Source: Quercus robur (lineage: Eukaryota; Streptophyta; Magnoliopsida; Fagales; Fagaceae). Taken from it: 64,000 nt of DNA. Positions 1-64,000 of the stretch are shown piece after piece. Position 1 is the first letter of the stretch, and every line of letters begins with the position of its first letter. The position numbers and the translations under genes were made by a program. Under the pieces are notes generated by a model. That model saw nothing but the letters and a program-made list of their open reading frames with translations, ran no database searches and had not been told where the DNA came from. The stretch spans positions 95,186,862-95,250,861 of the forward strand of contig NC_065535.1 in NCBI RefSeq assembly GCF_932294415.1, in the 5' to 3' direction.

Positions 1-54
1 CATGCGTCCAATTAATAAGTTTAGAAACATAATTTTTTTCATACCTATAGACAT

Positions 55-87
<33 letters not shown>

Positions 88-1119
88 ATAGGAACCTATA
101 GACATAATTTGTTGCATAATAAAAATTATTTCAAAAATAAACCTAGATAGAAGTGATATTGCTCCAATCATAGCAAATTATGTCAATAATTATAGACATA
201 TTTATGAAAAATGTTGTATTACTGCTTGCTAGCATTACTCTTTCTTTGTCATAGAAGGGAAGGGGATTTAAAAAAAAAACTATCTGTTACCTAATCTAGG
301 GGAATCAAGTGAGATAATGGCTAGAAAAAAGTTACCAAAATAAGGGAAGACAAGGTGAGAGAGTGGATACTCTAATATATCCATGGTCTATGCCTAGTTA
401 GCTAAAGATAGCTCATGATCATGTGTGTTCTTTGACATTATGGGATTGACCTTTGAGTGTGTGGGGTTTCAAAACCCTAGCAATGGTGGAAATCCAGGTC
501 ATATTCAAATTGGGTTTGTCCACTCCTTGTCTTTTAGATATCATTATCACTCATAGGTCATAGCCTATCAAAATTTTAATAAATATATTGATGCTCAAAG
601 CATATATTCATTATTCACCTTTTATCATTATACTACCATATCCTGGTTGTAAGGCATCCATGGTCAGTACATCTATAGTGCAACATGGTATGGATTATTT
701 GTACCAAATGTCTCAACATCCATCCTGATTTCTCCTTTGAAAGTTTTTGCTAGTGGGGGCATCTCTCAATCAAAGCAATCTTTTGTATTTTGCATGTGGA
801 ATGAAAGTCCTTATTTAATTGGGGTCAATGATTCACACAATGTGCATGCTTGTTAACTCATGTGGAATTTTTTCACATGACTAACTTATTCATTATTCCA
901 AACAAAGGTTTTCCAGCTTTGCTTGATGAATAAATGGATTATATATGACTCATAGATTCCAATTCACTCAAATCTTCCATAAGGGATGCCTTTATTAAAA
1001 AGAAATCCATTGACATTTTAACTTGATAATAGAAAATAATTATCAAGAAACATTCAAATTCTATTATATATAAACAAATTATAAGCGGATCTCATACTTG
1101 CCGATTATGAGAGGTGGTA
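1..1119. other. AT-rich intergenic DNA, no gene seen
   Basis: No credible coding frame, RNA gene or bounded repeat was seen here. A run of T lies at about 57-86. Sequence homologous to block B begins only near 1120, so the left end of the tandem duplication lies inside or just right of this stretch. Confidence 0.5.
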
Positions 1120-2168
1120 TAATTAATGCATTAAACTCAAAACATTCATCATTTGAATCTGTTAACTTTTACCTTTGAAAAAAAAATGATACAATTTGTT
1201 CACTTTCTTCAGTTTGATCATAATATTCATGGTCATAAGCTCATATCTTTCACTATTTATGTAGTCATTGAGTCATTGCTCGTGTGGGCTATAAGCTTTG
1301 TGGGTGGTGGTGGTGGTGTTGTTCTCATTGTTGCATGATCTGTAGTGCACCAACAAAGGAAAACACGTCTGGTTTGGGGGTGCCTAATCAACTTTTTAAG
1401 GAGAAACTCTTCAAGCTTAAGCAGAGTACCATGGTTTTTTTTCACAACCTTTGAGGAGACATATTGTGATTGATATATAATAAAAATGATGTCAGTTGCT
1501 GTCCCATATGAAGTATTATTGGTCTTACATAATAAAGGCATACTATATGACCAATAATACTTTTGTTGACTGTTAAGACCAAATTTTTAATGGTAAAACA
1601 AAAAAATTGTAGTAATTATAAAATTTTGAAATGAATAATGAACATAAATTAAAGTTCTAGAAACTTTTAATGAACAACATTTTAATCGAAGTAGTGTTTT
1701 TGAACTTATATAAACTTTGGTAATTCAGTGTTATTTAAAGTGAACTATATTAATAATTTTATATATTTATAGACCACCATAAGATAAAAAGGAGTAAAAA
1801 AGAGAAGAAGAGAAAAAAGGTACGCTCACTTTAAATTATATAATATATCGTATTTTGGAATCTAACAAAGAATTGTCACAATATTAAAAATCTTATAACT
1901 CAATGGTCACATTTTAGTTATTTTTTTAAAAAATGTTTAGGATTCAAATATTCACAACTCACCTATCAATTTATCAAAAACAACCATCACAAGTTTTGGG
2001 CTGGTTCATGACAACCAAATGTTTAGAATCACCTATGTTATCACTCTGGCCCAATAAATTGAAAATTCTATTTGCAATTATAGTTTACTTTCAAGTTTCA
2101 ACGGAAGGAAATAGCTTAATAAAGGGGAATATATATTTATTATCGATATTAGTCAAAGAAAATGGAAA

Positions 2169-2169
<1 letters not shown>

Positions 2170-2223
<54 letters not shown>
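2170..2223. repeat. (TA)n microsatellite
   Basis: A run of alternating A and T, interrupted near its right end by TTTA. Block B has a much shorter TATATA run at the equivalent place (about 27515-27530), so the tract has expanded or contracted since the duplication. Confidence 0.85.
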
Positions 2224-2601
2224 TATATTTTTTTTATATGTATATATATTTATTTATTTAACATGTGACCCACTTGTTTCTAAAAAAAAAAGGAAAAAAA
2301 CAAGATGTGACCCACTTTCTGGCTAATACTCGAACACACGTCAGCCCAAAAGCTTTTTCAGTTCATTATTCATTTGGAGTGTTTGGGATAAGAACACAGG
2401 CTGGTAGGTGGTAGATTTGGCTAGACAAATCTTTTTCTTCTTTCCATTTATATCTTTTCAACTTTTATGTCTTTCATTCTTTTGCTAAGCTTTTACACGT
2501 TTGTGATTGAATTCTTTTACTTTCTTAACAAAAATCTTATCACATTTTCACTGACAAGTTAACATGTTGAGGTGCTAGTTTGCCATAAATCAAAATAAAA
2601 G

Positions 2602-3164
2602 TATGCGCGCCGGAAATGAGATTGTTGGGCTTAACCTCACTTGGGTTCACAACTTATTTATAAGGTGGGTTTTAGGATTTCCTACTTTGGGTCGTTCTCG
2701 GTACAGAAACTCAGAGTAATATCCCTCCTCCCTTCCTAAATGACTGTTTTTTCTCCCTTTTTCTGAACCCTTTTTTCTTTCCCAACTTCTCTTATTTATA
2801 ACTCTAAGTTAGTGGGGAGATCATGATTACTGCCATTGTTAGTTCAATTGAAGGTCCAATATTATCTGTTGTAAGTGGATGTTTAGGTAAGAGTGGAATG
2901 CAGAGATTATGGCTTTAGAACTTGGTTCCAACTCAGGTGAATATGCTCGGTAGTGATGTTCCCTGAACTGCCGAGCATCCTATGGTACGTCCGGACAAGG
3001 TTTCATTGATTGTTCGGGAAATTTATGCCGAGCATGGGTTAGGGGCCGAGGCTCAAAACTCGTAGTTCGTGAAGGTAGTTTCAAGCAAAACTTAAAGTGA
3101 TGGGGCCGTGCCATTAGGCCTGAGCCCAGGGCCCATCTGGGTCTTAGGACTTCGATGCCGTACA
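2602..3164. mobile_element. Probable solo LTR (about 563 bp)
   Basis: Absent from block B, where AAAATAAAAG runs straight into AATAAG (about 28400-28415). The insert is flanked by AAAAG on both sides (2597-2601 and 3165-3169), a 5-bp target duplication typical of LTR elements. It is richer in GC than its surroundings and contains repeated GCCGAGCAT-like words. No coding frame of retrotransposon type was seen. The outermost bases are TATGCG and CGTACA rather than perfect TG...CA, so the assignment to an LTR is inferred and the exact ends may shift by a base or two. Confidence 0.6.
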
Positions 3165-3572
3165 AAAAGAATAAGAAAAAAAATAATATTTGAATTCACA
3201 ATTCAAAACAAATTTGTTGCGAGAATGTTGTGAGAATTTGTTGTCTTTAGACTTTCTATTGTGCTAAGACAAAAAGCACTAGTCCGTATGTATTGGTAAA
3301 GTATTGTGGTGTTATATTATCACATTGACCCATATTCAAATTCAAATCTAGCCATGCTTAAAAAGCTTTATTGTCAAAACTTTTATAGTTCAATTGACAC
3401 CTCCATTCAGGGTTTAAATCTCCCTTACTCAACTATCGAATTTTTTTTATTTTTTATTTTGAGGGAGAACTATCGAATTATTAAAAGAAAACTTTGCTTT
3501 AAAGAAAAATTAATGTGTAATGCCTTTGCATGCAAACAAGCATATTTAAGAAAAACCATAATTAAATTAATA

Positions 3573-4587
3573 TCAATCAATCAATATATATATAAAAGCA
3601 GAGACTTCATGTGAGAAAGCATGATGTTTTACCAAGTAACACATTGTATGACATTTTTTTCATTTAAGCTTCCACCTCATCTACATTTAGCATTTATGTC
3701 AAACTATTAAGTAATGACAAATGCATTTATTAATTTCAATGTATTTTTTTATGGGAAATGGCAAAAATTTGCATACATTTATAACTTATTGCTTTGAATA
3801 GATATGGATGGATCTAAAAAGTCATAGGAAATGTAGAAATTAAGAAAACTTTTCAATTTTCTATATAAGACTAACTGCAATGCAGAATTGCAAGAGTTGG
3901 ATTCAATGAATTATGTAAATATTATTTGTCTCCACATTTGTCCAATATAAATCCCCATTTTCATTGGACTTACAAATTAAACTTCCATAATTTTTCTCAC
4001 AATATATTTGGTTTTCTTTCTGAGAGGTATGTTAATTTTCAAAATATTATGTTCATCTTAAATATTTTGTTTAGATTTTATATGTACGTTTTTACTTATG
4101 TAGCATTGTAATGCATTTAGGCTTATTTTTTCATATTATGTGCCGATTTATATTTTTGGTTTCTGTACGATGCATATACTTGGTAGGGATTTATATTTGG
4201 CTGCTTTTAGTTTAATTAAAATTTGGAGATTAAATTGTGATATTATTGCATTACTATGACATTAATTTTTCTACTGTTGTATTGTGAAATTCTAGAAGTT
4301 TTTTTTATCACTATTTGATATATAAAGCATAAATCATATAAGAAAGACACGTAAGAATCAACAGGTTTGTAGGTGACAATGTGAATTGTGTGATTTGGTG
4401 ACATTTCTTGGTTGCATGAATTAGAAGAATTTTTCTCCAATGTATTTAGTTTAAATTTAGTTTTAGTAGAAAACTTTATAGATTAACTATGACTAACAAT
4501 AATAGTATTCATGAAATCAATGGGGCATAAATAATTTTTTACAAAATTTATCAAAATGTACCGCGCATCGCCCGAGATTTTGGCTAG
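3573..4587 (+). mobile_element. Non-autonomous Helitron-like element (about 1 kb)
   Basis: Absent from block B, where the left flank joins directly to AAATGTTCA(C/T)GTCTAAG. The insert starts with TC after an A and ends with CTAG before a T, as Helitrons do. Just before the end lies CCGCGCATCGCCCGAG, a decayed form of the perfect hairpin seen at the end of the larger Helitron at 34453-34480. The interior is AT-rich with no significant coding frame, so mobility would depend on another element. Confidence 0.6.
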
Positions 4588-4793
4588 TTCATATTAAATG
4601 TTCACGTCTAAGTTCTTTTAGGCGTTGGTGTCTAAGTTTAACGTTATCAATGTTTATTTTTTAATTTTTGTCAATTCTGAAAAACCCATACAAAGATTTC
4701 ATTTATGATATGCAGATGGCTCAATCTGCTCACACATACTAAATAGTCACTTGCATTTTTTTTTAATAAATTATGAAAATTCAATCATGAGTA

Positions 4794-4965
4794 GTGGGTT
4801 CCAGTTTGCTCAACTGGTAAAGTCTCTTATGGTTGTATAAGAGAAAGGGTTCAATCCTCATCTACACCAAAAACTGATTGGTATCTTGGTCTAATAATAA
4901 AGAGCAATCATTAGGAGCGGAACCCATAAGTTGAAACTCTCTTAAAAAAAAAAAAAAAAAAAAAA
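4794..4965 (+). mobile_element. tRNA-derived SINE, full copy with A tail
   Basis: An internal polymerase III promoter can be read: an A-box-like TTTGCTCAACTGGTAAAG followed by a B-box-like GGGTTCAATCC. The body ends in CATAAGTTGAAACTCTC and a long A tract. The element is bracketed by the 11-bp direct repeat AATCATGAGTA (4783-4793 and 4966-4976). Block B has a single copy of the related site (AAATCCTGAGTATACT, about 29125), which is the empty site. Related copies lie at 10987-11143 and 26080-26183. Confidence 0.9.
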
Positions 4966-5069
4966 AATCATGAGTATACTACAAAGGTGTAATAGCATGT
5001 CAACTTTTTCATTGAAGTTTATAATTAAATTAATGATAAATTTGATTAAAAACGTGGATTAGTTTCAAA

Positions 5070-5815
5070 TAAGGAGAAAGTAATTTTCTTATCCAAAAAA
5101 GAAAAGAAAAGGAGAAAGTAATTTTATATTGGAGAGACACTTGTAATAAAACTAAATTGGATTTAAAATCTAAATAGGAGAAAAAAACTAAAGTGGATTT
5201 GAAATCTGAAAGGATACTTGGCATAGAGTTTAAGTAAATTAACTTAATGTCCATCTGAAAATAGCTTATCTAATTTTTTACTGAAATTTTTTTACTAGAA
5301 GTATGCAAAAGTATACTTGTACCGTGAAAAATTAAAAAAAAATGATAAAAACCGGAAAAAAAAAGTTTTAAAAAGTTATACATAAAAACTAAAAGCTTAA
5401 AGCTGAAACTGATGCCAAACAGGCTTATTGTTTTTTTTTTTTTTTTAATTTTTAAATTTTTTTATAACTTCGAGTACTACATAAAAATTACAATTTTTTT
5501 TTTTTTTTTTAGTGTCTGAATACATAAAAATTACGACTTTACACGTGATTTTGCCAAGTAGATACACTTTCTTTATGCGACAAAGATAATTCATTAAAGA
5601 AAGAATTCTCAACCCCACTATGACATCAAAGCTATCAATTTTTTTTTCTTTGAGAAGGAAAACTATCAAACTAATTCTACTGTAGTTGAAATTATATTTC
5701 CGATATTCAATGAAGTTTAAAATACTATTTGATTTATTAAAAACTTGAAAAAAAAAATCATTATTTATTTTAAATTATTTTAATTATCCATCATAATTTT
5801 TTTATAAAAAAATTA
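5070..5815. other. Block A-specific AT-rich segment
   Basis: Block B passes from GATTAGTTTCAAA directly to AATTAGCT, whereas block A carries about 740 extra bases between those words. No clear terminal repeats, target duplication or coding frame were found. It could be an old insertion in A or a deletion in B. Confidence 0.4.
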
Positions 5816-5877
5816 GCTAAAATTATATGACTCAATTAATTTTTTTGCTTTATTTGTATTAATTATTTTATTGTTCT

Positions 5878-6162
5878 TGTAGGTACTCAAGAATTTTTGG
5901 CTTTGGCTTTGGCTTTTTGGCTTGATTGCCTTGCCTTACCTTGCCTTGAATTCTTTTGTCCCACATTGGAAATATGGCTTCCCTCTTTCTACCAAACTAG
6001 TAGTACTCTTTCTCATTGGTTCATGCCTTATAAGGTAGAAAGAGGGAAGTCATCTTTCCAATGTGGGACAAAAGAATTCAAAGCAAGGCAAGGCAAGGCA
6101 ATCAAGCCAAAAAGCCAAAAGCCAAAGCCAAAGCCAAAGCCAAAAATTCTTGAGTACCTACA
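5878..6162. mobile_element. Foldback (long inverted repeat) MITE
   Basis: Two arms of roughly 117 and 130 bases are near-perfect inverted copies separated by a loop of about 38 bases. The outer ends are TGTAGGTACTCAAGAATTTT and its complement. The arms contain repeated GGCTTT and GCCTT words. Flanking GTTCT at 5873-5877 and 6163-6167 looks like a 5-bp target duplication, and block B (about 29297-29310) has no insert. An apparent open frame across it is only the translated inverted repeat. The superfamily cannot be named from these ends. Confidence 0.75.
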
Positions 6163-6240
6163 GTTCTATTTCAGCAATATTTATGAAATCTTTTTCATTA
6201 TTTTGAATATGATTTTAAATTAAATTAAAAGTTAAATGAT

Positions 6241-6276
6241 CTATCTATCTATCTATCTATATATATATATATATAT
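6241..6276. repeat. (CTAT)n/(AT)n microsatellite
   Basis: Five CTAT units run into alternating AT. It sits at the 5' end of the Helitron-like insertion, a place where the Helitron at 30517 also has a TA run. Confidence 0.8.
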
Positions 6277-6487
6277 AACCGAAACTCTCACAAATTTTCA
6301 TGTCAGCACAATATTTAAATAAAATTATCATTTTATTTAAATAAAATTATTTTTGTTTAGTCCAAAATTAATAAAGAGTGAAACTCTATCTCTCTAACAA
6401 GTCTAACTTAAACTCAAACTTATCATTATCATTTTTTTAAACAAAATTATTTTTGTTTAATCCGAACTTAACAATCAAAATAATAAT

Positions 6488-7246
6488 TGTAGGGGGGGTT
6501 TTGGGGCCCAGGCCCAACAAGGAAGTGGTTCTGGCCCAAAAGTCCCTAGACAATGAATTTGTAGAGAGCGGGTTACAGAACTAGGGCTGGACGAAGTGAA
6601 TGTTAGTTAGTTGTATGCCATGCAACAGTCTGAACATGAGAATATTCCATTTAAGTTTACAGGATACCGGTCCGAGGAGACGTATAAGGGCACATCTTGC
6701 TCTGGTTACAGACTACAGAATTCTTAAACCTCTCTCTCTCTTTTCTCTAAATTCTCTGATCCCTTCTGCATGGGGATTTCCTTCTCTTATATAGCCTCCT
6801 TAAATTAATAAGGACCTTACACTTGTTAACCATCTGGACCTTCACTTGAATGCCTGTCCCATCGGATATCCACCTTATCTTTCTGTGAGTTGCACTGGCC
6901 AATGCAACACTGTTCGCCTGTCTTCTCCACATTAATGTGGCTGAAAAAGTAGCTTCCTTGCATTTAATGCGGCAGTTGTGGCTTCTCCTTGGACGTCTTA
7001 CATTTTCCTCTTTCCTGCTGTGTGAGGCTCATCCTACTACCCACGTTTGTCTGGGATGGTTCTTCACTGCGGAGGGGGCGCACATTGGGCCCACATTTGT
7101 GTGTCCGAGGAGACATTCCTCCTCGGACGTCTTTTAAAACAAACTAGGCTCAACAGGATTAGGCCATGAGCCTTCCCTTTGGGTCATGGTTGGGCTCCGT
7201 GCGAGGCCCAATGCTCATTGTTGACTTTGGGAATTTTACCCCTACA
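6488..7246 (-). mobile_element. Solo LTR, minus orientation (759 bp)
   Basis: The element begins TGTAGGGG and ends CCCCTACA on the plus strand and is flanked by ATAAT at 6483-6487 and 7247-7251, a 5-bp target duplication. Read on the minus strand it has the layout of an LTR: TGTAGGGG start, a TATA box (GGCTATATAA, complement of 6787-6796), then a transcribed part. No internal domain remains, as expected after recombination between two LTRs. The sequence is distinctly GC-richer than its surroundings. The family (gypsy or copia) is not resolved. Confidence 0.8.
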
Positions 7247-7514
7247 ATAATAATCCCTTAAATTAAAATTTGATAGGTTTTTTAAAAGAAAAATTAGAAA
7301 GGGATAATGATAAGTTAATGAATAATAATCATATCCTAAAAAATAAAACTAGGCAAAAAAATTAATGAATTTTGTAGGGAAAAAGTAATGAATAATTTCA
7401 TGATGGTTTTCATTCCAAATTATATAGATCGATTTGATAAATTTCAAATTAAAATGTTACCAAAAATGATAACCTTAGGAGATTTAAAAAATACAGTGGT
7501 TGAGAATTTGAAAA

Positions 7515-7833
7515 TGTCAGACCATGTGCCTTACTGATCCATCCAACGACCAATTGGTGAAAGATGAAGGGGCACAAATCTTTTATAGCATTCGATCACA
7601 GACCAAACCCATTGGTATTGGAGCGAATTGTGAAATCCCTCACAATCCCTCCCTCACAATGTGGCTCCAACGACTTGAACCTATGACCGAGCTCTGATAC
7701 CACTTGTCGGACTATGTGCCTTACCGATCCATCCAACGACCAATTGGTGAAGGATGAGGAGGCACAAATCTTTTATAGCATTCGATCGCACCCAAGCCCA
7801 TTGGTATTGGAGCGAATTGTGAAATCCCTCACA
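7515..7833 (-). mobile_element. Miniature LTR retrotransposon (TRIM/SMART type, 319 bp)
   Basis: Two direct repeats of about 130 bp (7515-7644 and 7705-7833) enclose only 60 bp. On the minus strand each LTR starts TGTGAGGGATTTCACAATTC and ends in GACA, and carries a TATA box (CTATAAAAGATT). The short interior carries TGGTATCAGAGC (complement of 7691-7702) two bases from the upstream LTR, a classic primer-binding site for initiator Met tRNA, and a purine tract GTGAGGGAGGGAT next to the other LTR. GAAAA flanks both ends (7510-7514 and 7834-7838). It codes for nothing and must have moved by borrowed enzymes. Confidence 0.9.
7691..7702 (-). promoter_or_regulatory. Primer-binding site of the miniature LTR element
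   Basis: The minus strand reads TGGTATCAGAGC, the standard complement to the 3' end of plant initiator methionine tRNA. It lies two bases from the LTR end, which orients the element on the minus strand. Confidence 0.85.
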
Positions 7834-7899
7834 GAAAAATATAGTTGCTAGAAATGAATAAATGAAAAAAATTTACAATAGAAAAAAAATTTACTTAGT

Positions 7900-8275
7900 A
7901 CTTGATTTCTTGAAAGTAAAGTACCATACAAAAAGAAAAAAAAAAAAAAGATAAATCACTCCACAGTCCACAATCCACACTTTAAATACTAATTACTATC
8001 TTAAATATTTATAATCTACTTAATAATATAAAATTTACAAAAGAAAAAAAAAAGTGAAAAAAATACCCAATACTTGATTTCTTGAAAGTAAAGCACCATA
8101 CAAAAAGAAAAAGAAAAGATAAAAATAAATCACTCTATAGTCCACAATCTAAATACTAAGTACTATCTTAAATATTTATAATCCATTTAATAATATAAAA
8201 TTTACAAAAAAAATAGTGAAAAAAAATTTACCCAATACTTGATTTCTTAAAAGTAAAGTACCATACAAAAAGCAA
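7900..8275. repeat. Local tandem repeat, period about 165-172 bp
   Basis: The word ACTTGATTTCTT(G/A)AAAGTAAA starts near 7900, 8072 and 8237, followed each time by similar AT-rich text containing CCATACAAAAAG; the first two units also contain CCACAATC. Two full units and a partial third are present. No coding frame. Confidence 0.75.
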
Positions 8276-9423
8276 AAAGTTTCGAATTAATAAACATAAT
8301 TTAAAAAAAAAAAATTGACAATTTACATTTTCTACCTAATAATATTCTTATAAGACTTTTTAAAGAGTTAAAAAAATATATAAGAATGACTATTAATTAT
8401 ATTTAAATTATATAGATAATAATTATACTATGTATTTTAATGTATATTCATGTATATGTATGGGGTTACAAGCTAGTATTATTATATATAGATTATACTT
8501 GTGTATGACCGATAGATTAAAAGCACATCCAATGGAGGTGGAAAATGTACATTGAGGCATTGAGCCTTCAATTTTTAATAAGTCCTTTCGATTATCAAAA
8601 CTAAAAAAAAAAAAAAAAAATCCTTTTAAAAGTTTAAACTACTTATTCCTAACCCAGCCTTGGTTTTATAATTACGGGTGTATTTGGGCCTACACTTTGC
8701 AAAGTGATGCCCAGGTCTTGAAAGCTGGACCCAATGGTCAGCTGGTCCAAGCCTATAGGCCTTATATTTTAGCATATAGCCCCAATATCCGTTGGATCCA
8801 GATAAAAAAAAATTTAAGGGAAAAAAAGGTTCACTCTCAAATTACATAAGAAATTATCAAAATAAAGAAGACATCACTTTTATGGTCCTCTCTCCAGTCC
8901 AAGACTAGGTTTGATCAATTGAGTAGGATAAGCTCTAAGATTTAAAAGCTATAACATGGGTTTTGAGTGAAGTAGGGCCTTGAGTTTATAACGGTATATT
9001 TGCCCTATAAATTCTTAATACTTTTTTTCCTTGTTAGACTCTTATCTCTAGCAAATAAGTTGTGTGGAAACTGTTTTTTCCAAGCCATGAGGGACTAGGG
9101 AAATGGTTTAGTTTCTTCAGTAGAATGAATTAGTGTAAGGCAGGAAAAAAAAAAAAGTCAGTGAACAAAATTTCAACTTTTATAAGTTTAAGAGGGGTGA
9201 TTGGTAAATAGCTGTACTCTCAATTTTGTGTGGAGAGATTGATTTTCGAATTTGAATGCAACCTGTTTCTTTTAGGCAGAAGACACTTGTCATTGCGCAT
9301 GTCATAAGCAAAAATATATTAATTAATAAATTGTTGACATAAAATAACTCAATTTTTTCAATAGTATGAATCATCCTTGAACAACGTAACTATGTGGAAC
9401 ACTCGATAGCAAGAATTGATGGC

Positions 9424-9581
9424 CATAGGCAAAGCTAGGGGGTGCCAAGGGGGGCCATGGCCCCCCTAGCTCTAGAAATTCTCCATTAATTTTTTTTTTT
9501 TAATATTTGGTAATAAATTTAAAAATTACACAAAAATGTATTCTCCAGCCCTCCTGAGAAAATTTCCTGGCTCTGCCATAG
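9424..9581. mobile_element. Short hAT-like MITE (158 bp)
   Basis: The ends CATAGGCAAAGCTAGG and CCTGGCTCTGCCATAG are imperfect inverted repeats related to those of the larger hAT-like element at 16742-17778. TGATGGC is found on both sides (from 9417 and 9582), consistent with an 8-bp hAT target duplication with a mismatch. Near the left end is the palindrome GGGGGGCCATGGCCCCCC, also present in the larger element. Confidence 0.6.
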
Positions 9582-10142
9582 TGATGGCTCTACGTGGAAA
9601 AAATTTTGGTCTCTCAACGTCCCTCCCAAGGTTAGAACTTTCATATGCCATGCTTGCTCCAATATTCTCCCTACACAAGACAACCTGAGTAGAAGGAAAA
9701 TGAGGATTGAGCCACAATGCGTATTTGCTGCCAAGAGGCAGAAACAACTGGTCATCTCCTATGGTCATGCCCGCCTATCTCGAAATGTTTGGGCCCTTGC
9801 TCGTGGTAAGCTGCAAAAACTTCCAAATATGACACAAGATTTTTTCCTACTCTTTCAACAGCTGAATGCAAAGCTAGAGTTGAAGGATATGGAGAGATGG
9901 GCGATGATAAGTTGGGTCATTTGGAATGCTAGAAACAAACTGCACTTTGAGAAAACCCAGGTTCCACCAAAAGTGATCTTGGATGGACCAGTTGGATTTT
10001 TGGAGGAATATCAGAAGCTGATGATTGCACAGGGCGTGGCCCAAGCATTTTTTCGCATGTTTTATTTCGGACTGGGCTTTGCCTGGGCCTTTTATTTGTG
10101 TACACTTTCTTCAATATTAATATACAATATCTCTTATCTCAA

Positions 10143-10174
<32 letters not shown>
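9582..10174 (+). mobile_element. 5'-truncated L1 LINE 3' end with poly(A)
   Basis: An open frame from about 9583 reads the tail of a plant L1 polyprotein: a reverse-transcriptase-associated zinc-binding-like segment (WKKFWSLNVPPKVRTFI), followed after a stretch by WVIWNARNKLHFEKTQ, the typical spacer before the RNase H region. The sequence ends in about 30 A residues (10143-10174). Endonuclease, reverse transcriptase and RNase H are missing. The zinc-site cysteines are partly lost. The hAT-like MITE at 9424-9581 may have inserted into this LINE, so its left edge could be nearer 9380. No clear target duplication was found. Confidence 0.75.
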
Positions 10175-10182
<8 letters not shown>

Positions 10183-10986
10183 GGAATTATTACTTTGTCT
10201 AGCAAAGCAAGCTTGATGATCATACTAAAAAAAAGCTTTTGTCATAAATCAAATGACACTCTCAAGGAGCCTTTTACTTGAGTTTCTTACTTGCATTAAG
10301 ATACTTGGTTAAATAGATTCAAGGTCTGGACAGCCATAGAGCTTAAGGGAAGCAAACACAAAAAATAACTATTACAACGAAATATAACCAATTTCCAAGA
10401 TAGTTCTTAAATTATTTCTTGGAGATTAAGGTTCACACACCACTTAGTGCTGCCATAGGGTATAAATTAACAATAATTAAACTTAACAAAATTTTTAGTT
10501 ACAACATGGTTTAGGCCATATCAAGATGACACAAGTAATCCCTAAATCAAATGGCTATAAATCTTATTCAAGGGCTTGATTCAGGGGCTAAGGATTTCTT
10601 TTTCACAACATAGGACATTCAATATTTTAAATATCAAGAGGTTGTGGAGCTGGGCTTATAATTAGGAAACAATAAACATTACAAAAGAAAGTTTAACAAC
10701 CATCCAATGTACAAGTTGTCACTTACATGCCGAATTGGTGAAACTAGAGTAGGAACATCAAGTAATTAAATTAGAAACCATGGAATTAACTCAAGGATTG
10801 CATAAATAAATGCAAACACCATGGCTATAATGAGTTATAAATCATGAAGAGAATTCATAAACAAATTCTCAAACAAGAATTAAATTTCAATTCCAAATCA
10901 TGTTCATGAAATGAAGTATATGTAAATCAAAAGTTACTCTAAAGTACTTGAAATTGAAGTTCCAGCCACTTAGTTAATTAAAGTAT
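10175..10986. other. Intergenic DNA, no feature recognised
   Basis: AT-rich sequence with no coding frame of interest and no bounded repeat seen on either strand. It lies between the LINE tail and a SINE and has no detectable partner in unit 2. Confidence 0.5.
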
Positions 10987-11143
10987 GTAAGCTCCAGTTA
11001 ACTCAATTGGTAAAGTCTTTGATAATTAAATAAGAGATCTAGGGTTCAATCCCCGCCCACACTAAAAGCCAATTAGTGTATTGGTCTGATGATAAAGAGC
11101 ATCATCAAAAGTAGATGTCATAAGTTGAAACTCTCTAAAAAAA
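10987..11143 (+). mobile_element. tRNA-derived SINE, second copy
   Basis: Same family as 4794-4965. It has an A-box-like GTTAACTCAATTGGTAAAG, a B-box-like GGGTTCAATCCCC, the same GTCTGATGATAAAGAGCAT body motif and CATAAGTTGAAACTCTC before an A run. It is flanked by the 15-bp direct repeat AGTTAATTAAAGTAT (10972-10986 and 11144-11158), which marks a clean target-primed insertion. Confidence 0.9.
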
Positions 11144-11428
11144 AGTTAATTAAAGTATTAGCAAGAACACTTGGTCATTGAATGAATTTCATTATGTAAT
11201 AAAGTAAGACAAGCCAAGTGGTAATCAAACCACGAAATTGTAACTTACACGAAACCGAAAGTAATAATTTGTGTAAGGTTAGGACAGATTGAGTTTGCTC
11301 TCAAGCTGAATGTTTCGTTCTTTAATTTATTTTTAACCAGAGGTTCCTATCTCCCATCTGTGTGTATAGCCGAAATGGGCCGAAAACTCTCACCACAAGG
11401 AGCAATTAGGTGGTTAAATGGTAAGTAG

Positions 11429-13186
11429 TGTTGGGTGCATTGCACCATGAGTTCAGCCCACTTGTAATAGACATGCTCATTTAATGAGCTTGTCTTTAAT
11501 GTTTCTTATTTTTTCTTCATCATGTACAAAAGTCAGCATTAGTAATTGGGTTGGTTGGCTTAGAGCATCCACATCAGTCCTTTTAAATTTTCTGTTTATT
11601 TTACACGAATAAACCTACTATTTCTATTTTACACTATCACTTTTATAAAACACCTACATCAGTTTATCTATTTTACAAGATATTTCAATAAAATATTCAT
11701 TCTTCTCTATTTTTTTATTATTTCTCTCCACTCTATTACCTATATACCGCACGCTCTCTCTCTCTTTTCAGAACAGATCACCACTCTCTCTCTCTTTTCC
11801 ACCTTCTCTCATTCTTTCTCAAAAACCAAGCTCTGGCGATCCACGAACCAAGCTTCACGACCGGCCAATCCATGAACCAAGCTCCACAACCCGTTCCTTT
11901 CTTCACCGGCCGATCCACGAACCAAGCTCCAGCGACCCAGATCCTTTCTTCATCGGCCGATCCACGCTCCACAAGCACTGATCTATCTTTCCGATCCACA
12001 AGCACCGATCTATCTCTCCGATCCACAAGCACCAATCAGTTAGTAACTCCGATCAGGCTCCGATCAGGCAAGACCCATACCCATGAGCTCCGATCAAGCA
12101 AGACCCACGAGCTCCGGTCATTCCAGTCAAGCACCGAACATTCCGATAAGCACCGATCTCTCTTTGTTGTTTGTCCGTTTGGGTTTGTTTGTGTATTTCT
12201 GTGTTTTTTTTTTTTTTTTTTTTTTTTTTTTTGAGCAAGTGTATCTTTGTGTTGATTTGTCTATGTGGATGTGTTTGGGTTAATTTTCAGTTGATTTTGG
12301 GAAAATTTTTTTGTTGATTTTGGGTTAATTTTCAGTTGATTTTGGTTAATACTCTGTGCTAGGGTGGTTATTCTGGCGCGTTGGTTGTTGTAATGGTTGA
12401 GAGAAGTAGTTTGATGGAGAGAGAAAATAAAATAAAATAATCATTTACACGTGAACAGTAACCGTGTATATTTACACGGTTACTGTTCATTTGCACAGCC
12501 GGGTGTATATTTTGCACGATTTTACACCCACTGATGTGGGTGTTTTTTTGGCCAAAATGTGTAAAAAGACCTGCTTTATGTATTTTGCAAGAGTATCCAT
12601 GGACTGATGTGGATGCTCTTAGGCGTGTCCAACACGTTGAAGGAAGAAAGAAAAGAAAGAAGTAAAAGGCACGGTCATTCGGGCATGGGAGAGTTGAAGA
12701 AAAGAAATTTGATTGTAAAGTCAAAGTAAGTGGCTTGCATTTATTGTGATTTGATGAGAAGAGTGTGAAAGGAAGAAAAGAGGAAAAGATGAAGAAATAA
12801 AGGTAGACGCCATTCGGCCATTTGGGCAGAGGGGAAAAAGAAGCGAAGTCCCATAGTATGGTGAGGACTAGGTGCAGTCTTAAAGAGCTGCGTGAGTGAG
12901 AGAAAGTAAAAGAGAATAGAAAAATAGAGAGAGTAAGAGAAAACACACAGTGAGAAAGAAAGTAGTGAGTGAAAAGAAAGAGAGAGTTTTTTTTTTTTTT
13001 TTTACTCAAGTTGTATCTCTAAGTGTTGTAATCTCTATTTAATATAGTGAAATTATTCGAAGTTTGTCCCGTGGTTTTTCCCTTCAAAGAGAAAGGGTTT
13101 TCATGTAAATCTTTGTGTTTTTGTGTGGTTGTGCTTCCGCTATGCTTGCTAAATTTATTCACAATTATATATAATTTTCCCCAACA
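11429..13186 (+). mobile_element. Solo LTR (TGTTGGG...CCCCAACA family) split by a MITE
   Basis: The ends are TGTTGGGTGC and CCCCAACA, with AGTAG on both sides (11424-11428 and 13187-13191), a 5-bp target duplication. Removing the nested MITE (11563-12618 plus its 3-bp duplication) leaves an LTR of about 700 bp. The 3' part contains CCCGTGGTTTTTCCCTTC, which appears reversed in a second copy at 19189-20887 just upstream of receptor gene 1. The TGTTG...CAACA ends are common in Ty1/copia LTRs, but with no internal region the class is inferred. Confidence 0.85.
11563..12618. mobile_element. PIF/Harbinger-like MITE nested in the solo LTR
   Basis: Terminal inverted repeats GAGCATCCACATCAGTCC and GGACTGATGTGGATGCTC are perfect over 18 bp. 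TTA on each side (11560-11562 and 12619-12621) is the 3-bp target duplication expected of PIF/Harbinger elements. Subterminal parts keep inverted similarity (TTTTACAC and GTGTAAAA). The interior holds tandemly similar GATCCACAAGCACCGATC words (about 11940-12150). The frames that cross it are low complexity, and no transposase was seen. Confidence 0.8.
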
Positions 13187-13439
13187 AGTAGGAGGTAAAG
13201 AGCAAGCATGCAGGTGGCTATAAGGGTTGCATAGTAAAATTAGGGTGGCATGAAGCAAGATGGTGGGTGTCAAGGTAGGGCAAGTATGAGGTGTTAAGGG
13301 CTGGATACAATAGACTTTATTTGCAAATTGGTCCTCAAGTTTCTGCCTAATTGTACCAAGTCCCTACTCATTAAAATTTTCTACATTAGAAAACATTAAA
13401 AACTATCCTTACATAAGGTTTTTACATAAGGTTTTTCAT

Positions 13440-14080
13440 TGAATGGGCGTGTTAATCTGTTTGACAAAACATCTAAATTTTGCATGGGTCTCATATTTGT
13501 TTCTTTTACATCATTCATTAATGATTAAGAACACTAATATTGGATCGATCAAACAACAGAATTGAGGACTGTCAATTAGCCTGCTCATAATCTTCCCAGG
13601 CAGATGTAAGTTGTAACTAATACCAAGATTAATTCCTATCAGGATAATCTTTCAAAGTCTGTATGTTATCATTACTCAGATAACAGAAAACTTAAAGTTT
13701 CTGTAGTGCTTTAGAAAATAAAAAGTGAAAAATCGTAGGAAACAATGGCAGGAGCTACAAGTTTTATATCGTTACTTCAAATTTCAAACTCATATTCAGA
13801 AGAAATTTATAGTTTCGGAAATACTTTTATGGGCTCAGTTAGGAGCCACAAGTCAGGAATGGCTACCATACCAAGCCCTGCTTGCTTCTATTTAAACTTC
13901 AAGTTCACTATTTATTACATTTTTTTTTCTAGGGAACCAAACAGAAAATGGTCTGAGAAAATTAATTAAAGAAAAGAATTGTAAAATAAAATCTTACCTT
14001 GAGATTTGAGTTCCGTAGTTTGAATGTTGAATTGATTCCCAATTACTCACAGCTATGAATCCAAAAGGTAAAAACCATGT
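13440..14080. repeat. Conserved non-coding block S, copy S1
   Basis: This block recurs at about 24587-24970 (S2), 48708-49330 (S3) and 59431-59986 (S4). Shared words include GATTAAGAACA, GGATAATC(T/C)TTCA, TTACTCAGATAACAGAAAAC, CAATGGCAGGAGCT, ATGGCTACCATACCAA and GAACCAAACAGAAAAT. Insertions and deletions between copies break every reading frame, so it is probably not coding. It flanks each receptor gene and so marks the ends of the tandem unit. Similarity to the S3 side continues to about 15.9 kb. Confidence 0.85.
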
Positions 14081-14968
14081 CAAAAGAAATGCACTAAACT
14101 TATTTCTTTGATAGATATAGTTGGGAGTTGGAAGATTTAAATTCTAGATATCTTTGACATTTTGAAGTGCAATTAATTGAGTTACAAAACTCTTGGCAAG
14201 AAATGTACCTTTTTTTTCAATAATTTGATAATTAATTACAATGGGGATGGGGGAATTGAGTCTAGATGTCTATGTTAGAAATTTCAAAAGGTGACAATTT
14301 TTTTTTTTTCTTTTCGGAGTTTTAACTTATGGTGACAAGAGACTTTACCAATTGAGTTAATTAAAACTTATATGTAACATTTGAACTACAAAGCTTTTGG
14401 CAAACAATTGAGTAAATTGATACAGCTAGCTTTAGGAAGAAATAACCAAAAATGATATTTTGACTAAACAATAGTGATAGAATTTTAGTAACTCTTGAAG
14501 AAATGGATTGAATTGAGTAAGCTAGAGGAAAGGTAGAACATTAAAGAATCAAGTTTCTTAGGATAGTTGAGATAGATGAGAGTTAGATATGAGGATTAGA
14601 GAGAAGATAGGAATGAGAATGTTATTCTTGTTATGCATCCAAAACTGAGTACACTCTTCTATTATACTCCCTTGATACTATTACAATTCCACCCTCTTAA
14701 CTAACTTGATTCTTGACTCCATATAACAACTAACTAACTACCAGCTAAGCTAACTAACTGCCATGACATCAGCACAACAGCTAATGACATCAACACAACA
14801 ACTAACTAACTAATCTTGACAAGTAACACTACCACTAACCACTCAGCCCCTAATTACAACTCTTATCAAATAGTTGATAAGAGTTTGATTAAGCAAGAAA
14901 CGTTATTCACTGAATGCATGTTATCAACTTCATAAACCAAGAATTTCTGCTAGTGCTTGCTTCCTAAG
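14081..14968. other. Upstream homology to unit 2, with reversed SINE relics
   Basis: This stretch follows S1 and parallels 49331-49960, sharing GATTAAGCA(A/G)GAAACGTTATTCAC and CATAAACCAAGAATTTC. On the minus strand about 14300-14365 reads AACTCAATTGGTAAAGTCTC then CATAAGTTAAAACTCC, a SINE of the family at 4794 with its middle deleted. No gene was seen. Confidence 0.5.
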
Positions 14969-15384
14969 AGCACTTGCACCAAACATTGCAAAATAAAAAA
15001 AGTGGCTAGTTTTATATATATATTTTTTAAAAGATTACCCACATCATTCCATTTATAACTTTGTACATATATATTATCGCTAAAAAAAACCATGTAAATA
15101 TACACAATTATTGTAGCTTTCTATTTTATTATTTTATTATTTTTTCTCTCTCCTCTCTCACCCTTTTTAGACTCTCTCTCTCTCTTCCCTTGACTCTCTT
15201 TAATGTCTAGGAAAAGAAGAGAGAGCAAGAGAAATAATAAAATATAATTTCTTAAAGAAAATAGAGTGTATAATTGATAATATGATGTGAGTGTTTTTGC
15301 AAAGTGTTTGTATAAAAAATTCAAAAAAAAAAAGATTCTTATATTAAAATAGATTCAAGATTTTAGAGAGTTTGATGCAAAGCA
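14969..15384. mobile_element. Possible MITE with degenerate GAGCA ends
   Basis: The left end GAGCACTTGCACCAAA and the complement of the right end GGTGCTTTGCATCAAA agree at most positions, and the insert interrupts homology between S1 and S3 flanks (text after GTGCTTGCTTCCT resumes at GCCATAGCATTGAAAAACGT). The target duplication is not clear. The interior has CT-rich and AT-rich low complexity. Confidence 0.4.
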
Positions 15385-15589
15385 CCTTGACCATAGGCCA
15401 TAGCATTGAAAAACGTGGATGACAAGTATTAAACAGAAGAACTAGAGGCAGGTGGAAACATACCAATGAACACGAGAAAACACATTATGCATTCAGCACA
15501 TGAATCTCCCTTCTCACATGGGGACCTGGGGTGAACCCACACACACCTCCACGGACACAGAAATTGGCAATGCAATTAGTACGTACGCC

Positions 15590-15880
15590 CACGATTTCCA
15601 TCAATAAAAAAAAAACAAAAAACGCCCGCTAACTTAGCCTTAAAGAAGTGGGAATGCAACTTTTTTTTTCTTTTTATAATCAACGAAGAAAAAATAAGGC
15701 TACTTTTTCAGAAGAGAATTACAGTTATCACGATACAACACGATTTCCACCAATAAAAAAACAAAAGACGCCCGCTAACTTGGTCTTAAAGGAGTGGGAA
15801 TGCAACTTTTTCTCCTTTTTATAATCAACGAAGAAAAAATAAGGCCACTTATTCGGAAGAGAATTACACTTATTCATGAT
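15590..15880. repeat. Two-unit tandem duplication, about 150 bp period
   Basis: The words ACGATTTCCA(T/C)CAATAAAAA, ACGCCCGCTAACTT, GAGTGGGAATGCAACTTT or close variants and TATAATCAACGAAGAAAAAA occur twice in the same order. The corresponding place upstream of receptor gene 2 (about 50005-50120) has one diverged copy, so the doubling is specific to unit 1. Confidence 0.8.
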
Positions 15881-16327
15881 TAGTCAATTTAGTCTCACGC
15901 GCTTTTCACGTGTGATGAGGGATTTAAAAAAAAAAATTGTGTTCTTATTTTAGGACAAAACTTAGGTATAGTATTTTAAGAAGTGAGTCTAAGGAATAAT
16001 ACCTAAGTACTGTACTTAAATCTTACTCTTTATTTTATACTATATATATTTTTTTTATTTTGTGAATCTAATTTATATGTAAATAAAGCAATTTGAAAAT
16101 CAATAGGAGAGTGACCCTATTTTTTAGGCAATATTTTAGTGGGAATTATAATTGTATTTTTACCGGATTGTACTTTAGTTTTGTCTCTACTTGCCAAAGG
16201 CCTTGTAACTGAATTGGCAATTCCCCATGCACAAAGTACTTGAGGGTCTAGGGAGAAAGGATTCTCCACTTAAACATAGGGATATAGGGACTTTTTTGAA
16301 TCCTCAAATAGAAAAAACTCCTTAAAT
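15881..16327. other. Intergenic DNA upstream of the MULE-like element
   Basis: No gene. Parts of 16080-16330 (GACCCTATTTTTTAGGCAAT, ACTCCTTAAATAGTA) resemble 58680-58840 near block S4. The intervening 16196-16310 may be another inserted SINE-like sequence, but its boundaries are not clear. Confidence 0.4.
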
Positions 16328-18880
16328 AGTAGTATTTATCATAAAAGTTAGTTTTTCATCACTAAACTTTCAAAAATTCTATTTTCAATCTAAAACTTTG
16401 CAAAACGTTCTAAATTTCACCCCCTTTATCTATTTCCGTTAGTTTATATTTTACGCAGTTACGTGGCTTAACAAATCTAACTTGTACTAAATTATTTTAT
16501 TTGAAAATGGACACATGGCAAATATTTATTGGTACATGTGGGAACCATATTTTAAAAGGTCAAAATCTACAAATCTTAGGCGGCTTGCGTTAACCCAAAT
16601 TTCCTAAACCGTGAAAATCCGCCATCCTCACTGAAAACCTCAATCGGATATTTCAATAGGCGGAATGGTTCCTGTTGTAATCAAATTGGCGACCCCAATC
16701 GACCATCAGTCTTCTCAGTGAAGCTCCACCTGCGTTGAGATCAATGGCGGAGCCATGTTGCTCCTTGGGGGGGCCATGGCCCCCCCAAAATTATAAATTT
16801 TCTCAATAGCATATATGGCAAAAATATATAGGCCCCCTCAAAAAATTATAACCGGCCCCCCCATTTGTTCAGAAGACTTAAACTTTGTCTAATAGGTAAA
16901 ACTTCTCATCAAATAAAAGAATAGTTGAGCTCCCCAATTATCTAAAGACTTGTAATTAATCTAGTGGACAATAAACTATTCTCTACAAATAGAATAGATG
17001 TTAGCCCATTTCAAAACAAAGTTTTTACATTTTCCTCTTCATTCTCATTCTCAAGCTACGTGCCTTTTGCCTTTTTCTCCTCAATATTGCTGCCAACGTC
17101 ATTGTTTAGTTAATATTAACAAAACAAAACTCATCTCAACACAATCACACAAAACTGAAAACCCTCACAGCTAGTAAAAACAAATCTATCCCTTTTTTTT
17201 CCATCTCATTGCTATTATAGTAGAGTAGTGAACTTGGAAGTGTGTGAGGATGTGGGTTTGTGTTGGGGGATAATTCATTAAAATATTTTAAAAATAAATA
17301 ATATGAATGATAAAGTGGATGTTGCTTAAAATAATAGTGGAATTTGTTTTTCTTTAATGTGAGTAACATTTATATAATTGAGAAAAAAAATTAAGGTTGT
17401 TTTTAGGTTAATTCTTGTGTCATATTAAAGATATTAGTAATTTAAAATTTAGGACACTTGTAGCAACAAATGCTTTTTTTTTTTAAATGCAAAATGTTCT
17501 TTAATGATTTGATGATGGTGGCAGAATTTAAGATGCCTGTAGCAACATTTAGAATTCATAATTTGATGATAATAGATTAATTTTATTCTATGAAAGATTA
17601 TCGTCATGTAAATTTTTTTTAATTTTTTTTTGGATATTATGTATGTCTATAGTGGATTAGACAATTTATGGATATATTAGAGTTGATAACTTTGTATTCA
17701 ATATATTTATAAATTATAATTATTGTATAAATACTATAACTCGGCCTCCCCAAGTTAAAAATCCTGGCTACGCCCCTGGTTGAGATATGAAATTGAAGGT
17801 TGCTCCGCTTGAAGCTCAGGTTTGATCTTGGGTTCTTGTTCGCTTTGAAGTGTTTTATTCACTCCATTTTATTTCCTTCTTTTTATTTATAGGTTCATAT
17901 ATCCTTTGTTTCTCTATTATTTTTTTAAATAAAAACTTTGTTTCGATTTATTTGAAAATTTTCAAAGGGTTAATCTTAAACTTTGTCCTATTGTTTCAAA
18001 TTCGGTTCTCAGTTGAATCAAATAACCACCAGGAATCGAACAGTTTAAGATCCCAGATAATGGGTTAAACCAAACTATATCTATGCAAACTATTAAAAGA
18101 AAGAATCTATTTATTCTATGTGCTATTTGCTGGGTTGCTAGCAGTTTTTTTATGAGTATATTCGGGTTGTCACTTTCTTGGAAGGTACAATTTTGGGTTG
18201 TTAATAATATTTTTTATCATAATTTACTATCGCTTTCCTTTGTATTTGGAATTGAATGTTTCGTTTCTCATAGGAGAGTCATGATTTTGTTAATAGTTGG
18301 GACCATTTGTGATTGCCGCACTAGATAGCTTATATGGGTTTGGAATAGTTGGGACCATTCAGATTTTCTGTTATTGAAGAATTGATTGAGTTTACCTTAT
18401 AAGTCAATACACTTCGATTTCAAGAGCAGCTTTACGACAGGGTTCTAAACCCTATTTCATGATTTTCATCTCCTCAACACTGGCGAAGGGAGGCTAATGT
18501 TGACCCGTTGGGGTTGCCGGTTTGGACTTGCCGATTTTGGTTTCCGATTAGGCTGTCGTTGGGGGCGGGGGTTGGGTGTGGGGGTTTCACAAATGGAGGG
18601 AGTGAGGGGTAATTTTGGCCATTAAAAAATGGTTTCCATGCGTACCAATAAATATTTGCAACATGTCTATTTTTTAAAAATTAAAATAATTTAATTCAAG
18701 CCAGATACCATATAAGCTTTTTGTCAAGTCACGTAAGGCAAAAACTAACAGAAACAGACAGAGTGACAAAAATTAGAACGTTTTGCCAAGTTTAAAGATG
18801 AAAATAGAACTCCTAAAAGTTTAAGAATTAAAAATGAACTTTTGTGATAGTTCAGGGACAATTATGATATTTACTTTATA
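16328..18880. mobile_element. MULE-like element with long inverted ends (possible Pack-MULE)
   Basis: About 240 bases at the left (16328-16570) are an imperfect inverted copy of about 260 bases at the right (18612-18880). Shared words on opposite strands include GCAAAACGTTCTAA, TTTCTGTTAGTTT-like text and CAAATATTTATTGGTAC. Long terminal inverted repeats of this kind are typical of Mutator-like elements. Between them is non-repetitive, GC-richer DNA (16571-16741 and 17787-18610) that could be captured host gene pieces, interrupted by a hAT-like element. A 9-bp target duplication could not be settled. No transposase was seen. Confidence 0.65.
16742..17778. mobile_element. Non-autonomous hAT-like element nested in the MULE-like element
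   Basis: The ends CAATGGCGGAGCCATG and CCTGGCTACGCCCCTG are inverted and match the widespread plant hAT end CAGTGGCGGAGCCAGG. GTTGAGAT flanks both sides (16734-16741 and 17779-17786), an exact 8-bp target duplication. The interior is AT-rich without a transposase frame. Close to the left end is GGGGGGGCCATGGCCCCCCC, a near-perfect GC palindrome. Confidence 0.88.
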
Positions 18881-19188
18881 ATTTTAGAGAAAATTTCACG
18901 AATGTCTTAAACCCATTTATTAGGAACTATTATGATAAACTTTTTATGAAAAAGAAAAAAGTAACTAACTTTTTTTTTTATAATTTTTTATATTTTTCAT
19001 GAAAGTGGTATTAAAATTTTTCTAAAACAATCTATTAACAAATGCCTAAAGAATAGCTGTTAACATGACACATAATTTTAATGGCCAATCCAAATAGAAT
19101 GTAATTAAGTTTCTCTGTGTTTTTTAAAGATAATGCGTGGTACCTTTGTTGAGGAGATAATACATTAGAGAAATATGAAATATCAAAT
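18881..19188. other. Distal upstream region of receptor gene 1
   Basis: No gene. The right part (TTTGTTGAGGAGATAATA, about 19147-19164) matches the receptor gene 2 upstream text (TTTGTTGAGGAGAATAC, about 50249-50265), showing that this is original promoter-proximal sequence pushed away from gene 1 by the solo LTR insertion. Confidence 0.65.
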
Positions 19189-20887
19189 TGTTGGGGGAAA
19201 AATCCTAAATCCCCTCAATGTCTATGTGTAAATTCAAAAAATGACTTCCAAGCAATAACAATATTTATGGAAATAAAAATTTCATCAAGTATCAATAGAA
19301 ACACAACCACACAAGACACCAAATCTTATGTGGAAAACCATCCTGTGTAGAGGGAAAAACCACAGGCAACTCTGAGAAATATCCACTATGAAAATAAAGA
19401 ATACAACCCTCAAGTTTATGCCAAACTTGAGTCCACAATGAATTGTATATACAACAAATAAATCTCAAGGAATAAATACAATCTCACCACAAATGACAAA
19501 ACTAGTAGCAAAGATTTTCCTTTGAACACTTTAACTCTCTATGATTGTAGCACGATAGCACCCAAAAGCCTCCAAGAGAACTCCACCAATTTTTCTTTTT
19601 CACTCTCACTCACTTTTATTGAGTATCTTTCTCAATTTTGGACTACACCTCTCTCATTGTGGTTCTCTCACAGTTTCAAGGCCGGTTTGGTATGCAAGTT
19701 CAAACAATAGTTTTCAGTATTTAAATATTGAATTGTGGGCTCTAAAAAGAAAAGTGTGTTTGGCAGGAGGTTTTTTTTTTTTTTTTTTTTTAATTTTTTT
19801 ATTAAGAGTGTTTGAGTCACAGTTATCAATTTATGGTGTTTAAAACATGTGTTTTGAAAACTCATCCATACCAATTTTTACTAGTTTTTACTTTTTAGTT
19901 TTCAAGTAAGAGCATCCACATTGGTGAAGCCATAAATTTAGCAATATGGTTCCACAAAAAACTATTTTATCTATCTTACCTCCCCACTTTACAAAATACC
20001 CAATATAAGCGGTTTTATTTTAGCTTTCAACATAATAAAATAATATAAATAACACAATAGAAAAATATATCTACTACAATAAAATAATATATTCACTACA
20101 AAGCAGTATGAACACATTATTAAAATAAAATATTTAATATAAAGTACAACACACAATTTTATATTTTTTTTTTATGAGCTACAGTGCACAGCCAAGTTGT
20201 GGAACCAAATTTTTTAGCTTTGGCTCCACCAATGTAGCCATAAATTTATATTTAGTGGTGCTAAAAATAACAATATAGCTTTTTAGCACTACCAATACTA
20301 ATGCTCTTAGTTGCTGAATGACCTTTTTGTAAATAAGTTAAAAATCAGTGGCCAATTGACAAAACTAAAATTTTTTTTTCCTTTTTTTTTCTCTCACTGG
20401 CCCACCACTTGTCCTTTTCTTCTCTATTTTTTTTTCCTTTATTTTTCACTTTCCTTAAATAAAATAGTATTTTTTTTACCACTTTTTATATAAAAAAATA
20501 TATATACCCATACCAAATACATTATTATGTTTTTTCATATTTTAAAATATGTTATTTAAACTTAGTACTAAACACATTTTTTGTATTATGAATACTTTTA
20601 ACAAATATTTTCATAAACTTTTTAAATAGCAATTTTTATATCATTTTGAATAACAATACTTCTACACAACGCATGTGTCCTTAGCTTTATCTGTCCGTGT
20701 GTGTCTTTCTTTTTCTTCCGTTCTCACTTGCACAAAATGGCTTAATGGCCTTTCTTTTTCTTCATGCCAAAATTAGCATGTCCAACACGCTTAAATTTCC
20801 CATCTACTTTGGGAGACAAGCTCGTCAATGAGCAAGTCTATCAACTTGTGTGGGCTGGAACCCACAAATGGTGCCACACACCCAACA
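19189..20887 (-). mobile_element. Solo LTR, minus orientation, upstream of receptor gene 1
   Basis: On the plus strand it starts TGTTGGGGGAAAAA and ends CACACCCAACA; CAAAT flanks both sides (19184-19188 and 20888-20892). On the minus strand it reads TGTTGGGTGTGTGGCACCAT, with GCCCACACAAGTTGATAGAC and GACTTGCTCATTGACGAGCTT further in, clearly the same family as 11429-13186. It carries a nested MITE (19910-20306) and other inserted MITE-like sequence with GGCCGGTTTGGTATG and CCATACCAAATAC words. It ends about 70 bp before the TATA box of receptor gene 1. Receptor gene 2 lacks it. Confidence 0.85.
19910..20306. mobile_element. PIF/Harbinger-like MITE (397 bp)
   Basis: The left end is GAGCATCCACATTGGTGAAG and the right end is CACTACCAATACTAATGCTC, inverted with mismatches. 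TAA and TTA flank the ends, close to the 3-bp TWA duplication of PIF/Harbinger. Subterminal GCCATAAATTTA is repeated near the right end. No coding capacity. Confidence 0.65.
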
Positions 20888-20957
20888 CAAATATCTAACA
20901 ATCAGTCCAATAGAAGGGAAGATTCAAACTAAAAGGCCTTCTTTTGCATTCCTTGCC

Positions 20958-20964
20958 TATATAA
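20958..20964 (+). promoter_or_regulatory. TATA box of receptor gene 1
   Basis: TATATAA lies 45 bp before the ATG in a context (CTTTTGCATTCCTTGCC) shared almost exactly with the upstream region of receptor gene 2. The start site would then be only a short distance before the ATG, giving a short leader. The retained similarity on both sides of TATATAA supports a functional core promoter. Confidence 0.7.
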
Positions 20965-21002
20965 CAGCAAAAACTCCGTGGTTAATTTAGACTAAAAAAA
21001 GT

Positions 21003-23897
21003 ATGGCGTCCTCTTTGTATCGTTTAAAATTTGTGCACTTGCTTTCTTTCCTCTCAACATTTCATCTCATAGCCACTCGCTCGTTTTCCTTTGTACAGCC
21101 TCTTTGCCATGGTCATGAAAGGTCTTACTTGCTGCAATTTAAGCAAAACCTTGTCATCAACAAAACTGCTTCCATTGATCCATCGGCTTATCCCAAGGTT
21201 GCATCCTGGACATTAGAAGGAAACAACAGTGACTGCTGCTCATGGGATGGGGTAGAGTGTGATGAGTTCATGGGCCATGTCATTGGTCTTGACCTCCATA
21301 GCAGCTGTCTCTATGGTTCTATTAACTCTAGCAGTAGCCTTTTCAATCTTGTTCATCTCCAAAGGCTTAATCTTGCTTACAATCATTTTAACTACTCTCA
21401 AATTCCATCCACAATTTCCAGTCTATCCAAACTAACATATCTCAATCTCTCTAATTCTTCTTTTTCTAGTCAAATCCCATTAGAATTTTCACAATTGTCC
21501 CAAATGTCATCCCTCGATCTTTCTTTCAACCATGATTTGGAAATCAAGAAGCCAAGTCTAGGTCGCCTAGTTGGAAATTTAACCCTTCTAGAAAAACTTG
21601 ATTTGAGTGGGGTGAACATAATCTCCATTGTGTCTAATATCTTGGCAAATTTGTCTTCTTTAACGTCCCTTCGTCTCAGCAACTGCAAATTGCATGGGGA
21701 ATTTCCAGTAGGCATCTTTAAGCTTCCAAATTTACGAGTTCTTGATGTGCAATTCAATGAAGGTCTCACAGGTTATCTGCCTGACTTTCAACGGAGTAGT
21801 CCCCTTGAGGAAATGATCTTCTCACACACAAGTTTCTCAGGTAAGCTACCTGCTTCAATAGGAAACCTTAGCTCTTTGAATAAAATTGATCTTTATCAGT
21901 GCAACTTCTCTGGGTTCATTCCATCTTCACTTGGTAGCCTCATGCATCTAAATTATCTAGACCTTTCTTGTAACACTTTCAAGGGCGACATTCCATCTTC
22001 CATTGGAAACCTCATCCAACTTTCTTATGTACACCTTGCACAAAATGAATTGACTGGTCCAATCCCTTTTCAGCTTGCAAACCTAACCCAGTTGACTCAC
22101 CTTTTTCTATATTATAATTTTATTAGTGGCCAGATCCCTTTTGGGCTTATGAACCTCACCAAATTATCTTTCTTGGACCTTGCGGGCAACCACTTTGAAG
22201 GTCAGATTCCAATCTTTAACCTTGAGAATCTTGAACTTCTTGATCTTTCCACAAACAATTTTATTGGCAAAGTGGAGTTCGACAAGTTTGTTAAGCTCAA
22301 AAAATTAACTTCCTTGCATCTATCTTATTGTGGGGTGTCATTAATTATTGGTGAAACTAGTGACAATACAACACTTCAAAAGTTTGAAAGTTTAGGATTT
22401 GGTAGGTGCAACTTGAGCAAGTTCCCAGACTTCCTAGCAAACCAAGATGAACTAACATGGCTAGTCCTAGACACCAACAACATTCATGGTCAAGTACCGG
22501 CATGGTTTTGGAATGTGAGTAAAAAAAATTTAGAGGTTATCGACCTTTCATACAACTTTCTTACAAGCCTCGGTCAACATCCAATTCTTCTTCCTTGGAC
22601 CCATCTAGCCATTTTAGACCTCACATCTAACAAGCTCCAAGGATCACTTCCAATTCCATCTTTCTCCACCTTGCAATATCGTGTATCAAACAATTCATTC
22701 ACTGGAAAAATTTCAGAGTTGATTTGTAACATGGGTTCTCTTCAGGTCCTTGATTTGTCAATTAACAACTTAAGTGGTTCACTTCCTCAATGCTTGCACA
22801 ACTTTGGTGATTCTCTGCTTATATTGGATTTACGGAGGAACACATTTGAAGGAAGCATCCCACAAACTTGGACAAATGGAAGCAAATTAATGATGATTAA
22901 CTTTAGCCAAAACAAGTTTCAAGGGAGGTTACCAAGATCTTTGGCAAAGTGTATAATGTTGAAGGCCCTTGATTTCAGTAATAACCAATTCAGTGATACT
23001 TTTCCCTTATGGTTAGGAAACCTTCCGAATTTAAAGATTCTCATTTTGCGGTCCAACAAATTCTATGGCCCAATAAGGACTCATAAAACAAAATATAAGT
23101 TTCCCAGCTTGCAAATCTTTGACCTCTCGTACAATAGTTTTACTGGAAGTTTGCCATTAAAATTCTTTCAATATTCCTATTCTTCCAGATTTGATAGCGC
23201 AGACCACTTATCATATATTCAAATAAATTCATCCTTCAGTTTTCAAGGTTACAAATGGTATCAGGAGTATAGTTTTGCAATGATGATGATAAACAAAGGA
23301 GTGGTCACGATTTACACGAAGGTTCAAGAATTGTTCACAGCTCTTGATTTCTCAAGTAATAGATTTGACGGAGATATTCCAGAATCCATTGGAAATTTAA
23401 ATTTAAGAGGCCTTCGTTTGCTCAATTTTTCCAATAACATTCTCACTGGTCAAATCCCACAAGGCTTAAAAAACCTTGTAAATTTGGAATCACTAGACCT
23501 TTCTCAAAACAAGCTTTACGGGGAAATCCCACAACAACTAACGCAACTTACTTTCCTGGAATCCTTCAATGTTTCTAATAATCATCTCATGGGACCTGTA
23601 CCACAAGGAAAACAATTTAACACTTTTCCAAGCAATTCATTTGAAGGAAATCCAGGATTGTGTGGTAGCCCATTGACAAAGAAATGTAAGAACTTTGAGG
23701 TTTCACTACCTTCACCTTCAACTCCTGAAGAGAGTCAAGATTTGGGGTCCCCATTTCAATTTGGTTGGAAAATTGTTTTGATTGGGTATGGATTTGGACT
23801 AGTTGTTGGAGTGACTATAGGGCAGGTTGTGAGTGCAAGGAATCACGATTGGTTAATGAAGACCTTCAGAAGGAAACTGCAGAGGGGATTGATTTAA
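21003..23897 (+). CDS. LRR receptor-like protein 1 (Cf/RLP type)
   Basis: An intronless 964-residue extracellular leucine-rich-repeat receptor without a kinase. Residues 1-30 form a signal peptide. The N-terminal cap has the paired cysteines CCSWDGVEC (78-86). A long array of plant LRRs with LxxLxLxxNxxxGxIP repeats follows. A non-LRR island at about 725-775 is followed by GVVTIYTKVQELF and the last LRRs. After NPGLCGSPLTKKC (883-895) comes a Ser/Pro/Glu stretch, then one membrane segment (about 922-944) with GxxxG motifs and a 20-residue basic tail. This is the layout of tomato Cf proteins and Arabidopsis RLPs, which sense apoplastic ligands and signal through SOBIR1/BAK1-type co-receptor kinases; the ligand here is unknown. 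The start at 21003 matches its paralogue. Compared with gene 2 it lacks two residues in one mid-array LRR (GQIPIFNLENL). Its promoter has a nearby solo LTR. No disabling lesion is visible. Confidence 0.93.
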   Translation: MASSLYRLKFVHLLSFLSTFHLIATRSFSFVQPLCHGHERSYLLQFKQNLVINKTASIDPSAYPKVASWTLEGNNSDCCSWDGVECDEFMGHVIGLDLHSSCLYGSINSSSSLFNLVHLQRLNLAYNHFNYSQIPSTISSLSKLTYLNLSNSSFSSQIPLEFSQLSQMSSLDLSFNHDLEIKKPSLGRLVGNLTLLEKLDLSGVNIISIVSNILANLSSLTSLRLSNCKLHGEFPVGIFKLPNLRVLDVQFNEGLTGYLPDFQRSSPLEEMIFSHTSFSGKLPASIGNLSSLNKIDLYQCNFSGFIPSSLGSLMHLNYLDLSCNTFKGDIPSSIGNLIQLSYVHLAQNELTGPIPFQLANLTQLTHLFLYYNFISGQIPFGLMNLTKLSFLDLAGNHFEGQIPIFNLENLELLDLSTNNFIGKVEFDKFVKLKKLTSLHLSYCGVSLIIGETSDNTTLQKFESLGFGRCNLSKFPDFLANQDELTWLVLDTNNIHGQVPAWFWNVSKKNLEVIDLSYNFLTSLGQHPILLPWTHLAILDLTSNKLQGSLPIPSFSTLQYRVSNNSFTGKISELICNMGSLQVLDLSINNLSGSLPQCLHNFGDSLLILDLRRNTFEGSIPQTWTNGSKLMMINFSQNKFQGRLPRSLAKCIMLKALDFSNNQFSDTFPLWLGNLPNLKILILRSNKFYGPIRTHKTKYKFPSLQIFDLSYNSFTGSLPLKFFQYSYSSRFDSADHLSYIQINSSFSFQGYKWYQEYSFAMMMINKGVVTIYTKVQELFTALDFSSNRFDGDIPESIGNLNLRGLRLLNFSNNILTGQIPQGLKNLVNLESLDLSQNKLYGEIPQQLTQLTFLESFNVSNNHLMGPVPQGKQFNTFPSNSFEGNPGLCGSPLTKKCKNFEVSLPSPSTPEESQDLGSPFQFGWKIVLIGYGFGLVVGVTIGQVVSARNHDWLMKTFRRKLQRGLI

Positions 23898-24586
23898 TTA
23901 GCCGGATAGATGTCTTCCAAGGTTATTCATATGTACTCTTTTCAACTTTTTTTTTCCCTGTTGCGTGTGTAACGTAGTGCGCTCCTACCGTTTTTCTTTC
24001 TTGTTTTGATGTACGTTGGACTGGCTAGCATTAATGTATTGTATGTTAAAGTAACAATGACTTTGTTGATTTTTCTTTTTCAGATAGACTTTGGTTATTT
24101 ATGTATGTAATAGAGTTGTTTAATGACCTTAATTTTTTTCTTTATCACTCACTATTAACCACTCTAGAATTGTCATAAAATTTGTAAGACAAATTGTGTC
24201 AATAGATTTTCTCTATGGAATAATGCAACTAACTAAAGGTCAATGAATAGTTGGATTTTGCCCACCACGAGTGTTTAAGATATGGATTACCAATGCTTCA
24301 TTGGAAGTTTATGTTGTGTAGTTTATAAGATTATGGATACTTTTATATACGCCACACAAACGTATCAATCAGTACTAAATATGAACGAACCTTGATTATA
24401 TACTCTTTTGCAGTATGTGTCAAGTGTGCACATTTTAAAAAAATTGTAGAGATTTTGTTTGAACATTGTGTGAACTGTGAAGTAGTGTACATGTACGAGT
24501 GTGAAACAATTATTTTCCTCACCGCATATTCTCTCAGCAGTTTTGCCATATACGCACTTTATCATTTGAATTCTTGAAAGAATCGT
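23898..24586 (+). other. 3' flank of receptor gene 1, conserved with gene 2
   Basis: This stretch aligns along nearly all its length with 53289-54000. Shared text includes GGATAGATGTCTTCCAAGG, CTACCGTTTTTCTTTCTTG in gene 2 and its close variant here, and GGAATAATGCA. It probably contains the 3' untranslated region. TTTTTCTTTTTCAG resembles a splice acceptor, so an intron in the untranslated region is possible but unproven. Confidence 0.6.
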
Positions 24587-24970
24587 ATGAGGATAATCTT
24601 TCAGCGTCTGACTGTTATCATTACTCAGATAACAGAAAACTATAAGTTTCTATAGTGCTTCAGAAAATAAAAAGTAAAAAATCATAGGAAACAATGGCAG
24701 GAGCTTCAAGTTTTATTTCGTTACCTCAAATTTCAAACTCATATTCGGAGAAATTCACACTCCCATTAATATATTTCCGGAAATACCTTTAATGGCTTAG
24801 TTAAGAGCCACGAGCCAGGAATGGCTACCATACCAAGCCCTGCCTGCTTCAGTGCTTCTATTCATACTTCAAGTTCAATATTTATTACATAATTTTTTCA
24901 AGGGTACCAAACAGAAAATAGTCTGAAAAAATTAATAAAAGAAAAAAAATTGTAAAATAAATTCAAGCTC
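24587..24970. repeat. Conserved non-coding block S, copy S2
   Basis: Starts at AGGATAATCTTTCAG and runs to GTAAAATAAATTCAAG, matching S1, S3 and S4 in order. It lies about 0.7 kb after the receptor gene 1 stop and closes unit 1. The left part of the block (GATTAAGAAC...) is absent, so the copy is truncated. Confidence 0.85.
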
Positions 24971-25285
24971 TTTGAGGAAATTCCACAAATTGCTACATTT
25001 CTGTAATTGAGCCATATCAATGTCTACGTCATTAGTGTCCATGTCATTATCCTATTTCCTTTTAATTTTTCTATAATTTTTTTTAACAGTTACTCATTTT
25101 TTTAATATTTATACTTTCTCCCCACCTTACCTTTTCATCTCCCCACTTCCTTCTACTTTGATATCATTCTTCATCTTTCCCTTCGTCTTCCCTTATTTTG
25201 TCTTTTCTTATTTACACCATTTTACTATAAACTTGTCACTCTCTTCCATTCTTTGTATAGTTTTCCCTCACAAAAAAAAAAGGGT

Positions 25286-25339
<54 letters not shown>

Positions 25340-25428
25340 TTGGTTGATTTTTTTTTTCTTGCATCTATGCTTTAGATTGATAAATTTTGTATTCTTTAGA
25401 ACTCTACTTTTGGTTGATGCAATTGAAT

Positions 25429-25459
<31 letters not shown>

Positions 25460-25678
25460 GGTTCTCTTTGATTGTTTATCTACTCTAATCAATTATTTTT
25501 ACAAAATTGCAAATTACCCTTTAAAACCAGGTTGAACAATATTCAAGATTATAAGAGTTTTTGTCTTTGTCTCTCTCTGGTAGGACTACCATTCTTTTAT
25601 CAAAGTAGATGAGGATTACAATATATGATGTTGTCTTAAACATTATTGCCAGTACTCTTTTATCAAATTTAATTATTT
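24971..25678. other. Intergenic CT- and T-rich region
   Basis: No gene. It contains a perfect CT microsatellite at about 25290-25334 and T runs. The frames reading SLSLSLS or its reverse are artefacts of the CT repeat. Confidence 0.6.
25290..25334. repeat. (CT)n microsatellite
   Basis: More than twenty uninterrupted CT dinucleotides. Confidence 0.95.
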
Positions 25679-26067
25679 GGATAAATTGCAAATTACACCC
25701 CTAAAATTTGCATGTGATTGGATTTTACATCCTAAAGTTTCATAATTTGGATTTTACCCCCTGAAGTTTGGTGATGTTTGGATTTTACACCCCAACGTTT
25801 CAAAATTTAGATTTTACCCCCTACGTTTTAAAAGAGTTTGGATTTTACTTCCTAAAGTTTTGGGGTATTTGGATTTTAAAGTTTCAGAATTTAGAGGTGT
25901 AAAATCCAAAAAATCCTAAACTTTAAGAGGTAAAATCCAAGTTTTGAAACGTCAAGGTGTAAAATCCAAACATCCCAAACTTTAGGGGGTAAAATCCAAA
26001 TTCTGAAACTTCTGAGTGTAAAATTCAATCACTCCCAAACTTTAAGGGTGTAATTTACAATTTACCC
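25679..26067. mobile_element. Palindromic MITE (MULE-type foldback, 389 bp)
   Basis: The whole element is one imperfect inverted repeat: GGATAAATTGCAAATTACAC at the left and GTGTAATTTACAATTTACCC at the right. Within each arm a unit of about 30 bp reading TTTGGATTTTAC(C/A)CCC is repeated several times with alternating CTAAAGTTT words. TAATTATTT (25670-25678) and TAATTGTTT (26068-26076) look like a 9-bp target duplication with one change, as in Mutator-like elements. Transcripts would fold into a long hairpin. Confidence 0.75.
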
Positions 26068-26079
26068 TAATTGTTTTCA

Positions 26080-26183
26080 TGGGTTCCAATTAGCTCAACT
26101 AGTAAAATTTATGATGGTTGTATAAGAGATCTGAGATTCAATCTTTGTTTACACAAAAAACTGATTAATGTCTTGGTCTAATT
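26080..26183 (+). mobile_element. SINE fragment, 3' truncated
   Basis: Starts GGGTTCCAATTAGCTCAACT and continues with TTGTATAAGAGATCTGAGAT and GTCTTGGTCTAAT, matching the head of the SINE at 4794. The A-box and B-box are mutated and the tail is missing. Confidence 0.7.
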
Positions 26184-26504
26184 ACATATAAGCGTTTAAT
26201 CGCATACATCTGTATAGTAATAAACAAAGTATACAGATTTAGAACTTGGTCTAATAGTTCTCACATTGTAAATATTTTTTATTTTATAAAAAAATTATTG
26301 CATTGTATTTTCATACATATCTCACTATATATAATACCCAACTACAAAATATATTTAATTTGTTAGTTGTTACACCACCAAAAAAAAAAACACTTCTAAT
26401 ATAAAACATAACTTCAAATAACATATATTGACTTTTAAAAATATACAATCTAATATATTAATTCAATAATTATCCAATAAAACATATTCATATCAATTTT
26501 TTCT
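26184..26504. other. AT-rich DNA, probably Helitron interior
   Basis: No gene. It leads into a Helitron-type 3' end but no matching 5' end was identified. Confidence 0.35.
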
Positions 26505-26529
26505 GTGCATTGCTCGGGTCTGTAACTAG
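26505..26529 (+). mobile_element. Decayed Helitron 3' end
   Basis: CTGTGCATTGCTCGG followed by a short spacer and CTAG before T resembles the intact hairpin terminus at 34453-34480. It abuts the exact point where homology to block A starts, which suggests a Helitron inserted at or near the left edge of unit 2. The 5' end was not found. Confidence 0.5.
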
Positions 26530-27742
26530 TTAATGCATTAAACTCGAGACATTCATCATTTGAATCTGTTAACCTTTTACCTTTGAAAAAAAATGATACA
26601 ATTTGTTCACCATCTTCAGTTTGATCATAATATCCATGGGCATAAGCTCATAGCTTTCACTATTTATGTAGTCATTGAGTCATTGCTCGTGTGGGCTAAG
26701 GGGGGCCTCATTGTTGCATGAACTGCAGTGCACCAACAAAAAACACGTCTAGTTTGGGGGTGCCTAATCAACTTTTAAGGGGGAAACTCTTCAAGCTTAT
26801 GCAGAGTACCATGAGTTTTTTTCACAACCTTTGAGGTGATATTGTAATTGATGTATAATAAAAGTGATGTCAGTAGTTGTCCCATATAAATATAAAGTAT
26901 TATTGGACTTACATGATAAAAGCATATTATGTGACCAATAATACTTTTGTTCCTTTCTCAAAAAAAGAAATAATACTTTTGTTGACTGTTAAGACCAAAT
27001 TAGTAATTATAAAATTTTGAAATGAATAATGAACTTAAATTAAAGTTCTAGAAACTTTTAATGAACATTTTAATCGAAGTAGTGTTTTTGAACTTATATA
27101 AAATTAATTGTCATTTAAAGTAAACTATATTAATAATTTTATATATTTATATACCACCATACGATAAAAGGAGTAAAAACGAGAAGAAGAAGAAAAAAAG
27201 GTAAACTTACTTTAAATTACATAATATATTGAATTTTGCAATCTAACAAAGAACTGTTACAATATTAAGAGTCTTATAACTCAATTGTCACATTCTAGTT
27301 CTTTTAAAGAAAATGTCTAGGATTCAAACATTCCCAACCCCACCTATCAATTTATCAAAAACAACCATCACAAGTTCTGGGCTGGTTCATGACAACCAAA
27401 TTTAGTATCACCTATGTTACCACTCTGGCCCAATAAATTGAAAATTCTATTTGCAACTATAGGTTACTTTCAAATTTCAACCGAAGGAAATAGCTTAATA
27501 AAGGGGAATATATAAATATATATATATTATCAATATTAGTCAAAGAAAATGGATGGGATAATTCGTATCGTGGATTTAAGATGTGACCCACTTTCTGATG
27601 GGCTAATACTCGAATACACGTCAGCCCAAAAGCTTTTTCAGTTCATTATTCCCGTTGGAGTGTTTGGGATAAGAGCAATGGCTGGTAGGTGGTAGATTTG
27701 GCTACACAAATTTTTTTCCTCTTTCCATTTATATCTTTTCAA

Positions 27743-28262
27743 TAGGGGTGTGCATAGGTCGGATTAAGGAGATTTTTTGACCCAACTCACCATGATAGGT
27801 CAAAAAAATTCAACCTAATCCAATCCATCACATAAGTCCAACCTAGCCCAACCCACATGGGTTGGGTTGAACCCATGGGTTGGACAAATTTTTTATTATT
27901 ATTATTATTAAAAAAACTCAAAGATTAGTATCAATGTAACTCCTTAAAGGCAAACAATACTAATGACTAAACAACAATAGTAATTTACTAAGGTTTGAAC
28001 TAATTGGCTTTTATATAAGATAGGAAGAGCTGATTATTTTAAAATTTTTATTAATTATATAAAATATTTTAAATATATGGGTGGGTCGGGTCAGGTTTGG
28101 TGGGTTTGGAATTTTATGACCTGAACCCAACCCGATTCACTATAAAAAAAAAATATTTGTAATCCAACCCAACCCACCAAGCCCTAAAAACTGACCCAAC
28201 CCGGCGGGTTGGGTTGGGTTGGGTCGGTTTTGGCAGGTTGGTGGGTTGGCTGCACACCCCTA
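27743..28262. mobile_element. hAT-type MITE (520 bp), TAGGGGTGTGCA ends
   Basis: Perfect 12-bp inverted ends TAGGGGTGTGCA (27743-27754) and TGCACACCCCTA (28251-28262). CTTTTCAA occurs on both sides (27735-27742 and 28263-28270), an exact 8-bp target duplication. Block A has a single CTTTTCAA at about 2454, the empty site. Both subterminal regions are rich in AACCCAACCC or GGGTTGGGTT words on opposite strands. No transposase. Confidence 0.95.
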
Positions 28263-28630
28263 CTTTTCAACTTTTATATCTTTCATTCTTTTGCTAAGCT
28301 TTTACACATTTGTGATCGAATTCTTTTACTTTCTCTAAAAAAAATCTTATCACATTTTCACTGACAAGTTAACAAGTTGATGAGCTAGTTTGCCATAAAC
28401 CAAAATAAAAGAATAAGAAAAAAATAATATTTGAATTCACAATTCAAAAGAAACTTGTTGTGAAAATGTCATGAGAATTTGTTGTCTCTAAACTTTCTCA
28501 TTGTGCTAAGACAAAAACCATAAATCTATATATTTAGTAAATTTTTGTGGTGTTATATAATTGTATTGACCCATATTCAAATTCAAATCTAGCCATGCTA
28601 AAAATACTTTATTGTCAAGAACTTTGTATT

Positions 28631-28800
28631 TTTTTTTTTTAATACAAAATAGAATTTCTACTCTAATATAATCTAAGTGTATATGTGTGTAAAGCTCACT
28701 TTTGGAGACTTGAACCCCGACCTTTGCCCCTCACACCCCACAAACATTTATACTTGTGGAGTGACCACTACACTAAGGGTTTTGAAATGAAAATAATAAT
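28631..28800 (-). mobile_element. tRNA-derived SINE, second family, minus orientation
   Basis: On the minus strand it reads CCTTAGTGTAGTGGTCACTC (A-box region), then GGGGTTCAAGTCTCC (B-box), and ends in an A tract (plus-strand T run after 28628). AAGAACTTTGTATT occurs at 28617-28630 and 28801-28814, a 14-bp target duplication. Block A lacks the insert (about 3371-3395). The body differs from the 4794 family. Confidence 0.88.
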
Positions 28801-29960
28801 AAGAACTTTGTATTTCACTTGACACTTTTTGGTGTTTTCAATAAAGACATTCAAGATTTAAATTCTTTTTCTCAACTATTGAATTATTTAAAAAAAAAAT
28901 TTAAGGAAAATTAATTTGTAATGCCCTTACATGCATACTAGCATATTTAAGAAAGACTATAATTAAATGTTCATGTCTAAGTTTAACGTTATCAATGTTC
29001 TTTTCTTAATTTTGTCAATTCTGAAAAACCCATCCAATATTTCATTTATAATATGCAAATTGCTCAATTGCTCAAACATGCTAAATAGTCACTACATTTT
29101 TTTGTAATAAATTATTAAAATTAAATCCTGAGTATACTAAAATGGTGTTGCAGCGTGGCAATTTTTTCACTGAAGTTTATAATTAAGTTAATGATAAGTT
29201 TGATTAAAAAAGTGGATTAGTTTCAAAAATTAGCTTCCATTATAAAATTCAATTGATTTTTTTTTTTTTGCTTTATTTATATTAACTATTTTATTATTCT
29301 ATTTCTAAAATATTTATGAAATATTTTTCTTTATTTTGAATATGAATTTAAATTAAATTAAAAACTATTATATAGATTACACTTGTGTGTGACCGATAGA
29401 TTGAAAGCACATCTAATGGAGGTGGAAAATGTACACTAAGGCATTGAGCCTTCAATTATAACTACACCATTTTCAAAGTACGAATAAGTATTTCGATTAA
29501 AAAAAAAATCCTTTTAAATTACTTATTCTGATTCATAACCCAAATTATTACTAAGCTTTGTTTTGATAATAAGAGGTGTATTTGGGCCTACACTTTACAG
29601 ATTGATGCCCAGGTCAGAGATAAACTTCTTTAAGGATCTTGAATTCTAGACCTAATGGTCCGCTGTTTTCCAAGCCATGAGGGACTGGAAAAATAGTTCA
29701 GTTTCTTCTATAGAATGAATTAGTGTCAGGTATGGAGAAAAATTTGTATTTAGTGCACAAAATTTTTACTTTTACTGTGCTTAAGAGAGATAATTAGTAA
29801 GCAGCTTTACCATCAATTTTGTTTGGAGAGGCTGATTCCCAAATTCTAACGTGACACGCTGCTTTTGGTGAAATGTACTAACCATCGTACATGTTGGAAG
29901 CGAAAATAAATAAATTGGTGACATAAAACAGTTCAATTTCTTCGATAGCATGAATCATCC

Positions 29961-30394
29961 TCACTCAATTGATAATTATAATTGTAGATCTGATTCTTCA
30001 CTTAGTATTCACCCATAGCAGCCCAACTATACACAAACTCATGCTGAATCTGAGATAAGGAAGGCTAGGAGGCTACGGTTGGTTTAAAGAAGCTAGAGAA
30101 AGGAGGCAATCTGAGCTGGTGGAGTGAAAGGAAGGAAGAGCTCAATGCAAACGAGTCAAGGAAGTAGAATGAGAGAGAAGGTGAAATTAAAGCACACTTT
30201 GACTCTTCAAGTTTGGGTTGTTTTCCTTTTGACCCTTTACATTTCAAAATTTTTATTTTGACCTCTCATGTTTTATTTTATTTTCATATTGGCCCTACCG
30301 TCCATTTCCTTTGATAACTGACTGTTTTATAATATGTTTTTCTATTTACAACAATGAAATTCTTACATTCCACAACATTTTAGAACTAGTATTT
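29961..30394. other. Intergenic DNA, no feature recognised
   Basis: It contains AG-rich text (30090-30180) and TTTTGACCC words, with no coding frame of interest. Homology to block A has ended. Confidence 0.5.
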
Positions 30395-30516
30395 GACATT
30401 GTAACAATGCTTGAAAGGTTGGAGTCTTCATTATCATATTAGTGTTGTATATACAAGAGTCTGTATCATATTCGCGAAATGGATAAAGAAGCCAACAGTA
30501 CTCCTTAGTTATGTTA
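30395..30516 (+). pseudogene. DUF247 gene fragment cut by a Helitron
   Basis: About 110 bases match the 5' coding region of the intact DUF247 gene (39560-39675): AATG(C/T)TTGAAAGGTTGGAG, TTCATTATCAT, TGTATCATATTCGC here for CCGTATCATATTCGC in the gene, and GAAGCCAACAGTACTCC for GAAGCCTACACTCCTC. A TAG and small length changes break the frame. The similarity stops where the Helitron begins and does not resume after it, so the rest of this relic has been lost. It shows that DUF247 sequences were once duplicated here. Confidence 0.8.
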
Positions 30517-31020
30517 TCTATATATATATATATAACCGAAGCTTTTGAAGCTCCCACAAATTTCCACGTCAGCATTATTTTAAAAAAAAAAAACAAAAAT
30601 TCCAATTTTTTTTTTTAAAAACCCCGATAATACATAAAACCCAATAATACCAAAAAAAAAACTAAATTCTGATTTTCTATTTCTCCCGTTCCCCTTCTCC
30701 TTCCCCGTTCCACTTCTTTGTCATAAAAAACCTCTGTTTCTCTTCAACACAAAAAACCCGATAATGACTTTCTTCTCCATTGTTTCACAAACATGAGAAC
30801 AACGACTACACAATGCACTCGGCAGAGAGGCTCCACAACACCATTGAGATCTGTGGCGGATTGACCCAAGAGACAACTCTCCACTTCCACCCATTTGCAC
30901 GGATGGGTTTGCTTGAAGGTTTTCTCTCTCTCTTTGGAACACTGGTAATTCAGGTTTTTCTCTCTCACTCTTTGGGTTTTCAATTTTGGTAGATATATAG
31001 ATTCAAATTGCTTCTTAAAA

Positions 31021-31503
31021 TTTTCCACTCCTACTTAGGGTTTTGGTTTTAGGTTTTTGAATTTCTTGATTAGTTTATTTTTATGATTAATCGATGGGCA
31101 GTCCTAACCATTTAATCTGTTTACATAGGTTGTTGAAATTAAACATCTGTTAGCATCCGCCTCTGTTTTCTTTCAAACCCACTTAGTGTTTTAATTAAAA
31201 TTTTCCACTCCTACTTAGGGTTTTGGTTTTAGGTTTTTGAATTTCTTGATTAGTTTATTTGTATGATTAATCGATGGGTAGTCCTAACCATTTAATATGT
31301 TTACATAGGTTGTTGAAATTAAACATTTGTTAGCATCCGCCTATGTTTTCTTTCAAACCCACTTAGGGTTTTAATTAAAATTTTCCACTCCTACTTAGGG
31401 TTTTGGTTTTAGGTTTTTGAATTTCTTGATTAGTTTATTTTTACGATTAATCGATGGGCAGTCCTAACCATTTAATCTGTTTACATAGGTTGTTGAAATT
31501 AAA
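31021..31503. repeat. 180-bp tandem repeat, 2.7 units, inside the Helitron
   Basis: Units start at 31021, 31201 and 31381, each with TTTTCCACTCCTACTTAGGG. The first two units are complete and the third stops after about 123 bases. Only a few substitutions separate the units, so the expansion is recent relative to the surrounding sequence. Confidence 0.95.
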
Positions 31504-33723
31504 TAATATTGGTTTCTTTTGAATTGTATGTACTAATTGATTTTTCTGATTGATTTTGTTGAATTTTGGTCTGTGTATGTGATTCAAATTTGAGAAAATT
31601 TTTAGTTGAAATTTCAGATACAGTAGGTTTGGATAGATTAGTGGTTGATTAGAGTTTAAATTTCGTGTTTTTGATGACCAAGTTTATGGATACCCAGATT
31701 TGTTTTTATTTTTTATGGATGACCAAGTTTGTGATTTTTTAGGGATATTTCTAGGTTTTGCATGTTGGTTTGTATTACTTGATGGATGCAATCAGGCTAA
31801 GACAGACAGGTTTTTCTGTTGACAGCTTAGGCGACATGGGGGAGGCATTGCTTACTTGAGTGGCAATGCTTCTGCTCTGTCCCTGTGTAGATACTATTTC
31901 ATTTGATGGAGATCAATAATGATTATTCTAATGAAGCCACAAACGTCATTGCTTTTCAAGTAGTCATGGGTTATGCACCTGGCTTCATTTTGATCCAGGG
32001 GTTCCGATTCAAGAGTACATGTCTTAAATGCACACAGGGGAAATACTCTAGACAGCCACAGGCTTATGCATTTCGCTGGGCAACAGGGTCTTGATAAGCA
32101 ACATAATCTTATGGAGGTGCTCTCTCTTGGTTACTTCACTCAGGCAAAATTTATTGGTGACAAGTAAGTTGGGCTGTAATGTTTGATCTTTATATTTTCT
32201 AAATGTTTAGGCTGTTTGCATAAATTTTATTTTCCTGTAAACAATTCTTAAAATTATTTTTCTTATAGATTGATGTTTTGTTTAACATGAATACCATGTA
32301 GAATGCACCCCTCCTCCTCCAAAAAATAAAAATAAATTCTTTCAAAGATCATGAGTTATTAGAGACTAAACAACTGGACAGATCTTCATTTTGACTTTAG
32401 CTCCACATGTTTAACTCACTTATCAAAATAAAATTGTAGGAAATTTATTGCTTTCTAGAACCAAAATTTCTGCAATTATTGACCATTCTACTTTAGTTTG
32501 ACATGGCATTGGCAGTCAACTAAAATTGCTGGTCCCCAGCAGTTTGTGCAATGAGTCACTTCTTTGCATAAAATATAGATTAAAGCTTCTTAGATTGTGG
32601 AAGAATCTATTGCAGAGAGATAATTAGAGTCAAAGCAATTATGTTGCTGCTGCAATTCTTATAATTCTTTTGAATAAGAGTATGAAATTGAAACTTTGAA
32701 AGTTTTTTGCCTGTTTGTTGTTGGTGATTCTAACTACCGGAAAATTTCATTTATTGTTGTTTTGGTTGTCATCAGTTGTCTCATGAAAGAAAAGCTTTAA
32801 TCAATTTGAATATTTTTAGTGGAAATTGAGCTATGGGTTTGAATTTTTTATGATTCATATGTTAGAAATTGAGATTGGTATTGATGGTGAGATAAGTTTA
32901 TATAGTAGAAAGGAGATTAATTGAATCATAATGGTCTCTAAGGTTATCAATTTGAAAGTTTAAGGGATATTGATAAGTAGGTTTGATTTTTTAATGATTA
33001 GAGTTTTGAACATAATGGTTTCTTCTATTAACGTTTCTTGAATGTTGGCTGAAAATTGGATTCCTATGGCTAGATTGCTGAATAAATATATTGCTTGAAA
33101 TTCATTCTCTCTCAATCGCGCTATAGTCTGCCCCCTCAATCTTTGCCTTTTATCAACGCCACCACCAAGGTTTGCTACTTTCCTCTAATGTTTTTTTTTT
33201 TAAATTTTTCTAGCCTACTTATGTATAAAATATATGATAGTTGGCCATCACGAAACCTTCTTGAAGGTTTTCCAAAAAGGGTTTCACTATTGGGTCTATG
33301 AATCTCTATCAAAATTATTGAAAAAAGATGGAACTTTTCAATCAAATATTATTGGCCTTCTCTTTAAATATTGTTGCAACAAAGGAATGAGCACACATGC
33401 TGCTGATACAGTCAACTTCCAAGGAATGATTTATAAGTTATTGGTGAATATGTCAAATATCTGCAAAATTTTCACAATCACTAAATCAGTTTTGCTTCCG
33501 ACCGTTATGTATAACATTTTATACTTCAAAATAGTCAACATTCATCATTAAGTTTACTTCCAATCAAAAAAAAAGTTTGTACATACCTCATTATGAGACA
33601 TCCGTAGGAAACATGGATCAGTAGAACTCCCGTTTATTGCTATAAACAATTTTTTTTTTTCAGTAGAACATCTTTGTCCAAGTTTTACTTGAGTGTACAA
33701 TTTGAAAAATATTACTTTTGTTA

Positions 33724-33895
33724 GGTGCCCGAAGAAGTCGTCCTTCCTGTGCAAGTAGAAAATCTGAATGGAATAGAATTTGTTTTCCAAATACAACTAA
33801 ATGACTATAATCATAAGTATGGATGGGAATTCTACACTCTCAAGAAAGTTTTTGAATCTTTTGAAAATACAGACAAAGCAATTTAGCTTGATAAA
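33724..33895 (+). pseudogene. Possible RPA-like OB-fold remnant in the Helitron
   Basis: One frame, open through GTGCCCGAAGAAGTCG and ending at TAG (about 33893-33895), reads a segment with VENLNGIEFVFQIQLNDY and YGWEFYTLKKVFESF. This pattern is reminiscent of the C-terminal part of plant RPA1-like proteins (hydrophobic strand, QL.DYN, GW..YT..K.F). A following exon-like stretch (about 33994-34180) has Ser-rich then Lys-rich residues. Recognition is by eye and weak. Plant autonomous Helitrons often carry RPA genes, which makes it plausible. Confidence 0.35.
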
Positions 33896-34452
33896 ATGTC
33901 AAAAGCATGTATTTTTTAATATAACAAAATTACAAATTAGATATTTAATTTGTTTATGTTGTAATACATTTATCAACCTGTTTTATTGTCAGGCTTACAT
34001 CAGTGATACTTCAAATGAATGCAGTAGCAACTTATCAAGTGAACAAGGTAATGATTCTACAAAGTTTCAAAAAGTTGATGTTCAAAGCAATGTGCAACTC
34101 ACACCAACATCTATGCTCAAGGAAAACAAAAGGACATATTTAGTGACTATTACAAAGCAACAAAGGAAGAAGATACAAAAAACACTTTTTAAAGTTTTTT
34201 TTTTTTTTTTCAATTTATTTGAAATAATGATTAAGTAGTTCTTTAAATTTGTGTTTCATACATTTTATGGATAATTGAGGATGTTAAAGATTTAATTCTT
34301 CATTTTATTTTAAACTTAAGTTTGATTTCTATTTTTAATTACGTAATTTAATGTTTCATATCAAAGATAGGAAACTATAAGATTGGAATTCTAATGTACA
34401 ATCAAAGAGGAAGAGAAAAAGAACATTTTATATCTTTATACACAATAGCTTT

Positions 34453-34480
34453 CCCGTGCATCGCACGGGTTAGCGACTAG
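34453..34480 (+). other. Helitron 3' hairpin terminus
   Basis: A 7-bp stem (CCCGTGC/GCACGGG) with a 3-base ATC loop, then TTAGCGA and terminal CTAG. It defines the 3' end of the element at 34480. Confidence 0.9.
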
Positions 34481-34507
34481 TATATATATATATATATATA
34501 TATATAT
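34481..34507. repeat. (TA)n microsatellite next to the Helitron end
   Basis: Uninterrupted TA repeats starting at the first base after the Helitron terminus. Confidence 0.9.
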
Positions 34508-36144
34508 TGGTTAAATTAATTTAAACGCGTACAGCATGTTCAGATGTCGGCTGTTTGGTATCTAAGAAAAAAGTTAATTAAGGAAGAAATATACACTTTT
34601 CTTTCCTTCATAACCAATTAAATTCATTTTGAAAAGATAGCTTTGGTTAATTTAGTTTTACATAAAATATATGGTGGCCTTTCCAAGAATAATTAAGCAA
34701 ATTTCTTGCTCATAAATTCAATTTGCTGTGACAGTTTGGATGCCTAGCAGATTTGTTTTCATCTCCCAAAGGGTAACAAGTTTCTTTGTAACCCAAGACA
34801 CAACTAATATGTATTACATCTATCAAAGTATCAAAAGCCCTTTGGTGCCATAACATGTATTCCATCTTTCAGTGGCATAACCTGTAAGGTCCTTACGCCC
34901 CAGCTTTTTGGGAAAAAAAAAAAAAAGGGTAATGGTCAGATATTTTTGGGACCACACGTGCCCCACCACTCTTCCACACCATCACCGAATCTCTTGGCCG
35001 GTCAACAAGGATCTTCTATACTTTCTATTTCTTTTTTCTTTTTCTTTTTTTCTTTTTCTTTTTTGGAGGAACGTCTTCTATACTTTGTTTTCTTTTTCTT
35101 TTTCTTATACTCACAAATACAAACACTCATCTCACTCTCTCATCCTCTCCCACCGGTATACCCCCTTTCCCACCATCTCCACCATCATTTTTTTGGCAAG
35201 ATCACCGGAAAATCTTTAAAAACCTCTAAACACATTCACATCTTTTATTTGAGGTAAAATTTCTAATCCTTTTGGTGAGTTTTATATTTTGCTTGAGGTT
35301 ATATTTTTATTTAAGTTTTGATAATGATATCCATGTGATTTATGAGTTTTGTAAGTGATATATATGTGTTTATGTGTATGAGTTTTGTCTTGGTGGATTT
35401 ATTTGATGAGTGGGTTTGTATTTTTACCATGATGGCTATCTAAGTGGTGAAGATTTGGGGGTTTTGGGTTTTTAATGTGAAATAAATGGTAAATATAATT
35501 TTTATTGATTATTTGGTGTTAGTTAAAGTTCTAAATTGTTTGTTTTGAAGGATATTGTGATTTTGCTTTCACAGGTCTCTTAATGATGTTATATAAATTT
35601 TATGGAAGCTAGTCATAATGTTGGAAATGATATTGAATGGGTTAATTTTATAAATTAGAGTCTATGCCTTGTAAATTAAATTGTTAAGAAACTTTGGAAA
35701 TAGAATACATTATTTATGAGGTTAAGTGCTAGGCTTGCCTAATTAAGTGCTTATTTGACAATTCCTAATTTGTTGCTAGATATAATTTTCAAGCTTTATG
35801 CTTATTGTGATAGGTTTGCTTGATATTGTTTAAGTTTTAGCTAATAAATTTTAGAGCTTAGAGAATTAGGTTTTTTGCAGGTTGTAAGGTAAGTAACTTT
35901 TAATGAGATTTTTGGAAAATAACCATATTGTATAAACGTTGTTTTTTAGTCAAACATATTTTGGAAAATTATATATGGATATATGTTTTTTTTTAAACGT
36001 TGTGTTATGACCCTATTATATATTGTTATATATGAAAAATGCATCATATACTTTGTAACCCAAGACACAACTAATATGTATTTCATCTATCAAAGTATCA
36101 AAAGGCCTTTGGTGCCTTTCTTCCATCTTTCAGGGGCATAACAA
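34508..36144. repeat. Intergenic DNA with a long direct repeat
   Basis: 34791-34882 and 36051-36143 are near-identical direct repeats (CTTTGTAACCCAAGACACAA, TCTATCAAAGTATCAAAAG) 1.26 kb apart. A third, more diverged copy lies at about 37724-37790, and the text before the first (34556-34740) matches 37331-37470. Between the direct repeats is CT-rich then GT-rich AT-poor sequence that resembles a gene leader but has no credible coding frame. Either local duplication or an unrecognised element would explain it. Confidence 0.55.
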
Positions 36145-37050
36145 GCAATATTATAAATACCGTTTTAGTGTCCATTTCAATTTGTCTACTGGAATGGAAT
36201 ATTTTGGTACTGACCTATTTCGACATACCATTTTAAACCGTTTCAGAATTACCACTTTTTATATTTATATGTATACATATACACACACACACGTATAATT
36301 AATAAAAAAATGTTATTACTCATTGCTATTCTTAAGCCAAATTTTATAAACATAATATCATCATTTAATGAATGTAATATAGTGTTTTAAAATAAATACT
36401 ACTATAATAATAAAGTGATTAGATTAATTATTTTAAAATTCAAATTTGGGATTTTTGTAAATAAACAAACATGAATACTTATAAACTAGAAACCTTCTAG
36501 GAAGCCACCTTTGCACCTAACCCCACTCCATCCTGCAATGTCTTATACATTCTCCTCCACTCTTTCTTCTTCATTTCATATTCCCATCAGTTACTTACAA
36601 AAGTGCTTCTTGGAAAGTTTCAGAAACCTAGACCAGAAGTTTAAGTGCAGGACTGAAGAAGAAAGTTTCAAATGTAGCTAAAATTTGAGCTTCCTCCACA
36701 ACTGCTCTAAATTTCTATTCTCTTCTTCTGCCTTCATTTTTTTTTTCCAAATCATTTGATAGCTTCGTAGCAGATATGATTTGAACTTCTTTAGGTGATC
36801 TGTGCTAGGTGGAAATATGCTATGCTAATGGGTTCTTTTTTTTCTTTTTTCTTTTTTTTCGGCTAAAAACTTCTACTGGCCTAAATTTTCATTTCATCCG
36901 AAATTGACCAGAATAGGCCGGAATGGCTGAAATGACCCAAAACTAGCCGGAATTGGATCCGAGGTGGAATGGGTGGTATTACCATTCCGGATTGCATCCC
37001 GGTATGAAATATTCCGGTCGGAATGGAACAAATTTAATAACATTGATAAC
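36145..37050. mobile_element. Possible inverted-end element with CCGGAATGG words
   Basis: The left part has AATATTATAAATACCGTTTT and CTGGAATGGAATATTTTGG; the right part read backwards has AATGTTATTAAATTTGTTCC and GACCGGAATATTTCATACC. The two are loosely inverted, and the insert separates the two direct-repeat-containing stretches. Ends and target duplication are not certain. Confidence 0.35.
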
Positions 37051-37330
37051 AAGGTTGCATTATTGTAGCAAGAAGTCCCACCAATCACAACTTGTCAATA
37101 TTTATTTGACTTTCCTCAATCACATGGCATTTCATAATTGGTATAACATAAAGCGGAATACAAAATGTGGAACGTAAAATTTGTATCAACCTATTAGGTG
37201 ATATTTACCTCTCGCTCTTCTTCCTTTGTGGATTATACATTTCTCTATGTTGATTTCTCACTTCTATAATCTTACATAAACAAATTATTCCACAACATAT
37301 CCTTAGGCCAAATGCTTAGAAGTTTGATAT

Positions 37331-37790
37331 CAAAGCAAATATAAAATTTAATTAAGACAGGAATATATACATTTCTTTCCTTCATAAATTCATTTTGAAA
37401 AGATACCTTTGGCTAATTTAGTTATACATAAAATATATAGTGGCCGTTCCAAGAATAACCAAGCAATTTTTTTTTTTTTTTTAGTAAATAGTAATACTTA
37501 TTAGAACAGACATGAAAATAGTAATATTAGTATATTAAACTGAGTTTATAATACATTATATAATCAGAATACAACTACAAAAGGGTTTAACTTTTATAGT
37601 TGTAGATTGGAGTTATAAACAATAACCAAGCTAATTTAGTTATAAATTAATCATGCTATAAGCATAGGCAGTGTCAGTTTGGAGCCATAGCAGAATTATT
37701 TTAATCTCCCAAAGGGTAACAAGTTTCTTTGTAACCCAAGAGGCCAAGACACAACTATTTGGTATTTCATCTATCAAATTAGCAAAATGT
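37331..37790. repeat. Diverged copy of 34556-34850
   Basis: Shares TTTCTTTCCTTCATAA, AATTCATTTTGAAAAGATA, ACATAAAATATAT and CTCCCAAAGGGTAACAAGTT with 34556-34850, with about 200 bp of extra sequence inserted at 37471-37670. Confidence 0.7.
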
Positions 37791-37835
37791 CTTGCTAGAG
37801 TGATTTAACTTGTTAGAGTTCAAATAATATGGATA

Positions 37836-38008
37836 ATTATAGGTTTACATTGTATTATTAATGTAAATCATACATTATAAATTAAATAAATGTGTACAAT
37901 ATTGTGCACATTTACTATTGTACACTTTTTGCAAATGTGTACATCATTATACACATTTATTTAATCTACAATGTAAATCTTATATTGCTATTACAATATA
38001 AACTAAGA
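37836..38008. mobile_element. Palindromic MITE (about 173 bp)
   Basis: Two arms of about 75 bases are inverted copies: TTTACATTGTATTATTAATG... on the left and a complementary CTTAGTTTATATTGTAATAG arm on the right, both passing through ATTAAATAAATGTGTA. The loop is about 20 bases. TA lies near both ends, compatible with a Stowaway-type insertion, but this is not decisive. Confidence 0.65.
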
Positions 38009-38405
38009 ATTTTCCTATATTATCCTTAAAATCACATGTTATTGGTTTAAACGAGTCTCTAGCTTTGACCCTACATTTGATATGGTTTCAACTTTCAACA
38101 ATTTTCTTTTCATTATTTCTAGATTTGGTACGTTTGCTTTTGCAAATAGGTGAATTTGTTCCTTATTTGGGTAGGATCGAGAATGAAGCATGAAGATCTC
38201 TTAAAAAATATTTTTTTTAAAATAAAAAAGTTATTATGCTTAAATGATTGAACCCCTCATTTTAAGCATCTATTTTTTCTCTTCCCGTAGAAACTAGTAA
38301 AATTAAAAAATTAAAAAAAAAAATTGAAGTAATTTGACTTTTGATTAACCTCATAATATTGTGACACACAAACTTATAAAACATCACAATTTTATACATC
38401 ATTAT

Positions 38406-38447
<42 letters not shown>

Positions 38448-38969
38448 TTTTCCCCTCGAATCTAAATAATATTCAATATTTAAACCCTCCATCATAATAT
38501 TGATACATCTTATTTTTATTTAAATAGTAGAATAGTTCCATATATGAACATAATATATAATCACATAAAAAAAATTAAATTATATATAACTGGCTATTAA
38601 TAACTACCATATTTATCAAATTTCATATTTCAATTAAAAATAATAATAAGAATAAAAAGAGAAAAAATCATAATATGTTAAACTTTCCAATGCAATGTCA
38701 ACATATGTATTTTTTAGCTGAAGTTATAAATTCTATTTGATATTTAAAACCTTTATTAGAATATTAGCTCATCATATTTTCTTGAAATGGTAGAATATTT
38801 AGTTTCATATACAAACACAACATAACAAATGCCTATTAATAACTACCATAATGATCAAATTGCATATTTGAAGAAAAAATTATATTAAGTTAAATTTTTT
38901 CATTCATTACATGGTTATTGACTAGTGTACAAATATAACTGAAAATAATCCCTTAAATACCAATGACAA
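38009..38969. other. AT-rich intergenic DNA
   Basis: No gene. It contains a TA run at about 38408-38440 and repeated words such as AATAACTACCATA(A/T)TTATCAAATT-like text (near 38600 and 38840), suggesting a small local duplication. Confidence 0.5.
38408..38440. repeat. (TA)n microsatellite
   Basis: Uninterrupted alternating TA followed by a T run. Confidence 0.9.
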
Positions 38970-39246
38970 TGGTGGAGCCATTAAGGGAGCAACAGGTGCA
39001 GTGGCCCTCAAGCTAAAAGTTGAAATTTTATATATAAAGAGGTATGTACAAAGTGTTTTTGTTACAACTAATGGGGGTGAGGGAATTTGAACCCATATTC
39101 TAGAAAAAATTAGATAATGCTATTGAGTTACGAGATTCTTGGCATCTATAAAGAAGTTTTAGTATTTATGACTAATGGCTCCCAAATTATTTCTTTGAGC
39201 ACTCTTTTGATTTGGCCACCCAAAGATAAATTCTTAGCTCCACGGC
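38970..39246. mobile_element. Decayed hAT-like element with nested SINE relic
   Basis: Left CAATGGTGGAGCCATT and right AGCTCCACGGCTA resemble the inverted hAT ends at 16742-17778. On the minus strand about 39050-39155 reads CTCGTAACTCAATAGCA then GGGTTCAAATTCCC, a third type of tRNA-like SINE head. Flanking duplications are not clear. Confidence 0.45.
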
Positions 39247-39465
39247 TAACTAGTTTCATCATATACCATAGAATCAACATTACACAGTGACATAGATTAC
39301 ATAAAAATAAATTAAAAATTTTTTTTTAAAAAAATCGTAAATTAGTTTGTAGAGAAATTATAGTGTGCTCGTGCATCATGCGAGTCATCAGTATCACTTA
39401 GATCAAGTTTCTAATGCTAGTGTCTCTTGTGATTGTTATCGGAAAATGTGTAGGAAACTTGATCA

Positions 39466-40773
39466 ATGGAGCAATTAGAGAGTGAGGAAATTCAAGGAGA
39501 AGCAGGCCATTCAAGTGAAAATGAAAATCAACATGAAGGATTGGTGAATGAAATCATAGCAATGTTTGAAAGGTTGGAGCCTTCATTATCATCAGAGTGT
39601 TGTATACACAGGGTTCCGTATCATATTCGCAGAGTGAATGAAGAAGCCTACACTCCTCAGGTAATTTCAATTGGCCCTTTTCACTATAATAGCACAAGAT
39701 TGCAACCAAAGAAAAATCATAAGGTAAGATACTTCAAGAGTCTCATGCACCGAGCTAAGCCTGAGATACACTTGAAGACTTTAGTGAGCAGTATAAAGTT
39801 GATGGAAGGAAGCATTCGTCGTTGCTATTCAGAGACAATCCAGCTTAGTAGCAATGATTTTGTAAAAATGATTTTGGTGGATGCAGGCTTCATTCTTGAG
39901 CTTTTTTTCAGAGAATTTGAGAGAAAATATAGGGAAAGTGACGATCCTATGTTAGTTGAAGGATGGCTGCTTTCAACGGTTTGGTGTGACTTGGTATTAC
40001 TTGAAAATCAACTTCCATTCTTTGTTATTGAGAAATTATTCCAAGTTGTATTTCCCTTTAAGTCAGGCTCTTATTTAATTGAGCTTACTTTTCATTTCTT
40101 TAGAGACCTAAATTTTCAGAACAAAAGCCCTCTTTCCAATGTGAAAATAAAACACTTCATAGATCTTTTTAGAACCTTTATGCTACCTCCATCTGACAGG
40201 CTACCAGAAGCAGGCAATTACAAGGTTAAACTTTTGTACTCTGCAACCCAGCTGAAGGAGTCAGGAGTAAAGTTAAAGGTGAGTCCAAGCAAATGCTTAC
40301 TTGACTTAAAGTTCACAAATGGAGTTTTGGAAATCCCACAGTTCCCTATATTCGATACCACAGAAGCTTTGATTCGAAACGTTATAGCATTTGAGCTATA
40401 TCATTATGGGGAAAGTATTGCATATATTACACATTACTATTACATGTTTCATTTCCTTATCAATACAACCAAAGATATGGATTTACTTTGCGACAAGGAA
40501 ATCGTGGTTAATTACCAAGGTGACAACAATGCAATGACTTCTATTGTAAACAATCTTCACACAAATATCATATGGGCAGGTTTGAACTCTGATTACTGTC
40601 ATCTCTGTGAAAATTTGAATGTCTTCTACAAGGACCATTGGCATAGATGGAAGGCAATGTTAATGCGTGATTATTTTAGCACTCCTTGGAGAACCACTTC
40701 GACCGTTGCTGCTGCCATCCTTCTAGTGCTTACTCTAATACAAACCGTATCCTCAATCATCCAAGTAGCATAG
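39466..40773 (+). CDS. DUF247 (UPF0481) membrane-anchored protein
   Basis: A single uninterrupted exon encoding 435 residues, the normal length of the plant DUF247 family. Recognisable blocks in order: CIHRVPYHIRRVN and AYTPQVISIGPFHY near residues 47-74; FVKMILVDAGFILELFF near 129-145; DLVLLENQLPFFVIEKLF near 175-192; ATQLKESGVKLKVSP near 261-275; FTNGVLEIPQFP; RNVIAFE; and a C-terminal W..W...L...YFSTPW followed by a hydrophobic membrane segment (about 408-430). The biochemical function is unknown. Some grass DUF247 genes determine self-incompatibility specificity and others are linked to growth or defence, but nothing here shows which applies. The N-terminal 30 residues are acidic and low complexity. 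A decayed Helitron-like terminus lies about 75 bp upstream. Confidence 0.92.
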   Translation: MEQLESEEIQGEAGHSSENENQHEGLVNEIIAMFERLEPSLSSECCIHRVPYHIRRVNEEAYTPQVISIGPFHYNSTRLQPKKNHKVRYFKSLMHRAKPEIHLKTLVSSIKLMEGSIRRCYSETIQLSSNDFVKMILVDAGFILELFFREFERKYRESDDPMLVEGWLLSTVWCDLVLLENQLPFFVIEKLFQVVFPFKSGSYLIELTFHFFRDLNFQNKSPLSNVKIKHFIDLFRTFMLPPSDRLPEAGNYKVKLLYSATQLKESGVKLKVSPSKCLLDLKFTNGVLEIPQFPIFDTTEALIRNVIAFELYHYGESIAYITHYYYMFHFLINTTKDMDLLCDKEIVVNYQGDNNAMTSIVNNLHTNIIWAGLNSDYCHLCENLNVFYKDHWHRWKAMLMRDYFSTPWRTTSTVAAAILLVLTLIQTVSSIIQVA

Positions 40774-41541
40774 GGTCGCTTATTTGATTGCGACTTGATC
40801 AGTTTTAACTTTTTTTTTTTTTTGTTATTTTTGATAATGCAATTGAAGTTGTCACTGTAAAATACAAAATTATTGTGTTTTCATGTCCATTAGACTAGTT
40901 CCATCTTTAGCTAATAAATTATATTGTGAATTGATCATGTTCAAGTCGGCTTCTATTTGTTACTAGGTGAGCTAGAGGGATATTTTGGAAATCTACAGAG
41001 AGTAAAGTGTTATTATATAAGCCCTGTTGTAACTTGTAACTCCATTTTCTTATATATTCAATTATTAGCTGTCCACTTTTGTAAACATAAGCATATTGTC
41101 AAATCACATAAATTCCATATGTTGATTTATCTCTTTTCTTTCTTTTTAATCTTATGTAAATAAATTATTTCATAAGAGATCCTTAAACAAAATGGTTGGA
41201 ATTTTGAAAGCTAGCCACCAATAAATTGCTTTCTTCAATATTCAACAATTAATACATAAATCCGATATATATATTGCTTGGTATTGCGTGTGTAGCAAGT
41301 AGCATCCATCTTTGGAACGTTCAAGAGGCACAAACTGTATTCTCATAACTGACAAGTTTTGAAACAATGGCACAAATCAACAAGTGCACTAGGGAACGTC
41401 AATACACTACCATGGCTGACCCTTTCTTTCTTTTTTTTTTTGTTGAGAAACTGGCTGACCTAGATTAATTTTAAAATGTTTATACTAAAAGATGATGCGT
41501 GGTTTGGTATAAAATAAAGTCCATATATAATAAATGCATAT
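40774..41541. other. DUF247 3' flank and intergenic DNA
   Basis: No further gene. The first part presumably holds the 3' untranslated region. AT-rich text follows up to the left edge of a reversed LINE fragment. Confidence 0.5.
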
Positions 41542-42558
41542 ATATATATATATATATATTTTTTTACAACGGATCATTCATTCATTCATTCAAAGTAGTA
41601 TAGAATCCTTATACAATGCAGCCATTGCTGATGTAGGAACTTCCTCCATCCAATACATATCCTCTGAAACATGTCGGGCATAGTGTGCAAGCGTGTGTGC
41701 AACTTAGTTCCTGCTTCTCTTAGTGCAGCTAATCTTCACCCAGTTCAGCCCGTGAAGCAGCTGATGAATGTCTTCCACCACATTCCCTAGCATGGACTGG
41801 TAAGCCACGTTAGTTGAGATGGCTGCTATAGCATTCACGTTATCCCCCTCGAGTCCTAGCTCTAAAAACCCAGCATCCCTTGCAAATTCGATTGCCTTTC
41901 TGCAAGCAAGCAATTCGGCCTCATCGCTGCTCTTCACCGCTGGACCTGTGGCAGATGTGCTGCCATTGCTTCTCCTTTGTCATTTCGAACTACAGCCCCA
42001 TAGTCCCATAAAATGTGTACAACTGATTCCGATTTTCTAGTGCACAATGGGAATCAATAATTCGTCGCTTAGTAAGGTTCATCCATGTAGGCAGAATTTC
42101 ATGGCATGCTCTCCAACCGAACACCTTCATTTTATTTGGAAGACGAAGCTTCCATAAACCAGCCCAAACTTTTTTGCCAGCACATCCGCTTGAAGTTTCA
42201 GTCCAGTCTTTACCCCTCAAAATTTTCCTTGCTGTCTTGTAAGCAGATTTCACAGTGAATAGCCCTGTTTTTTTGTTGTGAAGCCAGACAATGGAATCAG
42301 GTACATATCTCCGACTTAAATGGGATTCTACAAATAGCTTCAGCATCCTCCCTTTGGAACAAATCTAAAATAAGCTCACTTCTCCACCCATGTAACTGTG
42401 TGTCAATAAGATCTGAAACCAACAAATCACCAATATCCTCATTGGCCGGAAAGAGGATTTTATTTGTTGGATGATTAATGGGGATCCATCTATCCTCCTG
42501 AACTCTGATTGAGGAGCCATTTCCCCCTCTCCAACAACATCCAGATTTCAATATAGGT
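41542..42558 (-). mobile_element. 5'-truncated L1 LINE, minus orientation
   Basis: Three minus-strand frames belong to one L1 polyprotein tail: 42297-42558 (ILKSGCCWRGGNGSSIRVQ..RWIP), 41990-42346 (zinc-binding-like WLHNKKTGLFTVKSAYKTA..LWKLRLPNKMKVFGWRA) and 41704-41937 (RNase H part with KSSDEAELLACRKAIEFA). Frameshifts and a deletion break the chain, so it is dead. A T run at 41559-41566 is the poly(A) tail on the other strand. AATGCATAT flanks both ends (41533-41541 and 42559-42567), the target duplication. Confidence 0.85.
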
Positions 42559-43567
42559 AATGCATATGTTGAAATAATCACATGTCATCTTTTTCTTTTA
42601 AGCATTTGTTGTTAATGGCATCACCACAGATGGGTGTTTGTTTTAAATTGAATTGTTTATGAAAATATACCATTTCGACTTGAAACTTCTTAGTGAGTGA
42701 GATTTAATTTGAAACCAACCATAACTATAGGTTTTTTTTAATGGAAAATATAAACCTTGAGCTGGCATTGTTGGAACTTGTAAATGTGACACTTGACATA
42801 GACACAAACTTAGTAGTAATTTTCTTTTTCTTTTTCTTTGGGAGAAAACAAACTTAGTAGCATTTGTTGACTATTCTGGTTTTTTTAACTTTAAAGAACT
42901 ACCAAATGAATAAAAATAAAAATAAATAATGTGAAGGATAAAGTTTAGCTACAAAATTGGTTATAGTCTTAAACTATAACCTTACTCAATAAAATGAAAA
43001 TTACAACATATTTTGAAAATTTAACTATTGAATTGCATATTCTTTACTCTCTTAGTACACGTTAAATTTTTTTGTCAATCAGATATTATTTATTATATGA
43101 TCTATAAGCTTATATTTTAATCATAATTTTAAATTACAAAAACTTGCAATTTAAACAATTTATTTATAATATAGCTATTGGTCTTTAATTTTCTAGAAAT
43201 TTTGCAAGTATGAAGATTATAAGAAGAAGATGTAATCTAATGGTAGATTTGTCAAAATTCATCTCCAATAAAAAGATATCAAGTAAGGTTGTAGTCATAA
43301 GCTATAAACAATTTTGTAGCTAAACTTTGTCTATAATGTAAATGGCTTTCTAATCTTTTTTCTTTATAAAAAAAATAAAGGAAACGAAATGAAACCTATA
43401 TAAGTAGGATACTCATTTAGTGCGGCTAATACCCGTGTAGTAATTAGTCAATGGCTGAGATCGAAAAGTTAGAAAATTCACTTTTAATTTCACTATTTCA
43501 GTGCTTAGATTAAATAAAAATTAAACTTTTAACTTTTTTACATTTTTGGTAATGTTTAGGTTGATTT
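42559..43567. other. AT-rich intergenic DNA
   Basis: No gene and no bounded element recognised. CTATAACC/GTTATAG and TAGCTACAAAATTGG/CCAATTTTGTAGCTA-like words near 42950 and 43310 are inverted with respect to each other, hinting at an old foldback element of about 380 bp. Confidence 0.45.
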
Positions 43568-43583
43568 AATTAATCAATAATCA
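43568..43583. repeat. LINE target-site duplication, left copy
   Basis: AATTAATCAATAATCA, identical to 48424-48439 at the other end of the LINE. Confidence 0.93.
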
Positions 43584-43610
43584 CTTTAACTTTTTTTTCT
43601 CCTGTTCTCC

Positions 43611-43760
43611 CACCTCCGTGTGGGTTTGTCCTCCACCTCCGGGTGGCTTCCTCCACCGCCCTGTGTGGGTTATCTCCACCGCCGTGTGGCGCTTCTCCAC
43701 TTCCCTGTGTGGATTTTCTCCACCTCCGTGTGGCGCGTTTTCACCTCCGTCGTGAGGGTC
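43611..43760. repeat. LINE leader tandem repeat, about 22-bp period
   Basis: Six to seven imperfect units of the kind CTCCACCTCCGTGTGG lie near the start of the LINE leader. Short repeats near the 5' end of LINEs can act in promoter activity; here that is inference. Confidence 0.75.
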
Positions 43761-44218
43761 TTCTCTACCCACTTTTTTCGTGGGTTTCTCTTTTTTTTCT
43801 GCAGTTCCCTGAATCTAAACCTAATTTCAGCTTTCACTAACCTGTCTTTCTATCCCTTAAACTTCACATTAGCCGTCTTCTTTGGTCTTCCTGGCTTCGG
43901 TGTAGATACTTGGTGTTTGTTTCTTCTGTTTTTTGGATGCTCCACGGAAGTGGGTCTCTCTTTGACATTGGACGATTCCCATCTGGCACTTTGGAGGCGA
44001 TTTTCTTTGCTTTTGTGTGGGCCTGGTGTGCTGGCTTTGTATGGCGGGTTGCTCCACCTTTCGTGGGTTTTGGTTGCTGGAATAGCTCTCTGTTTAACGG
44101 GTTGCTCTGCCTTTTGTGGGTTTTGGTTATCTACAACCAGTGAGTGGGTCGGTACCCCTTTTGTATGGGAACCGTTTCCAGCATCTGATGAAGGAAGCGG
44201 GATTGGTCCGTCCATCTA

Positions 44219-47200
44219 ATGATTTGTCTGTGTCATTTATATTGCTTAATGATGAGTATGATTGTGTGGAATTGCAGAGGAGCCTTAAAGCCCTCTTTTC
44301 AAAATCATGTTAGGGAACTGGTTAATTGTCATGATCCAGCTATTATGGTTGTTATGGAGACTCGAATTGGTGGTGATAGAGCTAGGGATATCTCGGATAG
44401 GTTGCCGTTTGATGGAGCCATCCATTCAGACACGATTGGTTTCTCTGGTGGAATTTGGCTTCTCTGGAACTCTGATAAAGTGCAGATTACTCAGTTAGCT
44501 ATGTCTGAGCAGGAGATTCACGTTTTAGTGAAGGTAATCTCAACTTCCCTTGAATTTATTTTTTCTGCTATTTACGCCAGTCCTAGATTCCATGAAAGAT
44601 GCATATTGTGGAACAATCTTAAAAATGTTGCTGACCTGCATGAGAAACCTTGGATAACAGCTGGAGATTTTAATGAAATTCTTGCTGTTGGGGACAAGTT
44701 TGGGGGTAGAGCTGTTAATTCAAATAGGTCCTTGCTTTTTAAAGACTGTTTTGATTATTGCAACATGATAGATATGGGGTTCACTGGGCCTCGGTTTACT
44801 TGGACTAACAGACGTAATTTTAATTCGTTAGTCCAAGAAAGAATTGATCGTTTCTTTGCTAATCCAAACTGGTGTGCTGCTCATCCCGATGCGAAGGTGA
44901 CTCATCTTACAAGATGTGCATCTGATCATTGCCCGGTGCTTCTCGAACCCAACCCGAGTATTGGGTTTCGTCTTCCCAGGCCATTTAGATTTCAAAGCTT
45001 TTGGTTGTCTGACCTATCTTTTCCTGGGATTGTTTCGGAAGCTTGGGGGCTTTATCGACCACTCCAAGTGGCTATTGATTGTTTTTCCAGGAAGGCTTCG
45101 GATTGGAATAAGCACCACTTTGGAAATATCTTTGGGAGGAAGAAGCGAGTTTTAGCCCGGCTGAATGGTGCCCAGAAAGCTTTGGCTGAAACTCCTTCTC
45201 ATTCTTTGGTGGAATTGGAGAAATCTTTGCATAAAGAGTTAAATGAGATTCTTTGTCAGGAAGAGGAGTTGTGGGTGCAAAAGTCTCGTATTAATCGGCT
45301 AATTGAGGGCGATAGAAACACTGCCTTTCATCATATGTCTACAATTGTTAGGAGAAGGCGTAACCGTATTTCGCGTATAAAAAATGATATGGGAGAATGG
45401 ATTACTAGTGAGGGTGGGACTATATCTTTTATTAGAGAAGGGTTTAGTAAATTGTTTTCAACTACCCTTGATTCTTCTCCTTTACATATCCCCCAACCCT
45501 CTAGGTGGCAAGTGGTTTTGTCGGAAGAGGATAAGGGCAGCCTGAATTTACCGGTGTCTGATGATGAAATCAGAGAGGGTTTGTGGGCTTTAAAACCGTT
45601 CAAAGCCCCTGGTCCGGATGGACTCCATGCAGGGTTTTTCCAAAGGTTTTGGCCCACTGTAAAGGAATCTGTGAGGAATGAAGTTATGTCTATCTTTGAA
45701 GAAGGTAGAATTCCCGAGTACCTCAATAGAACCAATATTGTTCTAATTCCTAAAATTGCGGGCCCGGAAAGTTTAGGGAATTATCGTCCCATTAGTCTTT
45801 GCAATACGGTGTACAAAATTGTCTCTAAGATCATTGTAGCTAGGCTTAGACCTCATCTTGATAAGCTAGTCTGCCCTCTCCAATCTGCTTTTGTGCCGGG
45901 GAGGCGAAGTGTAGACAATGCTATTGTGGTGCAAGAGTTAATTCATACTATTAGTAATAAGAGGGGGCTGGGAAGCTACATGGCGATTAAAGTGGATCTT
46001 GAAAAGGCTTATGACAAAATTGAAAGGAGTTTCATTCGAGAAGTGTTGATTAATGCAAATTTACCCTACAATTTGGTTAATCTCATCATGAGTTGTGTTT
46101 CATCTGTTTCCACTTCTATCCTATTTAATGGTGGACTTGCTGAGCCTATTTTCCCCTCGCGTGGAATTAGGCAAGGTGATCCATTATCTCCTTACCTCTT
46201 TATTCTTTGTATGGAAGTTCTTGGGCATATCATTGAAGATAAGTGTAGTGTAAAGAGTTGGGTTCCTGTCAAAAGCTCTCAGAGTGGGATGGCTTTTTCT
46301 CACTTGTTTTTTGCAGATGATTTGGTTCTCTTTGCAAAGGCGGATCATGTGAATTGTTCTACAATTAGGGATGTGCTTGATGACTTTTGTACTAGGTCTG
46401 GCCAATCCATCAGTGAGAGTAAGTCTAGAGTCTATTTCTCCCCAAATGTAGACGTGGATACTAGAGAATCGTTGTGTGATATTTTGGGTTTTAAGTCTAC
46501 TCCTAATCTTGGAAAGTATCTTGGGTTTCCCTTGAAGCACCGGGGAGGGAACAATCAAGATCAAAATTTCATTTTGGAGAGGATCAAGCAAAAGTTGGCA
46601 GGGTGGAAAGCTAATTTATTATCACTTGCAGGCAGAACAGTGCTCATTCAAGCCTCCACATCTACTATTCCTGCCTATGTCATGCAATGCACGGTGTTAC
46701 CCAAGAAGTTGTTGGATGATATTGATAGAGTTAATCGCAATTTTCTGTGGGGATCTTCGGATTCTTTGAAAAGAACACACTGGGTGGGTTGGCACAAAGT
46801 TACCAAAGCCAAAGAGCAAGGGGGTCTTGGAATTCAATCAGCTAGGGGAAGGAATCAAGCTCTGCTTGCTAAGCTTAATTGGAGATTTCAGACGGAGAAG
46901 GATGCTATGTGGGCAAAGGTTCTTAGAAGCAAGTATTGTACTAGCCATCGGTTGCACGCTAGAGCTAAAGACATGCTTCCTTGCTCTAGAGTTTGGAAAG
47001 CAATTCAAAAGGGCAGTGAGGTTTTCCATAAAGGCACTCGGTGGATTCTGGGGCAAAATAGTAATTTGAGCATTTGGCATGACAAATGGTTTGCAAAGGC
47101 TCCGTTAAGAGCTTTAATTCAAGGTCCTCTCCTTGAAGAAGAAGAGAGGCTCCAAGTTAAAGAGGTTTTTGGTCCTCATGGATGGGATTGGTCAAAAGTT

Positions 47201-47674
47201 TCTGTCCAAATTCCAAATGATGTTATTATGGAAATTAATGCCATGCCTTTTTCTTTAGGGACTTCAATTGAGGAAGATAGGTTGATTTGGAATGGTGATA
47301 AGCATGGGGATTTTGAGCTCAAATCAGCGTATTCTTTAGCCACTAGATTCAGTGAGGAGGAAGAGGAGTTTATGGGTTGTTGGGTTTGGAAGGTGGATAC
47401 TTTACCACGCATTAAATCTTTCATGTGGCAATGCTTGCATAATAGCATTGGGGTGGGAGATTGCCTTGTTAAAAGGCACCTTAGTGAGATGGATAGGTGT
47501 CCTATCTGTCTAAGGGAAGTTGAGACCATTATTCATAGACTTAGGGACTGTGAGATGGCAAAAACAACTTGGACTAGCTTGGGGGTTCAGCCAAACAGCA
47601 GCTTCTTTGAGGATAGCATCCACATTTGGCTTGAAAAGAATTGCAAAGATCATGGGTGCAGAGTGCCCAATTAG
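44219..47674 (+). CDS. LINE polyprotein: endonuclease and reverse transcriptase (nonsense-truncated)
   Basis: The 1151-residue frame starts in TAATG, overlapping the stop of an upstream low-complexity frame; the next ATGs (44255 and 44261) begin MSMIVWNCRGALKP, the usual start of plant L1 endonucleases. The AP-endonuclease domain (about 15-240) shows ETR, GDFNEI and SDHCPV motifs. Reverse transcriptase (about 440-720) shows KAPGPDGLHAGFF, SLCNTVYKIVSK, VDLEKAYDKI, GIRQGDPLSPYLF and the catalytic FADD. A zinc-binding region (about 1040-1120) has CPIC and H....C. The frame ends at TAG (47672-47674) where the reading continues in the same frame afterwards, so the stop is a secondary mutation. 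Codon use is normal for a retroelement. Confidence 0.9.
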   Translation: MICLCHLYCLMMSMIVWNCRGALKPSFQNHVRELVNCHDPAIMVVMETRIGGDRARDISDRLPFDGAIHSDTIGFSGGIWLLWNSDKVQITQLAMSEQEIHVLVKVISTSLEFIFSAIYASPRFHERCILWNNLKNVADLHEKPWITAGDFNEILAVGDKFGGRAVNSNRSLLFKDCFDYCNMIDMGFTGPRFTWTNRRNFNSLVQERIDRFFANPNWCAAHPDAKVTHLTRCASDHCPVLLEPNPSIGFRLPRPFRFQSFWLSDLSFPGIVSEAWGLYRPLQVAIDCFSRKASDWNKHHFGNIFGRKKRVLARLNGAQKALAETPSHSLVELEKSLHKELNEILCQEEELWVQKSRINRLIEGDRNTAFHHMSTIVRRRRNRISRIKNDMGEWITSEGGTISFIREGFSKLFSTTLDSSPLHIPQPSRWQVVLSEEDKGSLNLPVSDDEIREGLWALKPFKAPGPDGLHAGFFQRFWPTVKESVRNEVMSIFEEGRIPEYLNRTNIVLIPKIAGPESLGNYRPISLCNTVYKIVSKIIVARLRPHLDKLVCPLQSAFVPGRRSVDNAIVVQELIHTISNKRGLGSYMAIKVDLEKAYDKIERSFIREVLINANLPYNLVNLIMSCVSSVSTSILFNGGLAEPIFPSRGIRQGDPLSPYLFILCMEVLGHIIEDKCSVKSWVPVKSSQSGMAFSHLFFADDLVLFAKADHVNCSTIRDVLDDFCTRSGQSISESKSRVYFSPNVDVDTRESLCDILGFKSTPNLGKYLGFPLKHRGGNNQDQNFILERIKQKLAGWKANLLSLAGRTVLIQASTSTIPAYVMQCTVLPKKLLDDIDRVNRNFLWGSSDSLKRTHWVGWHKVTKAKEQGGLGIQSARGRNQALLAKLNWRFQTEKDAMWAKVLRSKYCTSHRLHARAKDMLPCSRVWKAIQKGSEVFHKGTRWILGQNSNLSIWHDKWFAKAPLRALIQGPLLEEEERLQVKEVFGPHGWDWSKVSVQIPNDVIMEINAMPFSLGTSIEEDRLIWNGDKHGDFELKSAYSLATRFSEEEEEFMGCWVWKVDTLPRIKSFMWQCLHNSIGVGDCLVKRHLSEMDRCPICLREVETIIHRLRDCEMAKTTWTSLGVQPNSSFFEDSIHIWLEKNCKDHGCRVPN

Positions 47675-48384
47675 CCACCGTGGAGAATTCTTTTTCCTTT
47701 TGTCATTTGGTTGTTATGGAAAGAAAGAAATAATGTGGTGTTTAGAGGCCAAAACTTTCGGCCTGGTGTTCACAGTGAGGCGGTGTTCCAAGCTCTTGAG
47801 TTTTTGCATTGTGCTTTGAATCCTAAACTTGCAGGTAACAGAAGGATGGTCCGGATCAGATGGGAGAAGCCTTCACCTGGTTGGGTCACTTAAACATTGA
47901 CGGATCAGCCTTAGGGAATCCTGGTAGAGCTGGCTGCGGTGGCATCGTTCGGAATGATCGTGGAGATTGGCTTGGTGGCTTCTCTAGATGCATCGGAGTC
48001 ACCACAAGCTTTATAGCTGAGCTTTGGGCTCTTTGTGATGGCCTCAACCTTTGTCACAACATGCATCTTCAAGATGTTGATATTCAAATTGATGCCAAAG
48101 CAGTTGTTGATATTATTAGAGATCCTTATTATTCGAACCGGGTTGTTATGCCTATTGTTGATGATTGTAGACAGTTGATGTCCCAATTTGGCCAAGTTCG
48201 GATTGGGCATTGCTATCGTGAAGCTAATTGTTGTGCTAACTTTTTAGCTAGGAGAGGTGCGCTCCAAGATTGTTGTTATTATGTGTATCAGGACCCTCCT
48301 GTGGACTTGCTTGATCTTATTAGTGCGGATAAGGAGGGTGTGTATTGTATCAGGGCTATTCCTTCTGTCTCTGGTAGCCTTTAG
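47675..48384 (+). pseudogene. LINE polyprotein 3' part: RNase H region, frameshifted
   Basis: After the stop at 47672-47674 the same frame stays open to 47893 (WLLWKERNNVVFRGQNF ... RWEKPSPGWVT), then the sense reading shifts frame and continues as LNIDGSALGNPGRAGCGGI, with the RNase H acidic residues in NIDGS, AELWALCDGL and IDAKAVV, and ends in TAG at 48382-48384. RNase H activity would need the upstream part, so this segment is part of a broken polyprotein rather than a separate gene, although a 174-residue frame from 47860 is open. Confidence 0.85.
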
Positions 48385-48423
48385 TTTGTTTTAATGAAAT
48401 TTCCTCTTTACCAAAAAAAAAAA

Positions 48424-48439
48424 AATTAATCAATAATCA
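48424..48439. repeat. LINE target-site duplication, right copy
   Basis: AATTAATCAATAATCA, identical to the left copy. The first As overlap the poly(A) tail, so the boundary is ambiguous by one or two bases. Confidence 0.93.
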
Positions 48440-48707
48440 GTTTGATTTAGGCCTGCAGGGCAGGTAGGTCCAGTCCAGGATTTAACTGAGCCCAGCACAC
48501 ATTCATTCAAAACCCTAAAATCAGATCCAACGGACAATATAAACCCTTATTACCATCCAAAAGCAATAAAGAATATAAGGGATTTGATCAAACATTGACA
48601 TTCAAAAGTGCCAATTAATTTGCTAAATAAATTTTCTGGGCGTTGTGCAATGGCCAGAAACTTTTTACACGGAGAGAACACCTAATTTTCTCTTTATAGA
48701 TAAATGT

Positions 48708-49330
48708 GCATGTTAATCTGTTTAACTAAACATCTAAATTTCTCATGGGTCTCACATTTGTTTCTTTTACATTTACATCATTCACTAAAGATTAAGAACA
48801 ATAATATTGAGAGAGTTTCAAACTATTGGATCCATCAAAAAATAAAAAAATAATATTGGATCCATCAAACAACAGAATTGAAGATTGTCAATTAACCTGC
48901 TTATAATCTTCCTAGTCATATGTAAGTTGTAACTAATACTAAGATTAATTCGTATCAGGATAATCCTTCAAAGTCTGTCTGTTATCATTACTCATATATC
49001 AAAAACTATTAAGTGCTTGTAGTGCTTTAGTTTTTAGGAGCCACAAGCCAGGAATAGCTACCATACCAAACCCTGCCTGCTTCTATTTACACTTCAAGTT
49101 CACTATTTATTACTTTTTTTTTTTCTAGGGAACCAAACAGAAAATAGTCTGAGAAAAATAATTAAAGAAATAAATTGTAAAATAAAATCTTACCTTGGAC
49201 TTTGAGTTCCGTAGTTTGAATCAAATTAAATTTGAGTGCCGTGGTTTGAATGTTGAATTGATTCCCAGAACTCACGGCTATGAATCCAAAAGATAAAAAC
49301 TATGTCCAAAAAAGGGATGTACTAACTTAT
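48708..49330. repeat. Conserved non-coding block S, copy S3
   Basis: Matches S1 in order from GTGCATGTTAATCTGTTTAA through AGGATAATCCTTCAAAG, AATAGCTACCATACCAAAC and AAAATCTTACCTTG(G/A). A segment of about 130 bp that contains CAATGGCAGGAGCT in the other copies is missing here. A partial doubling of TTTGAGT(T/G)CCGT(A/G)GTTTGAAT occurs near 49200-49255. Confidence 0.85.
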
Positions 49331-49424
49331 TTCTTTGATACATTTAGTTGGGGTTGGAAGATTTAAATCATGAATACATTTGTTTGAAATATCAAGTAAT
49401 GGCAAATAATTGAGATGACTTTTT

Positions 49425-49530
49425 TTCTTTTCTTTTTTGAGTTTCAACTTATTGGTGTTGGAATAGAGTTAGAACCACAGATTTTTTACTCAATGGCAAT
49501 AAATTTTACCAGTCATGCTAATTGAAACTC
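49425..49530 (-). mobile_element. SINE relic, minus orientation
   Basis: The minus strand reads TTTCAATTAGCATGACTGGT and later GTGGTTCTAACTC and AATAAGTTGAAACTC, a decayed member of the 4794 SINE family. A parallel but deleted copy lies at the matching place in unit 1 (14300-14365), so it predates the tandem duplication. Confidence 0.6.
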
Positions 49531-49633
49531 ATATATAACAGTTGAATTACAAAGCATTTGGCAAGAAATTGACTAAATTGATACCGCTGGATTTAGGAAG
49601 AAAGGATCAAAAATAATATTTTGCCCAAACAGT

Positions 49634-49960
49634 AGTTGATAAGATACTGATTTAGCAAGAAACGTTATTCACAAATGGATGTCGTCCACTTCATCAACCA
49701 AGAAATTCCGCTAGTGCTTGCTTCATAATCATAAACCAAGAAATTCCGTTAGTGCTTGCTTCATAAACCATGAAATTCAGCTAATGCTTGCTTCCTCACG
49801 CACCAGTCCTTGGCCAAAAATGATATCTTGCCTAAACAATAGTTGATAAGAGTCTGATTAAGCAGGAAACGTTATTCACGGATGCATGTTGTCAACTTCA
49901 TAAACCAAGAATTTCGGCTAGTGCACCTAACGCACCAGTCCTTGGCCTTGGCCATGGCCA
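49634..49960. repeat. Short local repeats upstream of receptor gene 2
   Basis: AGTTGATAAGA, GCA(A/G)GAAACGTTATTCAC and TAAACCAAGAA(A/T)TTC(C/G)G recur two to three times, and GCTAGTGCTTGCTTC(A/C)T-like units recur three times. The unit 1 counterpart (about 14870-14965) has one copy. Confidence 0.75.
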
Positions 49961-50337
49961 TAGCATTGAAAAACGTGGATTATATAATAATTTTTCTTGT
50001 AAGTGTTACGCCCACAATTACTATTAATAAATAAATAAAACATAAAATGTTACACCCACTAAGTTAAAGAAGTGGGAAGGCAACTTTTCCCCCTTTTTTT
50101 TTTCTATAAGAACAAAAGAATCAAAAGCGACCTTTTGAAATCTTAGGGAAGCCAACTTTTCCAAAAGTGAATTAAAGCTATCAGTTTTTTAAAGTTAATG
50201 GATTGTTTTAAAGTTTCTCAGTTTTTTAATGATAATGGGTTTGGGATATTTGTTGAGGAGAATACGAAATCTTTAACAATCATTCCAACAGAAGGGAAGA
50301 TTCGAACTAATAAAATTCTTCTTTTGCATTCCTTGCT

Positions 50338-50344
50338 TATATAA
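50338..50344 (+). promoter_or_regulatory. TATA box of receptor gene 2
   Basis: TATATAA 41 bp before the ATG, in context CTTTTGCATTCCTTGCT shared with receptor gene 1. The upstream GAAGGGAAGATTC(G/A)AACTAA is also shared, so the proximal promoter is conserved between the copies. Confidence 0.7.
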
Positions 50345-50378
50345 GAGCGAAAATACATAGTTAATTTAGACTTAAGTT

Positions 50379-53288
50379 ATGGCGTCCTCTTTGTATTGTT
50401 TAAAATTTGTGTACTTGCTTTCTTTCCTCTCAACTATTCATCTCGTTGCCGTTCCCTCATTTTCCTTTGTGCAACCTCTTTGCCATGGTCACGAAAGGTC
50501 TTATTTGTTGCAATTTAAGGAAAGCTTTGCCATCATCAACAACAACAAGTCTATTTCCTTTGATCCATCAGCTTATCCCAAGGTTGCTTTCTGGACATTA
50601 GAAGGAAACAATAGTGACTGCTGCTCATGGGATGGGGTAGAGTGTGATAAGTCCAATGGCCATGTCATTGGTCTTGACCTCAATAGCAGCTATCTCTACG
50701 GTTCAATTAACTCTAGCAGCAGCCTTTTCAATCTTGTTCATCTCCAAAGGCTTAATCTTGCTGACAATCATTTTAACCACTCTCAAATTCCATCCACAGT
50801 TTCCAATCTATCCAAACTAACATATCTCAATCTCACTAATTCTACTTTTTCTGGTCAAATCCCATTAGAACTCTCACAATTGTCCCAAATGTCATCCCTC
50901 GATCTTTCTTACAACCATTTGGAAATCAAGAATCCAAGTCTAGGACGTTTAGTTGAAAATTTAACCTGCCTAGAAAATCTTGATTTGAGTTTTGTGAGCA
51001 TAATATCCATTGTGCCTAATATCTTGGCAAATTTGTCTTCTTTAACTTCCCTTCGTCTCTATGACTGCAAATTGCATGGGGAATTTCCAGTAGGCATCTT
51101 TAAACTTCCAAATTTACGAGTTCTTAATGTGGGGAAAAATAAAGGTCTCACCGGTTATCTGCCTGACTTTCAATGGAAGAGTCCTCTAGAGGAAATGATC
51201 CTCGCAAACACAAGTTTCTCAGGCAAGCTACCTGCATCAGTAGGAAACCTTGGCTCTTTGACTGAAATTGATATGATGAGGTGCAACTTTTCTGGGCTAA
51301 TTCCATCTTCTCTTGGTAACCTCACAAATCTAAATTATCTGGATCTTTCACTTAACACTTTCGAGGGCCACATTCCATCTTCCTTTGGAAACCTCATCAA
51401 ACTTTCTTTTCTGCACCTTGCCGAAAATGAACTGAATGGTACAATCCCTTTTGAGCTTGCAAACTTGACACAACTGACTCACCTATTTCTATATTATAAT
51501 CATCTTTCAGATAAAATCCCTTTTGGGCTCATGAACCTCACAAAATTATCTTCCTTGGGCCTTGCGGGCAACCACTTTACAGGCCAGATTCCAAGCTCAA
51601 TCTTTAACCTTGAAAATCTTGAAGTTCTTGACCTTTCCGCAAACAACTTTGCTGGCGTTGTGGAGTTTGACAAGTTTGTTAAGCTCAGAAAACTAACTTC
51701 CTTGCATCTATCTGATTGTGGAGTGTCATTAATTATTAATGAAACTAGTGACAATACAACTCTTCAAAAGTTCCAAAATTTAGGTCTCGGTTCGTGCAAC
51801 TTGAGCAAGTTTCCAAACTACCTAGCAAACCAAGATGAACTAAAATGGCTACACCTCGCGACCAACAACATTCATGGACAAGTACCGGAATGGTTTTGGA
51901 ACGTGAGTAAAGAAAATTTAGAGGTTATCGACCTTTCTGAAAACTTTCTTACAAGCCTCGGTCAATATCCAGTTCCTCTTCCTTGGACCCGTCTAGCCAT
52001 TTTAGACATCACTTCTAACAGGCTCCAAGGATCACTTCCAATTCCATCCTTCTCCACCTTGGAATATCATGTATCAAACAATTCATTCACTGGAAAAATT
52101 TCAGAGTTGATTTGTAACATGAGTTCTCTTCAAGTCCTTGATTTGTCCATTAACAACTTAAGTGGTTCACTTCCTCAATGCTTGCACAACTTCGGTGATT
52201 CTCTACTCATATTGGATTTACGGAGGAACACATTCGAAGGAAGTATTCCACAAACTTGGACAAATGGAAGCAAGTTATTGATGATTAACTTCAGCCAAAA
52301 CAAGTTTCAAGGGTTGTTACCAAGATCTTTGGCCAAGTGTATAATGCTGAAGGCCCTTGATTTCAGTAATAACCAATTCAATGATACTTTTCCCTCATGG
52401 TTAGGAAACCTTCCAAATTTAAAGCTTCTCATTTTGCGGTCCAACAAACTCTATGGCCCAATAAGTACTCATAAAGCAAAATATAAGTTTCCCAGCTTGC
52501 AAATCTTTGACCTCTCATACAATAGTTTTACAGGAAGTTTGCCATTAAAATTCTTTCAATATTCCAATTCTTCTAGATTTGATAGTGCAAACCTAACATA
52601 TATTGAAGTTACTTCATCCTTTGTTGTGCAAAACAGTTTTCAAAATTACTTATGGGATCTTAAGTATAGTTATGCAATGATAATGACAAACAAAGGAGTG
52701 GTCACGGATTACATGAAAGTCCAAGAATTTTTCATAGCCCTTGATTTCTCAAGTAATAGATTTGATGGAGATATTCTAGAATCCATTGGAAATTTAAATC
52801 TAAAAGGCCTTTGTTTGCTCAATCTTTCCAATAACATTCTCATTGGCCACATCCCACAAAGTTTGAGAAACCTTGTAAATCTGGAATCATTGGACCTTTC
52901 TCAAAACAAGCTCTTTGGAGAAATCCCTCAACAGCTAACAGAACTTACTTTCTTGGAATCCTTCAATGTTTCTCATAATCATCTTGTGGGACCTATACCT
53001 CAAGGAAAACAATTTAATACTTTTCCAAGCAATTCATTTGAAGGAAATCCAGGGTTGTGCGGAAGCCCATTAACAAAGAAATGTGAGAGTTCTGAGGTTT
53101 CACTACCTTCACCTACAACTCCTGAAGAGAGTAAAGATTTGGGTTCTCCATTTCAATTTGGTTGGAAAATTATTTTGATTGGGTATGGATTTGGACTAGT
53201 TGTTGGAGTGATTATTGGACAGGTTGTGAGTGCAAGGAATCATGATTGGTTAATGAAGGCTTTCGGAATGAGAAAACTGGTGAGGTGA
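50379..53288 (+). CDS. LRR receptor-like protein 2 (Cf/RLP type)
   Basis: An intronless 969-residue paralogue of receptor 1 with the same plan: signal peptide (1-30), cap cysteines CCSWDGVEC (81-89), long LRR array, island (about 728-782), NPGLCGSPLTKKC, Ser/Pro/Glu-rich juxtamembrane stretch, one membrane segment (about 929-951) and an 18-residue basic tail (ARNHDWLMKAFGMRKLVR). No kinase. Differences from gene 1 concentrate in the N-terminal half of the LRR array and in the island, where this copy reads NLTYIEVTSSFVVQNSFQ and has about five extra residues; the flanks of the island and the C-terminus are nearly identical. This is the pattern expected if ligand-binding surfaces diverge while co-receptor contact regions stay conserved. 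No lesion is visible. Confidence 0.93.
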   Translation: MASSLYCLKFVYLLSFLSTIHLVAVPSFSFVQPLCHGHERSYLLQFKESFAIINNNKSISFDPSAYPKVAFWTLEGNNSDCCSWDGVECDKSNGHVIGLDLNSSYLYGSINSSSSLFNLVHLQRLNLADNHFNHSQIPSTVSNLSKLTYLNLTNSTFSGQIPLELSQLSQMSSLDLSYNHLEIKNPSLGRLVENLTCLENLDLSFVSIISIVPNILANLSSLTSLRLYDCKLHGEFPVGIFKLPNLRVLNVGKNKGLTGYLPDFQWKSPLEEMILANTSFSGKLPASVGNLGSLTEIDMMRCNFSGLIPSSLGNLTNLNYLDLSLNTFEGHIPSSFGNLIKLSFLHLAENELNGTIPFELANLTQLTHLFLYYNHLSDKIPFGLMNLTKLSSLGLAGNHFTGQIPSSIFNLENLEVLDLSANNFAGVVEFDKFVKLRKLTSLHLSDCGVSLIINETSDNTTLQKFQNLGLGSCNLSKFPNYLANQDELKWLHLATNNIHGQVPEWFWNVSKENLEVIDLSENFLTSLGQYPVPLPWTRLAILDITSNRLQGSLPIPSFSTLEYHVSNNSFTGKISELICNMSSLQVLDLSINNLSGSLPQCLHNFGDSLLILDLRRNTFEGSIPQTWTNGSKLLMINFSQNKFQGLLPRSLAKCIMLKALDFSNNQFNDTFPSWLGNLPNLKLLILRSNKLYGPISTHKAKYKFPSLQIFDLSYNSFTGSLPLKFFQYSNSSRFDSANLTYIEVTSSFVVQNSFQNYLWDLKYSYAMIMTNKGVVTDYMKVQEFFIALDFSSNRFDGDILESIGNLNLKGLCLLNLSNNILIGHIPQSLRNLVNLESLDLSQNKLFGEIPQQLTELTFLESFNVSHNHLVGPIPQGKQFNTFPSNSFEGNPGLCGSPLTKKCESSEVSLPSPTTPEESKDLGSPFQFGWKIILIGYGFGLVVGVIIGQVVSARNHDWLMKAFGMRKLVR

Positions 53289-54000
53289 TTGATTTAATTA
53301 GCTGGATAGATGTCTTCCAAGGATATATATACATACATTTTTACTCTATACTTTTTTGAACTTTTTTTCCTTGTTGTGTAACGTAGAGTGCTACTACCGT
53401 TTTTCTTTCTTGTTTTGATGCACGTTGGACTGGCTAGCAGCCTAGCATTAATGTATTGTATGTAAAAAGTTATGATGAATTTATTGAATTTTCTTTTTCA
53501 AATAGATTTCAGTTATTTATGTATGGAATCACAATTTTTTCTCCATAGCTTACAATTAACCACTCCAAAATTCTCATAGAATTTGTAAGATAAATTATGT
53601 TCAATAGATTTTCTATGGAATAATGCAGCTAACTGAAGGTCAATGAATAGTTGGATCTTTGCCCACCGCGAATGTGTAATGCACTTAACTAAAGATGAGC
53701 AAGTGGATATGGATTAGCAAGGCTTCATTAGAAGTTTATGTTGTATAGCTTATAAGATTATAGATACTTTTACATATGCCACACAAATGTATCAAATAAG
53801 TTCTAAATATGAACTGACCTTGATTACTTTGCATTTAACAGTATTCACAGTTTCACACTCTTTCGCAATGTGTAAAGTGTCCACCTTTTTTAAAAATATG
53901 GACATTTTGTGTGAACATTGTGTGAAGCACTGTACATGTAGGCGTGTAAAACAATCATTTTCCTTTAGGAAATATAGCCTCTTTTTCAATGGTTCATTAA
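53289..54000 (+). other. 3' flank of receptor gene 2, conserved with gene 1
   Basis: Aligned to 23898-24545 over nearly all its length. It probably includes the 3' untranslated region. After about 54000 the two diverge. Confidence 0.6.
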
Positions 54001-54203
54001 AAATATTTATGGTATCAAAGCTTTATAGTCAATTTCTCGCAATTGTTCTTTCTAATAAGTAATAGCTAAGTTAAATTCTCATTAATGGCTATCATCTATT
54101 GATTCTTCTCCTTCATCTTCCTCAACCAAGTATTCTTTTCAATGGCGGAATCAGGAATTTTTCTTGGGGACCAAGATAAATATAATAAAATTTTTAAGTA
54201 AAA

Positions 54204-54243
<40 letters not shown>

Positions 54244-54568
54244 ACATATTCTTAGCTAAACAAGCAGTCAAAATTGTCCATATTGTCAAATTTTAGGATA
54301 TGTTTTTAAGGAAATCATATCTATTTGCTTAAATTCACATTTTTTAAACCTTTTTATGCTGTTTAACATTTTATAATTTCAGCATTTGAGATAAATGATT
54401 GAATTACAATTTTTGAATCTTGAATATTTTTTTTCTTGTAAAATATGCATAAATTGTGACACTTTAGCTAATGGTGTAAACTCATTGAGATAAAAGCAAA
54501 CAATTAAGCAAGCTCTCTACCAAATATAAATACACTAATATACAATAAACAAAACCATTTTATATAGT
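54001..54568. other. AT-rich intergenic DNA with one hAT-like end
   Basis: CAATGGCGGAATCAGG at about 54143 resembles a hAT left end, but no right end was found. A TA run lies at about 54209-54239. No gene. Confidence 0.4.
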
Positions 54569-54853
54569 ACTAGTCCCTGAGCACGTTTAGTGGCTCTTCT
54601 ATTTTTTATTTTTTTTTTAAATATTAATAATTTGCATTCATTATAATTTGAAATTACTATATTTTTCAATCATAAAGTGTGATAAAAAAATTATTTCACC
54701 CATAAACGCATCAAACTCATCACACTTCTAGGTTTTTTATGATTGGAAAATAGAGTAATTCTTAATTATAATGGATGCAAATTATTAATATTTATCCAAA
54801 AAAGTAAAAGAGTCTCTAAGCATGCACATGAGCGCGTGCTCAAAGGCTAGTAT
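54569..54853. mobile_element. Palindromic MITE (about 285 bp), ACTAG ends
   Basis: The left arm ACTAGTCCCTGAGCACG ... TTTGCATTCATTATAATT is an inverted copy of the right arm, AATTATAATGGATGCAAATT ... GCTCAAAGGCTAGT. The centre contains TGATGAG/CTCATCA text. A related half-element lies at about 58349-58500. The superfamily is not resolved. Confidence 0.7.
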
Positions 54854-54875
54854 TATCTAACTTGAATCATAAATC

Positions 54876-54878
<3 letters not shown>

Positions 54879-54922
<44 letters not shown>
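54879..54922. repeat. Poly(A) tract
   Basis: A run of more than 40 A residues. No LINE or SINE body was recognised before it. Confidence 0.9.
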
Positions 54923-54924
<2 letters not shown>

Positions 54925-55212
54925 TTAGAAAGTTTGCCCTTAATGTTTTTTAGCAAGAAAATGCAATTTCTCAAGTTTAGATTACATCAATAACATCTAT
55001 GTGATATGGGCAAAAGAATCCTACAAAGACCATTCAATTGCATTTCCGGCCTTTGTATGCATCCCATGGTGAAAAGAGATGCTGCAACTGCCTACTGAAA
55101 TTAACCCTGCTCATAATGTTTTGAAATCCACTGTACCAATGTCTTGTCTAGTCATCAAAATTTCAAATGACAACAATTTCCCCAAGATTTCATCAATCAC
55201 ACCAGAACAACA
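54923..55212. other. Short intergenic stretch before the CACTA element
   Basis: No gene seen. A 67-residue frame near its end runs into the CACTA element and is not credible. Confidence 0.5.
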
Positions 55213-55689
55213 CACTACAAAAAAAAGGTTCTATGGCCGCGCTTTTAAAACGTGGCTATATGTCAAAAAAACGTGGCTATAGCCTATAGCCGCGTTTTTT
55301 TAGGCCACGCTTTCTAGTGTGGCCTAAAACCTGTGACTATAGGACTCACGGTCCTATGGCCACACTTTTTAACCGCGGCCCAAGACCAGGTCCTATAGCC
55401 GCGTTTAAAACGCGGCCTAAGGTTGTGGTCTTGGGCCGCATTTTAAACGCGGCCTAAGGTTGCGGTCTTGGGCTGCGTTTTAAACGCGGCCCAAGGTTTA
55501 ACCTTAGGCCACGTTTAAAACGCGGCTATATACCCTTAAATTTTTAAAAAAAAAAAAAACCTTTGATTACCAAAAATTAATTTTCGGTAATCAAAAGTTT
55601 TTTTTTTTAAATTAAAATTAAAATTTTTAAAATTAATACTTTCAAACTTTAAAATTTCAATTTTAAATAAATAAAGAAATTCAAAACAA

Positions 55690-55880
55690 AAATACAAACC
55701 CAGCAAATTCAAAAACAAAAACAAAAACAAAAACAAAAATACAAACCCAGCAAATTCAAATTCAAAAACAAAAACAAAAATACAAACCCAGCAAATTCAA
55801 AAACAAAAACAAAAACAAAAAAAAAAAATACAAACCCAGAAAATTGAAATTCAAAAACAAAAACAAAAATACAAACCCAG
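55690..55880. repeat. Tandem repeat of ACAAACCCAGCAAATTC units
   Basis: ATACAAACCCAG(C/A)AAATT(C/G) recurs four times, separated by (AAAAAC)n runs of variable length, with a fifth ACAAACCCAGC at the edge of the GC-rich core. Confidence 0.85.
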
Positions 55881-56155
55881 CATCGCCGATGAAGCTCAAC
55901 GGCGACGCCGAGAGCGTCGCGATCGGCGACGCTAGCGTCGCGGTTCGCGACGCTTGAGCGTCGCGGTTCGACGCTTGCGCGTCGCGAACGGCGACGCTAG
56001 CGTCGCCGTTCGCGACGCTTGAGCGTCGCCGTTCGCGACGCTTGAGCGTCGCGAACGAGCGTCGCGAACCGCGACGCTTGAGCGTCGCCGTTCGCGACGC
56101 TCTCGGCGTCGCCGTTGAGCTTCATCGGCGACGGCTGAGCTCAACGGCGACGGTG
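55881..56155. repeat. CpG-dense palindromic core of the CACTA element
   Basis: Built almost wholly from GCGTCGC, GCGACGC and close variants. The 38-bp stretch 55885-55922 is found exactly inverted at 56092-56129, and shorter inverted and direct copies fill the space between. CpG density is very high in an AT-rich region. A minus-strand frame across it (Arg/Ser/Ala-rich) is a product of the repeat. Confidence 0.9.
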
Positions 56156-56264
56156 TTTGTGGTTTGTGTTTTTTTTTTTTTTTTTTTGACTCTGGGTTGA
56201 ATGGCTCTGGGTTGTGGTTTGTGTTTGTTTGTGTTTGTTGGTGTGCTATTAGTATTGAATGGCT

Positions 56265-57190
56265 CCAGTTAAGGAAAAGAAAAAAAAAAAAAAAGTTTGT
56301 CAAAAAATAAAGTACGGAGGTCCTTAGGCCGCGTTTTTAGCTCAAAAAAACGCGGCCTAAGATCCCGTCTATGGCCACGCTTCTAAAACGCGGCCACAGT
56401 TAAGGAAAAGAAAAAAAAATTTGCTAAAAAATAAAACACGGAGGTCCTTAGGCCGCGTTTTTAGCTTAAATAAACGCGGCCTAAGAGCCCGTCTATGGCC
56501 ACGCTTAAAAAACGCGGCCTAAGAACCTGTCTATGGCCTCATTTTTAAAACGCGGCCACAGTTAAGGAAAAGAAAAAAAAAATTTGCCGAAAAAAAAAAA
56601 CAAGGAGGTCCTTAGGCCGCGTTTTTAGCTCAAATAAACGCGGCCTAAGAGCCCGTCTATGGCCACGCTTAAAAAACGCGGCCTAAGATCCTGTCTATGG
56701 CCTCATTTTTAAAACGCGGCCACAGTTAAGGAAAAGAAAAAAAAATTTGCCGAAAAAAAAAACACAGAGGTCCTTAGGCCGCGTTTTTAGCTCAAGAAAA
56801 CGCGGCCTAAGGTCCCGTCTATGGCCACGTTTAAAAAACGCGGCCTAAGAGCCCGTCTATGGCCTCATTTTTAAAATGCGGCCACAGTTAAGGAAAAGGA
56901 AAAAAAAATTTGCTGAAAAAAAAAACACGGAGGTCCTTAGGCCGCGTTTTTAGCTCAAGAAAACGCGGCCTAAGGTCCCGTCTATGGCCACGTTTAAAAA
57001 ACGCGGCCTAAGAGCCCGTCTATGGCCTCATTTTTAAAATGCGGCCACAGTTAAGGAAAAGGAAAAAAAAAATTTGCTGAAAAAAAAAACACGGAGGTCC
57101 TTAGGCCGCGTTTTTAGCTCAAGAAAACGCGGCCTAAGGTCCCGTCTATGGCCACGTTTAAAAAACGCGGCCTAAGAGCCCGTCTATGGC
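56265..57190. repeat. Tandem array, period about 162 bp, in the CACTA element
   Basis: AGTTAAGGAAAAG starts a unit near 56266, 56398, 56560, 56726, 56888 and 57050. Each unit contains GGAGGTCCTTAGGCCGCGTT, AAACGCGGCCTAAG and CCCGTCTATGGCC or close variants. The last units are almost identical, which indicates recent amplification. Confidence 0.92.
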
Positions 57191-57290
57191 CCCGTTTTTT
57201 AGAAACGCGGCTTCAGTCCATCTTAGGCCGCGTTTTTTATGGCCACAGCTTAAAAAACGCGGCCTAAGACCCCCGCGTTTTGTAGTGACA

Positions 57291-57405
57291 TGAACATGCC
57301 AAAAAAATAACTTTAACCAAACATAATTTCAAACCACGCACAAAAAACATCTTATACCAAAAGGAAATAAGTACTTACAAAGGTAATAGTTTATCCCCCC
57401 CACCC

Positions 57406-57444
<39 letters not shown>

Positions 57445-58348
57445 AAAAATGATAAGTAATTAAAAAGCAAGAACTAAGAACAACCTCAACCAAACATAAA
57501 AGGAAAAAAGAAAAATAAAGTACCAAATATATAATAGTAATATAGCATTATAAAATATGAAATTGAATGGTATACAAATATTTTTGTTTTTGCTGAGTAA
57601 TGGTACACGAATCTGTGGTGAGACTTGCACCCTCAAGCCACTCGCTAGTATTGATCACTGGCTGGCGCTTCAAGATTTCTCACTGTTGCTACTCAAACTG
57701 CCGTGTCACCATTGACATCCACGACAGAAAAATCGCTTCCAAGATACAACCACACTGCGCCACCACAAGGTCCACCAACCATAGTGCCACTGGTCACTCT
57801 CTTCGTCTAATCTAATCCTAATCCTAATCCTACTTGGAACACCACGACGATGAGACTACGATTTGGTATTGCACACAAGCCACTAGTAAAGCGGAGATAC
57901 TTCATATACATTTCTGAATGGTTTTGAATTCGGACATCATGTATCTATTTCTACAGTGAACGCACTTTTAAAAAATCTAAAGCAACCCTAATCAAGAAAA
58001 ATAGAAATTATGAAGAAGAGAATACACATCACGTGTAAATATTTACGTAAAATTTAATTATTACTTAAATTCATTGAAAAATACATACATCATGTCTTGA
58101 GCATTACGCCAATACCCCTCTTCACACTTTGAAAGACCTTTCCACGATTGTGAAAATCGAAAATGAATTTAATATGGAGGATGGGTTAACCACATTGTAG
58201 TGATTTTCTTTTTATTTTTTATTTTTTATGGTGTAGTGGTTTTTTTGAATAACTGAAAGTAGTGGGCTTAGTGGCTGATCTTGGGAGAGTGGTCCTAACT
58301 TTTAGTTATTTGTGATATTTGGTGTTGTGATATTTTGTTAAAGATATA
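57291..58348. other. Intergenic DNA with poly(A) tract
   Basis: A C then A run at about 57395-57442. A 71-residue frame at 57600-57815 shows no recognisable family. No RNA gene seen. Confidence 0.5.
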
Positions 58349-58510
58349 CTAGCCTCTAAGCACGTAGTCCCATGCGTTTCAGAGACTTTTTTTATTTTTT
58401 TGGGCAAAAGTTAATGATTTGCATATATTATAATTTGAAATTATTACATTTTTTAATCACAAAAATACTTATGGGTGTGATGAGTATTATGCATTTGCAG
58501 GTGAAATAAT
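58349..58510. mobile_element. Half of the ACTAG-end palindromic MITE
   Basis: ACTAGCCTCTAAGCACG then TTTGCATATATTATAATTTG resembles the left arm of 54569-54853. The opposite arm is missing or too diverged to see. Confidence 0.5.
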
Positions 58511-59430
58511 TTACTTCAGACACCTAGATTTTGTTGTTATTGACAAATGTTGTAATCCCAAAAAATGAATACACTCACACACAAACTAATGATTTAAATA
58601 ATATTTTGAAATTCATTTTTTAGTTCTAGCTTCATCATATCACTCCGGGCTATATTAATTATTGATAAAATAGTTGCTGATCTTTGGAGAGCGGTCCTAA
58701 TTTTTAGGCAATGTGTTAGAGATATATTTTTATCAGATTGTCCTTCAGTTTTGTTTTTACTTAAACTTAGGATATATTGAAATTTTTGAATTAAAAAAAT
58801 GTTCATTCCAAATAAAGGAAACCGGAAACTCCTTAAATAGTAATATAGATATATGACATTCACTGTAAACTAAACTTATCATTTTGAGATAGGCAACAGC
58901 ACAGTAACAGATAATCAACAACACATACTCGTTTCTACCCAAAAAAATAACACGTGCCCCATAAAAAAAAAAATTACAATACTAAAGTTATATAAACAAA
59001 AATGGAAAGAAATTGGACAGCCACAAGTTTTTTTTTAAGAAAAAAAAAATTGACAAACAGCCACTAATTAAAACACAATTGTATAGCAGTATAGCACGTA
59101 AACAGTATCTCAAAACAAAAGCAACAAAGCAGTAAAGCTAGGCAGTAAATCTGCTACCTAGCTTTCTGTTCACAGGTTAATACATTGATGGTAATTTGGA
59201 TTTTGGAATGTCTTAGAAGGAATATTTGGATTTTTCCTTTGGAGGGCCACGGGCTGGGAAATGGGCCACTCATAGTTTCTTTTTGTGTTTGTTTTTTGGT
59301 CTTTATGTATCATTAAAAAAAAAAAAAAAAAGACTTTTCGTACCGATTAAATTACTTGGATTTTCTTGGATTGCTTCAACAATTTGAGACAAATTCTGAA
59401 ATATTCAGGGGGGCCAAGGTGTAAATTCGC
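58511..59430. other. AT-rich intergenic DNA
   Basis: No gene. GCGGTCCTAATTTTTAGGCA near 58690 is a second copy of GTGGTCCTAACTTTTAG near 58290, and related text occurs near 16110, upstream of receptor gene 1. Confidence 0.45.
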
Positions 59431-59986
59431 ATGGGTCACATTTGTTTTTTTTACATAATGCATTAATGATTAAGAACAATAATATTGGATCGATCAAACA
59501 ACAGAATAGAAGACTGTCAACTAACCGGTTGATAATCTTCCTAGGCAGATATAAGTTGCAACTAATACTATAAAGATTAAATCTGTATCAGGATAATCTT
59601 TCAAAGTCTGTTGTTATCATTACACAGATAACAGAAAACTATAAGTTTCTGTAGTGCTTTAGAAAATAAAATGTAAAAAATCGAAGAAAACAATGGCAGG
59701 AGCTCCAAGTTTCATTTTGTTACTTCAAATTTCAAACTCATATTCAGAGAAATTTAATTACACTCCCAATATAGTTTCGGAAATACGTTTAAATTTTAAG
59801 GGCTTAAGATAGGAGCCACAGGCCCACAAGCCAAGAATGGCTACCATACCAATCCCTGCCTGCTTCTATTTATTACATAAATTTTTTTTTTTTTTTCTAG
59901 GGAACCAAACAGAAAAATATCTGAGAAAAACAATTAAGGTAAAAAATTGTAAAATAAAATCTTACCTTGAAATTTTGACATCCGTA
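59431..59986. repeat. Conserved non-coding block S, copy S4
   Basis: Matches S1 from GATTAAGAACAATAATATTG through AGGATAATCTTTCAAAG, CAATGGCAGGAGCT and AAAATCTTACCTTGA to CCGTAG, where the gypsy LTR starts. S1 continues CCGTAGTTTGAATG, which is the empty site. Confidence 0.85.
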
Positions 59987-60439
59987 GTGAAGATGATAAA
60001 ATATTGGGCATGATGGGCTTACCTTAATGGGCCTGACGGATTGGGTCTCTTGGGCCTGCGTAGGTATGTTCCCAGCTTTGAAGGCCCATCACTACTGACG
60101 CAGCAAGGGCCCATGATCCGGTAATGAGAATTCTTGCTCACCACGTTTGGAAGAATTGGGAATAGAGTCCCACATTGAAAAGATGTGGGAACCAAAAAGG
60201 GAAAGTCAACCCCTTATCACTATAAAAGGCGTAATACCCACAGAAATCGAGGTATGCTTTTATGAACCCTCTCTAACGCACTAAGTAAAACAGAGGAATT
60301 CTAACTTGACCGTCGGAGAGTCTTTGGCCGGCACCACACCGGTGCTCTCTGAAGGATTCTTTAGTTTGTTTCGTCGTGCAGGTTCAATTCGAGTCGCGAG
60401 TACGGTGTGACCCATTGGTGACGGTTTTCGACGTCATCA
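59987..60439 (+). mobile_element. 5' LTR of a Ty3/gypsy retrotransposon (453 bp)
   Basis: Starts TGAAGATGAT exactly where similarity to block S ends (after CCGTAG) and finishes in GACGTCATCA, three bases before the primer-binding site core. The termini TGA..A.. and ..TCATCA are inverted over five of six bases. It has a TATA box at 60221-60228 and GC-rich R/U5 text. The second LTR lies beyond the window. The left half of the expected 5-bp target duplication would be CGTAG (59982-59986). Confidence 0.85.
60221..60228 (+). promoter_or_regulatory. LTR TATA box
   Basis: TATAAAAG preceded by CTTATCAC, about 235 bp after the LTR start, a typical position for the retrotransposon promoter. Confidence 0.7.
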
Positions 60440-60441
60440 GT

Positions 60442-60460
60442 TGGCGCCGTCTGTGGGAAC
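60442..60460 (+). promoter_or_regulatory. Primer-binding site
   Basis: TGGCGCCGTCTGTGGGAAC lies two bases after the LTR end. TGGCGCC-type primer sites with this exact ending are common in plant Ty3/gypsy elements. I do not assign the priming tRNA with confidence. Confidence 0.8.
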
Positions 60461-60502
60461 CGACGACCGGGTACGGTAACATTTCCTAGATAAAGGAGTT
60501 AC

Positions 60503-63500
60503 ATGGTACTCACGCGCTCGATGGCAACCACAAATGACGTCCAAGAAGAAGCTCCTACGACTGCCCTTGAGAGACAGGTCAAGACGCTCGCCGCAGCTGT
60601 GGAGCGCCTCACCAAACAAAACCACGACCTGACGGAACAGCTGAATCAAAAGAGTGCAGCCGTGAATAGCCAAGGAGAAGATCAAGAAGGGAACAGTGAG
60701 GAAAGGAGAAATAATGACGGACCACAGGAGAGTAACGCCCCGAGCAAACAAGTGCGACGGGACGCTAGCATCCCCTCAGTGACGGACACAGCTCTACAAC
60801 CCATCATCGCAGAGATGCAGGCGATGAAGGAACAGATGGAAGTCCTGATGAACGCTCTCAAGGGGCGAGTGTCCAGCGATCTTGACGACCTTGTCAACCG
60901 GACTGACTCGCCATTTACGGCGTCCGTCAACTCCTTCCCCCTGCCGAGTAAGTTCCGCATGCCGAGCATGGACAGTTATGACGGAGTCAAGGACCCCCTC
61001 GATCACCTAGAGACCTTCAAGACCCTGATGCACCTCCAGGGAGTGGCGGACGCAATTATGTGTAGGGCATTCCCTACAACCCTGAAGGGCGCGGCAAAGA
61101 TTTGGTTCAGCCGGCTGACACCAAACTCCATCGGCACCTTCAGGGAGCTGAGCGCTCAGTTCACTACACACTTCATTGGAGGACATCGGTACAAGAAATC
61201 CACGGCTTGTCTGATGAACATCAAGCAGAGAGAGGAGGAGACGTTACGGGCCTACATATCACGCTTCAATAAAGAAGCGCTCACGATCGACGAAGCCGAC
61301 GACAAAATATTGGTGGCCGCGTTCACAAACGGGCTGAAGGGGGGTAAGTTTTTGTTCTCCCTATACAAAAACGACCCAAAGACAATGTCGGAGGTGCTTT
61401 ACAGGGCCACCAAGTATATGAACGCTGAAGACGCTCTACTAGCAAGAGAAGACAGACCGAAGAAAAGAGACAGACAAGAGGATCCCCGACAGGACCAGGG
61501 GCGAAAAAAAGGACGGATGGGAGATCGAAGGGACGAGAGACGTCCAAAACCCATGGGTGGAAGGTTCACAAGTTTCACCCCGTTGACCGCTCCGATAGAC
61601 CAAGTCCTAATGCAGATTAAGGACGAAGGATCCCTGACGTTTCCGGGAAAGCTGAAGAGTGATCCCAACAAAAGGTCAAGAGACAAATATTGCCGCTTCC
61701 ACCGTGACCATGGTCACGACACTGCCGATTGTTACGACTTGAAGCAACAAATCGAAAACCTTATCCGACAAGGAAAGCTGAAGAAGTTCGTCAGCAAGGA
61801 AAGAATGGATCAACCCCAACAAGAACAACACCCCCGTCGAGAAAACGAGCGGCCAAGGCCCCCAATAGGGGACATAAGGATGATAATTGGAGGAACAGCT
61901 ACGGCCGGATCGTCCAAAAAGGCTCGCAAAACGTACCTTCGGATGGTACAGAATGTCCAGCTGGCAGGCACGGTACCAAAGATGGCTAGAAGGGAAGGCC
62001 CCATTATCGGGTTCTCGGAGGAGGATGCAAGACGCCTACACCATCCACACGACGATGCACTCGTCGTCACCTTGCGGGCAGGCGACTACAACATCCACCG
62101 GGTGTTGGTCGACAACGGTAGTTCGGCCGACATCATGTATTATCCGGCATTCCAACAAATGAGGATTGATAGAGAGCTGCTAATACCGACAAACGCCCCG
62201 CTCGATGGTTTCGGGGGGAGTAGGATATTCCCTTTGGGCGCCGTCACGTTATCGGTGACGGTAGGAGACTACCCCCAACAAATCACCAAGGACGTAACAT
62301 TCTTGGTGGTCGATTGCTCGTCAGCCTACAATGCTATTATTGGACGGCCCACTCTCAACTCGTGGAAGGCGGCAACATCAACATACCACCTGATGATCAA
62401 GTTCCCAACGGAGTATGGGGTAGGAGAGCTACGCGGAAGCCAAATTGCCACACGAGAATGCTACGTAGCTATGATGGAGGTGGAAGACCAGATCCAGGCC
62501 TTGAACATAGAAGAACACCGAACGACGGCAGAACCTACTGAGAAGCTAGAGGAGATAGTTCTCGACAGTTCCAATTCAGATCGAACTACCAGGATCGGAA
62601 CGCTTGTCAAACCCGCAATCCGTCAAGAGCTCGTAGCTTTCTTGAGGAGCAATAAGGATGTGTTCGCTTGGAGCCATGACGATATGCCAGGAATCGATCC
62701 CTCGGTCATGGTACATAAGTTGAATGTGTTGCCCTCGTTCCCACCCGTCCGACAAAAGAAGAGAGTATTCGCCCCAGAGCGAGACCAAGCAATAGCGGAA
62801 GAGGTCCGCAAACTCCAAGATGCAAGCTTTATCAGGGAAGTCTACTACCCCGATTGGCTGGCGAATGTGGTAATGGTGAAGAAAACGAGTGGCAAATGGC
62901 GGATGTGCGTGGACTTCACCGATCTTAACAAAGCATGCCCCAAAGATAGCTATCCCCTCCCAAGGGTCGACATCCTAGTGGACTCGACGGCTCAACACCA
63001 ATTGCTAAGCTTCATGGATGCTTTCTCGGGTTATAACCAGATCCGCATGCACGAGGACGACCAGGAGAAGACTTCGTTTGTAACCAGTCAAGGTCTCTTC
63101 TGTTACAAAGTAATGCCATTCGGTCTGAAGAATGCAGGGGCAACATACCAGAGACTAATGAACAAGATGTTCGCACAGCAAATCGGGAGGAACGTCCAAG
63201 TTTATGTCGACGACATGCTGGTGAAGAGCCGGAAGGAGGAAGACCATTTGGAAGATCTCAAGGAAACATTCGGCACACTCCGATCCTACAACATGAAGCT
63301 CAATCCAGGAAAGTGCGCGTTTGGTGTAACGGCAGGAAAATTCCTAGGATTCATGGTATCTCAAAGGGGGATTGAAGCTAACCCGGACAAAATCCGAGCC
63401 ATAATGGAGATGGCCCCCCCGAGAAACGTGAAGGAAGTACAGAGCCTTAACGACAAGGTAGCGGCATTGAATAGATTCGTGTCGAGAGCGACGGACAAAT

Positions 63501-64000
63501 GTTTACCTTTCTTCCGAACATTGAAAAAGTCATTCGAGTGGACGGACGAGTGTCAACGAGCATTCGAGGAGTTAAAAACCTATCTATCTTCACCACCTCT
63601 ACTGAGCCCCTCGCAACCAGGTGAAGAGCTCTTCCTCTATTTGGCCGTCTCCACTGTGGCCGTCAGCGCGGCCTTAATCAGAGAGGAGGACAGGGCACAG
63701 AAGCCCGTGTACTACGCCAGCCGGGCGCTCCGCGGTGCCGAGGAAAGATACCAACCTATGGAGAAACTCGCTTTTGCGTTGGTCACGGCGGCTCGCAAGC
63801 TCAAGCCCTACTTTCAAGCCCATACCGTGAACGTAGTGACCGACAAGCCCTTGCGAAGGGCACTAAGTAATCCTGAGGCCGCAGGTCGACTGACGCTGTG
63901 GGCAATAGAATTGAGTGACTTTGACATCAAGTATCGTCCACGTGTGGCCATCAAAGGACAAGCTGTAGCCGACTTCATAGCTGAGTTTACGCATGACGCG
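60503..64000 (+). CDS. Ty3/gypsy Gag-Pol polyprotein, runs off the window end
   Basis: One frame from ATG at 60503 is open for 1166 codons to the last base, with no stop or frameshift, so the element may be intact. Gag capsid-like core about 150-300 (FPTTLKGAAKIWFSRL, YISRFNKEALTI). A zinc-knuckle-like CRFHRDHGHDTADC follows at about 396. Aspartic protease VLVDNGSSADIMY at about 534. Reverse transcriptase with WRMCVDFTDLNKACPKDSYP at about 800, FSGYNQI, and catalytic YVDD at about 901. RNase H starts near 1040 (YLAVSTVAVSAALI, PVYYASRAL). The last residues (VADFIAEFT) precede, in Tat-lineage elements, a second archaeal-type RNase H and then integrase, which would lie beyond the window. GC content is clearly above the surrounding DNA. 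It has inserted into block S4. Confidence 0.95.
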   Translation, partial: MVLTRSMATTNDVQEEAPTTALERQVKTLAAAVERLTKQNHDLTEQLNQKSAAVNSQGEDQEGNSEERRNNDGPQESNAPSKQVRRDASIPSVTDTALQPIIAEMQAMKEQMEVLMNALKGRVSSDLDDLVNRTDSPFTASVNSFPLPSKFRMPSMDSYDGVKDPLDHLETFKTLMHLQGVADAIMCRAFPTTLKGAAKIWFSRLTPNSIGTFRELSAQFTTHFIGGHRYKKSTACLMNIKQREEETLRAYISRFNKEALTIDEADDKILVAAFTNGLKGGKFLFSLYKNDPKTMSEVLYRATKYMNAEDALLAREDRPKKRDRQEDPRQDQGRKKGRMGDRRDERRPKPMGGRFTSFTPLTAPIDQVLMQIKDEGSLTFPGKLKSDPNKRSRDKYCRFHRDHGHDTADCYDLKQQIENLIRQGKLKKFVSKERMDQPQQEQHPRRENERPRPPIGDIRMIIGGTATAGSSKKARKTYLRMVQNVQLAGTVPKMARREGPIIGFSEEDARRLHHPHDDALVVTLRAGDYNIHRVLVDNGSSADIMYYPAFQQMRIDRELLIPTNAPLDGFGGSRIFPLGAVTLSVTVGDYPQQITKDVTFLVVDCSSAYNAIIGRPTLNSWKAATSTYHLMIKFPTEYGVGELRGSQIATRECYVAMMEVEDQIQALNIEEHRTTAEPTEKLEEIVLDSSNSDRTTRIGTLVKPAIRQELVAFLRSNKDVFAWSHDDMPGIDPSVMVHKLNVLPSFPPVRQKKRVFAPERDQAIAEEVRKLQDASFIREVYYPDWLANVVMVKKTSGKWRMCVDFTDLNKACPKDSYPLPRVDILVDSTAQHQLLSFMDAFSGYNQIRMHEDDQEKTSFVTSQGLFCYKVMPFGLKNAGATYQRLMNKMFAQQIGRNVQVYVDDMLVKSRKEEDHLEDLKETFGTLRSYNMKLNPGKCAFGVTAGKFLGFMVSQRGIEANPDKIRAIMEMAPPRNVKEVQSLNDKVAALNRFVSRATDKCLPFFRTLKKSFEWTDECQRAFEELKTYLSSPPLLSPSQPGEELFLYLAVSTVAVSAALIREEDRAQKPVYYASRALRGAEERYQPMEKLAFALVTAARKLKPYFQAHTVNVVTDKPLRRALSNPEAAGRLTLWAIELSDFDIKYRPRVAIKGQAVADFIAEFTHDA

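Follow-up and report, generated by a model that had tools for sequence, protein, structure and literature searches.

A hypervariable GC-rich palindromic array as a candidate site of gene capture in non-autonomous CACTA elements of Quercus robur

Introduction

In maize, the CACTA element Spm/En has a GC-rich downstream control region near its 5' end, in the first exon of the autonomous element, and methylation of this region controls element activity. The oak element described here resembles Spm/En in carrying a GC-rich repetitive stretch on the promoter side, but its array is hypervariable, palindromic and a neighbour of captured genes, and no array word was found in the one transposase-bearing relative read, over 17.5 kb. 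An earlier note on this DNA had stated that no standard CACTA component resembles the GC-rich core, a statement that overlooks the GC-rich first exon of maize Spm.

Gene capture by Pack-CACTA elements is described in plants, and in the accessible parts of two reports the published model is the fusion of neighbouring insertions (PMC13317346, PMC8903248). Pack-CACTA and Pack-TYPE elements are like the family studied here in being non-autonomous CACTA elements with conserved ends that carry and multiply pieces of host genes. They are unlike it in that the captures here join at a single internal palindromic array and are nested beside it; PMC8903248 does not mention GC-rich sequence, palindromes, hairpins, internal or tandem repeats or the term subterminal. 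The animal Pack-TIRs attributed to gap filling or FoSTeST (PMC8277862) resemble, according to the available portion of that paper, what is proposed for the oak copies: a break or stalled fork in a TIR element, template switching, internal breakpoints and a weak point made up of repetitive DNA. In the animal elements, this weak point is deduced from a statistical skew or is located in the FB4 TIR, whereas here a defined internal array recurs as the junction in many plant CACTA copies.

CACTA elements of Chenopodium also contain captured fragments and tandem arrays, but in the accessible text (PMC8978399) the satellite array lies near the 3' end and is not described as a capture junction, and GC-rich sequence, palindromes and hairpins are not mentioned. 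Fold-back inversions and templated inverted insertions (PMC7467729, PMC11724301) are similar in that inverted copies arise from hairpins or fold-back at broken ends; as far as the accessible parts go, these are yeast studies and do not concern transposons. Among the titles and abstract openings listed, mostly of papers outside subscription, there was no description of a GC-rich palindrome as a CACTA capture site.

Results

The window, that is the whole analysed stretch of 64,000 nucleotides of Q. robur, contains a short CACTA element around the core, as the earlier note had proposed. The features are as follows (strand in brackets where assigned).

55210..55212: TSD ACA, left copy
55213..57287 (-): CACTA element, non-autonomous, 2,075 bp, delimited by TIRs and TSD, with its orientation taken from related transposases
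55213..55226 (+): left TIR CACTACAAAAAAAA
55213..55728: left constant block, element positions 1-516, common to most copies whatever their array neighbour
55683..55882: AT-rich (AAAACAAAAATACAAACCCAGCAAATTC)-type repeats adjoining the array, the site of captured DNA in other copies
55881..56155: GC-rich palindromic array with 18 GCGTCGC/GCGACGC words in palindromic units of 20-24 bp
55883..55922 (+): outer arm 1, exact over 40 bp
56092..56131 (-): outer arm 2, exact over 40 bp
56108..56152: leader-side array edge, constant by copy comparison, with the inverted repeat GTCGCCGTTGAGCT...AGCTCAACGGCGAC
56153..56276 (-): leader, from the array to the subterminal repeats (T tract, GACTCTGGGTTGAATGG), aligning with the second-family leader
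56277..57211: tandem subterminal repeats of about 164 bp with AGGCCGCGTTTT/AAAACGCGGCC words
57274..57287 (-): right TIR CACTACAAAACGCG, equivalent to the 5' end of related transposase-bearing elements
57288..57290: TSD ACA, right copy

The two TIRs, CACTACAAAAAAAA and CACTACAAAACGCG, start with CACTA at both ends (55213 and 57287) and are flanked by ACA on either side, and subterminal repeats of the GGCCGCG type are present at both element ends. The window copy is too short for a transposase, and no captured gene was identified in it.

The core (55881-56155) comprises 275 bp with 69.5% GC and 68 CpG (observed/expected 2.05), compared with 34.2% GC and a CpG ratio of 0.50 for the window minus the element. 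The highest CpG count per 275 bp elsewhere in the window was 26 (starts 54901-57300 left out). All 18 occurrences of GCGTCGC on both strands of the window fall within the core, against a chance expectation of 0.5. Each array unit is a palindrome of the type AGCGTCGC-5 nt-GCGACGCT, with a spacing of 20-24 bp. An exact 38-bp inverted repeat noted before (55885-55922 and 56092-56129) was recovered and extends to 40 bp (55883-55922/56092-56131), which is the longest exact inverted arm. The arms pair over 51 nt at 98%, and the predicted fold is a single nested hairpin of -244 kcal/mol as RNA (z -19.5) and -167 as DNA (z -20.2), in agreement with the strong hairpin potential suspected earlier. The description of the core as nearly pure GC-rich words holds for the richness in GC and CpG but not for near-purity.

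A captured coding or leader sequence had been suggested as a possible source of the outer sequence GATGAAGCTCAACGGCGACG. We found that GATGAAGCTCAACGGCGACG is an inverted copy of the constant array edge that adjoins the element's own leader; the window array thus begins with an inverted copy of its own leader-side edge, and GATGAAGCTCAACGGCGACG as a captured leader was rejected. Captured sequence is indeed involved, namely beside the arrays of sister copies, but GATGAAGCTCAACGGCGACG was not shown to be a captured coding piece. A coding function of the array was rejected as well: the frames that start from the conserved ATGAAGCTCAACGG span 10-237 codons, a length that is not conserved. Rfam (at gathering scores) and tRNA scans of the window gave no match.

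The orientation of the element was deduced from transposase-bearing relatives. The right-TIR pattern CACTACAAAACGCGG occurs 125 times in the genome. Among the 100 occurrences listed, 17 places were located within 20 kb of a transposase (15 different transposases, from a comparison set of the first 82 of 150 Transposase_21 hits), and in 17/17 the transposase reads away from the CACTACAAAACGCGG TIR. The right end is therefore the promoter (5') end, and the window element reads on the minus strand, with its array about 1.1 kb from the promoter-side TIR. One transposase-bearing relative was read over 17.5 kb, not as far as its distal end. It has a 772-aa open reading frame matching Transposase_21 (tnp2) with a Pfam E-value of 6e-96, and over 228 bp its near end shares 82% identity with the right end of the window copy. 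Not a single array word was found in the 17.5 kb, so the array is not general to the clade. Array words were also absent from L029 plus L030 and from L036-L038, and the array as a general CACTA component was rejected on these grounds. L036, L037 and L038 are relatives that have 314 bp of the left end in common at 94%. The array-bearing copies are non-autonomous; they measure 1.6-2.8 kb where both ends are known, and none of 40 array places lies within 20 kb of the 82 listed transposases.

In the genome (786 Mb, 42 contigs), a search with the core gave 120 matches that collapsed to 40 places, with 40 of 62 candidates scored. Arrays are thus present in at least 40 places, 35 belonging to this non-autonomous family and 5 to a second CACTA-like family. 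A match to the family left end lies within 3 kb of 31 of the 40, and in four further places a portion of the left end, or else the right end, is present. Twenty-one copies (the window copy and 20 of the 39 others, about 10 kb each) were compared in detail. Both ends were located in 19 of the 21, and 16 of these 19 have identical 3-bp TSDs; L020 differs by one base, and the left ends of L012 and L015 are damaged. L025 and L026 yielded no right end. L026 and L027 probably represent one duplicated insertion, because they lie 6 kb apart, have identical arrays and share the left TSD triplet ATT.

The left 428 bp served as a query independent of the core. Among the 40 of 399 candidates scored, 37 matched nearly over the full length at 96-100% and 3 covered 314 bp at 94%. 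An array or a remnant of one was present in 33 of the 37 near-complete matches (31 with a core match within 3 kb, plus L061 and L066), confirming the expectation that the core is kept in many sister copies. Sister copies without any such core, which speak against the earlier proposal, form a minority of 4 of 37 (L060, L062, L067 and L068). Internal deletion is the apparent origin of L060 and L068, both of which retain left flanks of the captured type, and L067, of which 1.2 kb was read, looks like a recombinant. In L062 (1-1311), a piece of an RRM gene (glycine-rich RNA-binding-protein-like, Pfam 2e-11) occupies the place where the array would be and is joined without one.

The two sides of the array differ in their constancy. 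The leader-side 45 bp have 0-2 mismatches in 21/21 copies of the window family, and the left constant block is 95-99% identical among the copies compared, with a partial match in L012, L025, L026 and L027. The sequence between the array and the constant left 516 bp differs among copies. We compared 35 array edges from the 21 copies and 14 of 16 further stretches, a set that does not include L060, L062 and L066. On the side away from the promoter end, these edges fall into 8 neighbour classes; in the window class (n = 9), the array adjoins the element's own AT-rich repeats. Junction classes lie in the array in 8/12 cases, compared with its 20% share of the available length (element right part), giving a crude P of 5e-4 under a simple uniform null with classes grouped by ourselves and selection for leader retention ignored.

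Six host gene pieces with donor loci were found, starting by our reading 0-19 bp from array sequence and 97-99% identical to their donors. They are listed below with carrier loci, donor and matching positions.

PRA1 3' part: in L016; donor L042; 542/546; PRA1 by Pfam (3e-47)
eIFiso4G-like first exon: in L032, L034 and L043, in part in L033; donor L039; 506/523 (L034)
E2-like exon: in L035, L044, L045 and L046; donor L040; 476/485 (L035)
Gene X: in L033; donor L041; 736/757
Gene Y: in L047 and L055; donor L063; 318/322 (L055)
DnaJ-like 5' part: in L054; donor L064; 245/248

The names eIFiso4G, E2 of a 2-oxoacid dehydrogenase, DCP2 (which we take gene X to be) and DnaJ are presumptive; for the E2-like piece, a PDB match was weak (E 0.08). 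Among members of the window family, L016, L047/L055 and L054 carry captured chromosomal DNA with an identified donor locus. Junctions recur, with the E2-like one in four copies and the eIF-like one in three. When words are counted by a strict list, 61 nt of degenerate array and filler separate gene X from the last exact array word; the piece is preceded by a 10-bp filler repeating a 10-mer of the donor. The DnaJ-like piece is preceded by 16 bp of its donor, inverted. Five of the six pieces are in sense direction as seen from the promoter end (one-sided P 0.11; the coding direction of four depends on presumptive gene identities).

In the six donor stretches (0.4-1.8 kb, one genome), there was no match to either element and no array, and none contains more than a single array word. 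A short array-like word is present at the junction in the donors of gene Y and the DnaJ-like piece, and short overlaps (microhomology) are visible at breakpoints. The enrichment of array words at donor junctions was not significant (combined P 0.23; distal-end control P 0.99).

Some captures are nested, and their order could be read. In L033, the eIF piece lacks its first 124 bp, and gene X lies between the array and the remainder. Sister copies have the absent part in continuity with the donor, and gene X is therefore later than the eIF piece. In L035, the E2-like piece separates the array from a piece that in L031 starts at the same bases and adjoins the array directly. In the window family, an older piece, longest in L015 and L018, has different end points beside four different array-side neighbours: it ends at reference position 257 in L049, L053 and L066, at 228 in L054 and at 211 in L056, and the array-side sequence that follows differs between the L049/L053/L066 group, L054 and L056. 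In the nested cases seen, new DNA entered at the array edge, with newer pieces placed between the array and older ones.

The second family (L031-L035) was found through its array and has subterminal repeats of about 345 bp, unlike those of the window family; L043-L046 contain the same captured pieces and also have arrays. In L034, a CACTACAAGAAAA end, the one TIR seen, is found about 440 bp beyond the repeats, and the family likely belongs to CACTA. Its leader aligns with that of the window family with scores of 49-55 in three loci, compared with 19.5-21.5 for the best of 200 letter shuffles, a contrast inflated by the common T tract. Outside the T tract, the leaders agree in TTGGGTTGAAATGTTTTG in L031, with nearly the same sequence in the other two loci. 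This agreement suggests that leader and array form a common module. The second-family array edge differs from that of the window family in 13-15 of 45 positions (9 loci).

The array changes faster than its flanks. In 32 copy pairs with flank substitutions of 0.4-2.3%, array lengths differ by 6-395 bp; the L015 and L018 arrays, for instance, measure 596 and 201 bp with flank substitutions of 0.4%. DNA folds of 14/14 selected arrays (9 from the window family, 5 from the second) were far better than those of dinucleotide shuffles, 30 for each array, with z from -8.8 to -23.3. Across 17 copies, the left 430 bp had no excess of C-to-T changes at CpG (0.0098 per site and copy, versus 0.0107 for other C/G), and methylation decay was rejected on this basis for what is a young family. 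In the arrays of L049, L053 and L066, the usual word is accompanied by another, GATCTGCGCGATCGTCGC; even the array word can thus change from copy to copy. L066 (reverse complement, from about 450) has unrelated sequence after the array over the 0.6 kb read, in which the right half of the element was not seen, perhaps reflecting another break in an array.

The window has further features. Positions 43065-43283 match the 345-bp subterminal repeat of the second family at 78% and may be a further remnant of that clade. Two open frames (20991-23894 and 50376-53285), of 968 and 970 codons, start similarly and may represent paralogous receptor-like genes, and frames of 1160 and 1169 codons (44192-47671 and 60494-64000, the latter in the GC-richer window end) look like retroelement proteins. 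A tandem repeat of 180 bp is present in 2.7 copies with 96% matches at 31015-31503.

Discussion

We consider it moderately likely that the core is a hypervariable palindromic array within an internal module of leader and array, and that it acts as a recurrent site of breaks and template switches and as the point at which a Pack-CACTA family acquires host DNA. The junction pattern can be read from the sequences directly; the hairpin mechanism, including the stalling step, is what we infer from it. The array would form hairpins or cruciforms, and a fork may stall or break at these in the course of replication or gap repair. One possible fate of the free end is to fold back, leading to inversion and amplification of the array. 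This may have happened in the window copy, where a fold-back copy of the leader edge would connect the array with the AT-rich repeats of the element itself. The free end could also switch to an unlinked locus, by fork stalling and template switching or by microhomology-mediated gap filling, so that a few hundred bp would be copied and the element rejoined; transposition would then multiply the captured product. Some observations count against a role of the array in capture: 4 of 37 copies lack it, including L062 with its captured RRM piece, donor junctions have no significant enrichment of array words (P 0.23), and the transposase-bearing relative is without an array in 17.5 kb.

The array might instead be a GC-rich 5' leader or first exon comparable to the downstream control region of maize Spm/En, and a putative target of methylation or binding, with captures lying beyond it because promoter and leader must stay. 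The position about 1.1 kb from the end from which related transposases read away (17/17), the highly constant leader-side edge, the alignable leader of the second family and the sense direction of five of the six donor-matched pieces would fit such a regulatory role. We regard it as unlikely, since the array is absent from the 17.5 kb read of the transposase-bearing relative, its length and word order are not conserved, and some copies (L053) use other words; moreover, the sense bias is not significant (P 0.11), and CpG sites in the left 430 bp have no excess of C-to-T changes among 17 copies, albeit in a young family. Fast turnover at low flank divergence, loss of the array from some copies and donor junctions without significant homology to it could also be understood if the array were a passive minisatellite, a GC-rich piece growing and shrinking by slippage, and if junctions marked tolerated deletions and joins. 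This explanation seems quite improbable to us, as it accounts neither for pieces from six loci all starting at the array, nor for insertion between the array and older pieces, nor for a leader-array module in two families.

Capture from two neighbouring insertions followed by aberrant excision, with one deletion end in the array, would correspond to the published Pack-CACTA model as given in the accessible parts of PMC13317346 and PMC8903248. However, the six donor stretches, short as they are (0.4-1.8 kb, one genome), match neither element, and the inverted templated filler points to template switching, making this route very unlikely here. Palindromes of this kind are hard to sequence, which raises the question of an assembly artefact. 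Comparable arrays occur at 40 places, 16 of the 19 copies with both ends have identical 3-bp TSDs, and the E2-like junction recurs in four copies and the eIF-like one in three, making an artefact extremely improbable.

Returning to the array as a break and template-switch site, a broader proposal is possible, if doubtful. Leader and palindrome array together may constitute a portable DNA-acquisition module, an internal hairpin site present in two CACTA-like families, at which unlinked pieces would be inserted with polarity (the newest at the array), downstream of the promoter, and multiplied by transposition. Our data suggest that the array drives gene capture. In this family a candidate site is defined, copies number in the dozens, six donors have been located and nested captures order the events, and the question is therefore directly testable.
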